From contig JAUSMA010000033.1 of assembly GCA_030645475.1 (NCBI GenBank), positions 1 to 64,000 on the forward strand: 64,000 bases of DNA. The letters run 5' to 3'. This DNA comes from Nitrospirota bacterium (GTDB lineage: Bacteria > Nitrospirota > Nitrospiria > Nitrospirales > Nitrospiraceae). Under the pieces are notes generated by a model. That model did not search any database. It saw only the letters and a list, made by a program, of their open reading frames with translations, and had not been told where the DNA came from. Position 1 is the first letter of the stretch. Each line of letters starts with the position of its first letter. Of the stretch, positions 1 to 64,000 are shown piece by piece. The translations under genes and the position numbers were made by a program.

Positions 1-111
1 CACCCGGCGACGGTGGCGAGGGTCGAACGCCTGCTCAACCGTAGACCTAGAAAATCACTCGGATTTAAAACGCCCAACGAGGTCTTTCAGGCTCTGGTCA
101 GACGCGGCTGA
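1..111 (+). pseudogene. IS30-family transposase, C-terminal end (cut by window edge)
   Basis: Reading frame 1 is open from base 1 to a TGA at 109-111 and encodes 36 residues with the stretch LNRRPRKSLGFKTPNEVF. This closely matches the extreme C-terminus of IS30-family DDE transposases (LNxRPRKxLxxxTPxEVF). The rest lies outside the window, so it may be a complete element or a remnant. It runs toward the 3' end of alr, 56 bp away. The catalytic residues are not visible. The family call is firm; integrity is unknown. Confidence 0.8.
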
Positions 112-141
112 ATGTTATGCACTGGGGAGTTGAATCTGCGG
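112..141. mobile_element. Probable terminal end of the IS30-like element
   Basis: The bases directly after the transposase stop contain a short motif (TGTTATGCACT, then GTTGAATCTGC) of the kind that forms IS30-family terminal inverted repeats just downstream of the transposase stop. The other end is outside the window, so the inverted-repeat match and the target duplication cannot be checked. The exact boundary is a guess. Confidence 0.4.
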
Positions 142-166
142 CGAGTTGGGAGAGGGCGGCCAGACC

Positions 167-1300
167 TCAGGCCGATTCGTAGAGGCGAGGGACGCGAGAA
201 CCGATCCCGCAGAGGACTTCGTAGGGGATCGTGCTGATCCAATCAGCGACTTCATCTGCCCAGATAGCTGCCCCACCTTGCTTCCCGATCAATGTGACGG
301 TCTCGCCAACTTCTACCGTTGGGATGTCTGTGACATCCACCATGATCATGTCCATACAGACCAGGCCGACGATCGGGGCGCGACGACCTTGAATCAACAC
401 CGATCCGCGATTGGAGAGTTGCCGACTATAACCGTCGGCATAGCCGATGGGCAGTACTGCGATCCGCGTTGGTCTATTCGCGATAAATGTCCTGTTGTAA
501 CTGACTGTTCCTCCCCGTGGAATGGTCCGTATGTGGGCGATGGTGGAATGCAGTGAAAGGACCGGTTGTAGGTTTGGCGCGGGCGTGGAGACTGGCAGGG
601 TGTGGTACCCATAGAGCATGATGCCGGGGCGCACGAGTGAGTAATGAGATTCGGGAAACCTGACGATGGCGGCACTGTTGGCCGTATGTACCAGCGGGAG
701 GGCAAGTCCACGCCGCCGGACCTGTTCCAGGATGGCCTGAAATATGCCAATCTGTCGCTCCGTAAAGGCGGTATCCGTTCCGTCTGCGTCGGCAAGATGT
801 GTCATCAAGCCCTCGACGTGAAGTGCACCCCGCAAGAGAGGGTTATCGAGGAGCGGGCGCAATTCTTCCGGCGAAAAACCCAACCGCCCCATGCCGGTTT
901 CGATCTTGAGGTGAATCGGATAGGGGGATGGCTGTGAGTTGGCTGCTTGTGCCAAGGCAGGTAGGATAGATCCATTGCTGATGACCGGGGTCAGCCGGTG
1001 CGCGACCAGGTCTGCCAGTTGCTGGTCGAAGAGTGCTCCCAGCACGACGATGGGAGTCGAGAGGCCGGCTTGACGGAGTGTGATCCCCTCCTCAAGCGAG
1101 GCGACGGCAAATCGTCCGATACCTTTGCGTGCAAGGGCGTGAGCGATCTCAACGGCTCCATGCCCATAGGCGTTGGCCTTGACGATGGCCATGACCTCGC
1201 AGCCGGGAGAGAGATAGCCTTGGATACACGAGAGATTGTGGGCGAGTGCCGAGAGATCGACGGTGGCGTAGGTGGGTAGCAAGGTCGAGGCCGCAGTCAC
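167..1300 (-). CDS. alr: Alanine racemase
   Basis: PLP-dependent racemase converting L-Ala to D-Ala for peptidoglycan; cytoplasmic. The 377-aa length is typical. The PLP lysine is K41 in the motif VKANAYGHG, and the second catalytic base is Y268 in VSYNRTF. The C-terminal beta domain includes VCMDMIMVDVTD. The start is GTG at 1298-1300, overlapping the frr stop, so it is the last gene of rpsB-tsf-pyrH-frr-alr and is probably translationally coupled to frr. No terminator is visible downstream, where the end of an IS30-like element lies within about 30 bp. Confidence 0.96.
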   Translation of the reverse strand: MTAASTLLPTYATVDLSALAHNLSCIQGYLSPGCEVMAIVKANAYGHGAVEIAHALARKGIGRFAVASLEEGITLRQAGLSTPIVVLGALFDQQLADLVAHRLTPVISNGSILPALAQAANSQPSPYPIHLKIETGMGRLGFSPEELRPLLDNPLLRGALHVEGLMTHLADADGTDTAFTERQIGIFQAILEQVRRRGLALPLVHTANSAAIVRFPESHYSLVRPGIMLYGYHTLPVSTPAPNLQPVLSLHSTIAHIRTIPRGGTVSYNRTFIANRPTRIAVLPIGYADGYSRQLSNRGSVLIQGRRAPIVGLVCMDMIMVDVTDIPTVEVGETVTLIGKQGGAAIWADEVADWISTIPYEVLCGIGSRVPRLYESA

Positions 1301-1860
1301 ACTTCCATGATTTCTTGTTCTTTTTTCTTCACCACGTCGTCGACCTTTTGAATGTATTGGTCGGTCAGCTTCTGGGTGTCTGCCTCGGCTTTCCGTAAAT
1401 CGTCTTCTGTCAACTTGGCATCCTTTTGCAGTTTCTTCAACTCTTCGTTGCCATCTCGACGAAACCCTCGCACCACGACTTTGGTATCTTCGCCGTGCTT
1501 TTTGCAGACCTTGCCGAGTTCCTTACGGCGTTCTTCGGTGAGCGGAGGAAGGGGAATGCGAATAATTTTTCCGTCGTTTGACGGGGTCACGCCGAGGTTC
1601 GATCCGGCCAGGGCTTTTTCGATTTCCTTGATCAGGTTCGGTTCCCACGGTTGGATCGTGATGAGGCGCGCTTCGGGTGTCGAAATATTGGCCACCTGCT
1701 TCAGCGGGGTCATGGTGCCGTAGTAGTCGACACGGACACCGTCGAAGAGGGCCACAGAGGCTCTTCCTGTCCGCAGTCCAGCCAAGTCGCGCTTCAGATA
1801 TTCCAGTGCGGACTCCATCTTTTCCATGACTTTTTGGTGGATAGCGGCAGGATTCGACAT
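1297..1860 (-). CDS. frr: Ribosome recycling factor
   Basis: 187-aa protein that, with EF-G, splits the post-termination 70S ribosome. Length and sequence fit the RRF family throughout: the N-terminal helix carries the LAGLRTGRAS motif, followed by a central beta domain with PWEPNLIKEIEKAL and SNLGVTPSNDGKIIRIPLPPLT, and long C-terminal helices rich in Lys and Glu. It lies 18 bp downstream of pyrH and overlaps alr by 4 bp. Order tsf-pyrH-frr is conserved in most bacteria. Confidence 0.98.
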   Translation of the reverse strand: MSNPAAIHQKVMEKMESALEYLKRDLAGLRTGRASVALFDGVRVDYYGTMTPLKQVANISTPEARLITIQPWEPNLIKEIEKALAGSNLGVTPSNDGKIIRIPLPPLTEERRKELGKVCKKHGEDTKVVVRGFRRDGNEELKKLQKDAKLTEDDLRKAEADTQKLTDQYIQKVDDVVKKKEQEIMEV

Positions 1861-1878
1861 GCGAGACTCCCTGGAATA

Positions 1879-2604
1879 TTAGCGGCGATCGGGCGTGACA
1901 ACTGTTCCGATCGCTTCGCCAGTGGCGACGCGTTTGAAGTTGCCTTGTTCCTTCAGGTTGAACACGATCAGCGGAAGATTGTTGTCCATGCAGAGGCTGA
2001 TGGCCGTCGCGTCCATGACTTTCAAATTCTGATTCAAGATCGCGAGAAAGGAAATGGTCTGATACTTTGTGGCCGTGGGATTCTTCACGGGATCGGCATC
2101 GTAAATGCCGTCGACTTTGGTCCCCTTCATGATGACCTGCGCCCCGATTTCCATCGCTCTGAGTGCGGCGGCGGTATCGGTGGAGAAGTAGGGATTACCC
2201 GTGCCACCGGCAAAGATCACAACACGTTTTTTCTCAAGGTGGCGAATGGCCCGGCGGCGGATATAGCCCTCTGCCAGTTGACGCATTTCGATTGCCGATT
2301 GGACACGCGTCATGATGCCGATGCGCTCGAGTGCATTTTGCAGAGCCAAGGCATTGAGGACGGTCGCGAGCATCCCCATATAGTCGGCGGAGGCCCGTTC
2401 CATGCCGGATGCGCTGGCGGCAATACCGCGGAAGATATTGCCGCCGCCGATGACCACTGCGACTTCGATGTCGAGGGCCACGACGGAGGCAATTTCCGTG
2501 GCAAGACCTTCAAGGATGGAAGGTTGGATGCCATAGCCCTGCTCACCGGCCAACATCTCTCCGCTGACTTTGAGGAGGATGCGCCGATAGTTGGCAGAGC
2601 TCAT
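1879..2604 (-). CDS. pyrH: UMP kinase
   Basis: Phosphorylates UMP to UDP using ATP; a hexameric amino-acid-kinase-fold enzyme. The 241-aa product starts at the ATG 2602-2604 (MSSANYRR). The frame is open further upstream, but that stretch lies inside tsf and has no similarity to the family. The phosphate-binding KVSGE motif is at residues 12-16, GGGN at 53-56, followed by TRVQSAIEM and the nucleotide-binding [13 protein letters not shown]. The start overlaps the tsf stop by 4 bp (ATGA), indicating translational coupling. Confidence 0.97.
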
Positions 2605-3197
2605 GCTTCGCCTAATTGATACCGGGTGAAGCGGCGGATGTTCATGTTCTCGCCGATCTTTGAGATCTTCAAGGCCAGAAGATCTTTGATCGTAACGGCG
2701 GTGTCTTTTACGAAGGTTTGTTCGATGAGACAGCTCTCTTGGAAGAACTTCTCCAGCTTGCCTTCGACGATCTTCGGCCAAGCCGCCGGAGGCTTGCCCA
2801 TTTCTTTGGCCTGTCCCTCATAGATCGATCGCTCTTTTGCGATCAGCTCGGCGGGAATATCTTCCCGTTTGACGTAAGAGGGCTTTCCAGCTGCAACCTG
2901 GAGGGCCAAGTCGTTGACGAAGGATTTAAACTCTTCGTTCCTGGCCACGAAGTCGGTTTCGCAATTGACTTCGATCAGCACGCCGATTTTTCCACCCATG
3001 TGGATATACGAGTGGATGAGGCCTTGGTTGGTCTCACGGCCGGACTTTTTGAGTGCCGCGGCCAAGCCCTTTTGCCGTAGGTAATCCACGGCTTTCTCGA
3101 TATCGTCGCCATTCTCGGTGAGTGCTTTCTGGCAGTCGAGGAAACCGGCGCCGGTTTTTTCTCTCAGTTCTTTGACAAGCTGACTTGATCCAGCCAT
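2601..3197 (-). CDS. tsf: Elongation factor Ts (short form)
   Basis: Guanine-nucleotide exchange factor for EF-Tu. It begins with the UBA-like N-terminal domain ([20 protein letters not shown]) and has the invariant TDFV core contact at residues 81-84 ([13 protein letters not shown]). At 198 aa it is the short, single-core form known from Thermus and many non-proteobacterial lineages, not the roughly 280-aa E. coli form. It sits 60 bp downstream of rpsB, the standard pairing. Confidence 0.97.
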
Positions 3198-3257
3198 ACG
3201 TGACGGTCCTTTTCAGTAAACAGTGAGTGCCGTAGTTGACCTATGCTATGCCGGACG

Positions 3258-4031
3258 TTATGAGGCCGGCGTGCTTGCGAGGCTCATGGCTGCTGGTTTA
3301 CCGCCAGCCACAGGCGCTGGTTTAAAGTCCGCCTCTTCGCGCTGTGCCCGTATATTGGCGCCTTCGATACAGGCGTTGGCAATAAGGGACGTGATGAGTT
3401 TAATGGAGCGAATGGCGTCGTCGTTTCCAGGGATCGGGTAGGTGATGTGGTCCGGATCGCAGTTCGAGTCCAGGATCGCGATCATCGGAATCTCAAGCCG
3501 CTTGGCTTCCTGCACGGCAAGGTGTTCGATGCGGGTGTCGAGCACGAAGACGGCTCCGGGGACGCCGCGCATGTCTTTGATGCCGCTCAGATACTTCTGG
3601 AGCTTGACGATCTCTTTCTGCATCTTCATGATTTCTTTTTTCTTCAAGCCGTATTGGCTGGGATCCGCGAGCTTGGTCTCCAGCTTTTTCATCTTATCGA
3701 TGCTCTTCCGGATGGTCTGGAAGTTCGTGAGCATTCCGCCGAGCCAACGCTGGTTGACGAAGAACATGTTGGCGCGCAGGGCTTCTTCTTGAAGGATCTC
3801 GGCAGCCTGTCGCTTGGTCCCGACAAACAAGACCGACTGGCCGGCGGCGACGGTGTCGCGGACGAAGGCATAGGCCTGCTCCATACGAGCCAATGTTTGC
3901 TGAAGGTCGATGATGTAGATGCCGTTACGTTCGCCAAAGAGGAACTTCTTCATCTTTGGGTTCCACCGATTCGTCTGGTGTCCGAAATGGACACCCGCTT
4001 CTAGCAATTCCTTGATCGAAACCACTCCCAT
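3258..4031 (-). CDS. rpsB: 30S ribosomal protein S2
   Basis: Small-subunit protein S2, 257 aa. Family motifs are present: the N-terminal [19 protein letters not shown], then [20 protein letters not shown], and [20 protein letters not shown]. The ATG at 4029-4031 is chosen because a strong Shine-Dalgarno, GGGGAGG, lies 7 bases upstream. A further in-frame ATG at 4049 would overlap that ribosome-binding site. First gene of the translation operon, with a promoter and hairpin-rich leader upstream. Confidence 0.97.
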
Positions 4032-4078
4032 GCCTTCACCTCCCCTCAAGACTTGCAGAGCACCCGCTGACGCAGATG

Positions 4079-4185
4079 AGGGGGACTGGCCCCCTTATTC
4101 TCAAGTCGAGCGACGTCCATGACGCCGATATGAATTTGATCTGGTTCCTCAACGCACGAAATTATGCGAGAAGGAGACAGTCTCC
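4079..4185 (-). promoter_or_regulatory. rpsB leader with two inverted repeats
   Basis: Between the proposed rpsB promoter and start codon the minus strand carries GGGGG/CCCCC arms around a 5-base loop (4080-4094) and a palindrome GGAGACAGTCTCC (4173-4185). The first hairpin is about 45 bases before the rpsB ribosome-binding site. S2 is known in other bacteria to repress its own mRNA through the leader, so this may be an autoregulatory site; that is inference, and no known leader consensus was matched. Confidence 0.35.
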
Positions 4186-4204
4186 TGACTACTAAAGCCT
4201 TGGC

Positions 4205-4233
4205 ACGCTAGCATAATGACATTGCGTTTGCAA
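4205..4233 (-). promoter_or_regulatory. Candidate promoter for the rpsB operon
   Basis: On the minus strand TTGCAA (4228-4233) and TAGCGT (4205-4210) are separated by 17 bases. The -35 box is good, the -10 box partial. It lies about 175 bp before rpsB, leaving room for a structured leader. Confidence 0.4.
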
Positions 4234-4255
4234 GACGACAGGGTGGAATTATGCC

Positions 4256-5482
4256 CTAGGATCGATAGCTTGCGTTAATACGGACATAATCGAACGACAG
4301 GTCGGTCGTCCACATATGGGATCGGTGACGACCGTTGCCTAATCCCACAGAAATCGTAAATTCTTTCTGACGGAAAACCTTGGCAATACGGCGTTCGGCA
4401 ACGAGTCCGAGGCCCATTCCGCTCCGGACCATCTGGACCTCGTCAAACCACACATTCAGTTTTGAGGGGATAATTGGAACTCCGGCCCGGCCGATTGCGG
4501 CCATGACACGTCCCCAATTGGCATCCTCTCCGAAGAGAGCCGTTTTTACCAAGTTTGAGGTGGCAATGGTTTGGGCAACCTGCCTGGCTTGTGCCACGGT
4601 GGCTGCGCCGGTTACCTCAATCTTCACGACTTTGGTGACTCCCTCGCCGTCGCGGCAGATCGCCAGCGCCAGAGCCTGACAGGCTTCTGTCAGGAGTTGC
4701 AGAAACCGACGAAAGGCGGGAGTGCCTTCCTTGATAGTGCGGTTCTCCGCCATGCCGTTCGCCAAGCAAAGGACGGTATCGTTGGTGCTCGTGTCTCCAT
4801 CGACCGAGATGCAATTAAATGACTCGTTGGCCGCCAGCGTGAGGGCTCGTTGGAGGGCGCTCCTCGTGATCGAGGCATCCGTGGTGAAATAGCCCAGCAT
4901 CGTGGCCATATTGGGATGGATCATGCCAGAGCCCTTGGCCATCCCGCCGATGGTAATCAAGCGACCGCCGATGGTGTCTTGAAGGGCAATCGATTTAGGG
5001 CGCAGATCAGTCGTCATAATTGCTCGTGCGGCGTCTGGGCCTCCACGATTGCTGAGCTGGCTGAATACGTTCGGGATTCCCTTCATGATTTGAGTCAGCG
5101 GCAAGACACGGCCGATCACGCCGGTCGATCCGATGAAGATCTGGTGCGAGGGGACTCCTACGTGTCGTGCGACCAGGGCCGCGGTTTTTTTTGCGGCAGC
5201 CAACCCTTTAGCGCCCGTACAGGCGTTGGCGTTACCACTATTGACGAGAATGGCTCGCCCGACTCCTTTGCGTAAATGTAGGCGATCGACGACGACCGGT
5301 GCTGCAACCACCTGATTCAGCGTGAAGACACCGGCAATGGGGCCGCTCTGTTCTGAGGCGACCAGCGCGAGATCGAGTAGGCCAGGCTTCTTGATCCCGC
5401 AATGGATGCCGGCAGCGCGGAATCCTTGTGGCGCGGTGATTCCGCGTCGTGGAGATGTGGTTGATGTCTTCTTGGTTGTCAT
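4256..5482 (-). CDS. argJ: Glutamate N-acetyltransferase / ornithine acetyltransferase
   Basis: Transfers the acetyl group from N-acetylornithine to glutamate, allowing the cyclic arginine pathway; if bifunctional it also uses acetyl-CoA. 408 aa. The precursor self-cleaves before the nucleophile threonine, here T194 in the motif NMATMLGYF. An upstream KGSGMIHP stretch and the C-terminal RINASYRS ending are typical of the family. It follows argC by 29 bp on the same strand, so the two are probably co-transcribed. Whether it is mono- or bifunctional cannot be told from sequence. Confidence 0.95.
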   Translation of the reverse strand: MTTKKTSTTSPRRGITAPQGFRAAGIHCGIKKPGLLDLALVASEQSGPIAGVFTLNQVVAAPVVVDRLHLRKGVGRAILVNSGNANACTGAKGLAAAKKTAALVARHVGVPSHQIFIGSTGVIGRVLPLTQIMKGIPNVFSQLSNRGGPDAARAIMTTDLRPKSIALQDTIGGRLITIGGMAKGSGMIHPNMATMLGYFTTDASITRSALQRALTLAANESFNCISVDGDTSTNDTVLCLANGMAENRTIKEGTPAFRRFLQLLTEACQALALAICRDGEGVTKVVKIEVTGAATVAQARQVAQTIATSNLVKTALFGEDANWGRVMAAIGRAGVPIIPSKLNVWFDEVQMVRSGMGLGLVAERRIAKVFRQKEFTISVGLGNGRHRSHMWTTDLSFDYVRINASYRS

Positions 5483-5511
5483 GGTGAAAGGGCCGTCTTG
5501 GTTTGTATGCG

Positions 5512-6585
5512 TTAGGGATAGGCCGCTGGAGCCGTCAATCCTGTTTCCTCCGGGAAGCCGGACATGAGATTCATCGCCTGAATGGCTTGCCCTGCGGCAC
5601 CCTTCACCAGATTATCCAGCGCGGCCACCGTAATGACTGAACCGGAACGGGGGTCGAGATAGACGCCGATGTCGCAATAGTTTGAACCTTTGATGTAGCG
5701 AGGATTCGGCATGATGTCTTCCTGGACTCTGACGAATCGCTCCCCCTTATAAAAGTCTCGATACAGCATGCGGAGGTTGTCCAGTGCCATCGGGCTCTTC
5801 AGTTTGCAGTAGGCGGTGCTCAAAATACCGCGATTCATTGGGACAAGGTGGGGAGTGAATGTCACGATCGGCCGTGTGGCCCCTGCTCCCGTCGGCGATG
5901 AGGCCCGTTGAAGTAATCCACCGAGTTCCTGTTCGATCTCTGGGATGTGCCGATGCTGCCCGATTTTGTAGGGCTCTAGAGATTCATGGGCTTCCGGAAA
6001 ATGATAGGGGAGAGCCGGGCTTCGCCCTGCGCCTGAAATGCCAGATTTCGCATCGATGACCACGGTGTTCGGTTGCACGAGGTCGTGGGCGAAGAGTGGG
6101 GCCAACTGTAGAATAGCGGCAGTCGGATAACAGCCTGGCGAGGCCACCAACTTGGCTTTGGCGATGGCGGCACGGTGTAATTCCGGAAGTCCGTAGACCG
6201 CATCCTTCAGGAGGCCCGCATAGGTATGCGGCGTGCGATACCATTGCTCATAGACAGCGGAATCTTTCAGGCGATAGTCGGCGCTGAGGTCGACCACCAG
6301 TTTGCCTGTTTGAAGACAGGCGGAGACTGGCTCCAATGACTTGGTATGAGGAAGCGCTAAGAAGACCGCGTCGACCTGATCTGCTAAGGCTTCGGGTGAG
6401 AGCGCTTGAAATGAAAGAGATACGAGCCCTGCCAGACTGGGGAAGACTGAGGCCACGGGGGTTCCCGCGGATTTTTCCGATGTGACGGCGTGCAGCTCGA
6501 AATACGGGTGGAGGGCTGCCAGGCGGACGAGCTCCGCTCCGGCATATCCACTGGCTCCTGCAATTGCGACGCGTATCTTTTTCAT
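5512..6585 (-). CDS. argC: N-acetyl-gamma-glutamyl-phosphate reductase
   Basis: NADPH-dependent reduction of N-acetylglutamyl-phosphate to the semialdehyde, third step of arginine synthesis. The N-terminal Rossmann motif VAIAGASGYAGAELVRL and the active-site cysteine C152 in ASPGCYPTA are present. The ATG at 6583-6585 is preferred (357 aa) because AGGTGA lies 6 bases before it; an in-frame GTG at 6594 would put the Shine-Dalgarno inside the gene. Upstream is the rpsI terminator, so argC probably begins its own transcript, but I could not identify its promoter. Confidence 0.95.
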   Translation of the reverse strand: MKKIRVAIAGASGYAGAELVRLAALHPYFELHAVTSEKSAGTPVASVFPSLAGLVSLSFQALSPEALADQVDAVFLALPHTKSLEPVSACLQTGKLVVDLSADYRLKDSAVYEQWYRTPHTYAGLLKDAVYGLPELHRAAIAKAKLVASPGCYPTAAILQLAPLFAHDLVQPNTVVIDAKSGISGAGRSPALPYHFPEAHESLEPYKIGQHRHIPEIEQELGGLLQRASSPTGAGATRPIVTFTPHLVPMNRGILSTAYCKLKSPMALDNLRMLYRDFYKGERFVRVQEDIMPNPRYIKGSNYCDIGVYLDPRSGSVITVAALDNLVKGAAGQAIQAMNLMSGFPEETGLTAPAAYP

Positions 6586-6619
6586 CGTGCTCACCTATGG
6601 CGGACCCTACAGACACAAA

Positions 6620-6649
6620 AAAAGGGAAGGCATGGAGCCTTCCCTTTTT
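6620..6649 (-). terminator. Rho-independent terminator after rplM-rpsI
   Basis: A 12-bp perfect stem AAAAGGGAAGGC / GCCTTCCCTTTT (6620-6631 and 6637-6648) with a 5-base loop, followed on the minus strand by a run of T (A-rich on plus at 6617-6623). It is 20 bp beyond the rpsI stop. Confidence 0.85.
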
Positions 6650-6668
6650 CTGACTGTGGCTCCGATGT

Positions 6669-7061
6669 TTATCGCTTCGAGTACTGGAACTTCTTTCTCG
6701 CGCCCTTCTGTCCGTACTTCTTCCGCTCTTTGACGCGCGAGTCGCGTGTCAGCAAGCCTTCCTTCTTCAGTGGCGTACGGAGGGGGAGATTCAGCACGAC
6801 CAACGCACGTGCGATTGCATGACGGAGGGCGCCGGCTTGTCCGACTTCTCCGCCGCCATGTACCGTGGCTTTAATCGAGTACTGCCCGACGACCCCGCCG
6901 ATTTCGAGCGGGAACTGGATGATCTGCCGCAAGGTCAGGCGTGGGAATGCCTTCTCAATCGGTTGATCGTTGATCGTAATGTCGCCTGCCGTCCCGGTGA
7001 CCCAGGCTCTGGCGACTGCGCATTTGCGTCGTCCGGTTGCATATTGAGTTACTGCTGCCAT
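6669..7061 (-). CDS. rpsI: 30S ribosomal protein S9
   Basis: 130-aa S9 protein. It starts [19 protein letters not shown], carries the [21 protein letters not shown] core, and ends with the conserved tail KKFQYSKR that reaches the P-site tRNA. It follows rplM by 38 bp, the near-universal order, and is terminated by the strong hairpin at 6620-6649. Confidence 0.98.
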
Positions 7062-7099
7062 GCTACAACGTCTCCTTCTTCACTCTCGGTGATGATTGA

Positions 7100-7528
7100 T
7101 TACAGGATAATCGGTTCCGGTCCTTGGGCCTGGTGCGGATGAACTGGTCCGACATAGACGCGGAGTTTCTTGGCCATGCCGTTTCCCAATGGGGTCTTCG
7201 GCAACATGCCTTCGATCGCTTTGGTCAAGAGGATCGTGGGGTCTTTTCGGAAGACATGCTGCGCCGATTCGGTCTTGAGTCCGCCCGGGAACCCGGTATG
7301 GTGACGATAGAGCTTCGTGGTCATCTTGTCGCCGGTCAGGTGGATCTTCTCAGCGTTCACGATCACGATATGGTCGCCCATGTCGACATTGGGGGTAAAG
7401 GTCGGCCGGTGTTTGCCGCGTAACATTCCTGCCACGCGAGCTGCCAGGCGGCCCAGTGTTTTCCCTTCTGCATCCACGAGATACCACTTCTCCTGTACGT
7501 CTAAAGGCTTTTGTTGGTAGGTCAACAT
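7100..7528 (-). CDS. rplM: 50S ribosomal protein L13
   Basis: 142-aa L13. The start is the ATG at 7526-7528 (MLTYQQKPLDVQEKWYLVDA); the frame is open further upstream but that region is the DUF151 gene in another frame. Family motifs: VDAEGKTLGRLAARVAGMLRGKH, DHIVIVNAEKI, and the C-terminal MLPKTPLGNGMAKKLRVYVG. The upstream DUF151 gene ends 32 bp away, so rplM-rpsI may be read from the promoter at 8614-8643. Confidence 0.97.
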   Translation of the reverse strand: MLTYQQKPLDVQEKWYLVDAEGKTLGRLAARVAGMLRGKHRPTFTPNVDMGDHIVIVNAEKIHLTGDKMTTKLYRHHTGFPGGLKTESAQHVFRKDPTILLTKAIEGMLPKTPLGNGMAKKLRVYVGPVHPHQAQGPEPIIL

Positions 7529-7560
7529 TGTGTTTTCGTGCTCCTTCGCTAACGAGTGAA

Positions 7561-8058
7561 TCAGGTTTCCTGTACTTCCGGTGTGCCGATATTCTTCGAT
7601 TCGAGTTTTGCGAGCCAGGCATCGAGATTGGTGGTGCTCCGCCTGGTCAATACGTCCTGGGTGATGTAGATCGGGCAATGAGCTCGCAACGCCAGGGAAA
7701 TCGCATCGCTGGGTCTGGCGTCGATCGTCCGCTCCACGCCTTTGTTGGCGACATAGACGGTCGCATAATAGGTGCTGCTTTTCACGTCGGCAATGACGAC
7801 ACGCTGAATCGTGACGCTCAAGTGTTCCGCGAAACTCTTGATCAAATCATGGCTCATGGGGCGTGGCGTGATCATGGCATCGAGCGCTAACTTAATGGCA
7901 TTGCCTTCCGCGGCCCCGACCCAGATCGGGAATGTATCGAGGGAGCCGTCCTGTCTTGCCAGCACGACGATTCGGGTATCAGTGTTGGCCTCCTCGAGAA
8001 TGCGGTCTACCCGATATTCAATCAGGCTTTGCTCTTTGGGTGAATTGACGGTGCTCAT
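7561..8058 (-). CDS. DUF151 (bifunctional-nuclease-like) protein, copy 1
   Basis: 165-aa protein of the DUF151/BFN family. Members have been described as nucleases in plants, and a domain of this type occurs in UvrC-associated and stress proteins; the bacterial role is largely unknown. Visible family features: FPIWVGAAEGNAIKLAL, the MITPRPMSHDLIKS segment and TIDARPSDAISLALRAHCPIY. It is the second of two adjacent paralogues (18 bp gap). Co-transcription with rplM-rpsI looks likely. Biochemical function should not be inferred from the family name. Confidence 0.85.
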   Translation of the reverse strand: MSTVNSPKEQSLIEYRVDRILEEANTDTRIVVLARQDGSLDTFPIWVGAAEGNAIKLALDAMITPRPMSHDLIKSFAEHLSVTIQRVVIADVKSSTYYATVYVANKGVERTIDARPSDAISLALRAHCPIYITQDVLTRRSTTNLDAWLAKLESKNIGTPEVQET

Positions 8059-8076
8059 ATATCGGGTGTCCTTGGA

Positions 8077-8532
8077 TCAGGAGTCCAGTTTGCCAAAATC
8101 TTCCGGCTTAAGATTTTCCAGCCACTGTTCAAGTTCCTCGGAGCTTTGTTTCGTAATGACGCTGTCATTGGCAAATACCGGCGCATTAGACCGAAGGGCG
8201 AGTGCAATCGCATCGCTGGGTCTGGCATCGACGGTATATTCTGAGTCTTCGTACATCAAGTGAATCTTGGCAAAGTAGGTATGCTCAGACAGATCCGTAA
8301 TGACCACACTAATGACTTTCGCATTATATGCATCGAGAAACGACTTCATGAAGTCGTGCGTCATCGGCCGGGGAGGCGTGACATTTTCCATCGCCATGCT
8401 GATCGCCCCCGCTTCTGATTTCCCGACCCAAATGGGGAGCATGTCGGAATGTTCTTCATCGCGTAGCACCACGATATAGGCGTTATTATAGGGATCGAAC
8501 ATCAACCCCTTAATATGCATCTGTGTAATCAC
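8077..8532 (-). CDS. DUF151 (bifunctional-nuclease-like) protein, copy 2
   Basis: 151-aa paralogue of the gene at 7561-8058, with the same landmarks in the same order: LPIWVGKSEAGAISMAM, TPPRPMTHDFMKS, TVDARPSDAIALALRSNAPVF. It has an acidic tail (SSEELEQWLENLKPEDFG). The start is given as GTG 8530-8532; an ATG 12 bases later is equally possible. First gene after a near-consensus promoter at 8614-8643. Two divergent copies side by side suggest an old duplication, perhaps forming a heteromer; that is inference. Confidence 0.85.
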   Translation of the reverse strand: MITQMHIKGLMFDPYNNAYIVVLRDEEHSDMLPIWVGKSEAGAISMAMENVTPPRPMTHDFMKSFLDAYNAKVISVVITDLSEHTYFAKIHLMYEDSEYTVDARPSDAIALALRSNAPVFANDSVITKQSSEELEQWLENLKPEDFGKLDS

Positions 8533-8613
8533 GACAAACCCGTTCCTCTTCCCTGCATTTTTAAGGTCGTGAGGAGATGCTGATCATCCACATGGATGGA
8601 TCAAGAAGGGAGC

Positions 8614-8643
8614 AACTTAGCATTTCCGAAACAGGCCTGTCAA
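8614..8643 (-). promoter_or_regulatory. Sigma-70-type promoter for the DUF151 / rplM-rpsI unit
   Basis: Minus strand: TTGACA (8638-8643), 18-base spacer, TAAGTT (8614-8619). The -35 is a perfect consensus. It lies about 80 bp upstream of the first DUF151 gene. Confidence 0.6.
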
Positions 8644-8734
8644 CGAAGCCTGCGAGATCGCTGGAGAAAATCAGGTGAAATTCGCCAGCACGGACAAAGA
8701 GGAGGTGCCGGAGCCCGTTGAGTGGCTGTGAGGC

Positions 8735-9013
8735 TTAGGCTTGCGGGCGAAAGTTTTGATCGATCTTTGCGGTGTCAATTTGTTCGCCGAGCTTCAGGAA
8801 CGCTTTCATCTGCTTTTTGACGAGTTCTCTGCCGCTTTCTTCGCCCAGGTTGACCTGATACTCGTTAATGACCATGACCCGCATGCCTTCCCATTTTTTC
8901 CAGCAGGGTTTGCAGACCTTGGCTTTGATCTCGGTTTCGAGCTTTCCCATGAAGAGGGTGTCTGTGATGGCTTCTCCTGCCTGTCCGCACGTGACGCACT
9001 GAACGTCTGACAT
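8735..9013 (-). CDS. Fe(2+)-trafficking / YggX-like small protein with two CxxC pairs
   Basis: 92 aa. Residues 38-75 (WKKWEGMRVMVINE, then GRELVKKQMKAFL) align by eye with the YggX family, which protects Fe-S enzymes from oxidative damage. It differs in carrying two CxxC pairs, C6/C9 and C34/C37, which would make a zinc or Fe-S site that classical YggX lacks. A good Shine-Dalgarno (GGAGG) precedes the ATG. Single gene on the minus strand, divergent from tRNA-Leu. Family assignment is moderately sure; the metal is inference. Confidence 0.65.
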   Translation of the reverse strand: MSDVQCVTCGQAGEAITDTLFMGKLETEIKAKVCKPCWKKWEGMRVMVINEYQVNLGEESGRELVKKQMKAFLKLGEQIDTAKIDQNFRPQA

Positions 9014-9103
9014 AATCTAAGGATCCTCCTGCACATAATGTATGAGTGGGTAGAGGCGTCAGTGTAGCACTGCGTTCATGTGTAAGAAAAGAGGGGAGAT
9101 TGA

Positions 9104-9132
9104 TTGACCCGCACATGGCTTCGTGTTAAGAA
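9104..9132 (+). promoter_or_regulatory. Promoter for tRNA-Leu
   Basis: TTGACC (9104-9109), 17-base spacer, TAAGAA (9127-9132), ending 32 bp before the tRNA. Good -35 and acceptable -10. Confidence 0.55.
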
Positions 9133-9164
9133 TGTGCGGCGTTTCTTTTGTGAATATGGTCTAT

Positions 9165-9251
9165 GCCCGGATGGCGGAACTGGCAGACGCGCCGGACTCA
9201 AAATCCGGTTCTCGTAAGAGAGTGGGAGTTCAACCCTCCCTCTGGGCACCA
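9165..9251 (+). tRNA. tRNA-Leu (anticodon CAA)
   Basis: 87-nt class II tRNA with a long variable arm. The acceptor stem GCCCGGA/TCTGGGC pairs over 7 bp with one G-T; discriminator A and encoded CCA at 9249-9251. The anticodon stem CCGGA/TCCGG encloses the loop CTCAAAA, giving CAA, which reads UUG. The T arm contains GTTCAAC. Confidence 0.95.
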
Positions 9252-9348
9252 TATAGTTGCAGTAGAGCAGGATTTCTGAGTGTTTTTATTGCGGGGCAAT
9301 CCTTCTGTAGTGCTTCAATCAATGCTAAATTACTCACGATTATGCCTC

Positions 9349-9377
9349 TTGACATGTCCGAATTGGTGGCCTATAGT
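9349..9377 (+). promoter_or_regulatory. Near-consensus promoter for the secreted protein gene
   Basis: TTGACA (9349-9354), exactly 17 bases, TATAGT (9372-9377). It leaves roughly a 100-nt leader before the start at 9482. One of the best promoter matches in the window. Confidence 0.7.
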
Positions 9378-9481
9378 CCGCCCCGTAGTCGTAATGAAAC
9401 AGCATAAACCTGATCATGTTGGTCCCATCTTGTTTGTCCGTCATTTCACTTCATTCTCTAATCTCACCAAGGAGGCAGCAC

Positions 9482-10222
9482 ATGCGTAAAGTGTTGGCAC
9501 TAGGAACGGCAATTCTTTTTGTCGGTTCCGTGGGTGTGTCAATCGCTCAGGAGCGCTTGCAATCTAACCAATCAGGGTTGGGCGTGGGCGAAGGAGTCGG
9601 CGATGTGTCGGGGTCGAGCACCCGTGTGACCACGTTCGATCGGAGCAGCTTCCTCGATCGTTTGTCACAGGCCGAGACGATCTATGGCCGAGTAATCGGC
9701 CTTGATCTTCCGGCGAAGAAGATGCATCTTGAGGGCGGTGGAAGCTCTCATGATGAGGGTCGTGCAGGTGGTGGCGCCATGAACTACCGCACGGTGTACT
9801 TTGATGACAAAACCAACTTCGACCAGATTCGTATTCTTGAGACTGGCGACGATGTGACCATTCAGGCGTTCGAGGAAACGAGTGCGGCGCAGCCATTCGG
9901 CACTGGACGTAAGATCGTCCGAGAGATCACCGTCATGCGTGGCAATGAGCGCCTCGCCGGTTTCGGCGGACTCGGGCAGCGCCCGAATCCCGGGACTGAG
10001 CGTGGGATTAACACGACCAGCGCTTCCACCACCGGTGGTATTGGTGGCGCAGTGTTGCCAGGGAAGATCGATTCCGGTATCACCAGCCCGGTTGGTGAAT
10101 ATACCGGTGCCGCTCCCTGCTGGCAATGTGAACCGCAGCCAGGATGGGGCAATGCAAGCGGTAACAGATCTGACTATGGGACGGACTATTCCAAGCCAAA
10201 CTTGGTCAAGGGTCTGAACTAA
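9482..10222 (+). CDS. Uncharacterised secreted protein, 246 aa
   Basis: I do not recognise a family. The ATG at 9482 follows AAGGAGG and opens a clear signal peptide (MRKVLALGTAILFVGSVGVSIAQ, likely cleaved after SIA). Residues about 65-150 look like a small beta domain (ETIYGRVIGLDL, then TVYFDDKTNF and LETGDDVTIQAF), similar in style to OB-like domains such as DUF5666. The rest is Gly/Ser/Thr-rich and probably disordered, with one CWQC pair near the C-terminus. It is monocistronic: strong promoter at 9349-9377 and terminator at 10251-10282. Likely abundant periplasmic or surface protein. Confidence 0.8.
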   Translation: MRKVLALGTAILFVGSVGVSIAQERLQSNQSGLGVGEGVGDVSGSSTRVTTFDRSSFLDRLSQAETIYGRVIGLDLPAKKMHLEGGGSSHDEGRAGGGAMNYRTVYFDDKTNFDQIRILETGDDVTIQAFEETSAAQPFGTGRKIVREITVMRGNERLAGFGGLGQRPNPGTERGINTTSASTTGGIGGAVLPGKIDSGITSPVGEYTGAAPCWQCEPQPGWGNASGNRSDYGTDYSKPNLVKGLN

Positions 10223-10250
10223 GTCGCAATACATTCTGTGACTCTGTGGG

Positions 10251-10282
10251 AAGGGGCAGCGTTTCGCTGCCCCTTCTTTTTT
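10251..10282 (+). terminator. Rho-independent terminator
   Basis: Perfect 10-bp stem AAGGGGCAGC / GCTGCCCCTT (10251-10260, 10266-10275), 5-base loop, then C and seven T. Ends the secreted-protein transcript. Confidence 0.9.
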
Positions 10283-10396
10283 TGTCTGCTTTGCCTGCCA
10301 TGAAGTGTAGTGCTTGCGGGGTTGCCGACTCCTTGCTAGGATTTGCGTCCTGCCTGTGCAAGAAGAATGGCTTGGACTGATGCGAAGGAGAGACCT

Positions 10397-10669
10397 GTGG
10401 CTGGAGATGAAGAGAAAGGCACGATTGTGACGGATCAACCGTATGCCGAGTTGGATTTACGAGGAGTGATTTGCCCCTATAACTTCGTCAAGACGAAGTT
10501 GAAGTTGGAAACGATGGAGCAGGGACAGATCCTTTCGGTATTGTTGGATGATGGAGATCCGATTCAGAATGTCCCGCGCAGCGTGAGTAATGAGGGGCAT
10601 AGTGTCCTCTCGCAGGACCGCGTCGAGGGATCATTTCGAGTGCTCATCCGCCGCCGCGAAGATGAGTAG
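10397..10669 (+). CDS. TusA/SirA-family sulfurtransferase-like protein
   Basis: About 90 aa from the GTG at 10397, chosen because GAAGGAGAG ends 4 bases before it; an in-frame ATG at 10343 would add 18 residues without family similarity. The TusA signature is present: ELDLRGVICPYNFVKTKLKLE, with the sulfur-accepting cysteine at C26 followed by Pro, then SVLLDDGDPIQNVPRSV. TusA-type proteins carry persulfide sulfur for tRNA thiolation or cofactor synthesis. The stop lies 26 bp inside the 3' end of the convergent rsmI. Confidence 0.85.
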   Translation: MAGDEEKGTIVTDQPYAELDLRGVICPYNFVKTKLKLETMEQGQILSVLLDDGDPIQNVPRSVSNEGHSVLSQDRVEGSFRVLIRRREDE

Positions 10670-11447
10670 TGCGGGGTATTGTTCCGCTCATCTTTTTCGA
10701 TTTTGATCCTGCCCTGTGCCCTTCAATCACGACCGTCACTGCTGAGTCTTTCGATACCTGTCTGATCTGATCGAGCAGCTTCTCAGACCTTCCGCGCATA
10801 AGAGTCTCCTTGGGCGTCGTCAGATCTATCGCAATGGCAACCTGTCTATTGGGGAAGATTTGCGCCAGAGTTTGTAGCAGTCTTCTGAGGGATCTTGAGG
10901 TTACATAGAAGGCGAGCGTTCTGCGCTCCTCGCGAAGTTTGGCGAGGAATGCTGTGAGACGCAGGCTGGATGACGGCAGGTGCCCCTCAAAAATGATCGC
11001 ATCGCCAGAAAACCCAGAGATGGCCGTAGCTGCCGTCATGACAGAGGGGCCCGGGATCGTTTTAACCATGATTCCTGCTCGATGGGCCGCCGCCACAAAC
11101 AGACTGCCTGGGTCGTAGATCACCGGGGTGCCATTGTCTGAGACGAAGGCCACATCATGCCCCTGCGTGAGTCGATGCAGAAGGAGCTGTATTTTTTCGT
11201 GGCGATTGAGCGGGCCGTAGCTCGTGATCGTGGCGGTGATGCCGTGATGGGTCAGGAGTGCCTGGGTCTTGCGTGGATCTTCTGACGCAATAATCGAGAC
11301 GCGGCGCAACGTCGCAAGAGCCCGAAGCGTAATGTCGTCAGGGTGACCAATTGGCGTGCCGACGATGTAGAGGGTGCCGGGGAAATGAGGGGCGGTGGTC
11401 CGGCCTTGTATCTTGCGATCGTTTGGTTGACTCCCGTCTCGCGCCAT
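10644..11447 (-). CDS. rsmI: 16S rRNA (cytidine-1402 2'-O) methyltransferase
   Basis: SAM-dependent tetrapyrrole-methylase-fold enzyme that 2'-O-methylates C1402 in the decoding centre. Motifs: GTLYIVGTPIGHPDDIT at the N-terminus, then VSIIASEDPRKTQALLTHHGI, AFVSDNGTPVIYDPG and IPGPSVMTAATAISG. The ATG at 11445-11447 is favoured by an upstream AGGA (267 aa); an ATG at 11468 is possible. Its 3' end overlaps the TusA-like gene by 26 bp tail-to-tail, and its 5' coding region contains the promoter of the opposing heme operon. Confidence 0.9.
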   Translation of the reverse strand: MARDGSQPNDRKIQGRTTAPHFPGTLYIVGTPIGHPDDITLRALATLRRVSIIASEDPRKTQALLTHHGITATITSYGPLNRHEKIQLLLHRLTQGHDVAFVSDNGTPVIYDPGSLFVAAAHRAGIMVKTIPGPSVMTAATAISGFSGDAIIFEGHLPSSSLRLTAFLAKLREERRTLAFYVTSRSLRRLLQTLAQIFPNRQVAIAIDLTTPKETLMRGRSEKLLDQIRQVSKDSAVTVVIEGHRAGSKSKKMSGTIPRTTHLRGGG

Positions 11448-11456
11448 CGATATAAT
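11427..11456 (+). promoter_or_regulatory. Promoter for the ccsA-like/hemA operon
   Basis: TTGACT (11427-11432), 18-base spacer, TATAAT (11451-11456). It lies over the start of rsmI on the opposite strand, so transcription of the two may interfere. Confidence 0.65.
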
Positions 11457-11509
11457 TCCTCGTTTCATGCGTGTCTTTTTGTCCTGAAAAGTTGAGGGGA
11501 TAGCACTCT

Positions 11510-12313
11510 ATGGCCGCCATGTTTTTCATGGTGACGATGGCCCTGTATTTTGCGGCCACCGTTTCCTTTCTTGCCTACCTGCTGTGGCCTTCAGAGGCCC
11601 TGTCCAAAGCCTCGTTGGGCATGACAGCGATCGGGTTTGCTGCTCATACCATTGCGTTGGTTGCGAGAATGGTCGGAACGGCAGACGTCTCGCCGCCCGG
11701 GTTCCATGAAGCCCTGTCGTTTTTTTCCTGGATGCTGATTCTCGTCTTTCTTGCTGTAGAGTTTCGTCATCGTCTGCATGTGCTTGGTTCGTTCATCGTT
11801 CCACTGGCCCTCGTGTCGCTCGTCTCTGCCGCGGCCTTGCCAGAAACCGCTCCGACGTTGAGTCCTGTGTTTCGTACGCTGTGGGTCCATGTCACGCTGA
11901 GTATGCTCGGGACCGTGGGGTTTGCGGTCGCCTTTGTAGCTGGTCTCATGTATCTGATTCAGGACAGGCTTCTCAAGTCTAAACGCTTCAATGTCCTCTA
12001 CTCAAAACTGCCTGCGCTGGATTTTCTCGACCATCTCAATCAGCAATCGATCGTGATGGGATTTCCGCTGCTGACGCTCGGCATCATCACTGGGGCGTTG
12101 TCCGCCGAGTTCTCTCGAGGGTCGTACCTGAGCTGGAATCCCGAGCAAACATGGGCGTTGGTGACATGGGTATTCTACTTCGCCGTGTTGCTCGGACGAC
12201 TCACGGTGGGCTGGCGAGCCAAACGAGCTGCCTATTTGACGATTATTGGATTTGCCGGAGTGATACTGACCCTCATTGGCGTGGTCCTCAAGGGCCACGG
12301 ACCGGTGTCTTGA
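11510..12313 (+). CDS. CcsA/HemX-like cytochrome c assembly membrane protein
   Basis: 267 aa with about eight hydrophobic segments. It carries the heme-handling family signature: WVHVTLSMLG at about 126-135 and the WxPEQTWALVTW tryptophan motif (a WWD-domain variant) at about 213-224. CcsA/ResC proteins pass heme for cytochrome c maturation; the HemX branch sits next to hemA and can lower HemA levels. Overlap with the hemA reading region is absent (1 bp gap to hemA ATG at 12315), so coupling is likely. HemX versus CcsA role cannot be separated from sequence. Confidence 0.85.
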   Translation: MAAMFFMVTMALYFAATVSFLAYLLWPSEALSKASLGMTAIGFAAHTIALVARMVGTADVSPPGFHEALSFFSWMLILVFLAVEFRHRLHVLGSFIVPLALVSLVSAAALPETAPTLSPVFRTLWVHVTLSMLGTVGFAVAFVAGLMYLIQDRLLKSKRFNVLYSKLPALDFLDHLNQQSIVMGFPLLTLGIITGALSAEFSRGSYLSWNPEQTWALVTWVFYFAVLLGRLTVGWRAKRAAYLTIIGFAGVILTLIGVVLKGHGPVS

Positions 12314-12314
12314 A

Positions 12315-13679
12315 ATGCATATTGTTGTTGTCGGTCTGAGTCATAAGACCGCCCCGGTTGAAATTCGCGAGAAGCTCGCGATTCCTGAGAGCCGGATGAG
12401 TGAAGCCCTGACCCGTCTCTGTTCGTATCAAGGGGTACGGGAAGGCATATTGCTGTCGACCTGTAATCGTGTCGAGGTCTATGCCGTCGTCGATGAAATT
12501 GAAGCCGGGTATGGTCGTATTCAGGAATTTTTGGCTGATGCCCACCTGTCGCTGTCTTCAGAGCAACTGACACCCCATCTCTACTGGCACCAGGGGGATC
12601 GGGCGATCAGCCATTTATTTCGTGTCGCCTCTAGTCTCGACTCCATGATTGTCGGCGAGTCGCAGATTCTAGGGCAGATTAAAGATGCGTTCGAGGTAGC
12701 ACTTACACACAAGTCGACCGGCATCATTCTGAACAAAGTCGTGAAGAAGGCGATCTCCGTCGCCAAGCGTGTGCGGACGGAAACGAAAATTGCCGAGATG
12801 GCGGTGTCGGTCAGTTATGCCGCGGTCGAGTTGGCCAAGAAGATCTTTTCGGATCTCAGCGAAAAGACGGTGTTGTTGGTGGGGGCGGGGGAGATGGCCA
12901 AGTTGGCGGCCAGACATTTTATTGCCAGCGGGATCCGTCATGTGCGGGTCACGACGAGGAATCCGCAACATGGAATGGAATTGGCCGATCGATTCGGCGG
13001 CACCGCGGTTCCCTTTGAACAGTTTCGGGAGGACATGGCGTCTGCCGATATTGTGCTGGTATCGACCGGTGCCGCTCATTATCTCGTGAGCGAGGACGAC
13101 GTGCAGCGATCGGTCAAACAACGGATGAATCGCCCGATGTTTCTGATCGACATCTCGGTCCCGCGCAATATCGATCCGGCGGTGCGTCATGTGGATAATG
13201 CGTTTCTTTTCGACATCGATGATTTGAAAGCGCGGGTTGAACAGAACCGCGGAGGACGTTTGCTGGAGGCCGAGAAGGCCGAGCAGATGGTGGTGGATGA
13301 AGTCGGGATCGTTCGGCAGTGGCTCCAGTCGCTCGAAGTGACCCCCACCATCATGGCTCTCCGTACGAAAGCCGATGATATCAAACGGGTGGAGGTCGAG
13401 AAGACTTTGGGGCGATTGGCGAATCTCTCCGAGCCCGAGCGTGAATTGGTCGAGGCGATGGCGTCCTCAATCGTGAACAAGCTCATTCATAACACGATGG
13501 TGACGCTCAAGGCCGAGGTGAATTCTTCGGACGGGGCTGCGTTCGTCGAGGCGGCGAGGCGATTCTTTAGCCTTGGGGATGCCGCTGGTTCGGCCGTCAA
13601 CGGGAGTGCAGTAGAGAGCAATATCCAGAGTCGTGAAGAGACGACTCCAAAAGCTGGCGCGAAGACACCGGATCGATGA
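12315..13679 (+). CDS. hemA: Glutamyl-tRNA reductase
   Basis: First committed step of C5-pathway heme synthesis: reduces Glu-tRNA(Glu) to glutamate-1-semialdehyde with NADPH. 454 aa. The nucleophile C50 lies in LLSTCNRVEVY; the motif FRVASSLDSMIVGESQILGQIK follows. An NADPH-binding stretch VLLVGAGEMAKLAARHF and C-terminal dimerisation helices are present. The start at 12315 begins MHIVVVGLSHKTAPVEIRE; in-frame codons further upstream lie in the CcsA-like gene and are rejected. Confidence 0.97.
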   Translation: MHIVVVGLSHKTAPVEIREKLAIPESRMSEALTRLCSYQGVREGILLSTCNRVEVYAVVDEIEAGYGRIQEFLADAHLSLSSEQLTPHLYWHQGDRAISHLFRVASSLDSMIVGESQILGQIKDAFEVALTHKSTGIILNKVVKKAISVAKRVRTETKIAEMAVSVSYAAVELAKKIFSDLSEKTVLLVGAGEMAKLAARHFIASGIRHVRVTTRNPQHGMELADRFGGTAVPFEQFREDMASADIVLVSTGAAHYLVSEDDVQRSVKQRMNRPMFLIDISVPRNIDPAVRHVDNAFLFDIDDLKARVEQNRGGRLLEAEKAEQMVVDEVGIVRQWLQSLEVTPTIMALRTKADDIKRVEVEKTLGRLANLSEPERELVEAMASSIVNKLIHNTMVTLKAEVNSSDGAAFVEAARRFFSLGDAAGSAVNGSAVESNIQSREETTPKAGAKTPDR

Positions 13680-13692
13680 ATGCAGCAATTGT

Positions 13693-14016
13693 ATGGGGAA
13701 GACCCGCACAGGGCCAAAACTCTTTACCTGTCCCAAATGTCGAAAGACGTACCTGGGACATGACCCTCTACCCGATTGCCCGGCCTGCGGTTTCGACTAT
13801 CGCGAGCGGGAAGGGTTCCGGTGGGATGTGCTTGTCTACCTCTTGTCGATTCTTGGGTTGATCAGCTTTTTACTCGTCTCGTCCTCCTATAGAAGTTTCG
13901 TCAGCGGGACTTTGTCCAGCGAGACGTCACGGGCGGACCACGACAGTGTAGAGAAACTCCCGGGCCGCGAACGGGCCGCGACGTTTCCTACTCCATATCA
14001 TGATACGAGTCGGTGA
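13693..14016 (+). CDS. Zinc-ribbon plus transmembrane small protein
   Basis: 107 aa, not a family I can name. A rubredoxin/zinc-ribbon-like knuckle CPKCRKTYLGHDPLPDCPACGF occupies about residues 13-34 (two CxxC pairs), followed by one membrane helix (VLVYLLSILGLISFLLV, about 50-66) and a polar tail. It sits between hemA (13 bp) and hemC (9 bp) in the same operon, which suggests a link to tetrapyrrole or redox-metal handling; that is guilt by association only. There is no clear Shine-Dalgarno; coupling to hemA translation is plausible. Confidence 0.7.
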   Translation: MGKTRTGPKLFTCPKCRKTYLGHDPLPDCPACGFDYREREGFRWDVLVYLLSILGLISFLLVSSSYRSFVSGTLSSETSRADHDSVEKLPGRERAATFPTPYHDTSR

Positions 14017-14025
14017 AAGGGAGCC

Positions 14026-14973
14026 ATGTCGAAAGTCAGCCATGAACGATTGAGCGTCGTGCTGGGAACGCGCGGTAGCAAGTTGGCGGTGCATCAGAGC
14101 GAGTGGGTGCAGGCACAGTTACATGCGTTGGCTCCCCATGTGACGGTCACGTTGCGACGGATCCAGACATCAGGGGACAGGATTCTCGACGTTCCGTTGG
14201 CTCAAATCGGTGGGAAGGGGCTCTTTGTCAAGGAGATCGAGGAAGCGTTGTTGAGCGGCGAGATTGATCTGGCGGTGCATAGCATGAAAGATGTCCCCAC
14301 GGAACTGCCCGATGGGCTGGAGATTCTCTGTGTGCCGCCTCGTGAGGATCCGCGGGATGCCTTGATCAGTCGTGACGGAAAGTCGTTCCTGGACCTTCCG
14401 CTTGGTGCCAGGATTGGAACCAGCAGCCTTCGCCGTCAATCGCAACTCTTGCATGCGAGACCGGATCTCACGATTGCGATGTTGCGAGGGAATCTGGATA
14501 CCCGTCTCAAGAAGTTACGTGAGGGACAGTTCGATGCCATCGTGCTCGCCGCAGCCGGACTTCGACGATTGGCGTGGGCGCATGAAATCACGGAGTATCT
14601 GGCGCCTCAGATTAGTTTGCCTGCCATTGGCCAGGGCGCGCTCGGAATTGAGGGCCGGAGGGACGATGCCTTCATTCGTTCCCTCTTGAGCGGCTTGGAC
14701 CATGCGCCGAGTAAGATCGCCGTTCTTGCTGAGCGTGCGTTGCTCCATCGGCTTCAAGGAGGCTGTCAGGTCCCAATCGCCGCCCATGCAACATTGACCG
14801 GTACAAAGGTGAGATTGGAAGGCGTCGTGGCCAGTGTGGACGGCAAGGAACTCATTCGCGATTCTGTTGAAGGCACGATCGAGGATCCTGAGTCGATCGG
14901 TGTTCAACTCGCAGAACGATTGCTTGCGCGCGGGGGCGAGAGAATTCTCCAAGGGATCTACGGGACGGCATGA
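14026..14973 (+). CDS. hemC: Hydroxymethylbilane synthase (porphobilinogen deaminase)
   Basis: Joins four porphobilinogens into hydroxymethylbilane. 315 aa. Domain 1 starts LGTRGSKLAVHQSEW; the HSMKDVPTELPDGL motif is at about 85-98; RIGTSSLRRQSQL and AMLRGNLDTRL follow. The dipyrromethane cofactor attaches to C247 in LQGGCQVPIAAH. GGGAG precedes the ATG. It overlaps the next gene by 4 bp (ATGA). Confidence 0.97.
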   Translation: MSKVSHERLSVVLGTRGSKLAVHQSEWVQAQLHALAPHVTVTLRRIQTSGDRILDVPLAQIGGKGLFVKEIEEALLSGEIDLAVHSMKDVPTELPDGLEILCVPPREDPRDALISRDGKSFLDLPLGARIGTSSLRRQSQLLHARPDLTIAMLRGNLDTRLKKLREGQFDAIVLAAAGLRRLAWAHEITEYLAPQISLPAIGQGALGIEGRRDDAFIRSLLSGLDHAPSKIAVLAERALLHRLQGGCQVPIAAHATLTGTKVRLEGVVASVDGKELIRDSVEGTIEDPESIGVQLAERLLARGGERILQGIYGTA

Positions 14974-16535
14974 CGACAACGAGAAGGTCAGGAAAGGTCT
15001 ATTTGGTTGGAGCGGGACCAGGCGATCCTGGCCTCCTGACACTGAAAGGGAAGGCATGCCTGGAGCAGGCCGATGTCGTGCTCTACGATTTTCTCGCCAA
15101 TCCGGCCTTGCTGCAGTATGTTCCGGCCACGGCGCAGCGCATCTATGTTGGGCGACGGGGGCGTGGTCAGTATCGAGACCAAGCCGATATCAATCGGCTG
15201 CTGATTGAACGGGCTCAAGAGGGACATGTGGTGGTCCGGCTCAAGGGTGGAGACCCCTTTGTATTCGGGCGTGGCGGAGAAGAAGCGGAAGCGGTGGCCG
15301 CTGCAGGGATCGATTTTGAGGTGGTCCCTGGAGTGACAGCGGCGATTGCGGTGCCTGCCTATGCGGGTATTCCGGTGACCCATCGCACCCTGGCCTCCAC
15401 GGTTACGTTTGTGACCGGTCATGAAGATCCCACCAAACCGGAGACCCTGTTGGAATGGCCTAAGTTGGCGGGCGCATCTGGCACGCTCGTATTCATGATG
15501 GGGATGAAGAATCTCCCCTCGATTGTTGGCCACTTAGTGGCAGAAGGTCGGTCGTCTGAGACGCCGGTAGCGGCGATTCATTGGGGGACCAAGGCGGATC
15601 AACAGACCATCGTGGGGACTTTGGACAATATTGTGGCGAGAACCGAAGCCGTGCACCTCGAACCGCCGACGGTGATCGTCGTGGGCGAGGTGGTGCGACT
15701 ACGAGGGCAGCTGAATTGGTTTGAGACCAAGCCGCTCTTTGGGAAACGCATTGTGCTGACCAGGGCTCAGGAGCAGGCGCACGAGTTTTCTCAGTTACTT
15801 GCGGCTTACGGAGCGGAGCCAGTGGAGGTGCCGACGATTCAAATCGTCCCTCCGGTCAGTTGGCAGGCGATCGATGATGCGATCAATCGTCTTAATACCT
15901 ATCAATGGCTGATCTTTACCAGCGTGAATGGGGTGAGGCCCTTCATGGATCGTCTCCATGCCGCAGGTAAAGATGCGCGCGCCTTGGCGCCGCTTCGTAT
16001 TTGCGCGATTGGACCGCGCACTGCACAGGAATTGAGCATCCATGGATTGAGGGCGGATATCGTTCCAGCCGAGTTTCAAGCAGAAGGGGTCATTGCCGCG
16101 TTGGCTCAGGTGGGCATCCGTGGGAGCCGTCTGCTGATTCCACGTGCCGAAGTCGCTCGTGAGATTTTGCCGGAACAGTTGAGTGAGTTGGGGGCGGTTG
16201 TCGATGTGATTCCGGTCTACCGGACGATCGCTCCGACGGTAGATGTCGCGTCTTTGACGCAGCAACTTTGCGATGGCCGGGTGGCGGCGCTCACCTTTAC
16301 GAGTTCGTCCACTGTGCGCAACTTTGTGGAGCTTTTTGGGGGGCAAGAGGCGGTCACGAAACTCGTGGCTCAGGTGGCGATTGCCTGCATCGGACCGATT
16401 ACGGCACGTACGGCGGAAGAATATGGGTTGACGGTGACGATCATGCCGATTGAAAATACAGTGCCGGCATTGACCGAGGCCATTGTCCGGCATTTCAGTG
16501 AAGGGGTGCGAGTGGCCGTTTCTGCACATGGATAG
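14970..16535 (+). CDS. cobA-hemD: Uroporphyrinogen-III C-methyltransferase / uroporphyrinogen-III synthase fusion
   Basis: 521-aa two-domain enzyme. Residues 1 to about 250 are a SUMT (CobA) domain, with YLVGAGPGDPGLLTLKG, VVRLKGGDPFVFGRGGEEAEA and PVTHRTLASTVTFVTGHE. Residues from about 255 (KPLFGKRIVLTRAQEQA) form a HemD domain that closes the ring to uroporphyrinogen III. The protein thus makes both the heme branch-point product and the first methylated intermediate for siroheme, heme d1 and B12. Such fusions are known in several phyla. It is coupled to hemC by a 4-bp overlap. Confidence 0.95.
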   Translation: MTTTRRSGKVYLVGAGPGDPGLLTLKGKACLEQADVVLYDFLANPALLQYVPATAQRIYVGRRGRGQYRDQADINRLLIERAQEGHVVVRLKGGDPFVFGRGGEEAEAVAAAGIDFEVVPGVTAAIAVPAYAGIPVTHRTLASTVTFVTGHEDPTKPETLLEWPKLAGASGTLVFMMGMKNLPSIVGHLVAEGRSSETPVAAIHWGTKADQQTIVGTLDNIVARTEAVHLEPPTVIVVGEVVRLRGQLNWFETKPLFGKRIVLTRAQEQAHEFSQLLAAYGAEPVEVPTIQIVPPVSWQAIDDAINRLNTYQWLIFTSVNGVRPFMDRLHAAGKDARALAPLRICAIGPRTAQELSIHGLRADIVPAEFQAEGVIAALAQVGIRGSRLLIPRAEVAREILPEQLSELGAVVDVIPVYRTIAPTVDVASLTQQLCDGRVAALTFTSSSTVRNFVELFGGQEAVTKLVAQVAIACIGPITARTAEEYGLTVTIMPIENTVPALTEAIVRHFSEGVRVAVSAHG

Positions 16536-16591
16536 GTCGCGGTAGACGACGGGGTACGGAACTGATTTGTTTAGTAAGAGGGGGGATTCTC

Positions 16592-16984
16592 ATGGTTGCA
16601 GTCAAGTCGTTCATGGTTCCGAGAGAGAAGTTTATTACGGTTGAGCGGGATACCGATGCCCAGACAGCGGCACGTATCATGCGGGATCGTGGGATTGGCA
16701 GCCTGTTCGTGACGAACGGGAAGGAGATTGTCGGCATTTTGACCGATACCGATATGGTTCGGCGGGTGGTGGCGGCTGGAGCGGATACTCATAAGACGAC
16801 GGTTGAGCAGATTATGTCGGCCCCGATTTTGACGATCGAGGAGAACAAGACGTTGCTCGATGCCAACGATCTGATGGCTCAAACGCATATTCGCCATCTT
16901 GGCGTGACGCGGGATGGCGGGTTGGTCGGTATGATTTCCGTTCGCGACCTCGTCGTGTTTTTAACGAATCTTCCAAGAAAGTAA
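16592..16984 (+). CDS. CBS-domain-pair protein
   Basis: 130 aa made of two CBS motifs and little else. The first ([33 protein letters not shown]) occupies about 6-60, the second ([21 protein letters not shown]) about 73-125. CBS pairs bind adenosine nucleotides as energy or ligand sensors, usually as dimers. A GGGGG Shine-Dalgarno lies upstream. It is placed between cobA-hemD and hemB (4 bp to hemB), so it may tune tetrapyrrole synthesis; this is inferred from position only. Confidence 0.85.
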
Positions 16985-16988
16985 TTCG

Positions 16989-17960
16989 ATGGCTTTTCCC
17001 ATTCAGAGGCTCAGACGGTTGCGGCAGCAGGAGGCCTTTCGCCGTATGGTACGGGAGACGAACCTGGCCCCTTCCGACTTCATCTATCCGCTGTTCGTCG
17101 TCGAAGGACGAGATCGGCGGGAGGCGATCGCCTCGATGCCGGGCCAGTTCAGGCTCTCGGTCGATCTCTTGGTGAAAGAGGCCCGCGAGGTTGTGGCCTT
17201 GGGCATTCCCGCGATCATTCTGTTCGGGATTCCGGATCGGAAAGATGCGCGGGGAAGTTCAGGGTTCGATCCGAACGGCATCGTGCAGCGGGCGGTCAAA
17301 GCGGTGAAGGACCAGGTGCCTGGCGTGATGGTCATCACCGACGTCTGCATCGACGAATACACCGATCATGGGCATTGCGGGATCGTCAAGGACGGGCGCA
17401 TCCTCAACGATGAAACGCTGGATTGTCTCCGTACCATGGCCAGAACCCATGCGCAAGCCGGGGCCGATATGGTGGCTCCATCCGATATGATGGATGGGCG
17501 AGTGGCGGCGATTCGGACGGAATTGGATCAGGCAGGATTTCCTGAGCTGCCGATCATGGCCTATGCCGCAAAATTCGCGTCCTGCTTTTATGCGCCGTTT
17601 CGGGATGCGGCCGGTTCAAGCCCGCAATTTGGCGATCGGCAATCCTATCAAATGGATCCGGCCAACCGACGGGAAGCGCTTCGCGAAATTGCCCTTGATG
17701 TCGAGGAGGGGGCCGACATCATCATGGTGAAACCGGCATTGCCGTATCTCGATATTATTGCCGCGGCCAGGGCGCAGATGTTGTTGCCGGTGGCGGCCTA
17801 TCAAGTGAGTGGTGAGTACAGCATGATTAAAGCGGCCGCCCAAGCCGGTTGGCTCGATGAATCGCGCGCCATGATGGAATCGTTGCTCTCGATCAAGCGG
17901 GCTGGCGCAGATCTCATTTTGACCTACTTTGCTAAAGACGCGGCGCGTCTCCTTCACTGA
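16989..17960 (+). CDS. hemB: Porphobilinogen synthase (delta-aminolevulinate dehydratase)
   Basis: Condenses two 5-aminolevulinate to porphobilinogen. 323 aa. The Schiff-base lysines are K195 ([11 protein letters not shown]) and K248 ([12 protein letters not shown]). The active-site metal motif reads [14 protein letters not shown], with C120 and C130 kept but position 122, usually Cys in zinc enzymes, an Asp. This is intermediate between the all-Cys zinc type and the Cys-free magnesium type. Last gene of the heme operon, 5 bp before ribF. Confidence 0.97.
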
Positions 17961-17965
17961 CGACC

Positions 17966-18913
17966 ATGCTCAAAGTCACGCGTGGGCTGTCCGGTAAATG
18001 TCCTCCACGTGCGTATCCAGTCGCCACGATCGGTAATTTCGACGGCCACCACCTAGGCCATCGCGCGCTGCTGCAGACGGTCGTCGAGACGGCCAGGAAG
18101 GCGCAGGGGACTGCGCTCGTCCTGACCTTCGATCCGCATCCGGTCAAAATTCTCGCACCCCATATCGACCTTCGCTTTCTGACCAGCCCCGAGGAAAAGT
18201 TGGCGCATTTCGAGGCCGCAGGAATCGATGAAGTGGTGTTTCTGGAGTTTAGCCCCACATTCGCAGCGATGAGTCCTGATGAATTTGCAGAAGGCATCCT
18301 GCATCGATCTCTCACCCTCTCCGAACTGTTTGTCGGGAATCATTTTGCCTTTGGGAAGGGTCGGGCAGGACATATCGAAGATCTCATACGTCTCGGTGGG
18401 CTGTATAGTTTCCGCGTGCATCCTGTGACTCCCGTGATGCTTGAGGGAGGCGTGGTGAGTTCGACCAGGATTCGTCAGCTCATTCAGGCAGGGAACGTGG
18501 AGCAGGCTGCCACGCTCCTCGGGCGTTTCTACGGGATTCGCGGTACGGTAGTGCATGGGATGCAGCAGGGGGAAGCGATGGGCTGGCCCACGGCGAATCT
18601 ACAGATCCCGGTCGATCGCGTCGTGCCGCCTGATGGCGTCTATGCCGCGAGAACGGTCCACGGGGCTCAGACGTCTGATGCGATCGCCTATATCGGGACC
18701 AGGCCGACTTTCGGTGCAGGGGAGCGCCTGATTGAAGTCAATTTATTGGATCAGCGCTGCGATCTCTATGGCCAGGAGATCACCGTGCAGTTTGTGGCGC
18801 GCGTGCGCGGCGATCATACCTTTGCCTCTGCCGATGAGCTGTCGCAGCAGATCGTCCGTGATGTGGCGCAGGCGCGCAGGAGCTTGCAGCGAATCCCACA
18901 GGGAGTTCAGTGA
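17966..18913 (+). CDS. ribF: Bifunctional riboflavin kinase / FMN adenylyltransferase
   Basis: Makes FMN and FAD from riboflavin. 315 aa. The N-terminal adenylyltransferase domain has YPVATIGNFDGHHLGHRALL and VLTFDPHPVKI, ending with VSSTRIRQLIQAGNVEQA at about 160-178. The C-terminal kinase domain has GMQQGEAMGWPTANLQIP, the YAARTVHG stretch and the IEVNLLD strand. It overlaps tilS by 4 bp. Confidence 0.96.
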   Translation: MLKVTRGLSGKCPPRAYPVATIGNFDGHHLGHRALLQTVVETARKAQGTALVLTFDPHPVKILAPHIDLRFLTSPEEKLAHFEAAGIDEVVFLEFSPTFAAMSPDEFAEGILHRSLTLSELFVGNHFAFGKGRAGHIEDLIRLGGLYSFRVHPVTPVMLEGGVVSSTRIRQLIQAGNVEQAATLLGRFYGIRGTVVHGMQQGEAMGWPTANLQIPVDRVVPPDGVYAARTVHGAQTSDAIAYIGTRPTFGAGERLIEVNLLDQRCDLYGQEITVQFVARVRGDHTFASADELSQQIVRDVAQARRSLQRIPQGVQ

Positions 18914-20397
18914 CCATGGCTGTTGAGGCGGCGATCACGCGGACGTCCAGCAGACCTGCTGTACGTCTGGCTTTATTGACTCATCTCGTGCGAACGGTGC
19001 GTCAGCACCAGCTATTCGTTCCCGGCCAGCACCTCTTGGTGGCGGTATCGGGCGGGCCCGATTCGATCGCGCTGTTGTCTCTGCTGCATCGCCTGGCCCA
19101 GTCCTGGAGACTCACGCTCACGGCAATCCATTGTAACTACGGCTTGCGTGGAGCGGAGTCCGACGGCGATGAATCGTTTGTCAGGGATTTTTGTCAGGAA
19201 CGGCAGCTGTCTCTTGTCATCCATCGACCCACGCTGGTCAAACGACGCCAGCGCTCATCGCTTCAGGCCAGGGCCCGTGACGCACGGTATGACTTCATGC
19301 GGCAATTGGCTTATGAGGTCGGGGCTGTCCGCATTGCGGTTGGTCATACCGCCAATGACCAGGCTGAAACGGTGCTCATGCGGATGTTGCGCGGGGCAGG
19401 GATGGCCGGGTTAGCCGGGATCCCGTATACGCGTGAGGACGGAATCATTCGCCCGCTCTTGGCCTCCACTCGTGAGGAGGTGTTGACCTATTTGGGGCAT
19501 GAAGGACTGACCTACCGCCGCGACTCGAGCAATGAGAAGCCGCTCTATTATCGTAACCGGATTAGGAAAGACCTCCTTCCGGTGATCACTCGGTTGGCTC
19601 CGGCTGCCGTCCGTGTGCTGCAGCGACAGGCAGATGTTGTGCGTGAAGACGAACGGTACTTGGAACAGGTGACGAGGGATTTGGTGCAGGCGCTCGTGAG
19701 TCCTGATTTCGGAGGCGTGCAACGAGTCAATCTCCAGGCCTTCATGGAGTTGCCGGTTGCTCTTCAGCGGAGGCTCGTTCGGACAATCTTACGGACCTAT
19801 GACGAAGAGGGGCGCGCGAGTAGCCTTCAGGTGGTGGAGTCGGTTCGGTATGTTTTGCTCAAGGGAAAGACCGGAGTTCGGCTGTCGTTGACGCAGGCCC
19901 TCGTGATTCTGGATCAGGGGTCGGTGCAATTTCGTCCCGTAGGAGGGGAGGACAAGGGGGCGGTTGGTGCGGGCCAGAGAAAGGGTGAGAGCCTCCGTCT
20001 TTCAGTGCCGTCAACGGTCTATTGGGCTAGAACGAATCAGCAAATTCATGTACAACGTATGGCTCGCCATGATGCGGAGCCGGGAGACGTGGGTTTGTCA
20101 GTACAACGAGCCTTGTTCGATGCCGACCGATGCTCGGAGCCGCTTCTGGTTCGGTCCTGGCAAGTCGGCGATCGATTCTCTCCTCGAGGGATGAAGGGGA
20201 AGAGTCAGAAACTCCAAGATTTCTTTACCGATCGGAAGATCGCGCGTTGCCGGCGGGAGGAGATTCCATTGTTGGTCGCGCCCGAAGGGATTCTGTGGGT
20301 CGTGGGGATGCGGCAGGATGAACGTTTCGTGGTCCGTCGAGGGACAACCAACTGTCTGATGGTATCGGTGAGCCATAGGGACTTAGAGAAGGAGTAG
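18910..20397 (+). CDS. tilS: tRNA(Ile)-lysidine synthase
   Basis: Adds lysine to C34 of tRNA(Ile)-CAU so that it reads AUA. 495 aa. The PP-loop SGGPDS is at residues 47-52 (LLVAVSGGPDSIALLSLLHRL), followed by IHCNYGLRGAESDGDE, VGHTANDQAETVLMRMLRGAGMAGL and RRDSSNEKPLYYRNRIRKDLLP. A C-terminal domain with SPRGMKGKSQKLQDFFTDRKI follows. The start is GTG 18910 overlapping the ribF stop, or ATG 18916. 7 bp before hpt, a common pairing. Confidence 0.95.
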   Translation: MTMAVEAAITRTSSRPAVRLALLTHLVRTVRQHQLFVPGQHLLVAVSGGPDSIALLSLLHRLAQSWRLTLTAIHCNYGLRGAESDGDESFVRDFCQERQLSLVIHRPTLVKRRQRSSLQARARDARYDFMRQLAYEVGAVRIAVGHTANDQAETVLMRMLRGAGMAGLAGIPYTREDGIIRPLLASTREEVLTYLGHEGLTYRRDSSNEKPLYYRNRIRKDLLPVITRLAPAAVRVLQRQADVVREDERYLEQVTRDLVQALVSPDFGGVQRVNLQAFMELPVALQRRLVRTILRTYDEEGRASSLQVVESVRYVLLKGKTGVRLSLTQALVILDQGSVQFRPVGGEDKGAVGAGQRKGESLRLSVPSTVYWARTNQQIHVQRMARHDAEPGDVGLSVQRALFDADRCSEPLLVRSWQVGDRFSPRGMKGKSQKLQDFFTDRKIARCRREEIPLLVAPEGILWVVGMRQDERFVVRRGTTNCLMVSVSHRDLEKE

Positions 20398-20404
20398 AGG
20401 GAGC

Positions 20405-20944
20405 ATGGAACGGATTTTCGGTCGACCGATCGTGACGCAGGAAGAAATGCGTGCGAGGATTCGTGAATTGGGCAAGCAGGTCACGACCGATTATACCGGG
20501 AAGGATCTCGTCTTGGTCGGCGTGTTGAAGGGGGCCTATGCGTTTTATGCCGATCTGGCTCGCGCAATCAGGATCCCGATGCGGGTGGATTTTTTGATGG
20601 TGACCAGTTACGGGTCCCGGGCAAAAACATCCGGTAAAGTGAAAATGGTCACCGAACTGACCGAGGATATCAAGGGCAAAGATGTCTTGTTGGTTGAGGA
20701 TATCGTCGACTCCGGACTGACCGTTCAATATCTGGTCAAGACCTTGGCGAAGAAGAAACCCCGCTCGATCAAAGTTTGTACGTTGTTGAGTAAGCCCGAC
20801 CGGCGGACCATCGACGTCGCCATCGATTACGTGGGGTTCAATATTCCCAATAAGTATGTGATTGGGTATGGGCTTGATTACCAACAGAAGTATCGAAACC
20901 TTCCCTATCTGGCCGTGTTGGATGTGGAGGAGGATCAAGAGTAA
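20405..20944 (+). CDS. hpt: Hypoxanthine phosphoribosyltransferase
   Basis: Purine salvage: hypoxanthine or guanine plus PRPP to IMP or GMP. 179 aa, the usual size. The PRPP-binding motif VLLVEDIVDSGLTVQYL is at about 95-110 (EDIVDSG 98-104); VGVLKGAYAFYADLARAI and FLMVTSYGS are also family-typical. A strong Shine-Dalgarno (GAGGGAG) precedes the ATG. The tilS-hpt-ftsH order is conserved in many bacteria. Confidence 0.95.
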   Translation: MERIFGRPIVTQEEMRARIRELGKQVTTDYTGKDLVLVGVLKGAYAFYADLARAIRIPMRVDFLMVTSYGSRAKTSGKVKMVTELTEDIKGKDVLLVEDIVDSGLTVQYLVKTLAKKKPRSIKVCTLLSKPDRRTIDVAIDYVGFNIPNKYVIGYGLDYQQKYRNLPYLAVLDVEEDQE

Positions 20945-20960
20945 GCGTATTGTCGTACGG

Positions 20961-20990
20961 TTGTCAGTATGAATGGGCATGTGGTAGCAT
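20961..20990 (+). promoter_or_regulatory. Candidate ftsH promoter
   Basis: TTGTCA (20961-20966), 18-base spacer, TAGCAT (20985-20990), 57 bp before the ftsH start. Moderate match. Confidence 0.4.
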
Positions 20991-21047
20991 CATCAAAGTG
21001 CGTGGTTTTTCTCACCAATTAAGCGTGCCATCCACAAGGAGATCTGG

Positions 21048-22859
21048 ATGAATTCCAGGGCAAAGAATCTACTATTTTGGGTCGTCGTCGGCCTCTTCAT
21101 GATTTTGCTATTCAACCTGTTCAGCGTGCCAACTCATGCGCCTGAAGAAGATGTCATTTTTAGTGAGTTTATGGCCAAGCTCGATAAGGGTGAGATCGAG
21201 CGAGTCATCATTAAATCGAGCCATATCAGTGCCGTGCTGAAAGACAAGACCCGTATTCGCACCTACTCGGTGGAATATCCTGAGTTGGTAAAGGTGTTGC
21301 GGGAGCGGGGCGTACAAATCGAGGCGAAGCCACCTGATGAAAGCCCTTGGTATATTACGTTCTTGGTAACTTGGGGGCCGTTTGTCCTGTTCCTGGGCTT
21401 GTGGTTTTTCTTGATGCGGCAAATGCAGATGGGGGGCAACAAAGCGCTTTCATTTGGGAAGAGCCGCGCTCGTCTGCTGACCGAAGAGCGGAAGAAGGTG
21501 ATGTTCTCCGATGTTGCAGGCGTCGATGAAGCCAAGGAAGAAGTGCTTGAGATCATCGAGTTTCTGAAGGACCCGCGCCGGTTTCAAAAGCTTGGCGGCC
21601 GCATTCCCAAGGGTGTCTTGATCGTTGGCCCTCCCGGCACTGGAAAGACATTGTTAGCCAAGGCGATTGCCGGCGAAGCCAGTGTGCCGTTCTTCAGCAT
21701 TAGCGGATCGGACTTCGTGGAAATGTTCGTCGGCGTTGGCGCATCCCGTGTTCGCGATCTCTTCGAGCAGGGGAAAAAACATGCGCCCTGTATCATCTTC
21801 ATCGATGAAATCGATGCCGTTGGCCGGCTGCGTGGAGCGGGGTTGGGCGGAGGGCATGACGAGCGTGAACAGACGCTGAATCAATTGCTCGTCGAGATGG
21901 ACGGATTCGATACGACAGAAGGTGTTATTTTGGTCGCGGCGACCAATCGGCCGGATGTTCTCGACCCTGCCTTGCTCAGGCCGGGCCGCTTTGATCGGCA
22001 AGTTGTCGTCAATCGGCCTGATTTGCGTGGCCGCACTGAAATTCTCAAGGTGCACACAAAAAAGGTTCCGATTGCCACGAACGTGGAGCTGGAAAAGATT
22101 GCACGTGGCACACCTGGATTCTCAGGGGCCGACCTGGAGAATTTGGTGAATGAAGCGGCACTCTGGGCCGCAAGACAGAATAAAAAAGAAGTGGAAGTCG
22201 TCGACTTCGAGATGGCCAAAGACAAAGTGCTGATGGGGGCTGAACGGAAGAGCCTGATCTTGAGCGATGAGGAGAAGCGGACGACGGCCTATCATGAAGC
22301 CGGGCATGCGTTGATCGCCAAGCTGATTCCTGGAACCGATCCGGTGCATAAAGTCACGATCATTCCACGGGGCCGTGCTCTGGGTGTGACGATGCAGCTC
22401 CCCACCGATGATCGGCACAACTACTCGAAGGAGTTCTTGTATAACAACCTCGCCATTCTCATGGGTGGGCGTGTGGCGGAAGAGCTGGTGTTGAAGCACA
22501 TTACGACCGGAGCGGGGAACGATCTTGAGCGGGCGACAGATCTTGCGCGGAAGATGGTCTGTGAGTGGGGCATGAGTGAAAAGTTGGGCCCTCTGACATT
22601 CGGCAAGAAAGAAGAAGAAGTGTTTCTCGGGAGAGAGTTCGGGAGCCGGCGTGATTTCAGCGACCAGATCGCATTGGAGATCGACCAGGAAGTCAAACGG
22701 CTTGTGACGGAAAACTATGAGCGGGCGAAGCGGTTGCTCACAGAGCACATGGCCAGCTTGAAGGGTTTGGCGGAAGCACTCTTGGAGAAAGAGGTACTCG
22801 ACTCAACCGATATCGACCAGATTATCACGCAGTCCACATCTCAGACAGTTCCTGCCTAA
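21048..22859 (+). CDS. ftsH: ATP-dependent zinc metalloprotease FtsH
   Basis: Membrane-anchored AAA+ protease for quality control of membrane and regulatory proteins. 603 aa. Two N-terminal helices (about 7-25 and 103-123) flank a periplasmic segment. The AAA domain has Walker A GPPGTGKT at 194-201, Walker [10 protein letters not shown] at 251-259 and the SRH region [20 protein letters not shown]. The zinc site is HEAGH at 416-420. AGGAG precedes the ATG. Followed by a hairpin at 22876-22908. Confidence 0.98.
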
Positions 22860-22875
22860 TATTCAGTCACTGATT

Positions 22876-22908
22876 CCGGGACTCCATCTCAGGGCATTGG
22901 AGTCCCGG
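22876..22908 (+). terminator. Stem-loop after ftsH
   Basis: Perfect 11-bp stem CCGGGACTCCA / TGGAGTCCCGG (22876-22886, 22898-22908) with an 11-base loop, 16 bp after the ftsH stop. There is no T-run behind it, so it may be a processing or attenuating hairpin and not a classic terminator. Confidence 0.45.
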
Positions 22909-22962
22909 GCAGTACATCTGCAAGACGATAGGCGAGAGGGTATTCCTTCTCGCGATGCTCAG

Positions 22963-22992
22963 TTGTGACATGTATCAAGATGCGGCTACGAT
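22963..22992 (+). promoter_or_regulatory. Candidate folP promoter
   Basis: TTGTGA (22963-22968), 18-base spacer, TACGAT (22987-22992), 53 bp before the preferred folP start. Confidence 0.4.
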
Positions 22993-23045
22993 GAGTGGCT
23001 GTTTCTGGCCGCGTGATCAGTCTATATACGTGGAGGCGTAGTCGT

Positions 23046-23930
23046 GTGGTGTTAGATCTTAGGGCATTGATGCGGCAGGCGAAGGATCGGCTGATCGAAT
23101 TTCCAGGTCGTCCATTATTGATGGGGGTCGTGAACGTGACGCCGGATTCATTCTCGGACGGTGGGCGCTATTTGGATGCGGAAGCCGCCGTCACCCATGC
23201 CATTCAATTAGTGGAAGAAGGGGCCGATCTCTTGGATATCGGAGCTGAGTCCACGCGCCCAGGCGCCGATCCCGTTGATGAGGCAGAAGAGCTCCGTCGT
23301 GCGATTCCCGTGGTAACCGCTGTCGCAAGAGCTGTCACGGTTCCGATTTCCATCGATACCTCGAAAGCCTCTGTCGCACAGGCGGCCCTCGATGCAGGCG
23401 CCGTGCTGGTAAACGATGTCACCGCCTTACGCGGCGATCCTACGATGGCCGAGGTCATTGCCCGTACGGGGGCCGGGATTATTCTCATGCACATGCAAGG
23501 CACGCCGCGCACGATGCAACAGGTTCCACATTATGAGGATGTGATCGGCGAGGTTGCCGCATTTTTCGAGGAACGAATTCGCTTTGCGACGACCCATGGG
23601 ATTGGGCAAAGACAAATCGTGCTTGATCCTGGCATCGGATTTGGTAAGCTGCTCGTACATAACCTTACGCTGTTGGCCCGACTACACCGTTTCGCATGTT
23701 TTGGATGCCCCTTACTGGTGGGCGTGTCACGCAAGACATTTCTTGGACAGCTTGTGGATCGACCGGTTCAGGAGCGTCAGTGGGCGACGGCGGCGGCGGT
23801 GGCGATGGCAGTCGAGCGTGGAGCAGGAATCCTTCGCGTGCATGATGTGCGTGCCATGAAAGATGTGATGCAGGTGACCGTGGCAATCAGTCAGGAAACG
23901 ACCGTATCCATGAAAGCTCAGCATGCGTAA
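23046..23930 (+). CDS. folP: Dihydropteroate synthase
   Basis: Condenses p-aminobenzoate with dihydropterin pyrophosphate in folate synthesis; sulfonamide target. Signatures: [63 protein letters not shown] and [18 protein letters not shown]. The GTG at 23046 is chosen (294 aa) because GGAGG lies 9 bases upstream; an ATG at 22995 would add 17 residues unlike the family. Overlaps glmM by 8 bp, a conserved folP-glmM pairing. Confidence 0.95.
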
Positions 23931-25272
23931 ATTATTCGGTACAGACGGAGTTCGAGGGGTCGCCAACCTCGATCCGATGACCAGCGAAATGGCCATGCAG
24001 CTGGGACGGGCCGCCGCACATTTGTTTATGCGCCGAGCGGGACGCCATCAGATTGTGATCGGCAAAGATACTCGCATTTCCGGTTATATGTTGGAGTCGG
24101 CGTTGATCTCCGGGATTTGCTCGATGGGTGTCGATGTGTTGGTAGTCGGTCCAATGCCGACTCCGGCGATCGCGTTCTTGACGAGGAGTCTCCGCGCCGA
24201 TGCAGGGGTGATGATCTCGGCTTCGCACAATCCCTATCAGGATAATGGCATCAAGTTTTTCTCCAACGATGGATTGAAGTTGCCCGATGAGATGGAAGCG
24301 CGTATTGAGGAATTGATCGTCTCGAATGAGATTGCCCATCTTCGGCCGACGGCCGATGCCATCGGGAAGGCCTATCGAATCGATGATGCCGAAGGGCGGT
24401 ATATCGAGTTCGTCAAGCGCTCGTTGCCGAAGGAGCTCGATTTTCAGGGCCTCAAAGTGGTGGTCGATTGTGCAAATGGCGCAGCGTATAAGGTTGCGCC
24501 GAAAGTACTGCGCGAGCTCGGGGCGAAGGTCGAGGTGATCGGCGATAAACCGGACGGGATGAATATCAATGCCGGCTGTGGGGCCGTCCACCCGCAACTG
24601 CTGCAGCAGGTCGTCCGTACGCAGGGAGCCGATATTGGAATTGCCTTGGACGGGGACGCCGATCGCGCCATTTTCGTCTGCGAACAGGGGACTGTTGTGG
24701 ATGGTGATCATATCATGGCGATGTTGGCGTTGGACCTTCATGGTCAGGGCCAGTTGGCGAAGCAAACGGTAGTGGGGACTGTCATGAGCAACTTCGGACT
24801 GGAGCTTGCCATGACGAAAGCCGGTATTACGCTGGTGCGGACTGCCGTCGGTGACAGATATTTACTCGAACGGATGTCTGCTGAGGGGTACAACTTCGGA
24901 GGGGAGCAGTCGGGCCATTTCATCTTCCTGGATCATAATACGACCGGTGACGGGTTACTCTCGGCATTACAAGTTCTCTCGCTGATGAAGCGCACGGGCA
25001 AACCGTTGTCAGAGTTGGCTAAAGCCATGACGGCGGTGCCACAAGTATTACTTAACGTGAAGGTGACGAAGAAACCGAAACTCGATACAGTCCCAGAACT
25101 GCAACAGGCTATACGTGAGAGTGAGCAGCGTCTCAATGGTAGTGGACGCGTGTTGGTGCGTTACTCCGGGACCGAATCATTGCTGCGGGTGATGGTCGAA
25201 GGGGAGCGTGACGATACAATTCGTGATGTGGCCAATCGGCTGGTCGACGTCGTCAAGACGCATTTAGGGTAG
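23923..25272 (+). CDS. glmM: Phosphoglucosamine mutase
   Basis: Converts glucosamine-6-phosphate to glucosamine-1-phosphate for UDP-GlcNAc, the precursor of peptidoglycan and of the glycan made by the downstream locus. 449 aa. N-terminal LFGTDGVRG; the phosphorylated serine is S101 in [17 protein letters not shown]; the metal loop is DGDADR near 243-248; the sugar loop GGEQSGHFI near 328-336; the phosphate loop [13 protein letters not shown] near the C-terminus. Confidence 0.97.
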
Positions 25273-25309
25273 AGTTGTCGTCTTCCCCAATTCCTGTTGA
25301 GGGAGGCTC

Positions 25310-27850
25310 ATGCTGCCGTCCCTCATTGTGGTTTTCATTATCGGGCTCTTCGTCGGATCTCTGGTTTCCTATTTCCCTCTGTCCGTTTCATTCCTCCTCT
25401 TTCTCGCTGCCTGTGGCAGCACTCTCTTCGAACGATTCAATCGACAATCCAGTCCCCAGGCGATAGGGCTCTACGGCGCGCTCTTAGCAGGCGTCGTCTA
25501 TTGGAGTCTCGCCGTACACCTGCCTGTGCATGCTCCGATGGTCGAGCCCCCTTCCGATACGATGACCCAAGTGATCGGTCGTATTGTGGCACCGGTGCAA
25601 CAGTCGCCGGATCGACTGGTAATGATCGTCAAGCCGGATAATTCTGTGGGAGATTCGGGAGCAATCAGGCATGTTCGGCTGACCTGGCGGACTCCTGATC
25701 GACTCTTCTTTCAAGGGGATCGGATCCGTTTTCAGACTCGGTTGCGCCCTCCAAGTGGGTCATTGAATCCTGGCGGATTCGATTATGCGGTCTATCTTGA
25801 GCATCAAGGGATCGATGTCATGGGTACGGTGACGGGAGCTGAGGCGGTGCAGCTTCTTGAGTCTGGGCACGCGCATGCCTGGTGGGCGATCTGGAATCAG
25901 TTCGATCGGTGGAGGAGTGGTATCCGGCTCGCCGCGCTGCAGACCCTTCCACAACCGGCAGTGGGGCTTTATCTAGGCATCATCATCGGTGATCGGGGGT
26001 ATTTGGACCCAGACCTGCGCGATCAGTTCATGATAACCGGGACGGTTCATCTCCTGTCAATTTCCGGAAGTCATTTGGGCCTTGTCGCACTGCTCATCTT
26101 CGCGGTGGTCAGATGGGGCGTGATTCTGTTGCCCGCTGATTGGTTACTGGCGCTGTCCCGGCGCATCACGCCGACTCGCGTGGCTGCGGTCTGTACCATT
26201 ATTCCAGTGGCTGGCTATGCCTGCTTGGCCGGGGCGGAGCTGGCGACGATGCGTTCGCTGTTGATGGTGGCTGTGGGGCTGAGTGCGATCTGGCTTGGCC
26301 AGGAGCGTCGTCTGTTCCATGCCCTCTCTGCCGCTGCGGTTGTGATCCTGTTGCACGACCCTCAGGCGCTATTCGATATTTCCTTTCAGCTCTCGTTTGT
26401 GTCCGTCATCGCCATTGCCGGGTGGCTCTCTCGACACAGCGCTGCTGACATAGAAGAGTTACCAGCTGCGCCGTCGTTCCTGAGGACTTGCGTTCAATGG
26501 GGGAGAGACTCGATGCTGATGAGTGGAATGGTCACCCTCGTCACGCTTCCTCTTGTGGCCTACTACTTCAATCAGTTGCCCTGGCTTGGTGTCTTCACCA
26601 ATGTGCTGGCTGTTCCGGTGATGGGCATTCTGCTGGTTCCAATCGGACTGGCCGCAGGCGTCTGGCATATCCTGGTAGAGGGAACGCATCTGCCCATGGC
26701 TTCGCTGAATCAGTGGTTACTCGAATCCTTCGTGGATGCGGTTCGCCTGCTGTCAACGTTGCCTGGAGGGGAATGGCATGTGGCAGCACCATCGATTCTT
26801 ACCATAGTGCTGTTCTATGGATGTCTTGTGTTGTTGTGGCAACGAGTAGGCCTGGTGGCAATACGATGGGGTGCCGGCGCCGGAGTGCTGCTGGTATTAC
26901 TCTGGTGGGCCTGGTCACCACGAGTATTTCCCGATGGGGATCACTTCCGAGTCACGTTTCTTGATGTCGGCCAGGGTGATAGCGCGGTCATCGAGCTGCC
27001 TGACGGTCAGGTCGTCTTGATCGATGGGGGGGCGACGTATGAGCGATTCGATATGGGCCGTGGGGTAGTTGCTCCGTTTCTCTGGAGCCGTGGAATTCAC
27101 ACCATCGACCATGTGATTGGCACACATCCTCAACTGGATCATGTCGGAGGGCTGGCCTGGGTGATCCGCCATTTCAGCGTAAAGAACTATTGGGGCTTGG
27201 GCGAGACAAGAGAAGAATTGTTCTATCACCGCTTGGAGCAGTCATTGAGCAGTCGAGGGTTGCAAGAGCAGATGGCCAATGAGGGACAGGAAATTGTATC
27301 GTCCGGGCCCTGTCGAATGGTGGTCCTCAACCCACTAGCCGATGAGCTAGTTGGTGCGCCGCTTCATGATCGCTCCTCTGGTGGACATGGCCTGAATAAT
27401 CGTTCCGTGGTCACGCATCTGACGTGCGGCAGCCACACGATGCTTTTTGCCGCGGATGTTGAACGAGATGGTTTGGCCAGGATGAGGAGTGCGCGGCCTC
27501 ATGATCCGATCGAGGTGCTCAAGGTGCCTCATCACGGGGCGGTGAGTTCGTTGAATCGTGAATGGTTGGCCTCGGTACATCCCCAGTACGCGGTATTCTC
27601 AGCTGGTCGCCATAATTCTTACGGACACCCGGCTGCAGCCGTTCTAGCTGCATATGTGGAGGAAGGGAGCATGGTGTTGCGAACGGATCGAGACGGCGGG
27701 GTGTGGTTTGACGGAGGAATCTCTGAGGCGGCGCTTCATGTGCATTGGACACGCGACTTGGTGTGGCAGCCGACGGATAGCGCATCGTGTTTGTGGGCCT
27801 GTGAACGGGCTAATTGGACTCGGGTCTGGACTCAGTGGCACGATCGGTAA
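25310..27850 (+). CDS. comEC: DNA uptake channel protein ComEC/Rec2
   Basis: 846-aa polytopic membrane protein that moves single-stranded DNA across the inner membrane in natural transformation. Features in order: N-terminal helices and an OB-like domain (about 80-170); the competence domain with HLLSISGSHLGLVALLIF at about 247-264 and many helices; and a C-terminal metallo-beta-lactamase domain from about 540 (FLDVGQGDSAVIELPDGQVVLIDGG, then GTHPQLDHVGG, LKVPHHGAVSS). The MBL metal motif is HPQLDH. GGGAGG precedes the ATG. No other competence gene is in the window. Confidence 0.94.
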   Translation: MLPSLIVVFIIGLFVGSLVSYFPLSVSFLLFLAACGSTLFERFNRQSSPQAIGLYGALLAGVVYWSLAVHLPVHAPMVEPPSDTMTQVIGRIVAPVQQSPDRLVMIVKPDNSVGDSGAIRHVRLTWRTPDRLFFQGDRIRFQTRLRPPSGSLNPGGFDYAVYLEHQGIDVMGTVTGAEAVQLLESGHAHAWWAIWNQFDRWRSGIRLAALQTLPQPAVGLYLGIIIGDRGYLDPDLRDQFMITGTVHLLSISGSHLGLVALLIFAVVRWGVILLPADWLLALSRRITPTRVAAVCTIIPVAGYACLAGAELATMRSLLMVAVGLSAIWLGQERRLFHALSAAAVVILLHDPQALFDISFQLSFVSVIAIAGWLSRHSAADIEELPAAPSFLRTCVQWGRDSMLMSGMVTLVTLPLVAYYFNQLPWLGVFTNVLAVPVMGILLVPIGLAAGVWHILVEGTHLPMASLNQWLLESFVDAVRLLSTLPGGEWHVAAPSILTIVLFYGCLVLLWQRVGLVAIRWGAGAGVLLVLLWWAWSPRVFPDGDHFRVTFLDVGQGDSAVIELPDGQVVLIDGGATYERFDMGRGVVAPFLWSRGIHTIDHVIGTHPQLDHVGGLAWVIRHFSVKNYWGLGETREELFYHRLEQSLSSRGLQEQMANEGQEIVSSGPCRMVVLNPLADELVGAPLHDRSSGGHGLNNRSVVTHLTCGSHTMLFAADVERDGLARMRSARPHDPIEVLKVPHHGAVSSLNREWLASVHPQYAVFSAGRHNSYGHPAAAVLAAYVEEGSMVLRTDRDGGVWFDGGISEAALHVHWTRDLVWQPTDSASCLWACERANWTRVWTQWHDR

Positions 27851-28038
27851 TGTGGACCTTGCCGCATGGCGTGAAGGCCCACACAGGACCATTACTGCTG
27901 ACTCCCAGGTCGGTCCGAGCATGAGAGATTGCACATTTCACGTCCTGGCAAGACGAATTTCGTCCCTCTCTTCACCCCCGGTGAAGTCTTCATAGCATAA
28001 GGCTTCAATTTTGTTCATTTTTCATCATCTGCTAGCAA

Positions 28039-28052
28039 GGCATAGCATGTGC
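28039..28052 (+). promoter_or_regulatory. Possible sigma-54 promoter before the glycan locus
   Basis: GG (28039-28040), ten bases, GC (28051-28052), reading AGGCATAGCATGTGCA. It keeps the invariant GG-N10-GC and several consensus bases of TGGCAC-N5-TTGCA but not all. It is 54 bp upstream of the first small gene. No enhancer site was identified. Weak evidence. Confidence 0.25.
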
Positions 28053-28105
28053 ATTCATTCGTGGTGACTTAGGATCTGTGTGTCTATTTTTAAGGGAGCT
28101 AGGGT

Positions 28106-28291
28106 ATGCCAAAACTCGTACGCATCGTGATTCAGTTACCGCTCGACCTCAAAACCCAGCTCGATAACCTGAAACAGCAGGGATACACCACCAGTGGCTT
28201 CATCAGGGCAATGTTAGAACGAGAGTTTGCCAAGATGGAAGAGAAGCCAGTCACGCCTTTTCCCGTCGGGAGACGGGCGAATAGCCGTTAG
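28106..28291 (+). CDS. Small ribbon-helix-helix-like protein
   Basis: 61 aa. The start RIVIQLPLDLKTQLDNL followed by GYTTSGFIRAMLEREFAKM resembles the strand-helix-helix pattern of CopG/Arc-type DNA-binding proteins, which dimerise through the strand. The C-terminal 15 residues are basic and probably flexible. GGGAG precedes the ATG. It directly abuts the HD-GYP gene and is the first gene of the glycan locus, so a local repressor role is possible; that is inference. Confidence 0.65.
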   Translation: MPKLVRIVIQLPLDLKTQLDNLKQQGYTTSGFIRAMLEREFAKMEEKPVTPFPVGRRANSR

Positions 28292-29356
28292 TTGTATGTG
28301 CCATATTTGAGCATGAGAGAGGCCGGGGGTAACGTGACGCGGTTAACCGATCTTCTTCGAGGACAGTCGAGTCCGGGCGCCCTTGGTCCTGATGCGAAAA
28401 GTCCCATTCATTCGGTTGCGCCGACCGGCCTTCCTGTTTCACCCTCCACACCGGCATCGTCTGTTCCAGAGATCAATTGGTATCAGCGGGCATGTCAGGA
28501 ACTCCAGGGAATCAAACGAGCGGTCCAGGCGAGACAGCCTTGGCCACTTGATGAAATGGCCAGAATCGCATCCGGTATCGTGGCGTCGATCGGCGCTCAT
28601 GACAAGCTGGTACAGACTGCTCTGCAGCAAGAAGCCGGTGATTATCTCATCAAAAATGCCGTCAACGTCGCAATTGTGAGTGTGAAGATTGCGGAAGCAC
28701 TTCGGTATGAGCCAGCGAAGCTCGAGCGGGTTGCCTTGGCCGGATTGCTGCACGATCTCGGTATGTTCCTCCTGCCTGACTCGGTTCTGTATAAGTCTGA
28801 AGCGCTGACAGCGGAAGAACGCAAACAGATGAAAGAGCATCCTCAGCAGGGGGCTCATTTGTTCAAGGAAGCTGGAGATGTCTACCCATGGGTAGGAAAG
28901 GTCATCCTTCAAGAGCATGAGCGATGGGACGGCAGCGGCTATCCAAGTCAGTTAACGGGGAATCAAATCGACGAATTCGCGCTCATCATTGGGCTGGCAG
29001 ACGTGTTTGATGCGTTAATGAGTGCGCGGCCCAATCGCAGTGGAGGGTCCCCCCACCGGGCAATTCGTACGTTGCTCGTCGAAGGCAAAACGGTGTTTCC
29101 GCATCATCTCCTGAAGGCGTTGATCGATCAACTCTCGATCTACCCCTTAGGCACGGCCGTTCGCTTGAATACCGGGGAAACCGGAATCGTGTTTCAACTG
29201 AATCGCCAGTACCCGTTGCGTCCCATTTTACAGATTTCGCAACAGGCTCTCTCTGGTCAGTCACCGTTATCAAAGACAGTGGACTTGCGGGCCGACACGT
29301 CCCTTCACATTGTGGAAGTGATGCCTCTCGGTTCCTTATCGGTTGAGTTGCGATAG
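28292..29356 (+). CDS. HD-GYP-domain protein with altered metal ligands
   Basis: 354 aa, N-terminal unassigned region (1-110), then an HD-GYP-type domain. Visible: LLHDLGMFLLPDSVLYKSEALTAEE with HD at 154-155; H183; QEHERWDGSGYP with H209 and DGSGYP 213-218; D237. HD-GYP enzymes hydrolyse cyclic di-GMP. Here the usual first histidine is N122, the HDxGK lysine is Met, and the first His of the HHE triad is Glu, so activity may be changed or lost. The start is uncertain: TTG 28292 or ATG 28313. Its position at the head of a polysaccharide locus fits a c-di-GMP-linked regulator. Confidence 0.8.
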   Translation: MYVPYLSMREAGGNVTRLTDLLRGQSSPGALGPDAKSPIHSVAPTGLPVSPSTPASSVPEINWYQRACQELQGIKRAVQARQPWPLDEMARIASGIVASIGAHDKLVQTALQQEAGDYLIKNAVNVAIVSVKIAEALRYEPAKLERVALAGLLHDLGMFLLPDSVLYKSEALTAEERKQMKEHPQQGAHLFKEAGDVYPWVGKVILQEHERWDGSGYPSQLTGNQIDEFALIIGLADVFDALMSARPNRSGGSPHRAIRTLLVEGKTVFPHHLLKALIDQLSIYPLGTAVRLNTGETGIVFQLNRQYPLRPILQISQQALSGQSPLSKTVDLRADTSLHIVEVMPLGSLSVELR

Positions 29357-29375
29357 AACAAGAGGAGATGAGAAC

Positions 29376-30164
29376 GTGCGACAGCTCATATCCCGACATC
29401 TCATAGGTTTTCTGGGGGCTGGCTCGATTTGCGCGATGGCATTCATTGGATGCCACAATCCGGCGAGTTCCTCGTTGCCTCCATCGGCCATTAGTCCTCC
29501 AGGAACGGTGGTCCCGCCGTTGCCGAAGGGAGATGTCTATGCCGATGAAACGGTTCCGACTGCAGAAACGCCCGTTGAGACTGGCGACACGCTTGAGGTG
29601 GTGATTCGCCGCGGCGCAGGCGAAGAAAAGTTCTCCAGCGTGGTCCGGGAGAACGGAAAAATTTCCGTGGGATTTATGGAAGTGGATGTTGGAGGCATGA
29701 CCGCGGCCGTGGCGGAATCCCGGGTTCAGGAAGCCGCGATTCCCTATATGAAACAGCCGCGTGTGCAGGTGTTGCTGAAGAAAAAGGTTTTAAAGGTCAA
29801 GCGTGTCTTCGTCTTCGGGGATGTGAAGAAGCCTGGGATGGTTCCCATGTCGAGACATATGACCGTGATGCAGGCCCTTGCCGCGGTCGATATGTATCAT
29901 GAGACGGCCTTGATGGAAGAAGTTCGAGTGATCCGAGGCGGCGACCTCTCAAAGCCGAATATGTTGATGGCCGATCTCGCGCGCGCATTTACCTATGGCG
30001 ATATGACGAGGAATCTCGCGTTGGAGGAAAACGACATCGTCTTTGTGCCGCGCCAACATCTGGGCGACGCCTCCGAAGCTGGGAAAATGATCATGCCGAT
30101 CATTTCGGCCGGGATTGCGCCATTCTATCCGGCATTTATTATTCCCGCGTTGCTGGGGCGGTGA
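29376..30164 (+). CDS. Polysaccharide export lipoprotein (Wza-like)
   Basis: 262 aa from GTG 29376 (AGGAG upstream). The N-terminus is a lipoprotein signal with the lipid cysteine at C26 (AFIGC). Residues about 70-150 form a Poly_export domain (GDTLEVVIRRGAGEEKF, ISVGFMEVDVGGMT, QPRVQVLLKKK), and about 151-230 a SLBB domain (RVFVFGDVKKPGMVPMSRHMTVMQALAAV). A C-terminal hydrophobic segment could span the outer membrane as in Wza. Predicted to form the outer-membrane exit channel, partnered with the next gene. Confidence 0.9.
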   Translation: MRQLISRHLIGFLGAGSICAMAFIGCHNPASSSLPPSAISPPGTVVPPLPKGDVYADETVPTAETPVETGDTLEVVIRRGAGEEKFSSVVRENGKISVGFMEVDVGGMTAAVAESRVQEAAIPYMKQPRVQVLLKKKVLKVKRVFVFGDVKKPGMVPMSRHMTVMQALAAVDMYHETALMEEVRVIRGGDLSKPNMLMADLARAFTYGDMTRNLALEENDIVFVPRQHLGDASEAGKMIMPIISAGIAPFYPAFIIPALLGR

Positions 30165-30200
30165 TCGTCACAATCGAGATGAGAGAAGGACGCTGATCCT

Positions 30201-32339
30201 ATGGCCCAATACGAACTCAACGTCATCGATTACTGGCTGATCGTCAAGAAGCGGAAGTATCTCATCCTGCTGGCGGCTGGTCTGGTCGTGTTGTTCACAT
30301 TCCTATTCTCGGAGATGTTCAAGCCGAGCCCGCTCTACGAAGCGTCGGCGCGTGTGAAGTTCGACCGAACGAGTACAGTGGCACAACAGTTGATCGAGAC
30401 CATGTCGTTTTCCAACGCCAACGACCTCAACTCCCAGACCGAGTTTATCCGGGGGTTCCCGGTCATGGAGCGCGTAGCGATGGAATTAGGGCTGGTGCCA
30501 GCTAGTGTGACGGCGGAAGAGAAGCGGTCGGCAGTGTATCTGAACATGGTCTATAACCTCGGGCAGGAGATTAAGACGCAGCGGGAAGGCGATACGAACA
30601 TTATCCGTATCACAGCGACCTCGGATCGACCGGAGATGGCAGAGAAGACGGCCAATTCCGTGGCGAATGCCTACCGGCTGGAAAATATCATGACCCGGAA
30701 TCGGCTCGTGATGGAATCGAGGCGATTTGTCGAGGAACAGCTGGCCGGGCTTGAAAAGCAGTTGAACAATGCGGAAGACGCGCTTCGGGCTTTTCGGGAA
30801 CGCGAGGGCCAGGTCTTTCTGACCGATGAGGCGCGTGCTGCGCTGGAGACCTTCACCAAGCTGGAGGAGCAGCACAATGAGGTCATGCGAAAGCGGGCGG
30901 AAGGCGAGCGGCAGATCTCGGTGCTCAATCGAACCGATGCAGTGATTGGCAATCAAACCGGCCGGATCTTCACGGAGGAGCAGAATGCGCTGCTCACGAT
31001 CTTGAATCAACGCCTCCTGGATCTCATGCAGGAACGCAACACTCTCTTGATCAATTACACAACGGATCATCCGCAAGTCCGGGAACAGCAGCAGAAAATC
31101 GACAACGTCAGGGGTGAGATGGTCCTTGAGCTTCGAGCCAAGCTCAAGACCATGCAGGATCGCGAGGCGACGCTTCTGGATCAGCGGGATCGTTATCGAG
31201 GCCGGTATTTGCAGTTCCCGCGCGCGGCGATTCAAATGAGCCGGCTCGAGCGTGAGGTGAAAGTCAACGCCGACCTGTTGGCGACGCTCAAGGCCAAGCA
31301 TCAAGAGCTGCAGATTAAGAGTGCGGAACAGATTGAGGAGGTCACGATCGTGGCGCCGGCGATCACGCCCGGCGGACCGATCAATGCACCCAATACGCAG
31401 TTGAACCTCATGGTGGGCTCGCTCATGGGGATCTTTCTCGGGATCGTGGTCGCGTTTGCGCGCGAATCGTTCGATACCTCGATCGGGACGATCGAAGGCA
31501 TTGAGGAATTTCTCAAGGTGCCGGTCCTGGGCGTGATTCCGCAGTTCGACGGGAAAGAAATGGAAGAGGCGGCCCGTGCGGCGCTTCCTGCCCGTGCCTC
31601 TGCGTCGTCCGTGGAGAATTTCTCGAAACTCATTTGTTTGATCGACCCGAAATCCGTGCTGTCGGAGAGTCTGCGGTCGTTGCGGACGAATATTCAGTTC
31701 GCCAGTATGGATCGGAAGGTCAAATCCATCCTCTTTACCAGCGCCGGGCTTGGGGAAGGCAAGAGCACCTGTGTGACCAATTTGGCGATCACACTGGCCC
31801 AGGAAGGACAACGAGTGTTACTCGTCGATGCCGACCTTCGGCGGCCGATCGTGCATCAGCGATTGGGCCTTGAGCGGATTCCAGGACTGGCGGATGCCTT
31901 GGTCGGCAGTACGTCTTGGCGTCACCATGTCCGATCCGCCACGGATCTGATGCTCGGCCCGATGGGAGTCGATCGTGTGATGAGCACGCCGGGATTAGAT
32001 AATCTGCATATTCTCACCAGTGGGTCTGAGGTCGGCAATCCGAACGAGTTCCTCAACATGACCAAGATCAAGACACTCGTGAATGAGATGAATGAGGAGT
32101 ACGATCTCGTGCTCTTCGATTCTCCCCCTATTCTTCCGGTCACAGATGCGGTCGCGTTCAGCTCGCGCGTCGATGGGACGATTCTGGTCTACCAAGTCGG
32201 GCGCATCGGTCGGAATGCCCTCAAACGGGCCAAGTTCCTCCTGGACCATGCCCAGGCCAATGTAATGGGCATCGTCTTGACGAACGTGAAGTCCGAGGTC
32301 ACGCCGGACTACGGTGTGTACCGCTACGAATATCGCTGA
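30201..32339 (+). CDS. Chain-length regulator / tyrosine autokinase (Wzc-like)
   Basis: 712 aa. A Wzz domain lies between two membrane helices (about 20-38 and 398-416) and has long coiled-coil stretches. The cytoplasmic BY-kinase has Walker A at 516-523 (GLGEGKST), Walker A' VLLVDADLRRP, and Walker B LVLFDSPPI. The tail has four tyrosines (704, 707, 709, 711), the autophosphorylation cluster typical of Wzc. It controls polymer length and export together with the Wza-like protein 36 bp upstream. Confidence 0.94.
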   Translation: MAQYELNVIDYWLIVKKRKYLILLAAGLVVLFTFLFSEMFKPSPLYEASARVKFDRTSTVAQQLIETMSFSNANDLNSQTEFIRGFPVMERVAMELGLVPASVTAEEKRSAVYLNMVYNLGQEIKTQREGDTNIIRITATSDRPEMAEKTANSVANAYRLENIMTRNRLVMESRRFVEEQLAGLEKQLNNAEDALRAFREREGQVFLTDEARAALETFTKLEEQHNEVMRKRAEGERQISVLNRTDAVIGNQTGRIFTEEQNALLTILNQRLLDLMQERNTLLINYTTDHPQVREQQQKIDNVRGEMVLELRAKLKTMQDREATLLDQRDRYRGRYLQFPRAAIQMSRLEREVKVNADLLATLKAKHQELQIKSAEQIEEVTIVAPAITPGGPINAPNTQLNLMVGSLMGIFLGIVVAFARESFDTSIGTIEGIEEFLKVPVLGVIPQFDGKEMEEAARAALPARASASSVENFSKLICLIDPKSVLSESLRSLRTNIQFASMDRKVKSILFTSAGLGEGKSTCVTNLAITLAQEGQRVLLVDADLRRPIVHQRLGLERIPGLADALVGSTSWRHHVRSATDLMLGPMGVDRVMSTPGLDNLHILTSGSEVGNPNEFLNMTKIKTLVNEMNEEYDLVLFDSPPILPVTDAVAFSSRVDGTILVYQVGRIGRNALKRAKFLLDHAQANVMGIVLTNVKSEVTPDYGVYRYEYR

Positions 32340-32363
32340 CGCGGCGCTAGGAGCTGAGATTCC

Positions 32364-33746
32364 ATGCATGCGTCATTGGTGAAATCGCAAGATGCCGTCA
32401 TCGTTTCGGTGTTGGCCGCCGTACTCGCGTTCGGCCTCACGCTGACGACTCCCATGGTCGGCATCCAGGTTGTCTTCGGTTTTCTTATCGTCCTGATCGC
32501 CTTCACCTCGGTACCCGCCGCGCTCTTCCTGCTCATCTTTTCCATGTTACTCTCTCCGGAAATTGCGGTCGGGCATGTGGACGGTCGAGGCGTCGGGGCG
32601 CGTGATCTCTCGTTGCGTGTGGACGATCTTCTGCTGGTGATTATCGGATTCAGTTGGCTGGTCAAAACGATTATCTACCGCGATCTGGCCCTCATTCGAG
32701 AAACGCCACTCAATCGTCCCATCGCCTACTACATGCTGGCCTGTGTGCTCGCCACACTCATCGGCGTCATCGCCGGACGGGTTCGTCCCCTGACGGGATT
32801 TTTCTTCATCCTGAAATACTTTGAATATTTCTTCGTCTTCTTTATGGTAGTGAATCATGTGTCGACTAAACGTCAGGTCGTCAGTTTGGTCACCGCGTTG
32901 CTTGCCATCTGCTTCGTCATCAGTGTCTACGCGATTCTTCAAATCCCGAGCGGGCAACGGGCGAGTGCGCCGTTTGAAGGGGAGAGCGGAGAGCCCAATA
33001 CCCTTGGTGGGTATCTGGTCTTCATCATGGCCATCGTCATGGGCCTGTTTCTCCACTTGAAGTCCAATCCGATTCGGGTGGTACTCGTGCTGCTGATGGG
33101 GTTTATCAGTCTCGCGCTGATGGCCACGCTGTCTCGTTCATCGTACCTGGCTGCTGGAGTCTTGATGCTGGCTGTCGCTGCGACGCAGTGGCGGAGACCC
33201 GGTGTGCTCGCGTTGATGCTCCTGCTCGCCGTGGCCCTTCCGTTTGTTGTGCCGGACAATGTGAAAAACCGCGTCAACGAGACGTTTTTCGGGCGGCAGT
33301 ATGGCGGCGAAATCAAAGTCGGGCGTGTCGGGTTGGATCTGTCCACGACTGAGCGGCTGCGTTCCTGGCAATATGTGCTGAATGATTGGCTCCATAGTCC
33401 TCTGCTCGGGCGGGGTGTCACCGGGTATGCCTGGGCAGACGCGCAATATGTCAAGATCCTCGGTGAAACGGGTCTTGCCGGTCTGGTCGCATTCATCTTC
33501 CTGATCGTCCGCTTGTGGCGCCGCGCGCGGGAGACCTTTCTGTCCGAACAGGATCCCTTCTGTAAAGGATTGGCCCATGGGTTGCTGCTCGGCATGGTGG
33601 CCATGCTGGCGCATGGCGTGGGAGCCAATACCTTCATCATCATTCGTATCATGGAGCCATTCTGGCTCTGCGCGGGACTCGTCATGATCTTGCCACGTCT
33701 GACATCGGAGCAAACGGACGGCACCCTTCAGCGAGCGCGGGCATGA
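32364..33746 (+). CDS. O-antigen ligase / Wzy-type polymerase family membrane protein
   Basis: 460 aa, about ten to twelve hydrophobic helices. The large periplasmic loop near residues 305-350 includes LRSWQYVLNDWLHSPLLGRGVTGYAWADAQY, the usual Wzy_C (O-antigen ligase) signature region with GRGxT. Family members either polymerise repeat units or ligate them. With a Wzx flippase, Wza and Wzc in the same locus, a polymerase role is more likely. It overlaps the next gene by 4 bp. Confidence 0.88.
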   Translation: MHASLVKSQDAVIVSVLAAVLAFGLTLTTPMVGIQVVFGFLIVLIAFTSVPAALFLLIFSMLLSPEIAVGHVDGRGVGARDLSLRVDDLLLVIIGFSWLVKTIIYRDLALIRETPLNRPIAYYMLACVLATLIGVIAGRVRPLTGFFFILKYFEYFFVFFMVVNHVSTKRQVVSLVTALLAICFVISVYAILQIPSGQRASAPFEGESGEPNTLGGYLVFIMAIVMGLFLHLKSNPIRVVLVLLMGFISLALMATLSRSSYLAAGVLMLAVAATQWRRPGVLALMLLLAVALPFVVPDNVKNRVNETFFGRQYGGEIKVGRVGLDLSTTERLRSWQYVLNDWLHSPLLGRGVTGYAWADAQYVKILGETGLAGLVAFIFLIVRLWRRARETFLSEQDPFCKGLAHGLLLGMVAMLAHGVGANTFIIIRIMEPFWLCAGLVMILPRLTSEQTDGTLQRARA

Positions 33747-34930
33747 GGTGGTTCATCTTCTGTTATTGGTATGAGCCGGATGCGCCATCCGATCCCGTCG
33801 GGCTTGTCCGGCTCTGGACGTTGGCACGTCAGCTCGTCGAACAAGGCGACAGCGTGACCGTGCTCCCCCCTCGATACCGGTCCTCGTTGCTTCAACGTGG
33901 TTTTTCGACCGCGCCGATCCCACTCCTCTCTTGGCCGCTCTTGCGGCCGCTGTCCTATGCGGTGGTTTCCTGTTTCGTCGGACTTGTGCAAGCCTGCAAG
34001 TCGAAACCTGACATCGTCTATTACCGGTGGATGGACAGCCCTCATCCGTTGCTCTTTGCGAGACTCGTCGGAGCTCAGTGTGTCTGTGAAGTGAATGGGG
34101 AGCCGGTGCCTGATTGGTCGGAGACCGACCGCGGGCTCAAGCTGAGGCTCAAACATTGGCTGGCATCGTTTGCGCTCAGGCGCTGCGATCGGGTGGTTGT
34201 CTTGACCGTTGGATTGCGGGATCTCGTCATTCACCGCTATCGGGTTGCTGCTGAGCGAGTGGCCGTAGTACCGAGCGGGACGGATACCGGCTTATTTGCT
34301 CCTCAGGACGCCGCGACATGTCGGCATCGACTTGGGTTGGACGCTAATAGGGACTACATTGGTTTTGTCGGGAGCTTTTATCGATATCAAGGACTGCATT
34401 GTTTGTTAGATGCGATGGCCATCATCAGGCGGACGAGACCATCTGTGCATCTCCTTTTAGTTGGTGATGGAGAAGCTGCGCCGGAGTTGAAACAGCAAGC
34501 AGAACGCTTAGCACTGACTTCGTGCATTACCTGGGCAGGCAGGATACCCTATCGGGAGGTTCCGATCTGGATCGGTTCGACGACGCTCTGCGTGGCTCCG
34601 TTCCGAGGGGATAGGGGGGAAACATCTCCGGTCAAAGTGTTTGATTACCTGGCCTGCGGAAGGCCCGTGATTGCCAGCGCGATTCCCTCAGTCTCCGCCA
34701 TATTTTCTGTTGAGGCCGGAGTCGTCTTGGTTCCGCCTGACGATCCGGTCTCATTGGCTGAGGCGGTGGTAGCTTTACTGGACGACCGGGAACGGCAATC
34801 TGATATGGCTACGCAGGGCCGACGTTTCATTGAGCAGGATTATAGTTGGACGCACCTCACGACTCGCTTGAAAGAATGGCTTGCCGCCAGGCAGGTTCCG
34901 ATACACCATGCGCATTCTTCTGTTCTGTGA
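33743..34930 (+). CDS. GT4-family glycosyltransferase
   Basis: 395 aa, GT-B fold. N-terminal acceptor domain; linker strand VAVVPSGTDTGLFAP at about 173-187; C-terminal donor domain with YIGFVGSFYRYQGLHCLLDAM, HLLLVGDGEAAPEL, and the nucleotide-sugar EX7E region as SPVKVFDYLACGRPVIAS. Retaining transferase using an NDP-sugar on a lipid-linked acceptor; the sugar cannot be predicted. Coupled to the upstream polymerase by ATGA. It overlaps the next glycosyltransferase by 23 bp. Confidence 0.9.
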   Translation: MRWFIFCYWYEPDAPSDPVGLVRLWTLARQLVEQGDSVTVLPPRYRSSLLQRGFSTAPIPLLSWPLLRPLSYAVVSCFVGLVQACKSKPDIVYYRWMDSPHPLLFARLVGAQCVCEVNGEPVPDWSETDRGLKLRLKHWLASFALRRCDRVVVLTVGLRDLVIHRYRVAAERVAVVPSGTDTGLFAPQDAATCRHRLGLDANRDYIGFVGSFYRYQGLHCLLDAMAIIRRTRPSVHLLLVGDGEAAPELKQQAERLALTSCITWAGRIPYREVPIWIGSTTLCVAPFRGDRGETSPVKVFDYLACGRPVIASAIPSVSAIFSVEAGVVLVPPDDPVSLAEAVVALLDDRERQSDMATQGRRFIEQDYSWTHLTTRLKEWLAARQVPIHHAHSSVL

Positions 34931-36095
34931 TGAAGACCTGAGTATTGCAGCAGGCGGAGCCAGGCAGGTTCTTGAATTTGCCAAGGCTCTTTCGTTACGC
35001 GGTCATACCATTAAAATTCTTGGCCCTCAGCCTGTTCAAGGACATCAACTCGCGCAGGAGTTTGCCTCGCTGTCGTTCCATCCTGTTTGGGTCTGGCGGA
35101 TGGCTGGACTCAGGCCCTTTTCCTTTCTGATTGCGTCATGGGCTGTGCTCCGGCAAGAACTGGTGACGTGGCGGCCGGATGTGCTGCTCTGGTTCGATTC
35201 ACCGGGGCAGATGGCTCCATTGCTCGCCCTGTCCGGCCATCGCTGTGCGAGCGTACTGTTCGTCAACGGATTCCCGGAGGAAGAGGTACAAGGGTTCTGG
35301 CGGTTTCCTCTCATACGGTGGGTGCTTCGTACGGCATTGAAAGTTGCGGCGCACCGTGTGGAGGCGGTGGTGAGTATCTGCGGCGAGATCGTGACGCAGA
35401 TGCAGCAGTCTTGGGGCGTTCTTCCAGAGCGGTGTTTCGTCGTTCGCAATGGAGTCGATGGGGACCGGTTCCACCCTCAATCGCATGGAGCGGCGAGACA
35501 GGTCCTCGGCCTTCCTGCCTCAGGCCCCTATATCGGATTTGTCGGGGGATTCTTTCCTTGGCACGGGTTGGAGACGCTGATTGACGCCGTAGGGTTGGTC
35601 CGTGACAAGGTGCCCACCGCCACATTTTTGCTGGTGGGAGACGGCCAAACAAGACCTGCCCTTGAAGAACTGGTTCAGCAACGGGGATTGACGGATATCG
35701 TCCGCTTTGTCGGTCGGGCCGACTGGGCACAGGTGCCGACATGGATTGCGGCCTGCGATGTCTGTGTCGTCTTGCATCGTCACACTCGATCCTATCCAGG
35801 CGACTCTATGAAATTATGGGAATATCTTGCTTGTGGCCGTCCTGTCGTGACGACAGTTGGTCCTGGGTACGGAGAGACGGTGGAGGCGATCGGTTGCGGG
35901 CTCGCAGCACAGCCGGACGATGCAGAGGATTTGGCCCGACAGTTGCTCCGCCTGCTTGAAGACCAAGATGCGCGGGCAACAATGGGGGAACGTGGACGGA
36001 TGGCGGTGGTGCAATCCCATACGTGGGGAGCGCGTGCGCAAGAGTTGGAGCGGGTCTGTCTCGCGGCTCATGCCGCAGCGCAGCGAACAACATGA
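34908..36095 (+). CDS. GT4-family glycosyltransferase
   Basis: 395 aa from ATG 34908 (MRILLFCDEDLSIAAGGARQV). The glycine-rich N-terminal loop with GGARQ is typical of GT4 enzymes. The central hinge is RCFVVRNGVDGDRFHPQ; the donor domain has YIGFVGGFFPWHGLETLIDAV, FLLVGDGQTRPAL and YPGDSMKLWEYLACGRPVVTT. It resembles its upstream neighbour in architecture, so the two may derive from a duplication. Ends in a 4-bp overlap with the flippase. Confidence 0.9.
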   Translation: MRILLFCDEDLSIAAGGARQVLEFAKALSLRGHTIKILGPQPVQGHQLAQEFASLSFHPVWVWRMAGLRPFSFLIASWAVLRQELVTWRPDVLLWFDSPGQMAPLLALSGHRCASVLFVNGFPEEEVQGFWRFPLIRWVLRTALKVAAHRVEAVVSICGEIVTQMQQSWGVLPERCFVVRNGVDGDRFHPQSHGAARQVLGLPASGPYIGFVGGFFPWHGLETLIDAVGLVRDKVPTATFLLVGDGQTRPALEELVQQRGLTDIVRFVGRADWAQVPTWIAACDVCVVLHRHTRSYPGDSMKLWEYLACGRPVVTTVGPGYGETVEAIGCGLAAQPDDAEDLARQLLRLLEDQDARATMGERGRMAVVQSHTWGARAQELERVCLAAHAAAQRTT

Positions 36096-37588
36096 TGACA
36101 CAGGGCGAGATGACGATCACTGATTCTCAGATGAAGCAGGGCATGGCAGAGCCAGCTCCGCTCCGTCTCCGCCATCGAATTCTCCAGGCCGGTGGATGGG
36201 CTGGGGCTGGATTTATATTGGATAAGGTGATCGCAGCTATTCAGCTCATGGTGGTAGCTCGACTCCTGAGCCCGGCTGATTTCGGTGTCATGGCGGCATC
36301 CGCGACCATCGTGCTGGCCTTCATGACGATCAGTGAGCTGGGCGTTGAGTCGGCGTTGATCGCCAAGACTGAGGTTGACCGTGAGGATTTGGCGGTTGCC
36401 TGGACCATCGCGATTGCGCGGGGAGTGGCCATGGCCGCTTGCCTCTGGACCACGGCCGATGTGATCGGTCAGGTCATGCAGATGCCTCAATTGGCGTCGC
36501 TGTTGCGGGTCCATGCCTGGTTACTCGTACTGCAGGGATTGCAGAGTCCGGCGATGGCACTCGTGGCAAAAAGTCTGAACCTGCGCCTTCGTGTCACCAT
36601 GGACCTCGTCAGACGTGTGATTGAAGCCGGCGCAATCATCTCACTTGCGTTGTGGCTCAGAAACGTCTGGGCGCTTTTGCTTGGGCAACTGCTAGGGATG
36701 GGCGTGGGCAGCCTCCTGTCGTTCTGGGTAGCACCGTTCAAGCCGCGCCTCTCGCTCTATGGTCCTGCACGGGAGTACTTGTGGAGTTACGGCAAACATC
36801 TGAACGTCACGACGCTCTGTATCTTCGTGGTCATGAGCGGGGGCGAGCTGATGATCGGTCGTATGCTCGGACAGGATTCGCTGGGACTCTATCAGATCGC
36901 GTTAGCGATTCCGCTGTTGTTGGGCGTACGGGCCACTGTGTTGATCCATCAGATCAGCATGCCCACCTATGCGTTGCTTCAACGGGATCGACCGGGGGTG
37001 ATCCGTGTTTTCGAACTGCAAATGGGGCTGGTGGGATTCATCTTTATTCCACTGGCCGCTGCAGTCGCGGTGTTCGCTCCGGTGATTGTGCCCTTGGCAT
37101 TCGGCTCCCAGTGGCTTGCGATCGTCGACCCTCTGAGGGTGCTGTGCCTGTATGCGGTCTGCGCGGGGTACTCGAGCGTCATGACCGCCCTCCACTATGG
37201 GGCGAATCGGCCGGATCTTCAGATGAAGAGCTGGATCGGGCAATGTCTTTTTTACACGTTGGCGATTGTGCCGCTCACCATGAGGTATGGTCTCACTGGC
37301 GCCGCTGCTGCGCTGGTCGCCAGTTACCTGGTGGGACTCCTATTACAAGGGATCGGGACGAGAGATCTGATCGGTACGGCAGTGGACGCCGTGTATTGGT
37401 CGACCGGGAGAGCCTGGCTCATTGGCGGGGCCCTTGCCGGAGCGATTCTTCTGATGTCTGGAGCCACCTCAGCCGCGCCATCCTCATGGGTATTAGCCGC
37501 GGCCTGTCTGGCTGCAGGTGGACTCTATAGTGGCTATCTCTGGCTGATCGAGGTTCCACGGTTGAAAGTGCTCTGGGAGCATCGCTGA
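36092..37588 (+). CDS. Wzx-like lipid-linked oligosaccharide flippase (MOP superfamily)
   Basis: 498 aa with about twelve to fourteen hydrophobic helices. N-terminal GGWAGAGFILDKVIAAIQLMVVARLLSPADFGVMA is the hallmark of the polysaccharide-synthesis (RfbX/WzxC) branch of MOP transporters. It moves undecaprenyl-linked repeat units to the periplasmic face. The start at 36092 overlaps the upstream stop by 4 bp. Confidence 0.9.
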   Translation: MMTQGEMTITDSQMKQGMAEPAPLRLRHRILQAGGWAGAGFILDKVIAAIQLMVVARLLSPADFGVMAASATIVLAFMTISELGVESALIAKTEVDREDLAVAWTIAIARGVAMAACLWTTADVIGQVMQMPQLASLLRVHAWLLVLQGLQSPAMALVAKSLNLRLRVTMDLVRRVIEAGAIISLALWLRNVWALLLGQLLGMGVGSLLSFWVAPFKPRLSLYGPAREYLWSYGKHLNVTTLCIFVVMSGGELMIGRMLGQDSLGLYQIALAIPLLLGVRATVLIHQISMPTYALLQRDRPGVIRVFELQMGLVGFIFIPLAAAVAVFAPVIVPLAFGSQWLAIVDPLRVLCLYAVCAGYSSVMTALHYGANRPDLQMKSWIGQCLFYTLAIVPLTMRYGLTGAAAALVASYLVGLLLQGIGTRDLIGTAVDAVYWSTGRAWLIGGALAGAILLMSGATSAAPSSWVLAAACLAAGGLYSGYLWLIEVPRLKVLWEHR

Positions 37589-37591
37589 CGG

Positions 37592-38560
37592 ATGGATGAT
37601 GCGATGATCGATCTGTCGATTGCCATTGTGAGTTACAACACGAAGGACCTCCTTCTGGATTGTCTTCGTTCTCTCCATGCCCACACGTCTGGAATCAGGT
37701 TTGACGTGATCGTCGTCGACAACGATTCACGTGACGGCACGGTGTCGGCAGTCAGAGATAGCTATCCTGCGATCACGATCATTGCGAATCCGGACAATCG
37801 GGGATTTGCCAAGGCGGTGAATCAAGCTGGGGCGGTGAGTCGCGGGAGGCACATGCTTCTGCTCAACAGCGACACGCTGGTCAGGGATCACGCGCTGGCG
37901 ACGATGGTCAGGTACCTGGACGATCATCCGGATGTTGGGGCAGTCAGTTGTAAACAGTGGACAGGAGAGGGACATCTGAACCAAACCTCTTTCCCTTTTC
38001 CCTCTATTCGCGATCACCTGTTCTATTCGGCCCTCTTCCACCGAATAGCCCCGTCCATGCAAGCGGTTGCCGCGGCGACACAGGCGGTCGACTGTACAAC
38101 ATCTCAAGATGTCGATTGGGCGAATGGGGCCTGCTTGATGGTCCGGCGATCGCTGTTCGAGCAGTTGGGGGGATTGGACGAATCATTCTTTATGTATTTC
38201 GAAGACGCCGATCTGTGCCGGCGTCTTCGCCAACAAGGATATCGCGTGCGGCATCTCGCTGAGGCGGCCATCGTGCACTTGATTGGGCGGAGCAGTGGCC
38301 GAGATCATGACTTCTTACAGCTCGTGTGGGAGTTCAGCCGTATCCGATATGTCGAGAAGCATTTTCCTCCGGTCAAGCGCTGGCTCATGAAGGGGTGGAT
38401 TGCGGGCGGCATCGGGTGGCGATTGGCGCAGTCGCTGGGTTGTGCGCCCGAGTCGCGGCGCCTGAAGATCCAGAGTGGTGTGGCGGTCTTCCGTCGATTG
38501 TGGAGAAAGCCGCAGCCGGTTGAGCAGCTGTTGGCCTATTCATCAGCATCGCACCGGTAG
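37592..38560 (+). CDS. GT2-family glycosyltransferase (rhamnosyltransferase-like)
   Basis: 322 aa, GT-A fold. LSIAIVSYNTKDLLLDCLRSL; VDNDSRDGTV with the first Asp motif; NRGFAKAVNQA; LLLNSDTLV as the metal-binding DxD equivalent; then WANGACLMVRRSLFEQLGGLDESFFMYFEDADLCRRL. Close in style to dTDP-rhamnose transferases of surface-glycan loci, but the donor is not certain. Several ATG codons near the start (37592, 37604) are possible. Confidence 0.9.
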   Translation: MDDAMIDLSIAIVSYNTKDLLLDCLRSLHAHTSGIRFDVIVVDNDSRDGTVSAVRDSYPAITIIANPDNRGFAKAVNQAGAVSRGRHMLLLNSDTLVRDHALATMVRYLDDHPDVGAVSCKQWTGEGHLNQTSFPFPSIRDHLFYSALFHRIAPSMQAVAAATQAVDCTTSQDVDWANGACLMVRRSLFEQLGGLDESFFMYFEDADLCRRLRQQGYRVRHLAEAAIVHLIGRSSGRDHDFLQLVWEFSRIRYVEKHFPPVKRWLMKGWIAGGIGWRLAQSLGCAPESRRLKIQSGVAVFRRLWRKPQPVEQLLAYSSASHR

Positions 38561-38577
38561 AGAGAAAAGACGATCGT

Positions 38578-39318
38578 ATGGAACGCCGCGAAGCCTATCC
38601 GACCGATACGCAACATATCGTGAACTTGTCAGGCTATGTCTGGGCAGCCAAACAGATTCCAGGGCTGGATCGGTTGCGTGTGCTCGATCTTGCCTGCGGG
38701 ACGGGCTACGGGTCCGACTATCTGAGCGGAAAGGCCGGTCGAGTTGTCGGGGTGGACTGTGCCCCTCAGATCGTCGCCAGTAACCGTGCCCGCTACGGCT
38801 ATTCCGGCGCGTCGTTTTTGGCCATGGATGGTTGTGCGCTCGGTTTTCAGGACGAATCCTTCGATTGCATCCTGTCGCAAGATACCATCGAACATATCGT
38901 GGACGACCGGCGGTTCGTGGCCGAGGTTGCACGCGTCTTGCGCAAAACGGGCAGGCTCGTCATTTTTACGCCTCACGGGAACAGTATCGTCGACAAGCCG
39001 GGAGATCCCTACCACGTGCGGGAGTACAACCAGGAAGAGTTTCGCGAGATACTCTCTCCCTACTTTTCGAGCATCTGCTGGTTCGGTCGCCGTCAGGGCG
39101 CACGATTGCAAGCGGCGGAGCGATCGATGGACTCCGTACGTCGATTCGACCCAGGGGGGCTCCGTAATGTCGTGCCTCGTCCCGTTCGGCATTGGCTCGG
39201 TGGTCTGGTCAGTCGGCTCCAGGGTGGACCATCGTTGAGGGCCCTGACTCCGGAAGATATCGAGTATGTGGAAGGAGTCGCCAGCGATACGAATCTCATC
39301 GGGATTTGCACGAAATGA
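38578..39318 (+). CDS. Class I SAM-dependent methyltransferase
   Basis: 246 aa. Motif I RVLDLACGTGYGSDYLS at about 39-55; VVGVDCAPQIVASN; the acidic post-loop FDCILSQDTIEHIVDD and RVLRKTGRLVIFTPHG. No substrate-specific domain is seen. Within this locus it probably methylates a sugar of the repeat unit or a terminal residue. Coupled to the next gene by an ATGA overlap. Confidence 0.88.
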   Translation: MERREAYPTDTQHIVNLSGYVWAAKQIPGLDRLRVLDLACGTGYGSDYLSGKAGRVVGVDCAPQIVASNRARYGYSGASFLAMDGCALGFQDESFDCILSQDTIEHIVDDRRFVAEVARVLRKTGRLVIFTPHGNSIVDKPGDPYHVREYNQEEFREILSPYFSSICWFGRRQGARLQAAERSMDSVRRFDPGGLRNVVPRPVRHWLGGLVSRLQGGPSLRALTPEDIEYVEGVASDTNLIGICTK

Positions 39319-40628
39319 CGCAGGCCAATGACGAGCGATCAGCCGGACGGTGGTCTCCCACGGCGCTGTTGCTGTTGGCCGGTATGCTGGGATTGTTGGC
39401 CAGGGCCTGGACGATTTCCCATACGCCAAGACAGGGTTATGCCGTCGATGACCTGTTCGATACCTTGGCCTGGAATCTTGCATCGATTGGACGATTCACT
39501 CTAGATGGGAGCACGCCGTCGGCCCATGTCGGTCCTCTCTATCCCGCTGTCTTAGCCGCGTTCTATCAGCTAGTCGGCCACAGACCGGATTGGGTGCCCT
39601 ATCTGCATGTCATCTTCGACATCGGCACAAGCAGCTGTATCTACCTGGTGGGAACGAGACTGTTTGGCTCTTGGACCGGTGCGATCACGGCATCGGCCAT
39701 GTTTCTCTATCCAGCCTATTGGACCTACGATCCCCGGATCAGAAGTGAGAGTTTGCTGACATTGCTGATGAGCGCATGGTTATGGGCGATGATCGTCTCG
39801 ATCGAATCAAGACGGTTCCGCCACTTTGCCATCACGGGCATACTCGCCGGGTTGACCCTGCTGTGTAAGCCGGCTGCGATGCTGCTGGGGATCGGTGTCG
39901 TAGCGCTGGCCTATGGGGGAGCCGAGACCATCGGGCTCAAGACCCGCTACGCAACGGTCTATCTGCTTGCCTGTCTGCTGATCGTGATGCCCTGGACCAT
40001 TCGTAACTATCAGACGTTCGATAGGGTCATGCCCGTGTCTGCCGGAGTGGGGGCCGGTCTTTGGATGGGCAGTGATCCCGTCTCGCGAGGGAGTTGGCCT
40101 ATGTCCAATGAGACCGAGTCGCAGATTTGGGAAACCGCCGGGATTACCCCCTTGCGTCACGCCTATGCGATGTACGAGGTGTCGACCGATCGGCTCTTGC
40201 AGGAAAAGGGATGGGCGCGTATCAGCGAAGCGCCGGTTCGATACCTCGGGCTGACCCTGACTAGAATGTTCGATTTCTGGATCGGGAACTCCTACTATCT
40301 GGTCAACTCGGATCAGGGATTTGTCTCTGGTCTCAGCAGGGATGCTGCCGACCGAGGCTGGCTGGTGGCTAGCTACAGTGTCGGGAAACGACTGCTCCTG
40401 ATTCCTGGTCTGGTTCTGTTGGCGGTCTGGAGCGCCTGGTCTCATCGTGTCCGCTGGCGTGAGCTTCTTCCCCTCTATCTGTTCCCCATCGGCCTGATGT
40501 CGGGCTACGTATTATTCACAGTGGAAGCTGGCCGGTATGCCTTACCTGTGTTACCGTGCCTTATGGTCCTGTCGGTGGCGGCGTTGGCACAGGTTCGCCT
40601 CTCAAGAATGTCTGTGCGGCATCGGTAA
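39315..40628 (+). CDS. GT39/ArnT-like membrane glycosyltransferase
   Basis: 437 aa, about ten membrane helices. The N-terminal periplasmic loop after helix 1 has YAVDDLFDTLAWNL (Asp-Asp, like the catalytic loop of PMT/ArnT enzymes). Then HVGPLYPAVLAAFYQ, ILAGLTLLCKPAAMLL and MPWTIRNYQTFDRVMPVSAG, typical of the family. It would use a polyprenyl-phosphate sugar on the periplasmic side, possibly decorating the polymer or a protein. Confidence 0.85.
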   Translation: MTQANDERSAGRWSPTALLLLAGMLGLLARAWTISHTPRQGYAVDDLFDTLAWNLASIGRFTLDGSTPSAHVGPLYPAVLAAFYQLVGHRPDWVPYLHVIFDIGTSSCIYLVGTRLFGSWTGAITASAMFLYPAYWTYDPRIRSESLLTLLMSAWLWAMIVSIESRRFRHFAITGILAGLTLLCKPAAMLLGIGVVALAYGGAETIGLKTRYATVYLLACLLIVMPWTIRNYQTFDRVMPVSAGVGAGLWMGSDPVSRGSWPMSNETESQIWETAGITPLRHAYAMYEVSTDRLLQEKGWARISEAPVRYLGLTLTRMFDFWIGNSYYLVNSDQGFVSGLSRDAADRGWLVASYSVGKRLLLIPGLVLLAVWSAWSHRVRWRELLPLYLFPIGLMSGYVLFTVEAGRYALPVLPCLMVLSVAALAQVRLSRMSVRHR

Positions 40629-40654
40629 CCTTTTTCCCTGAGGCCGTGATTCTC

Positions 40655-41497
40655 ATGGGTTATGATCTCACCAGAAGGCAATTCAATCGCCTGGTACGAG
40701 CCTACCAGCCCTCGCGGTATGAGACGTTTGAGGCGGAAGACGTGCGTTTCACGACCCCGATGAATCATGCCTTGAAATCTCGCGACCGCCTCCATGTGGC
40801 GCTGCGAAGCGGGTTGCAGCGTTTTTCTGAAGGACCTCAGACGATTGTGGACTTCGGTCCCTTTCCAGGCAGTCTTTTACGCCTCTTGCGGGGGATTCAG
40901 CCGACGAAGACGGCGCGGCTGTTCGGCGCCGGTCTGATGGCGAGTCCAGAATTTGTGCAATTCATGAAGCAGGATGCCGATGTGGAGATTCTTACCGTGA
41001 ATCTCGATCCTGCCGGGCAACAGTTTGCGTCGAAAGGGTACCAGGAGACCGTACCGCTGCCGGACTCTTCCGCACAGCTCGTCTTTGCGCTGGAGATCGT
41101 TGAACATCTGACGTCGCCGTTTCATTTGATGACGGAAGCCTACAGATTGCTGAAGTCCGGCGGGCATGTGGTGATCACCACCCCGAATGTCACCCGCATC
41201 GGTAATATTTTCAAGCTGCTGATCGGCCGATCACCCAACGATCGGCTGGCTCCTCCCGGGTACAATGATCCAAACGATGAGTGGCGACCCCATGCGCGGG
41301 AATACGCGATGCATGAACTGGCGGAGATGCTGCGTCATGTCGGATTCGAGGTCGCGCTCTCGAGGTTTTTCTTGGGCGAAGACACGCAGGATTGCCAACA
41401 GACCCCCCGCCAGAGCGCGATCGACTGGGCCAAGGTGCCGTTCTATCTTGTCCCGCACTTGCGCGGGAGTCTGTTGATCCTGGGGAGAAAGCCCTGA
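40655..41497 (+). CDS. SAM-dependent methyltransferase
   Basis: 280 aa from ATG 40655 (a GTG at 40646 is possible). The N-terminal 60 residues are basic and unassigned. The fold follows: TIVDFGPFPGSLLRLLRG in place of a classic motif I, FALEIVEHLTSPFHLMTEAYRLLKSGGHVVITTPNVT, and a C-terminal EMLRHVGFEVALSRFF. The second of three methyltransferases in the locus. The stop overlaps the next start (TGATG). Confidence 0.82.
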   Translation: MGYDLTRRQFNRLVRAYQPSRYETFEAEDVRFTTPMNHALKSRDRLHVALRSGLQRFSEGPQTIVDFGPFPGSLLRLLRGIQPTKTARLFGAGLMASPEFVQFMKQDADVEILTVNLDPAGQQFASKGYQETVPLPDSSAQLVFALEIVEHLTSPFHLMTEAYRLLKSGGHVVITTPNVTRIGNIFKLLIGRSPNDRLAPPGYNDPNDEWRPHAREYAMHELAEMLRHVGFEVALSRFFLGEDTQDCQQTPRQSAIDWAKVPFYLVPHLRGSLLILGRKP

Positions 41498-42657
41498 TGC
41501 CGGTCGTGGTTGCAGAGCTGGCAGGGTCCGCAGCCTATGGAGGCGGTGAACGATATCTAGAGTTACTCTTTGAGCGTCTCGACCGCACGCAGTACTGCCC
41601 GCTCTTGATTTGTCCAGAGCCTGGTTCGTTTGTCGGGCGGATGGAAGCACGAGGCGTGGAGACACACCTCGTCCACCTGGCGCCCTTGTTCAATCCCTTT
41701 GCCCTCTGGCGGTTGACTCGGTTGTTGGTTCAGGAACGAGTGACCATCCTCCAGACGCACGGTGCCCGGTCAAACTTTTATGGACGGATTGCGGGACGTC
41801 TGGCCGGCGTCCCAGTGATTATTTCGACTGTTCATAATTCGCTGAAAGACTATGAGTCTCCTGCGTTCACACGATGGGTCTATGCGGCAGCACTTCGTCT
41901 GACGCTTTCATTGATCCAACGGATCATCTGCGTCTCGGACGCCACTTGCCGTGACTTGATCGACGAATGTCCGGCCGCGGAGGCGAAGGTGCAAGTGGTT
42001 CACAACGGGATAGACCCCTCGGCATTTTCGGCGCAACCTGATCGTCAAAAAATTAGGCAGGAGTTGGGACTGGGACAGCAGCCAGTCTTGGTGACGATCG
42101 CGCGGCTGACCGAAGCGAAGGGACATCGATACTTGCTTGGGGCGCTTCCTTGCCTGCTCGCTACATGGCCGGAGCTCTGCTGCCTGTTTGTGGGAGAGGG
42201 TGAATTACAAGACGCGTTGCAGCGGACAGCGAGAGAGCTGGGTGTCGAGCGGGCCTGTCGGTTTGTGGGGGTGCGTGAGGACATTGCCGATATTTTGGCT
42301 GCGGCGGATCTGTTCGTGTTGCCCTCTCTCTCTGAGGGGTTTCCCTTTGTGTTGTTGGAAGCGCTGGCGATGGGTTGTCCCGTCGTTGCGTCGAGGGTGA
42401 ACGGTATTCCTGAGTTGATTGAAGACGGTAAGACGGGGCTCCTTGTTCCGGCGCGAGACCCCCAGGCGCTTGCGATGGCCATACAAGAATTGTTGAGCGA
42501 TCCGGCCGCGGCATCGAGGATGGGAGCCGCGGGACGAACTGTGGTACGCGAACAGTTTACGGCGGATCGCATGGTGGCGAAGACGACGGTAATCTTCGAT
42601 GCGGCGGTGCAAGATGCGGGCGGGCCATTATCGGTCCAGAAGCAGGTGATCGCGTGA
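41497..42657 (+). CDS. GT4-family glycosyltransferase
   Basis: 386 aa. N-terminal GSAAYGGGERYLELLFERL; HGARSNFYGRIAGRLAGVPVIISTVHN; hinge VQVVHNGIDPSAF; donor domain PVLVTIARLTEAKGHRYLLGAL, LFVGEGEL, and FVLPSLSEGFPFVLLEALAMGCPVVASRVNGIPE, a full EX7E-type motif. Start at ATG 41497 is fixed by the 1-base overlap with the previous stop. Donor sugar unknown. Confidence 0.92.
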   Translation: MPVVVAELAGSAAYGGGERYLELLFERLDRTQYCPLLICPEPGSFVGRMEARGVETHLVHLAPLFNPFALWRLTRLLVQERVTILQTHGARSNFYGRIAGRLAGVPVIISTVHNSLKDYESPAFTRWVYAAALRLTLSLIQRIICVSDATCRDLIDECPAAEAKVQVVHNGIDPSAFSAQPDRQKIRQELGLGQQPVLVTIARLTEAKGHRYLLGALPCLLATWPELCCLFVGEGELQDALQRTARELGVERACRFVGVREDIADILAAADLFVLPSLSEGFPFVLLEALAMGCPVVASRVNGIPELIEDGKTGLLVPARDPQALAMAIQELLSDPAAASRMGAAGRTVVREQFTADRMVAKTTVIFDAAVQDAGGPLSVQKQVIA

Positions 42658-43544
42658 AGACGGCAGCCATGCCGGAGACAGAGCAGATCTCCTGTCCCTG
42701 TGGGAGCCAGGTCCTGCCGATCGAGATGTTTCAGACGCCGACCAGGCACTATGTCCGTTGTCCAGACTGTGAGCTGGTGTTTCTGAATCCTCGTCCGTTG
42801 ACAACCACAGTCGAAGAGTTCTACCGCGAAGACTACGACGAGGCCTATGGCGAAATGGAGGCCTCGTCGGATCGCGACCCGGTGTTCGAGAGTGTCGCAC
42901 GCCGTCTTGCCCAGTACCGGAAGCCGCCCGGGCGGCTGCTCGATGTCGGTTGTGGGGATGGCGCGTTCCTCTCTCTCTGTCAGTCGGCTGGATGGACCTG
43001 TTACGGGTTGGAGTTGTCTAAGCGAGCCGCTGCGCGCGCGGTTCGTCGCGGGGTGACGCTGTTGCCTCCCGATTCTTTGGAGCGGATCGGTGAGTGCGAA
43101 CAGTTCGATGTTATCTCGCTGGTGAACGTGTTGGAGACGGTCACGAGTCCGGCGACAGTCCTACGGCAGGTCGCGGGCGCCTTGGCACCATCCGGCCTTC
43201 TGGTGATCAGAGCGACCAACGGGGCCTTTCACCTCCCGATGCGGACACCGGCTCGATGGGTCGGGTCGCGTTACGATCAGGCCTTTCACCTCTTTCTCTA
43301 TTCGCCAGAGGCCCTCCGTTCGTTGCTGCAGGGGATCGGATTGGAGACGATTGCGATCCATAACTCAGTTCCGAGTCGAGGGCCGCTCACTCCGGCGAAT
43401 CCCTGGATGAGCCGCCTCAAGTGGCGGATCGGTGCGGCCGCGTTCTGGTCCTGTGCGGAGTTGCTCTACAGGGTGACAGGCGGGCGTGTGGTCTGGGCTC
43501 CGTCATTTGAGCTCATCGCCAGGCGGAGGGAGGGATTGGCATGA
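42654..43544 (+). CDS. SAM-dependent methyltransferase with N-terminal zinc knuckle
   Basis: 296 aa. Residues about 13-45 carry CPCG and CPDCELVFLNPRP, the zinc-binding N-terminal module of the methyltransferase group seen in sugar C-methylation and in many polysaccharide loci. The Rossmann part has RLLDVGCGDGAFLSLC, YGLELSKRAAARAV, DVISLVNVLE and LAPSGLLVIRATN. Start is GTG 42654 (4-bp overlap) or ATG 42669. Third methyltransferase here. Confidence 0.87.
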   Translation: MKTAAMPETEQISCPCGSQVLPIEMFQTPTRHYVRCPDCELVFLNPRPLTTTVEEFYREDYDEAYGEMEASSDRDPVFESVARRLAQYRKPPGRLLDVGCGDGAFLSLCQSAGWTCYGLELSKRAAARAVRRGVTLLPPDSLERIGECEQFDVISLVNVLETVTSPATVLRQVAGALAPSGLLVIRATNGAFHLPMRTPARWVGSRYDQAFHLFLYSPEALRSLLQGIGLETIAIHNSVPSRGPLTPANPWMSRLKWRIGAAAFWSCAELLYRVTGGRVVWAPSFELIARRREGLA

Positions 43545-43792
43545 GTAAATCTCATTGGCTCAGTCTCCGAGGGAGACGCTCACTCAGGTTTCTGGGTCTG
43601 GTGGTGGCGCTGTGCCTGCTTGGCGCATTGGCCACACTCGGGGTGCGCTCGATGTTCACTTCGGTGGGGTCTGCCAAACATATGCGGTATGAGCCGGTCG
43701 ATGTGCCGCCTCAGGAGGTCTCGCCGCGGCACCAGAAGGAGCGGGACGAGTACGACCGGCGGGAGCGAGTCGTGACGGAGAAGAGTCGGTAG
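43541..43792 (+). CDS. Small single-pass membrane protein
   Basis: 83 aa, no family recognised. A positively charged N-terminus is followed by one helix (FLGLVVALCLLGALATLGV, about 17-35) and then a very charged tail with Glu, Arg and Lys (HQKERDEYDRRERVVTEKSR) that is probably helical. Topology predicts the tail outside. It overlaps the methyltransferase by 4 bp and is 26 bp before asnB, so it is part of the locus. It could be an assembly factor of the glycan machinery; no direct evidence. Confidence 0.65.
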   Translation: MSKSHWLSLRGRRSLRFLGLVVALCLLGALATLGVRSMFTSVGSAKHMRYEPVDVPPQEVSPRHQKERDEYDRRERVVTEKSR

Positions 43793-43818
43793 CCACGTTT
43801 CATGGGAGTCCTCATTTC

Positions 43819-45749
<1,931 letters not shown>

Positions 45750-45753
<4 letters not shown>

Positions 45754-48158
45754 ACGTCGTTCTGTTCTCAGAGGTCACGATCGAGCGGGTAATCGGCGGC
45801 GCCGAGCGAGTCCTTCGGCAGCAGTCGTTGGGCCTTGCCAAGCTGGGCCATCACGTGCGCGTCATCGTGCGGGCTCCCTGCGAGTCCGCCGAGGCGACAT
45901 GCTCGATCGGCAACGTGATTGAACGGCGCTATCCCGTGACCAGAACCAGCGAGCCGGCCTTTGTTTGGTCTTCGGTACAGAACTCCCTGCGCGCCTTCGA
46001 TGTGATGGGACAGACCGGTCCTATCGATGTCGGGGTCATCCATCAATCATTGGCTGGTCTCGGTCCGATCTTGTCTCGCTATCGCACGGTCGGTCGCTGG
46101 GTCTACGTCTGTCATTCGCTGGCGCATGAGGAATATCTCACGAGGGCGGAGCGGGCACCTTCGACATTGGAGCGGGTCAGGCGGAAGCTGAGCGCGCGCG
46201 CCAGACGGTGGATTGAACGCATGGTGATGCGCCGCTGTCATCATGTGGTGGTCTTGAGCGAATTCATGAAACGGCAAGTCATGGCTGCTCATGGCATTGC
46301 ATCGAAGGACATTACGGTGGTCCCTGGTGCAGCCGATCTTGCCATGTTCTATCCGGCCGAGGATCGGGGCGAGGTCAGGCGAGAGCTGAAAATTTCCGAG
46401 AGCCGCAGGGTGTTGTTCACGGTGCGGAATCTGGTCCCTCGCATGGGGTTGGAACACCTGATTGAAGCCATAACGTTTCTCGGGGAGGAGCGGAGGAATC
46501 TTCTCCTCCTGATCGGCGGGGAAGGCCCGCTCCGCCAGCGATTGGAGGAGCTGATTCGCAGCAAGGGACTACAAGACTTCGTGCAATTGATCGGGTTCGT
46601 GCCGGAGGAACAGTTGGCGAAGTATTACCAGGCCTCCGACTTGGTCGTGATGCCGACGCTGCAGCTCGAAGGGTTCGGTCTGGTCACGGTTGAAGCGCTG
46701 GCCTGCGGCACCCCGGTGATGGGGACGCCAGTTGGCGCGATTCCAGAAGTATTGAGAACGGTCGATCCGCTGCTGGTGACGGAAGGGACAGACGGAGGGT
46801 CTCTCGCAAAGACCTTACGATTATGGCTGACGCGCTTCCGTGAGCAGCCTGGTGAGCGGCAGCGTCTTTCGAACAAAGGCCGGGAGGTCGTGGAGCGGCG
46901 TTTCAACTGGGACGCCCATACGGCTCATTTGGATCGTCTCTTTGCCGTTGGTTCGAAAGACGGACAGATGACCGGGGCGAGGAAGGTGATCCATGTGATC
47001 ACGCGCCTCGACTATGGTGGGTCGGCGCAGAACACGATGTTGACGGCCCTCGGTCATGATCCTGCGCAGTTCGAACCGCTAGTGGTGGCTGGCTATCCGG
47101 GATCGTGGGATGCGCAAGGTGGACAGGCTGCGACGGAGGAGAATTGCCGGCGGCTCGATCGGGCCGGAGTTCGTTGGCTGCTGCTGCCTTCCCTGACGCG
47201 AGCCGTTCATCCGTTAAAAGATCTTCAGACCTTGTGGCAATTGATTGGCCTCTTCCGGCGAGAGCAGCCGGCATTGGTTCATACCCATACGTCGAAGGCC
47301 GGCGTATTGGGACGGATGGCAGCCTGGTTGGCGAGGGTGCCCGTCATCGTCCATACGCCGCATGGCCATGTGTTCTACGGCCATTTCGGTCCCTTCCGGT
47401 CATGGCTGTTTCTTCAGATCGAACGAGGGTTGAGCGTGATCACAGACCGTCTGATCGCATTGACTGACGCGGAGCGGCAGGACCACCTCGATCGTACCGT
47501 CGGCAGGGCAGACCGATTTGTTGTTGTGCCGAGCGGGATCGATCGTGAGAAGTTCGGACGAGCGAGGGCCCAAGGGAAACAACAGCCGGACTGGTTCGGT
47601 TGCCCCGCAGATGCGCTGGTCGTCGGATCGGTCGGGTGGCTCACCGATATTAAGGGCCATGAACATCTGATCGAAGCTGTTGCCCTGTTGAAGCAGAATG
47701 TTCCCTCTCTCCATCTCGTGATCGTCGGGAGTGGGGATCGGCGGGAAGCATTGTTACAGCAAGCGGAATCGATCGGTCTCCGCGATGCCGTGCATCTCCT
47801 CGGTCATAGGGACGATGTCGATATCTGCCTCGCGGGGATGGACCTGTTTGTGTTGCCTTCACTCAATGAAGGGATGGGGCGTGCGCTGATTGAAGCCATG
47901 GCATCTGGACTTCCGGTGATTGCTTCCCGCGTCGGCGGTATTCCGGCCGTGATCGATCACGAACGAACCGGCCTGCTAGTCTCGCCCGGCGATGCCGGTG
48001 CATTGGCAGAGGCGTTACGCCGGTTGCTCGATCGACCGGAGTGGGCCAGGCAGTTGGGCGTCGCAGCGAGCCGCAGCGTGGATAGCCGATATGGATCGCT
48101 CTCTATGGTCCATGCCATCGAATCCATCTTTGCCGAAGCGCTCACGATACATGGGTAA
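45750..48158 (+). CDS. Tandem GT4-GT4 glycosyltransferase fusion
   Basis: 802 aa with two complete GT-B transferases. Module 1 (1 to about 400): VIGGAERVLRQQSLGLAKLGH, hinge ITVVPGAADLAMFYP, and LVVMPTLQLEGFGLVTVEALACGTPVMG. Module 2 (about 407-802): VIHVITRLDYGGSAQNTML, HTHTSKAGVLGRMAAWLARVPVIVHTPHGHVFYGHFG, hinge FVVVPSGIDREKF, and FVLPSLNEGMGRALIEAMASGLPVIASRVGGIP. Module 2 resembles EpsD-type transferases. M407 could be the start of a formerly separate gene; no Shine-Dalgarno precedes it. Two successive sugar additions by one polypeptide are likely. Confidence 0.9.
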
Positions 48159-48171
48159 GCGAGAGAGACAG

Positions 48172-49728
48172 ATGAGAGCGGTCGGGCGGCTGATGTTGCC
48201 ATTGATGGCGATCGTACTGTGCTGCATGGTCGGGCATGTCGAGGCGTCGGATGATCGCCAGCAACTATTGGCCACGTTCCATGTCCATAGTACCGCCAGT
48301 ACCGGCGATATGACGGTTGAAGCCTTGGCTGCAAGGGCGGAACAGCTCGGCCTGGATGTACTGATACTGACCGATAATTTCTCGCTGCGGTATGAGTATG
48401 GACTCTGGCCCTTGCGGGGTATCCTGAAACAGCGAGTGAGTGTTCTCTCCGTGCTGGAGTATGGGATTGAACGGTATCTCGATGAGATCGCGGCTTCGCA
48501 GCGCCGTCATCCGAAACTCATCATTGTGCCTGGTGTTGAAGTCGCACCCTATTACTATTGGACTGGTTCTCTCGCAGCAGGCTCGTTGACGATGCACAAT
48601 GCGCAACGCAACCTCCTGGTGCTCGGCCTGAACAAGCCGGAGGATTACCGGTCCCTTCCTGCCAGTGGGAACCCTGGATCCTACACCTTCGATTGGCGAG
48701 GGGCGGTGAATGGTGCGCCGATCTTGTTGGTCGTTCCCGCCGTCTGGCTCTGGAGACCCTTCCGGCCTGCGGCTGACCGGCGTTCCCCACGGCGAATAGT
48801 TTCTGTGGTTTTGATCGTCCTGGCCGTGGCTCTGGTGGCCAATGCCTGGCCGTTGAGTCAGCCGGCGTTTAGTTCCTATGACGCAGGGCTGGGGTATCGT
48901 CCCTATCAGGCTCTCATCGATGATGTGAAGGACAAGGGCGGACTGTCGTTTTGGTCGATGACGGAAGCGCGAGACTTTCATGAATATGGATTCGGGCCAC
49001 TGGGAAGGGTTACCGTCAAGACGGAGGCTCACCCGGAATCGTTGCTGCAGACGACCGGGTATGCCGGTTTCGGCGGGCTCTATCAGGATGAGCGAACCAT
49101 CAACAAGCCTGGTGAACTCTGGGATCGGTTGCTTCAATTGCCGGCAGATGAGCAGCGGCCGGTTCCGGTGTTGATCGGGGAGTTGGCGTTTCATGGATTG
49201 AAGGATGCCGGGAAGGATCTGAATCGTGTAGTCACGGTGCTTTTGGTCAAAGAACGAACGATGCCCGCGGTGCTGGAGGCGCTTGGGTCAGGTCGCGCGT
49301 ACGCAGTGGGTGAGGGAGACCACCATGTCCAGCTTCGGTTGGATGAGTTTCGAGTGCTCTGCCAGGGCGGAACCAGATCGGCATCGATGGGCGATCGGCT
49401 GGATCCAGTCGGCGCTCGCAATCTGATGGTTCGCCTTTCGATTTCTGCGGCCGATCATGGGCGCCATCCGGTGAAGGTGCGGCTGATTCGTTCCGGGCAG
49501 GTCGTGGCGCAATTGGCAGGCGAGACGCCGTTTCTCGTCGATTGGCCAGACAACTCCATGCCGACAAGAGAGCGGATGACCTATCGTGTAGAAATCACCG
49601 GCAGCGGAGAATTGTTGAGTAACCCGATCTTTGTGGGACCGATTCATGAACCGAACGCTGTCAGCTCTCAGCCGTCAGCGTTCAGCTCAAACATGATTTC
49701 ACCTCCGAAGCTGAAACCTGAAGGCTGA
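48172..49728 (+). CDS. PHP-domain protein with internal membrane segment
   Basis: 518 aa from ATG 48172 (GAGAGAGA upstream; an ATG at 48151 is possible). Signal-like N-terminus (LMLPLMAIVLCCMVGHVEA), then a PHP-type metal-hydrolase start FHVHSTASTGDMTVEALAARAEQLGLDVLILTDN and IIVPGVEVAPYYYW. Two hydrophobic stretches (ILLVVPAVWLW, VVLIVLAVALVANAW) fall at about 183-225, followed by a domain in which FWSMTEA and RVTVKTEAHPESL are seen. PHP proteins include phosphatases such as CpsB, but those are cytoplasmic; this one seems exported. The last ~20 residues are encoded by a palindromic repeat. Confidence 0.75.
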   Translation: MRAVGRLMLPLMAIVLCCMVGHVEASDDRQQLLATFHVHSTASTGDMTVEALAARAEQLGLDVLILTDNFSLRYEYGLWPLRGILKQRVSVLSVLEYGIERYLDEIAASQRRHPKLIIVPGVEVAPYYYWTGSLAAGSLTMHNAQRNLLVLGLNKPEDYRSLPASGNPGSYTFDWRGAVNGAPILLVVPAVWLWRPFRPAADRRSPRRIVSVVLIVLAVALVANAWPLSQPAFSSYDAGLGYRPYQALIDDVKDKGGLSFWSMTEARDFHEYGFGPLGRVTVKTEAHPESLLQTTGYAGFGGLYQDERTINKPGELWDRLLQLPADEQRPVPVLIGELAFHGLKDAGKDLNRVVTVLLVKERTMPAVLEALGSGRAYAVGEGDHHVQLRLDEFRVLCQGGTRSASMGDRLDPVGARNLMVRLSISAADHGRHPVKVRLIRSGQVVAQLAGETPFLVDWPDNSMPTRERMTYRVEITGSGELLSNPIFVGPIHEPNAVSSQPSAFSSNMISPPKLKPEG

Positions 49729-49740
49729 TGGCTGAAAGCT
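49663..49740. repeat. Palindromic repeat spanning the PHP/WbqC gene junction
   Basis: Left arm AGCTCTCAGCCGTCAGC (49663-49679) pairs with right arm GCTGATGGCTGAAAGCT (49724-49740), 15 of 17 positions complementary. A nested pair TTCAGCT / AGCTGAA lies inside (49681-49687, 49709-49715). The right half is a tandem of GCTGA-like units. The sequence includes the PHP stop and the next ATG, and so supplies codons for both genes. It looks like a mobile intergenic repeat that settled between two genes. Confidence 0.7.
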
Positions 49741-49745
49741 CGCTC

Positions 49746-50459
49746 ATGCGCGTCACCATTCATCAACCGCAGTTCCTGCCCTGGCTGGGGTATCTGGACA
49801 AGATCGATCAGGCGGACCTATTTATCGCGTTAGACACGGTGCAGTTCAAAAAGAATGAATGGCAGAATCGTAATCGGATCAGAACGGCGGACGGTTGCCA
49901 ATGGATTACGGTGCCGGTGATCCATCGCTTCGGTCAATTGGTGAAGGATGTGCGAATCAATCAGACGGTGAACTGGCGGGCTCAACATCTGCGGGCGCTC
50001 GAGATCCATTATGCGAAGGCTCCGTTTCGTGACCGCTATCTGCCGGAGTTGCGCAGCCTCTATGAGGCCCCATGGGAACGGTTGCATGACGTGAATCTCG
50101 CGGTCATCCGCTGGTTGCTTGAGGCCTTCGGGATTACGACGCCCGTTCGGTGCGCGTCGGAGTGGGAGGCGTGCGAAGAGCCCACCGATCGATTGATCGA
50201 TCTGTGCCGCGCCGTTGGCGCATCGGGCTATCTGTCGGGCCCCGGCGGGGATGTGTATCTGGACGTGCCTCGGTTTGAATCGTCCGGGCTGACGTTAGAA
50301 ATGCAACGGTTCCAGCATCCGATGTATCGGCAAGTCTACGAACCGTTTATGCCGGCGATGTCGGCGATCGATCTATTGTGTTGTTGCGGGCCGGAGGCGC
50401 TGACGCGATTGCGTGAAGCGCGGGTGGGGCAGAATGTAAATGCGGTGACAAAGCTGTAA
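49746..50459 (+). CDS. WbqC-family protein
   Basis: 237 aa from ATG 49746 (MRVTIHQPQFLPWLGYLDKIDQADLFIALDTVQFKKNEWQNRNRI), the WbqC signature over the first 45 residues. An ATG at 49728 lies in the palindromic repeat and is less likely. WbqC proteins occur in O-antigen and glycan loci and are suspected to act on amino sugars, perhaps in acyl-group addition; the reaction is not firmly known. Followed by a MITE-like repeat. Confidence 0.92.
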   Translation: MRVTIHQPQFLPWLGYLDKIDQADLFIALDTVQFKKNEWQNRNRIRTADGCQWITVPVIHRFGQLVKDVRINQTVNWRAQHLRALEIHYAKAPFRDRYLPELRSLYEAPWERLHDVNLAVIRWLLEAFGITTPVRCASEWEACEEPTDRLIDLCRAVGASGYLSGPGGDVYLDVPRFESSGLTLEMQRFQHPMYRQVYEPFMPAMSAIDLLCCCGPEALTRLREARVGQNVNAVTKL

Positions 50460-50539
50460 AAGTCGGCGGAGAAAGTGTTGTGGCACGATGTACATCGAAC
50501 AATGGAATGGTTGCGAGTGGTGAGATCGGTATAGTCATG

Positions 50540-50665
50540 CAGGATGCTCAAACAGGCTGTCTAGCAAGGCCGCAGCCGACGAACGCACCGGAGGCGTAGC
50601 CTCAGGGCTACGTTGAGGATGCGTTCGAGGCGAGAACGAAGCTGGCGGACTGTTTCAGCATCCTG
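50540..50665. repeat. 126-bp palindromic MITE-like element
   Basis: Terminal inverted repeats of about 24 bp: CAGGATGCTCAAACAGGC at the left, whose counterpart on the right is GACTGTTTCAGCATCCTG. A second inner palindrome (50581-50626) has GAACGCA / TGCGTTC ends and CGTAGCC / GGCTACG near its 4-base tip. No coding capacity. It resembles dispersed repeats I recall from Nitrospira and other genomes, but copy number cannot be tested here; I noticed no second copy in the window. It ends 19 bp before the PIG-L start. Confidence 0.75.
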
Positions 50666-50683
50666 GTAATCGAGGAGGATGGG

Positions 50684-51328
50684 ATGGCAACTGAGCGTAG
50701 AGTGCCGATGCGGATTCTGGCCATTGGCGCGCATCCGGACGATATCGAGGCTGGGTGCGGGGGGACGTTGCTCAAGTATGCGCAAAAGGGACATCGTATC
50801 TTTCTCCTCGTGATGACCGCCGGCGACAAGGGTGGATCAAGCAGCATACGCAAACGCGAGCAGGCACGATCGGCGAAACAATTGGGCGTCGAAAAGATTT
50901 TTTGGGGCGGATACAAGGACACGGCAGTGCCGATGGGGCTGGACGTGATTCAGAAGATCGAGCAGGTGGTGGAGGACGTGCAGCCGCATTTTATTTTCTC
51001 GCATTATCACGACGATACCCATCAGGACCATCGGCATCTGGCGATGAGTACGATCACCGCGACCCGCTATACCAAGAACGTGCTGTTCTACGAAGGGCCG
51101 ACCACCCAGAATTTCTCTCCGACCGTCTTTGTCGATATCGATCAGGTGGTCGAGGAAAAGGTGAAATCGATCGAGGCTCATGGCTCGCAGGTGAAAAAGA
51201 CCAACATCGAAGGCCTGAGTATCGTGGATGTGATTCGAGCCGGGGCGCATTTCCGTGGCATTCAGGGTCGGGTGAAAAACGCAGAAGGCTTTGTTCCGCT
51301 GCGATTGTTTATTAATATCGGCGTATGA
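50684..51328 (+). CDS. PIG-L/LmbE-family deacetylase
   Basis: 214 aa. Zinc motif AHPDDIE at residues 16-22 and the second ligand group HYHDDTHQDHRH at about 107-118, with YEGPTTQNFSPTVFVDI in between-family positions. PIG-L enzymes remove N-acetyl groups from GlcNAc-type sugars. GGAGGA precedes the ATG. The gene sits between wbqC and a DegT aminotransferase, which suggests deacetylation of an amino sugar before re-acylation by WbqC or a partner. Overlaps the next gene by 4 bp. Confidence 0.92.
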   Translation: MATERRVPMRILAIGAHPDDIEAGCGGTLLKYAQKGHRIFLLVMTAGDKGGSSSIRKREQARSAKQLGVEKIFWGGYKDTAVPMGLDVIQKIEQVVEDVQPHFIFSHYHDDTHQDHRHLAMSTITATRYTKNVLFYEGPTTQNFSPTVFVDIDQVVEEKVKSIEAHGSQVKKTNIEGLSIVDVIRAGAHFRGIQGRVKNAEGFVPLRLFINIGV

Positions 51329-52404
51329 CCACTGTGGCGACTATCATTCCCCATTCACGGCCTGCCATCGACGAAGAAGACCTGCGCGCAACGGCTGAGG
51401 TGCTGCGTTCAGGGCAGATTGCCCAAGGGCCTTGGGTCGAGCGATTCGAGCGCGACATGGCATCGTTCGTAGGGGTGCGGGGTGGGGTGGCGGTCAGTTC
51501 CGGGACTGCGGCGCTTGAGTTGGCGCTGCGGGCGCTTGATGTCGGAGCCGGCGACGAAGTCATCATGCCGAGTTATGTTTGCCAGGCGCCATGGCTTGCG
51601 ACGCAACGGGTTGGGGCCCAGGCCCGGCTCGTCGATATCGATCTGGATACGTTCAATATCGATCCGCTCGCCGCCTGCCAGGCGGTGACCAAGAAGACTC
51701 GCGCGATCATCGTTCCGCATCTGTTCGGCCTGCCGGCCGATCTGACCGCACTTGAGCAGATCGGGATTCCGTTGATTGAAGATTGTGCGCAGACGCTGGG
51801 GGGCACGGAACAGGGTCGGCCTGTCGGGACTGTCGGGCGGCTGACGGTCTGCTCCTTCTACGCAACGAAGCTGCTGTGCGCCGGAGAAGGTGGGATGGTG
51901 CTGTCGAATGTGAAGGGGGATCTCGAACGAGTCCGGTCGCTGCGCGAATATGACGGCGCACCGACATTGAACCCCTCCTCTTTTAATGTGAAACTGACCG
52001 ACATGCAAGCTGCGCTTGGGCTGTCCCAGTTGGGACGGTTCTCGGCCTTTCATGAACGGCGCCAAATCCTCGCGGCAACCTATCGTATTGCACTCTCCTC
52101 CAAGGCTGCCGTCTGTCCGACTGCGCCTCCTGGCAGGACACACGGATATTATCGCTATGTGGTCAGACTTCCGCATCTCCGGACCAATCCCGATGGCCTC
52201 ATGTGCCTGATCAGCACATTGGAGCAGCAGGGGATTCAATGCCGTAAGCCGGTCTTTCGACCGCTCCACCGCTATCTGGATCAGTTCGGTTTTCCCAACA
52301 GCGACGAAGCAGATCGAACGGCCTTGTCGATTCCACTCTATCCCGATCTCACAGACGACGAGACCAGGCAGATTTTACAATCGTTGGACGAGGTTCTTTC
52401 GTGA
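51325..52404 (+). CDS. DegT/DnrJ/EryC1/StrS-family sugar aminotransferase
   Basis: 359 aa PLP enzyme. N-terminal PHSRPAIDEEDLRATAEVLRSGQIAQGPWVERFE; GGVAVSSGTAALELAL; PHLFGLPADL; IEDCAQTLGG. The PLP lysine is K182 in CSFYATKLLCAGEGGM. It would transfer an amino group from glutamate to a keto-sugar nucleotide. Coupled to PIG-L upstream (ATGA) and to the WecA-like gene downstream (GTGA). Confidence 0.94.
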   Translation: MTTVATIIPHSRPAIDEEDLRATAEVLRSGQIAQGPWVERFERDMASFVGVRGGVAVSSGTAALELALRALDVGAGDEVIMPSYVCQAPWLATQRVGAQARLVDIDLDTFNIDPLAACQAVTKKTRAIIVPHLFGLPADLTALEQIGIPLIEDCAQTLGGTEQGRPVGTVGRLTVCSFYATKLLCAGEGGMVLSNVKGDLERVRSLREYDGAPTLNPSSFNVKLTDMQAALGLSQLGRFSAFHERRQILAATYRIALSSKAAVCPTAPPGRTHGYYRYVVRLPHLRTNPDGLMCLISTLEQQGIQCRKPVFRPLHRYLDQFGFPNSDEADRTALSIPLYPDLTDDETRQILQSLDEVLS

Positions 52405-53570
52405 AAGCCATCGGCGTTGAGGCGTCGCCGTTCGCAGTCCGTAGTAGTTGGCGTTGGCTGACGCCTGCTGTGCTGGGGGCCTTGCTGGGCATCGTGGCCT
52501 TGGCCATTCCAACAGTACGTCAGCTCTTCGTCTTCGAAGGGCTTCGGTGGCTCTATATCCTGCTCTTTGCGTTTCTCGGCGCCGGGGCGTTGACGCCGCT
52601 CATGGTGCATCTCAGTCATCAGTGGGGGCTGGTCGATCAGCCTTCCGACCGGAAGATCCATGTGTACCCGACTCCCAGACTCGGTGGAGTGGCCGTCTAT
52701 CTGGGCTTTCTGGGTTCGGTGCTGCTGAATTCGATTTTGCCGGACTGGATGATCGCGACGTTGGTCGCCGGATCGTTGTTATTGATCGTGGGTGTGGTCG
52801 ACGACGTCTGGGAATTACCTGCCTCGTCAAAATTGGTCGCCCAGGTGATCGCTGCAGGAATCGTCATCTCGACGGGGAAGGTTCTGACCCTGTTTCCGGT
52901 CGGTCCTATCGGGGATCTGGCGAACGTGCTGCTCACGTTGCTCTGGATCGTCGGGATCACGAACGCCTTCAATTTTTTCGACGGCATGGATGGTTTGGCT
53001 ACGGGGCTGGCAATTCTCATTGCCGGATTCATGGGGGCGGTGGCATTTGAGACGAACCAGCCGGGAGTGGGCTGGCTGGCCATCGCCATCATCGGAGCCG
53101 GGGTCGGGTTTCTGCCCTATAATTTTCGGGGGCGTAAGCCTGCCGTGATTTTCCTGGGAGACGGAGGGGCAACCTTCCTCGGGTTCACGTTGGCCTGTTT
53201 GGCCGTCAAGGGGAATTGGGCGGATCATAGTCCCATCGTCTCATTCAGCAATCCGCTCCTCATCTTCGGCGTGCTGATCTACGACATGATCCACATCACC
53301 GTGGAGCGGGTGGTGACGGGGAAAGTGCATTCCATCAAAGAATGGCTGGACTACGTGGGGAAAGACCATCTCCACCATCGTCTGGAACGTGCGTTAGGGT
53401 CTCGCCAGGCAAGTGTCGCGATGATCTGTCTCATGACGATTTGCCTCGGGCTGGCGGCGTTGGCGCTCCGTCACGCCGGAACGGCTGAGGCGGTGCTGCT
53501 CCTCATCCAAGCCTGCTTAATTGTGGTTATGATCACGATTCTCGAATGGAGCGGACGCCAGAGATATTAG
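52401..53570 (+). CDS. Undecaprenyl-phosphate sugar-1-phosphate transferase (WecA/TagO-like)
   Basis: 389 aa, about eleven membrane helices, PNPT/MraY superfamily. [22 protein letters not shown]; the catalytic [47 protein letters not shown]; and DHLHHRL, the HxHH loop of the WecA/Rfe group. It attaches the first sugar phosphate, probably GlcNAc-1-P or a HexNAc, to undecaprenyl phosphate: the initiating step for the locus. Start GTG 52401. Last gene of the glycan locus. Confidence 0.93.
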
Positions 53571-53613
53571 CCCCCCCTTGCACTCCATCCCAGTTCCCGC
53601 TACAAGATGCCTC

Positions 53614-54642
53614 ATGGTTCCTACCGTTGAATGGAAAGATGGCGCAGTCAGGCTGCTCGATCAGAGCCGGTTGCCAGAGTTCGTCGAGTTTCTGGACTGC
53701 CGGGACTATCAGACCGTTGCCGATGCCATTCGTACATTGAAAGTCAGAGGCGCTCCGGCGATCGGGGTGACTGCGGCGATGGGAGTCGCCCTCGGTGCCC
53801 AGACCGTCCCCGCATCCGACTATGAGACCTTCGCCAAGGAGGTGCTCGTCATCTGCGATCATCTGGCGGCGACCAGGCCGACGGCAGTCAATCTGTTTTG
53901 GGCCATCGAACGGATGAAGCGCCTGCTCGCCTCGGTAGGTACGCAGCCCATTGTATCCATCAAAGCGACCTTGCTGAAAGAAGCGCAAGTCATTCTCGAT
54001 GAAGATATCGCGCTCTGTAAAGCCATGGGGCAGCATGGCGCGACCCTCATCTCGAGCGGCCAAACGGTCCTGACCCATTGCAATGCCGGTGCGCTGGCCA
54101 CAGCCGGCTATGGTACGGCATTGGGTGTCATTCGCGCAGCCTGGGAGCAGGGGAAGAAGATTCAGGTTATTGCAGACGAAACCAGGCCGGTGCTGCAAGG
54201 CGCGCGGCTGACGGCCTGGGAGCTGATGCAGGACAAGATTCCTGTGACGCTCATCACCGACAACATGGCTGGTTCACTCATGCGCCAAGGGAAGATTCAT
54301 CTCTGCGTCGTCGGCGCCGATCGCATTGCCGCGAACGGGGATGTGGCCAACAAGATCGGGACCTATTCAGTCGCGGTGCTAGCGAAGGCCCACGGGATTC
54401 CCTTTTACGTCGCCGCGCCCTATTCCACGATCGATCTGAAGACCAAAACCGGCGACGACATTCCCATCGAACAACGCAATCCCCTCGAAGTCACCACCAT
54501 CCATGGCAGTCACCCTATCGCGCCCCAAGGGGTCGCAGTCTACAATCCAGCCTTCGACGTCACGCCCGCGGAGCTGATCACCGGCATCATCACCGAGCGC
54601 GGTGTCTTCAAGCCGGCCGACCTGGCCGCACAATTTCAGTAA
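53614..54642 (+). CDS. mtnA: S-methyl-5-thioribose-1-phosphate isomerase
   Basis: Methionine salvage: converts methylthioribose-1-phosphate to methylthioribulose-1-phosphate. 342 aa from ATG 53614 ([23 protein letters not shown]). Family motifs: [47 protein letters not shown] with the catalytic Cys, and [20 protein letters not shown] with the catalytic Asp. An in-frame ATG at 53578 adds 12 residues; neither has a strong Shine-Dalgarno. No other salvage gene is beside it. Confidence 0.95.
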
Positions 54643-55003
54643 TCCGTACTCCTGATATTTCCCACGCTATTCTGTTCGCAGAGCTCAACAGCTAGTAGGT
54701 CTGTTTTGCCCACGGTTGTTTGGCAGGAGAGCGTATGGCTGGCTAAGTCTAAGTCGCTTCTCCTGACCCTTGCAGCCTACGGTGTCTTTCCCGGAAGGCC
54801 TGTAGCCTGGACTCTCACCGGGTGTTCCTGTATAAAGGGAGGCCCGTCAAAGGCGTATCTTGATTCTTTGGTGCATTCTGTCTGAGCGCTTGAAGGTTTC
54901 AATGGTAGGCCGCTAAACGATATAGCGGTGAGGCTGATACGGTGGTCCTACTTGTCGGTTCTCCAGCCGTAGGGCATAGTATATGTGATTATAATCCCAG
55001 CGT
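54643..55003. other. Non-coding stretch with several stem-loops
   Basis: No credible reading frame. Stem-loops visible: CAGGAGAGCG / CGCTTCTCCTG (54724-54733 and 54755-54765, one bulge), and CCGCTA / TAGCGG (54910-54915, 54923-54928) inside a longer GTAGG / CCTAC pair. CCCGG / CCGGG also pair near 54800. A TATAAT lies at 54990-54995, though too near the tRNA-Pro to be its usual -10. It may hold a structured RNA, but matches no class I could name. Confidence 0.35.
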
Positions 55004-55080
55004 CGGGGCGTAGCGCAGCTCGGTAGCGCGCCTGCTTTGGGAGCAGGATGTCGCAGGTTCGAATCCTGTCGCCCCGACCA
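55004..55080 (+). tRNA. tRNA-Pro (anticodon TGG)
   Basis: 77 nt. Acceptor CGGGGCG/CGCCCCG, discriminator A, encoded CCA (55078-55080). Anticodon stem CCTGC/GCAGG with loop TTTGGGA, anticodon TGG. T arm GCAGG TTCGAAT CCTGT. Confidence 0.96.
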
Positions 55081-55190
55081 ACCACAGTCTACCCGATCCG
55101 TCGCCGTATCATTGAGGCGACGGGATCAATGCCGCCAGTGGTTCGCACCCATATCTCAGGCTCATAAAACATAGCGGTGTACGTATGACG

Positions 55191-55223
55191 AAGGGGATTG
55201 TCCAAGCCAGGGACAATCCCCTT
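55191..55223. terminator. Bidirectional terminator-like hairpin
   Basis: Perfect 13-bp stem AAGGGGATTGTCC / GGACAATCCCCTT (55191-55203, 55211-55223) with a 7-base loop, short T-run on the plus side. It lies between tRNA-Pro and the convergent caspase gene, and can serve both. Confidence 0.7.
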
Positions 55224-55289
55224 TGTCATTGATACCATTCACGCATTTGTTGGTTGGCAGATACGGCGATTTTTTTGTCGTGCCGCAGT

Positions 55290-58200
55290 CTATTTGATCG
55301 CTGCGATGGGGAAATCCATGCCACGAGATTCGGCGACCGGATATTGCCGTTCGGTTTTGAATTTCAGGCTGAGTTCAGGCAGGCGGGCTTCCACAAAGGC
55401 GAGGAGTTCTCGCACCGTGACGATGCCATCTTTCGGGCTTCCGTCGGCTTGTCCTTGGAGCCCTTCGAGCAGGGTATAGGTGAATACGCCATGTCCGAGT
55501 TCTTGAACTTCGCTGGCAAATTGATCTTTTGTGGATGCGGCCACGATATGGACCCCATTGGCCCGCGCCAACTGAGCCAGGGCCTGGCGTTCGTCCACGC
55601 CTCTGGCTGAAAACGCTTGCAGGGCAAATCCCGATTTGCAGGCATCCATGAGCAAGAGCACCTTCTTGGCTCCGATCTGCATCACCAGATCTTTAATCTC
55701 TTGTGACGAGATACCCTTCAGCCGTATTTCTTCCGGCCGTTCCGGATAGACGACCTCGTGTGGAAGGAAGTACCAGTCTGCTCCAACACTTTCACCGTGC
55801 CCGGCAAGATATACGATGACGACGTCTTCCGGAGCCGTGCCTTTCAAGCTCTGGAGCTTCGTGAGTAACTCGGTCTTGGTTGCACCGTTGTTGAATAGCT
55901 CGGTGATTTTGACGGTTCGAAACAGACTGGATGATGATGCAGAGAAAAACTTCAGAATGCCCGCGGCATCAGGTTGGGCGAAATTGAGATTCAACGCAGA
56001 GTTCTGATACTGATTGATACCGACCGCAATGAGATGCAGGACGGCTTGTTTCTGCGGCCCGTGAAAGGTCATTCGCAGCTCGACCGATTTCCCTTCGATC
56101 CTGGCCGTGCTGATGGCCACGGCTCTCAGGCTGTTCTCTCCCTGAACGAGGCGGATATGAAACGGGAGGGTTCGTTGCTTCCGTACAGCGGTATCCGCCG
56201 TCACGGCGACCCCGCGAGTATCGGTTCCGACGAGCTTGTCGTTGTGGTAGAGGCGTATCTCGCCGATCCCTCCTCCTTGATCCTCAGCGGTCACGGTCAC
56301 GTCGATCTCTTCTTGGTTCAACTGGGCATTCAGCGTAGGAGCCGTGATGGAGGCCGTCGGCGGAGAGGTAAATCCGACGGCCAAGTTGACTCGTTCCTGT
56401 TGGCCGAAATATTGGAGCGCGGCCGTATCGGCTTCTGTCGTGCGGAGCACTCGTGCCACGAGTTCCGGGTGGTAGAACTGCTCAAAGAAGTGCGAGGCGT
56501 CGTAGAACTCGGCTTCGCGGTTGCTGCCGCGATTCAGATGCCACCCGATGAGTGCTTCCGCATCTGTCTCGGCGTCGAAGTAGCCCTTGGGGGTCCAGAC
56601 GATCCAACGTTTCCGATCTGTATGGGGGTAGAGCGCCAGTAATTCCTGACCATCCTGGAGGCGAAACCATCGGACCGTGCCGTCTCCTAGTGCGGCGACC
56701 GCCAGGCGGCCGTTTTTTGAAATGGTCACGTTCCAGGCAATGCCGGGAACGGAAATGTGCCACCGTGGGGTCCCGTCACGTGCGAAGAGCCGTAGCTTGG
56801 ATTCCGTGCCGAGCAGAAAGCTGTCCTGGTCCGGTGCGATGGCAAGACTGCGAGAGAGTTCCCCTGGCTGGAGGGGGAGCGGTCGGCCGTTTAGTCGAGG
56901 CGTCGGTGAGTCATGCCAGTCTGTGATCCGGAGATCTTTCTTGTCGTCTCCGAGCAGACCGAACATCGTGAAGGTGGGCTCTCCCCGGTCTGGACCATGC
57001 AATACAAGGCCTGGAGGGGGATCTTGCGTGAAGGATCTGGCAGGGAGCGAAAACAGGGTAAACGATTTGCCGCGGTTGTAGGCAAACTTCACGATTGCGG
57101 CATCTTCCGAGATCATGAAATCTTCACCCATGCCGCGAAAGTCCGGAATAGGACGGCCGAGATATTGAGTGCGAATGCCGGAGCTGTCGATGGCACCCAA
57201 CGCAGGATCGTGCGAGGCGAAGATCACATCCCCATTTTTCAGGGAAAGTAATTGCTCAATGGAGCCTTCTGCCACGGGATAGTCTTGGAACGTTCTGTTT
57301 GCACCGATCGCCCACCGGCGGATGAAGGTCGTGCCGCGTGCGTGCCCGGTCTTGCCACGTTCTTGATAACTCCCTGCCGCATAGAGACTTTGCCCATCGC
57401 CGGACCATGCGACGGATATGAAATACTGATCTTCGTCCACTTTGGACGTGGGTAGGGAGGTCAGCGCGGTGAGGTCCTTCCCCGATACCAGATCCACTCG
57501 TGGATGGTCTACAAACCCCACCGCCAATGTGTTGCCGTCAGGGGAGAAGCTGGCAGAACGAGGGCGGTCGCCGGCTAGCTTTCGTTTGCCGATGAGCATG
57601 AGCGGTGACGTGCTGGTTGCGCCTAACTCGTAGAGACGAAGATGGCCATCATCCGATACGGTGATCAATCGTCCGTCATGGCTGAACTCTGCATAATGGC
57701 TCGCCGCCGCATAGGCGGAGTCCTGATCGACCTGGGTGTAGGTCTTGGTGTCGTAGAGCCGGATACCCTGTTGGCCTCCTAGCGCGATCACGAGCCACCG
57801 ACCGTCCCGTGAGTAGGCTAGATGGTTAATGATGTTGGGAAAGCCCTGCAATCGATTGGTCAGACGCCCTGTTTCCCGATCAAATATCAGAACTTCTCCC
57901 TCCACACCTCCACAAGCAATGGTGAGCCCATTGGGGGATATGGCAACGGCATACAAGGTGCCTTTTATTCCATTGCCGATCGGTGGACGGAGGACGGATT
58001 GAAGTTCAAGTTTTGGCAGCCCCCAGATGCGTACCGTCTTGTCGAGGGAGACAGTCGCTAAGTAGCGGTTTTGTTCGTCAGTGCTGATTCGCAGAATGCT
58101 GCTGGTGTGCCGACCGGCTTCGATACGGAGGAGGGGAGGTGAAGAAGGCGGTGGCCCCGGTTGAGTCGGTGAGGCGGCCCACCCGCTCGGTATAGATTGA

Positions 58201-58292
58201 ACGACTGCACCAGTCTGCAGTAGCAGGCATAACCAAACTGAGGCCGGGAGCCACTGCGTCACAGGATGACCTGCTGAGATGCGGTGGCGCAA
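55290..58292 (-). CDS. Secreted WD40-like/caspase (peptidase C14) protein
   Basis: 1000 aa. N-terminal signal-like helix (about 12-38). Residues about 60-600 are WD40-like beta-propeller repeats (LRISTDEQNRYLATVSLDKTVRIW, VAISPNGLTIACGG, ASFSPDGNTLAVGF). About 650-740 is an immunoglobulin-like stretch (PPTASITAPTLNAQLNQEEI). The C-terminal caspase domain (about 750-1000) has the His-Cys dyad: H832 in VYLAGHGES and C885 in LLLMDACKSG. Caspase-like proteases cut after basic residues or Asp; role here unknown. 12 bp after the partner lipoprotein gene, so likely one operon. Confidence 0.88.
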   Translation of the reverse strand: MRHRISAGHPVTQWLPASVWLCLLLQTGAVVQSIPSGWAASPTQPGPPPSSPPLLRIEAGRHTSSILRISTDEQNRYLATVSLDKTVRIWGLPKLELQSVLRPPIGNGIKGTLYAVAISPNGLTIACGGVEGEVLIFDRETGRLTNRLQGFPNIINHLAYSRDGRWLVIALGGQQGIRLYDTKTYTQVDQDSAYAAASHYAEFSHDGRLITVSDDGHLRLYELGATSTSPLMLIGKRKLAGDRPRSASFSPDGNTLAVGFVDHPRVDLVSGKDLTALTSLPTSKVDEDQYFISVAWSGDGQSLYAAGSYQERGKTGHARGTTFIRRWAIGANRTFQDYPVAEGSIEQLLSLKNGDVIFASHDPALGAIDSSGIRTQYLGRPIPDFRGMGEDFMISEDAAIVKFAYNRGKSFTLFSLPARSFTQDPPPGLVLHGPDRGEPTFTMFGLLGDDKKDLRITDWHDSPTPRLNGRPLPLQPGELSRSLAIAPDQDSFLLGTESKLRLFARDGTPRWHISVPGIAWNVTISKNGRLAVAALGDGTVRWFRLQDGQELLALYPHTDRKRWIVWTPKGYFDAETDAEALIGWHLNRGSNREAEFYDASHFFEQFYHPELVARVLRTTEADTAALQYFGQQERVNLAVGFTSPPTASITAPTLNAQLNQEEIDVTVTAEDQGGGIGEIRLYHNDKLVGTDTRGVAVTADTAVRKQRTLPFHIRLVQGENSLRAVAISTARIEGKSVELRMTFHGPQKQAVLHLIAVGINQYQNSALNLNFAQPDAAGILKFFSASSSSLFRTVKITELFNNGATKTELLTKLQSLKGTAPEDVVIVYLAGHGESVGADWYFLPHEVVYPERPEEIRLKGISSQEIKDLVMQIGAKKVLLLMDACKSGFALQAFSARGVDERQALAQLARANGVHIVAASTKDQFASEVQELGHGVFTYTLLEGLQGQADGSPKDGIVTVRELLAFVEARLPELSLKFKTERQYPVAESRGMDFPIAAIK

Positions 58293-58304
58293 CGACCGAC
58301 AGAC

Positions 58305-58955
58305 TTATTTAATCGAAAACGTGGCTGTGGCTGCAGCGTTTTTGTCATCAATGGCGACGGTGGTTAAGACTTGGTAGTTGCCGGATTTGGCTTCACGGGA
58401 GATGGGATATTCCCAGGTAATGTTCTGCACGCCCTGCTCCAGCTGAATTTCAGCTTTTTGTGTGTCCACAACTGTTCCGTTGTAACGGATCTCACGTGTT
58501 TCCTTGATGGTCGCCTTGCTTTCGTCTGGTCTGAGGATGGTGTACTTGGCATTGATCTTTACGGAGTCCCCCTGTTTGACAACAGAAGGCGATGCCAGTG
58601 CGTCGCTGATCGTCAGAATGTTGCCTTGTTCGGGGCGATACCCAACGGAGGCCGTCGTTTGAGTCCGATCGCGCTCTCGTTTGGCGTAGTAGTTTCCAAT
58701 CAACCCACCGGATACGAGGCCGACCGTCCCCCCGATGATGGCTCCTTTTTTCTTCCCGGCCAGGCCACCAATCGTCGCGCCTGCTGTGCCGCCGGCGAGG
58801 CTGCCGATCAGCGCTTCCTTGTTCTCAAGCATCTTCTCTTTTGTGCTTTCTGTGAGTGCGTCCAGGGTGTCGCATGCCGTGGTCGCGAGCATCAGCAGGC
58901 TGAGGAGGAGGGACACAAGAGCTCGGCAAGGAAACATGGTCGTGATGAACATCAT
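58305..58955 (-). CDS. Glycine-zipper lipoprotein
   Basis: 216 aa. Lipoprotein signal with lipid Cys28 (LMLATTACDT). Residues about 48-85 are a glycine-zipper membrane segment (SLAGGTAGATIGGLAGKKKGAIIGGTVGLVSGG). A C-terminal beta domain (about 105-216) is immunoglobulin-like with YPISREAKSGNYQVLTTVAID. AAAGG precedes the ATG. First gene of a two-gene unit with the caspase protein; the promoter is at 59004-59031. Glycine-zipper proteins can insert into or permeabilise membranes. Confidence 0.8.
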   Translation of the reverse strand: MMFITTMFPCRALVSLLLSLLMLATTACDTLDALTESTKEKMLENKEALIGSLAGGTAGATIGGLAGKKKGAIIGGTVGLVSGGLIGNYYAKRERDRTQTTASVGYRPEQGNILTISDALASPSVVKQGDSVKINAKYTILRPDESKATIKETREIRYNGTVVDTQKAEIQLEQGVQNITWEYPISREAKSGNYQVLTTVAIDDKNAAATATFSIK

Positions 58956-59445
58956 CTACCTTTCCCGGTTAGGTCGGTCGGGATATGCAACGTATCGCGG
59001 TCAAGTATAACATGGGTATGAGTTGGATCAATGATGGAGAGGCGTTCATCTGCGTAAATAATCGCTCGCACCCTGCTTCATTTGATAGGGTAGATCCCGG
59101 ATGCAAGATTAGGCCTTTCTTTGTGAGGCTTCCTTCACCTGCTGGTTTGCCGTGGCAGTCTTGGACGCGGCTATCTCGTCCTCGGTAACGAGTGACGGAG
59201 GGGGTGGCTAGGGTCATTTCCTTTCCGGACAGTTTCTGTGCTAACAGAGCATGTGAAGTCAGTTCTGCCTGGCTGATGCGCAGACATGTGGGAATTTAGA
59301 TTCCAGGCCGGTATAATCTCTCGCGTGATCGGGACTTGACGCAAGCAGCTCAAAAGGTTCACAAATACCTCCAAGAGAACACGCCGGGAACACTAGCCGA
59401 GACCGTTGCTAACTACTCTTCACGTAAGTGATTGATAAATAGTGT
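58956..59445. other. 490-bp gap, promoter region
   Basis: No convincing gene. It holds the promoter of the lipoprotein/caspase pair (59004-59031) and a TATAAT on the plus strand at 59312-59317 without a clear -35. Nothing else recognised. Confidence 0.5.
59004..59031 (-). promoter_or_regulatory. Promoter for the lipoprotein/caspase operon
   Basis: Minus strand TTGATC (59026-59031), 16-base spacer, TATACT (59004-59009), about 50 bp before the lipoprotein start. Good match. Confidence 0.6.
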
Positions 59446-59522
<77 letters not shown>

Positions 59523-59537
59523 TAGGGTTTCCTACTC

Positions 59538-62495
59538 ATGCGTTGGCTGTTTCGTCCTTCCCGTCTTGCGATCCTTGCCCTGGGCTTGGTGCTTTGCTAC
59601 ACGCTGGTTGGATTTTTTCTCCTTCCTTACCTCATCAAGGCATATGCCATCCCTACTCTTGCCGAGACGCTTCACCGTCCAGTGCTGGTGAAGGAGGTGG
59701 AGCTCAATCCCTTTGCGCTGTCGATTCGAGTAACGGGCTTCGAAGTTCGAGAGCCGGATCAATCCGCCTTGCTGGGGTTCGAGGAGTTCTTCGTTAACTT
59801 CGAGATCAGCTCCCTCATCCGCCAGGCCTATGTGTTCGATACCATTCGCCTCACCGTGCCGTATGTCTCTGCACGAGTGTCTAAAGAGGGTCGCTTGAAT
59901 TTGACGGAACTGGTCCCTCCGGCCAATGGGCCAGGGGCTGCACCGGCAACGAAGGATTCAACTGCCCCCTCTGCCATTCCCGCCGTGCAGATTGGCCATC
60001 TTGAAATCGCGCAGGGGATCGTGGAGTTTTACGATGAGTCGAAGGAGAAGCCGGTCTCGATGGAGATCTTGCCCCTCGGCATTGTCTTGAAGAATTTTCA
60101 TACCAAGCCGGGCGGGGACAATACCTATGCCTTTATGGCCGAGTTGGGAACAGGGCAAATCCTGGATTGGAAAGGAACGGTGTCTCTTGAGCCGATTCGC
60201 TCCGAGGGGACCGTTTCGCTGGTCGGGGTGAAGATTCCGACCTTCTTCCAGCATGTGCAGGACCAGTTCAACTTTGATATTCCCAGTGGCACGATCGAGG
60301 CGAAGGGTCAGTACCTGTTCGATACGGGGACTTCTCCTGTCACGCTGGTGCTATCCGATACCACGGTACATGTCCGAGACATCCTCCTTGTCGAGAAGGG
60401 CGATGCTGACCCAGTGATTATGATTCCCTCGCTGGATCTCGACGGCATTCATCTCGATCTTTGTGCGCGAACAGTAACGATCTCCCGCATCGCGATGGCC
60501 AACGGCTCGGACCGAGCCTGGCGGAATCCCGATGGGTCGATCAATCTGCAATCGCTCTTTACTCCGGTGACGAGCGATTCGTCCACGCCCCCGACTGCGA
60601 CTCCTCGGGCCAAGACCCCTGCGTCTCAAGCCGTCGATGAGAAGCCCTGGTCGCTATCCATCAAGGAGGTGGGGGTGACCAACCATTCCATTCATTTTGA
60701 GGATCGTTCGCTCACGCTGCCGGTGCGCGTGAACGTAACCGGTCTCTCGGCCAAGACCCATGACTTTGAGTTTCCGATCACGAAGCCCATTCCTCTGACT
60801 CTGGAGCATCTGCTCAATGACACGGGTAAGGTGGCGGTCGATGGACAGATTATTGTGAAGCCCTTCCAGCTCGATCTATCCCTGGCCCTCAAGAATATTG
60901 AGCTCCAGCCCTTTCAGCCCTATGTCGAGCAGTTCGCACGCGTTGCGGTAGATTCCGGGGCGATCGATCTGGACGGACAGATTCATCTGGCCGTGGAGCA
61001 TCCGAAGGCGCCCTTGATGACATTCCGCGGGAACCTCGGCGTGAAAGCGTTGGCCATTGCCGACCGCGATCAGGGTTCGCCAGTTGTATCCTGGAAGCAG
61101 TTCCACCTGAGGCAGCTTGCGCTAGCGGTTGATCCCACCATGGTCAGCATCGAGGAGGTGGGACTCGAGCAGCCGATGATTCACTTGGCTGTTCTGCCCG
61201 ATGGGCAGCTCAATCTGAAGGCGTTGCTTCCGCAGGCCGATGCGGCCACTCCTCCCTCTGCGCCGGAGGCCGAGCCGGCGAGGACGAAGAAAGGCCCCTC
61301 TCCATCGATTGCCATCAAGACGGTGAAGCTGTTGAAGGGGGCTGTCAGCTTTCGAGACGAATCGATGACGCCGACGGTCCAAACCGGGCTGTACGATCTC
61401 ACTGGCACGATCAAAGGCTTATCGTCGAAACAGCTCGCCAAAGCCGATGTGGAATTAGCCGCCAACGTGGACAGGGTTGCACCGTTGAAGATCGTCGGGA
61501 CCATCAACCCATTGATCGAGAACGCCATGACGGATCTCACGGTAACGCTTGGAGGGATGGACTTGACCGCGGAGAGTCCCTACAGCGGTAAGTATGTGGG
61601 GTATGGATTGTCCAAGGGGAAGCTCTCACTCGATTTAAAATATAAGGTTTCTCAACAACAACTTGAAGCCGAGAACAAGGTCTTGATCGATCAACTGACG
61701 TTTGGGGAGAAGGTTGAGAGTCCTGATGCCACCTCGCTGCCTGTGCCCTTCGCGGTCGCACTGCTGAAGGATCGCAAGGGGCGGATCGAGATCGATCTGC
61801 CGATTCGCGGCGATCTCAAAGACCCCGACTTCAAGTACGGCAAGGTGGTGGTTTCAACCTTGCTGAATATCCTGGGCAAGCTGGTGACCTCTCCGTTTGC
61901 GCTCATGGGAAAACTGATTCCAGGTGGTGGCGACGCTGAAGAGCTGCAATATTTCGAGTTTGACTCTGGTGCTGCCGTGCCGCTTCCGGCAGAACTCAAG
62001 AAAGTCGAAGCCATTACGAAGGGGCTTGAGGAACGGCCTGGTTTGCGTCTGGAGATCACTGGTACGGCCGATCCAGTTCGAGATCGAAAAGAACTCGGTC
62101 TTCAGAAACTTAAGGCGCAGTTGCTCGCGAGATGGCGGCAGGGGAAAGGCACCTCAAAGGATGCGGACCTGCCGATGCTTGAAGAGGAACGATTGATCAA
62201 GGACCTGTACGATCAGCAGCGCAGCCAGCAGCCGGTCCCTGCGCCGGCTATGGCCACTGACCCTGCGCTGAAGCCGCCGACAATCGATGACATGCGGCAG
62301 CAGCTTGTTGCGGCCATCGCGGTTTCTGACTCGGATCTTCGAGCCTTAGCGCAACAACGGGCCGATCAGTTACGCGGACAGTTTACCGGTGAGGGGAAGC
62401 TTGCCGTCGAACGTGTGTTCTTGACTGAAGTCGATCTGGCGGCCTCGGATCACGACAGGGTCAGAAGTCGATTGAATATCACGGCTGGACAGTAA
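59538..62495 (+). CDS. DUF748-domain, AsmA-like envelope protein
   Basis: 985 aa. One N-terminal membrane helix (about 10-32), then long repeated beta segments. DUF748 hallmarks: LPYLIKAYAIPTLAETLHRPVLVKEVELNPFALSIRVTGFEV at the N-terminus, and later VDGQI, DGQLNLKALLPQ and YSGKYVGYGLSKGKLSLDLKYK. The last third has YFEFDSGAAVPLPAELKKVEAI, an OmpA-like motif. DUF748 proteins belong to the AsmA/TamB group that bridges inner and outer membranes and may move lipids. 15 bp after tRNA-Arg. Confidence 0.9.
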   Translation: MRWLFRPSRLAILALGLVLCYTLVGFFLLPYLIKAYAIPTLAETLHRPVLVKEVELNPFALSIRVTGFEVREPDQSALLGFEEFFVNFEISSLIRQAYVFDTIRLTVPYVSARVSKEGRLNLTELVPPANGPGAAPATKDSTAPSAIPAVQIGHLEIAQGIVEFYDESKEKPVSMEILPLGIVLKNFHTKPGGDNTYAFMAELGTGQILDWKGTVSLEPIRSEGTVSLVGVKIPTFFQHVQDQFNFDIPSGTIEAKGQYLFDTGTSPVTLVLSDTTVHVRDILLVEKGDADPVIMIPSLDLDGIHLDLCARTVTISRIAMANGSDRAWRNPDGSINLQSLFTPVTSDSSTPPTATPRAKTPASQAVDEKPWSLSIKEVGVTNHSIHFEDRSLTLPVRVNVTGLSAKTHDFEFPITKPIPLTLEHLLNDTGKVAVDGQIIVKPFQLDLSLALKNIELQPFQPYVEQFARVAVDSGAIDLDGQIHLAVEHPKAPLMTFRGNLGVKALAIADRDQGSPVVSWKQFHLRQLALAVDPTMVSIEEVGLEQPMIHLAVLPDGQLNLKALLPQADAATPPSAPEAEPARTKKGPSPSIAIKTVKLLKGAVSFRDESMTPTVQTGLYDLTGTIKGLSSKQLAKADVELAANVDRVAPLKIVGTINPLIENAMTDLTVTLGGMDLTAESPYSGKYVGYGLSKGKLSLDLKYKVSQQQLEAENKVLIDQLTFGEKVESPDATSLPVPFAVALLKDRKGRIEIDLPIRGDLKDPDFKYGKVVVSTLLNILGKLVTSPFALMGKLIPGGGDAEELQYFEFDSGAAVPLPAELKKVEAITKGLEERPGLRLEITGTADPVRDRKELGLQKLKAQLLARWRQGKGTSKDADLPMLEEERLIKDLYDQQRSQQPVPAPAMATDPALKPPTIDDMRQQLVAAIAVSDSDLRALAQQRADQLRGQFTGEGKLAVERVFLTEVDLAASDHDRVRSRLNITAGQ

Positions 62496-62589
62496 GCCGT
62501 TGCTCCCCCTTGCACTTGATCTTTGAGAGACAGTATCGTAGAGCCGTTCTGTGAGTCGGCCGGCGTTTTGTGTAACCACGGAGGATATC

Positions 62590-63225
62590 ATGGCAATTCG
62601 ATTAGGCGATGAGGCACCGAATTTTACGGCAGAGACCACCGAAGGGACCATTAACTTTCATGAGTGGCTGGGCGGCGGGTGGGGGATTCTCTTCTCGCAT
62701 CCGAAGGACTATACCCCGGTTTGCACCACCGAGTTGGGAACCGTGGCCAAGATTACGCCCGAGTTCAAGAAGCGCGGCGTAAAAGTCATCGCGGTGAGCG
62801 TCGATCCCCTGGATTCCCACAAGGGCTGGATCAACGATATCAATGAGACGCAGCACACCACGATGAACTATCCCATCATTGCGGATCCGGATAAGAAGGT
62901 CGCGACGCTCTACGACATGATCCACCCCAATGCGCTGGATAACATGACCGTCCGTTCAGTCTTCATCGTTGGGCCGGATAGAAAGGTCAAGCTTACCTTG
63001 ACCTATCCAGCTTCATGTGGCCGGAATTTTGATGAGTTGATGCGAGTGATCGATTCGCTCCAGTTGACCTCGAAGTTCAAAGTCGCCACGCCAGCCAACT
63101 GGAAGGACGGCGAAGATTGCATCATCACCCCGGCTGTGAACGATGCTGAGGCGAAGACGCTGTTCCCCAAGGGCTTCAAGACCGTAAAGCCCTATCTGCG
63201 TTATACGCCACAGCCGAACAAGTAA
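62590..63225 (+). CDS. Peroxiredoxin, Prx6 (1-Cys) type
   Basis: 211 aa. Reduces hydrogen and organic peroxides. Start MAIRLGDEAPNFTAETTEG after GGAGG. Peroxidatic cysteine C45 in DYTPVCTTELG, with the usual FSHPKD before it. Prx6-type landmarks: DSHKGWINDI, NYPIIADPDKKVA and the PASCGRNFDELMRVIDSLQL segment. The second Cys in PASCGRN is family-typical but not a classical resolving site. Single gene, ended by a terminator hairpin. Confidence 0.95.
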   Translation: MAIRLGDEAPNFTAETTEGTINFHEWLGGGWGILFSHPKDYTPVCTTELGTVAKITPEFKKRGVKVIAVSVDPLDSHKGWINDINETQHTTMNYPIIADPDKKVATLYDMIHPNALDNMTVRSVFIVGPDRKVKLTLTYPASCGRNFDELMRVIDSLQLTSKFKVATPANWKDGEDCIITPAVNDAEAKTLFPKGFKTVKPYLRYTPQPNK

Positions 63226-63245
63226 GCAGGAAGTAAGTAGGATCG

Positions 63246-63283
63246 AAGAGCGGGAGAGGCCTGAGGCTTCTCCCGCTCTTTGT
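63246..63283. terminator. Bidirectional terminator between convergent genes
   Basis: Perfect 12-bp stem AAGAGCGGGAGA / TCTCCCGCTCTT (63246-63257, 63269-63280), followed by TTG on plus; the minus side has a TTC run. Lies between the peroxiredoxin and the convergent gene to the right. Confidence 0.75.
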
Positions 63284-63316
63284 CTATGTCCCTTTGGAGC
63301 GCTGTCAGGCTCGGTC

Positions 63317-64000
63317 TTAGACCAGCAGCAACCCAGCGGATCGAACCTTCTTCCATGAGGTACTGCTCAGGAAGGTCTCGAAATCCTTTGCGGTTCCTGG
63401 AAAGGTTGCCTTCGTGTCCCGGAGGAGGGGATAGGGAGATGAGGGGGCGCTGTGAGGTGTTGATCGCTGAATCAGATCGTCCAGCCACTGGGCCTGCTGC
63501 AGGGGGAGCGTCACGGCGTGATCGCTGGTCCGTCCCGGCAGAATGAGTTTCGTTCTTCTTCCGACCGACTCACAGACTGGTTGCCCGCCTAGCCAAACGA
63601 ACCGCCGCTCTGCTCCTGGATCATCTTCAACAACTCGGCTCTTGAGGAGACGCTGCACCCACGTGGAGGAGACGCGTGGCTTAGGTGTGGCATGGTCGAA
63701 CCATTGGCGGACATCAAGAGCAAGGCCTTTTCCTTCCAAGTAATTCAGCATCGATCGCCGCAGTCCTTCACCGAGCCAGTCTGGCGTCTTGCCCTCTCGA
63801 TCCTCATGCTGAAGGTCATTTTCCGCGAAACCCTGAAACTTCGGTCCGAGGATACGCAGACCATGGGCAGCTGGTTTGAGTCCAATCGGACTGTGAGCCG
63901 TCGCGGTGAACCGATGCCAGAAGGCGGATTGCATGAGGTCTGCCGCGACCAATTGACGGACTCGCTCCAGCGAGTCTACGGTTTCTTGGACAGTCTCGGA
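63317..64000 (-). CDS. Partial: probable C-terminal part of a B12-binding radical SAM protein
   Basis: The minus frame is open from the right edge (64000) to the stop at 63317, about 227 residues, with no natural start inside the window; codons at 63950-63952 and 63935-63937 could be internal. Residues near the visible N-terminus read SAFWHRFTATAHSPIGLKP, a motif I associate with the C-terminal region of B12-binding radical SAM enzymes. The CxxxCxxC cluster would be outside the window. The rest, with FQGFAENDLQHEDREGK and WLGEGLRRSMLNY, is not recognised. Family call is tentative. Confidence 0.5.
   Translation of the reverse strand, partial: SETVQETVDSLERVRQLVAADLMQSAFWHRFTATAHSPIGLKPAAHGLRILGPKFQGFAENDLQHEDREGKTPDWLGEGLRRSMLNYLEGKGLALDVRQWFDHATPKPRVSSTWVQRLLKSRVVEDDPGAERRFVWLGGQPVCESVGRRTKLILPGRTSDHAVTLPLQQAQWLDDLIQRSTPHSAPSSPYPLLRDTKATFPGTAKDFETFLSSTSWKKVRSAGLLLV

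Follow-up and report, generated by a model that had tools for sequence, protein, structure and literature searches.

A secreted WD40-metacaspase encoded beside a glycine-zipper lipoprotein between two tRNA genes of a Nitrospirota bacterium

Discussions of bacterial caspases usually treat them as cytoplasmic proteins. Among bacterial metacaspases, WD40 is the additional domain seen most often, occurring in 10.9% of them, and the Nitrospirae have been noted as metacaspase-rich (PMC3501461). A caspase-like protease encoded beside a lipid-modified or membrane-inserting protein is known from the bacterial gasdermin-protease operons (PMC9612521), and surface-associated glycine-zipper proteins from the Caulobacter Cdz killing system (PMC5380434). 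Here we analysed a 64,000-nucleotide stretch of DNA (the window) from a Nitrospirota bacterium, for which an original prediction had proposed a secreted caspase-like protease with a large beta-propeller, paired with an upstream glycine-zipper lipoprotein in a layout regarded as wholly new. The two were suggested to form a sensor-protease-effector unit at the envelope. The pairing of a secreted metacaspase with a zipper lipoprotein is real, and each of the two proteins is of a known kind; as WD40 so often accompanies the metacaspase domain in bacteria, the claim of a wholly new layout was not supported. No description of a lipoprotein-metacaspase pair was found in the open-licence literature. 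The features of the locus are listed in Table 1.

Table 1. Features in and around the lipoprotein-metacaspase pair, with positions in the window; residues of the protease are counted from TTG unless noted.
Feature	Position	Strand	Basis or remark
tRNA-Pro(tgg)	55004..55080	+	far boundary of inserted segment
Stem-loop, 19-nt arms, 95% complementary	55185..55229	.	downstream of protease gene
WD40-metacaspase ORF	55290..58292	-	1000 aa counted from TTG
Metacaspase (Peptidase_C14) domain, residues 751-998	55299..56042	-	Pfam, alignments, AlphaFold2, profile search
Cys885 codon	55638-55640	-	catalytic dyad
His832 codon	55797-55799	-	catalytic dyad
Ig-like Big_7 domain, residues ~645-743	56064..56360	-	Pfam 4.8e-9, AlphaFold2
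Beta-propeller region, residues ~53-600, about 12 blades	56493..58136	-	Pfam, AlphaFold2, fold search
N-terminal signal peptide, end ...PSGWAA, without lipobox	58173..58262	-	direct sequence reading
Likely true protease start, GTG	58260-58262	-	990 aa; ortholog DNA comparison
Glycine-zipper lipoprotein, 216 aa	58305..58955	-	lipobox TTAC, Cys28, Asp at +2
C-terminal Ig-like beta sandwich of lipoprotein, residues 113-216	58308..58619	-	pLDDT mostly above 90
Basic linker of lipoprotein, residues 88-112 (NYYAKRERDRTQ...)	58620..58694	-	92% identical to G009
Glycine zipper of lipoprotein, residues 51-87	58695..58805	-	ten Gly at i+4, KKK mid-zipper
Promoter-like site TTGATC-16-TATACT, TG before second hexamer	59004..59031	-	~50 nt upstream of lipoprotein start
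Tyrosine integrase C-terminus remnant, 40 codons	59309..59428	+	75% identity, E 1e-13; parent family PF00589
tRNA-Arg(tct)	59446..59522	+	integration site

The lipoprotein gene lies directly upstream of the protease gene on the same strand, in agreement with the two-gene operon originally proposed. The promoter-like region is also recognisable in the genomes G002 and G012, and the stem-loop downstream is, from its sequence, a possible terminator. Comparison of the intergenic DNA among orthologs revealed that the GTG at 58262 is aligned with the ATG of the G009 ortholog and has AGCAGG upstream, which points to this GTG, rather than the TTG, as the most likely start codon. The protease would then consist of 990 residues with the dyad numbered H822/C875, and the intergenic gap would be 42 nt, not 12. 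A single stop separates the lipoprotein and protease frames in four orthologs. A readthrough fusion of the two proteins was considered and dropped, as the aligned GTG/ATG start with its ribosome-binding-like sequence explains the frames. Both the signal peptide of the protease and the lipobox of the lipoprotein, which had been claimed at the outset, can be read in the sequence. The predicted signal peptide suggests that the WD40-metacaspase is secreted to the periplasm or beyond; it is the least constrained part of the protease (dN/dS 0.53-0.70 versus G002 and G012).

The caspase part was then examined. Peptidase_C14 (PF00656) was matched over residues 756-989 with an E-value of 4.7e-14 in Pfam, and the p20-like domain with catalytic His and Cys assigns the protein to the metacaspases/orthocaspases (C14). 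The intact His-Cys dyad of the original prediction was borne out: H832 and C885 are invariant in the five orthologs and in 28 full-length relatives, and His and Cys are found in every aligned caspase relative. A caspase-like fold was supported as well. A profile of the domain matched solved metacaspases and MALT1 in the PDB with E-values down to 2e-16 (metacaspase-4, metacaspase-1, Geobacter GSU0716, MCA2 and MALT1), whereas the domain as a single sequence gave no match there, and the topology predicted by AlphaFold2 exhibits the caspase-like alternation of strands and helices, with C885 ending strand 877-884 and H832 within strand 824-836. NCBIfam NF047832 (caspase, EACC1-associated type) reached 71.2 bits, below its curated cut-off of 140 bits. 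Relative to the two close orthologs in G002 and G012, the caspase domain has a dN/dS of 0.014-0.020, which shows strong purifying selection on the catalytic part. Asp883, two residues ahead of the catalytic Cys, and Asp775 are both conserved; we take these residues to belong to the metacaspase S1 pocket. Their conservation, as in the basic-specific metacaspases that are the nearest solved structures, suggests cleavage after Arg or Lys, and the protein is metacaspase-like and probably not a classical Asp-specific caspase.

The large beta-propeller that had been predicted was likewise recovered, with a WD40 match in Pfam at 1.1e-19. An AlphaFold2 model built on a 28-sequence alignment (mean pLDDT 82.6) displayed ~12 blades, the Ig domain and the caspase-like part. 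When the full-length model was used in a fold search, the best matches were tandem propellers (2ymu, AIP1 and Apaf-1); only propellers were listed in this search, which thus bears on the propeller part and not on the caspase part. In the model, the propeller part resembles two tandem propellers. Its dN/dS is 0.10-0.12 versus G002 and G012. Propeller-bearing relatives of about 600 aa without a caspase domain are present in Magnetococcales (L104, L105, L106).

The upstream protein carries both a lipobox and a glycine zipper, the features of the SlyB/Omp type of lipoprotein. Gly-zipper_Omp (PF13488) was matched in Pfam at 1.4e-8 (35.0 bits, cut-off 25), and the run of ten Gly residues at i+4 (51, 55, 59 ... 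87) was equalled in none of 20000 shuffles, so that the zipper register is not due to chance. The YiaD family NF053611, which has a C-terminal OmpA-like domain and a threshold of 175 bits, was matched with only 39.6 bits and only in the N-terminal part. In the predicted structure the last 104 residues form a confident Ig-like sandwich and the zipper part is of low confidence; the fold matches of the Ig-like domain are generic and point to no function. No curated family covers this C-terminal domain of about 100 residues, which is common to the Nitrospirota family of these lipoproteins. In the alignment of that family (A4), Cys28 is kept in at least 90% of the members. The lipoprotein of G006 has no visible lipobox, perhaps because of a frameshift or a misplaced start. 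In E. coli, Asp at +2 leads to retention in the inner membrane; the residue is Asp in the lipoprotein of the present genome (G000) and Gln in that of G009, so that the protein may be in either membrane. The dN/dS of the lipoprotein is 0.14-0.16 versus G002 and G012. Between G000 and G009 the linker is 92% identical, the Ig part 69% and the other compared part 79%.

In the comparison of G000 with G009, no part of the lipoprotein is better conserved than the basic linker that joins the zipper to the Ig domain. This brings up a gasdermin-like function, in which the metacaspase would cut the linker (residues 88-112) and the freed zippers would oligomerise and open the membrane, leading to cell death or envelope remodelling. 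The predicted basic specificity is compatible with such a linker, and a protease and a membrane protein adjacent in one operon recall the bacterial gasdermin operons (PMC9612521). However, basic linkers are also present in relatives of the lipoprotein with no caspase nearby, the contrast in linker conservation is small in other pairs, and a search for a cleavage signature confined to paired lipoproteins returned a weak linker signal. There is no similarity to gasdermins in Pfam or among the listed fold matches of the lipoprotein, and no PADLOC defence model fits, the known anti-phage models giving one irrelevant HEAT-repeat match at 0.005. Moreover, the zipper lipoprotein SlyB guards the outer membrane instead of breaking it (PMC13067283). 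We consider this executioner function rather unlikely, and the zipper as a toxic effector is only one among several readings.

The distribution of the two genes was investigated in 32 genomes of the genus. The genomes used in this work are mostly MAGs. The lipoprotein and the orthologous protease occur in the same five genomes, adjacent in all five, and neither is present in the other 27. The chance of this overlap is 5e-6 if the genomes are taken as independent, which they are not. The trees of the two proteins agree for the five, with G006 branching first, G009 next, and then three near-identical members. Relatives of the lipoprotein were found in 34 of 296 sampled genomes of the phylum. In eight of these, all other Nitrospirota (families f22, f28 and f32), the gene of a relative with zipper and Ig domain immediately precedes that of a secreted, WD40-less caspase about 420-460 aa long; in these operons a DUF4384 gene precedes the lipoprotein gene (typed in two operons) and a TPR lipoprotein gene follows the caspase gene (typed in one). 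The caspases without WD40 fall into a single clade with strong support, distinct from the WD40-metacaspases, and the lipoproteins paired with them likewise fall into a single clade, distinct from the remaining lipoproteins, which indicates that the pairing arose, or survived, in two separate lineages. The two pairings are perhaps only two independent events, with a rough p of about 0.004 on assumed gene numbers.

The co-conservation expected by the original prediction was thus upheld within the genus and in the second lipoprotein-caspase pairing, but the association is not obligate. Most relatives of the lipoprotein are away from any caspase gene (five loci unresolved). No such lipoprotein is encoded near at least 20 full-length WD40-metacaspases from other bacteria, and WD40-metacaspases without this lipoprotein as a neighbour occur in Geobacter and many other phyla, indicating that the protease does not generally need the lipoprotein. 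The neighbours in other lineages are DUF4384, FecR-TPR, transglutaminase, and CHASE2 with a cyclase domain. The closest lipoprotein relative outside the genus (L152 5986-7580, G143) is situated ~50 bp behind an M48-peptidase gene, with no adjoining caspase. This distribution bears on a possible guarding or inhibitory role of the lipoprotein, whose Ig-like domain would keep the protease inactive or shield the cell's own membrane proteins until damage releases the protease. In both types of pair the lipoprotein gene is the first, directly ahead of the caspase gene, and its product ends in a rigid Ig/macroglobulin-like sandwich. We nevertheless regard such a role as distinctly unlikely, as most WD40-metacaspases have no lipoprotein and, in the paired clade, the Ig domain has diverged more than zipper and linker.

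The surroundings of the pair indicated a feature missed by the original prediction. The integrase remnant between the pair and tRNA-Arg has 75% identity to integrases that adjoin this tRNA gene elsewhere in the genus. The pair is located between tRNA-Pro and tRNA-Arg in G000, G002 and G012; in G009 these tRNA genes are ~109 bp apart, representing an empty site, and the pair is elsewhere, and in G006 it is on a separate contig. A search for att repeats on either side of the cassette found none. From this arrangement we take the pair for accessory cargo of an integrative element, now decayed, at a tRNA-Arg hotspot. Integrases of ~380 aa lie beside tRNA-Arg(tct) in several genomes, marking an integration hotspot (L198, L200, L206), and a different WD40-caspase occupies this tRNA-Arg/DUF748 junction in a genome of the sister genus (G143, L190 423-6848). 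On contig C50 of G009 (L039, L044), five caspase-domain genes, that of the pair included, are found within ~45 kb, a caspase-rich island. Viral contigs contained no relatives of either protein, a plasmid search gave four matches only, all partial, to caspases of Azospirillum and Pseudoroseomonas, and a PHROGs search matched only families of unknown function. Elsewhere in the window, positions 45693-53570 hold genes for glycosyltransferases, an aminotransferase-like protein and a WecA-like transferase, which probably make up a polysaccharide cluster.

A mobile and accessory cassette is often seen for defence units, as the executioner function would have it. It is also what would be expected if one mobile cassette had captured two envelope genes that simply move together without a joint function; the pair is accessory cargo at a tRNA hotspot, and each gene is also found apart. 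Yet the adjacency persists across differing surroundings and through divergence to 42-53% protein identity, and a second pairing exists with another caspase lineage. We consider mere co-travel unlikely.

Genomes of Nitrospira harbour up to six caspases, several of them exported, among envelope lipoprotein genes. In the present genome, one locus (L188 6262-11909, contig C61) encodes a secreted caspase-TPR protein and, behind it, LPP20, LpoB (1.5e-39), an unknown lipoprotein and a further LPP20; caspases of ~465 aa similar to this protein are present in most genomes of the genus, and the locus is apparently a core envelope caspase operon. In another (L189 4429-8001, contig C60), an ECF-sigma-like gene and an anti-sigma-like gene precede a caspase-DUF4384 gene, the sigma-related calls having been made by eye, and L193 of G143 displays the same gene order. 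In other Nitrospirota (L248, L250, L252), a WD40-metacaspase operon includes FecR-TPR, DUF4384 and CHASE2-cyclase genes, and the Geobacter relatives have FecR or DUF4384 neighbours as well. One of the lipoproteins paired with a WD40-less caspase (L179) ends in a bacterial SH3 domain. The export and lipid signals, the LpoB/LPP20 neighbours of other caspases of the same genome and the SH3 domain on a paired lipoprotein together place the unit in the cell envelope.

Taking these results into account, we tentatively favour, at close to an even call, a cassette of two genes that provides a metacaspase tethered to the membrane in the periplasm, in which the lipoprotein acts as tether or gate in envelope surveillance. 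The WD40-metacaspase would be exported through its signal peptide, and the lipoprotein would be anchored by its lipid and a glycine-zipper hairpin, with the Ig-like domain extending into the periplasm. The lipoprotein may hold, localise or gate the protease at the membrane, and the propellers and Ig domain may bind partner or ligand proteins. Upon envelope disturbance, the protease would cleave proteins after basic residues. The integrative element at tRNA-Arg would have brought the cassette in, and it would have persisted as an accessory trait. We infer that the two proteins touch, as well as the tethering, the trigger, Arg/Lys specificity and the physiological outcome; the sensor-effector action originally suggested is conjectural, and a function in self-destruction, contact or defence is a guess. 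In the boldest form of the latter, a mobile periplasmic death or defence module would sense envelope attack (phage, contact or stress) through the propellers, the metacaspase would cut the linker and the zippers would breach the membrane. We think this very unlikely; if true, a gasdermin-like logic would have evolved separately, outside the cytoplasm. The exported Nitrospira caspases among envelope genes suggest a role outside the cytoplasm, a subject of very little study so far. The zipper lipoprotein offers a concrete candidate for a partner or substrate, and the pairing of its family with two caspase lineages makes the question a testable one of two genes.

Compared with the described systems, the pair shares glycine-zipper proteins with Cdz but differs in its lipobox and protease partner, and neither type I secretion nor immunity genes of the Cdz kind lie beside it, the unit being two genes between tRNA genes. 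It shares the gene arrangement of the bacterial gasdermin operons, whereas here the protease is exported and its neighbour is a lipoprotein with zipper and Ig domain that has no gasdermin similarity. Like the SlyB/YiaD/17-kDa-type lipoproteins, this neighbour has a lipobox and a zipper, with PF13488 above its cut-off and a weak match to the YiaD family, but it carries a C-terminal Ig-like domain in place of an OmpA domain. The protease itself is closest to the WD40 metacaspases/orthocaspases (C14), having the same kinds of domains and an intact His-Cys dyad; full-length relatives of 37-38% identity, also with signal peptides, occur in Verrucomicrobiota, Nitrospirota and Geobacteraceae. What sets the present locus apart from these proteases is the partner lipoprotein encoded upstream and the decayed integrative element in which the pair resides.
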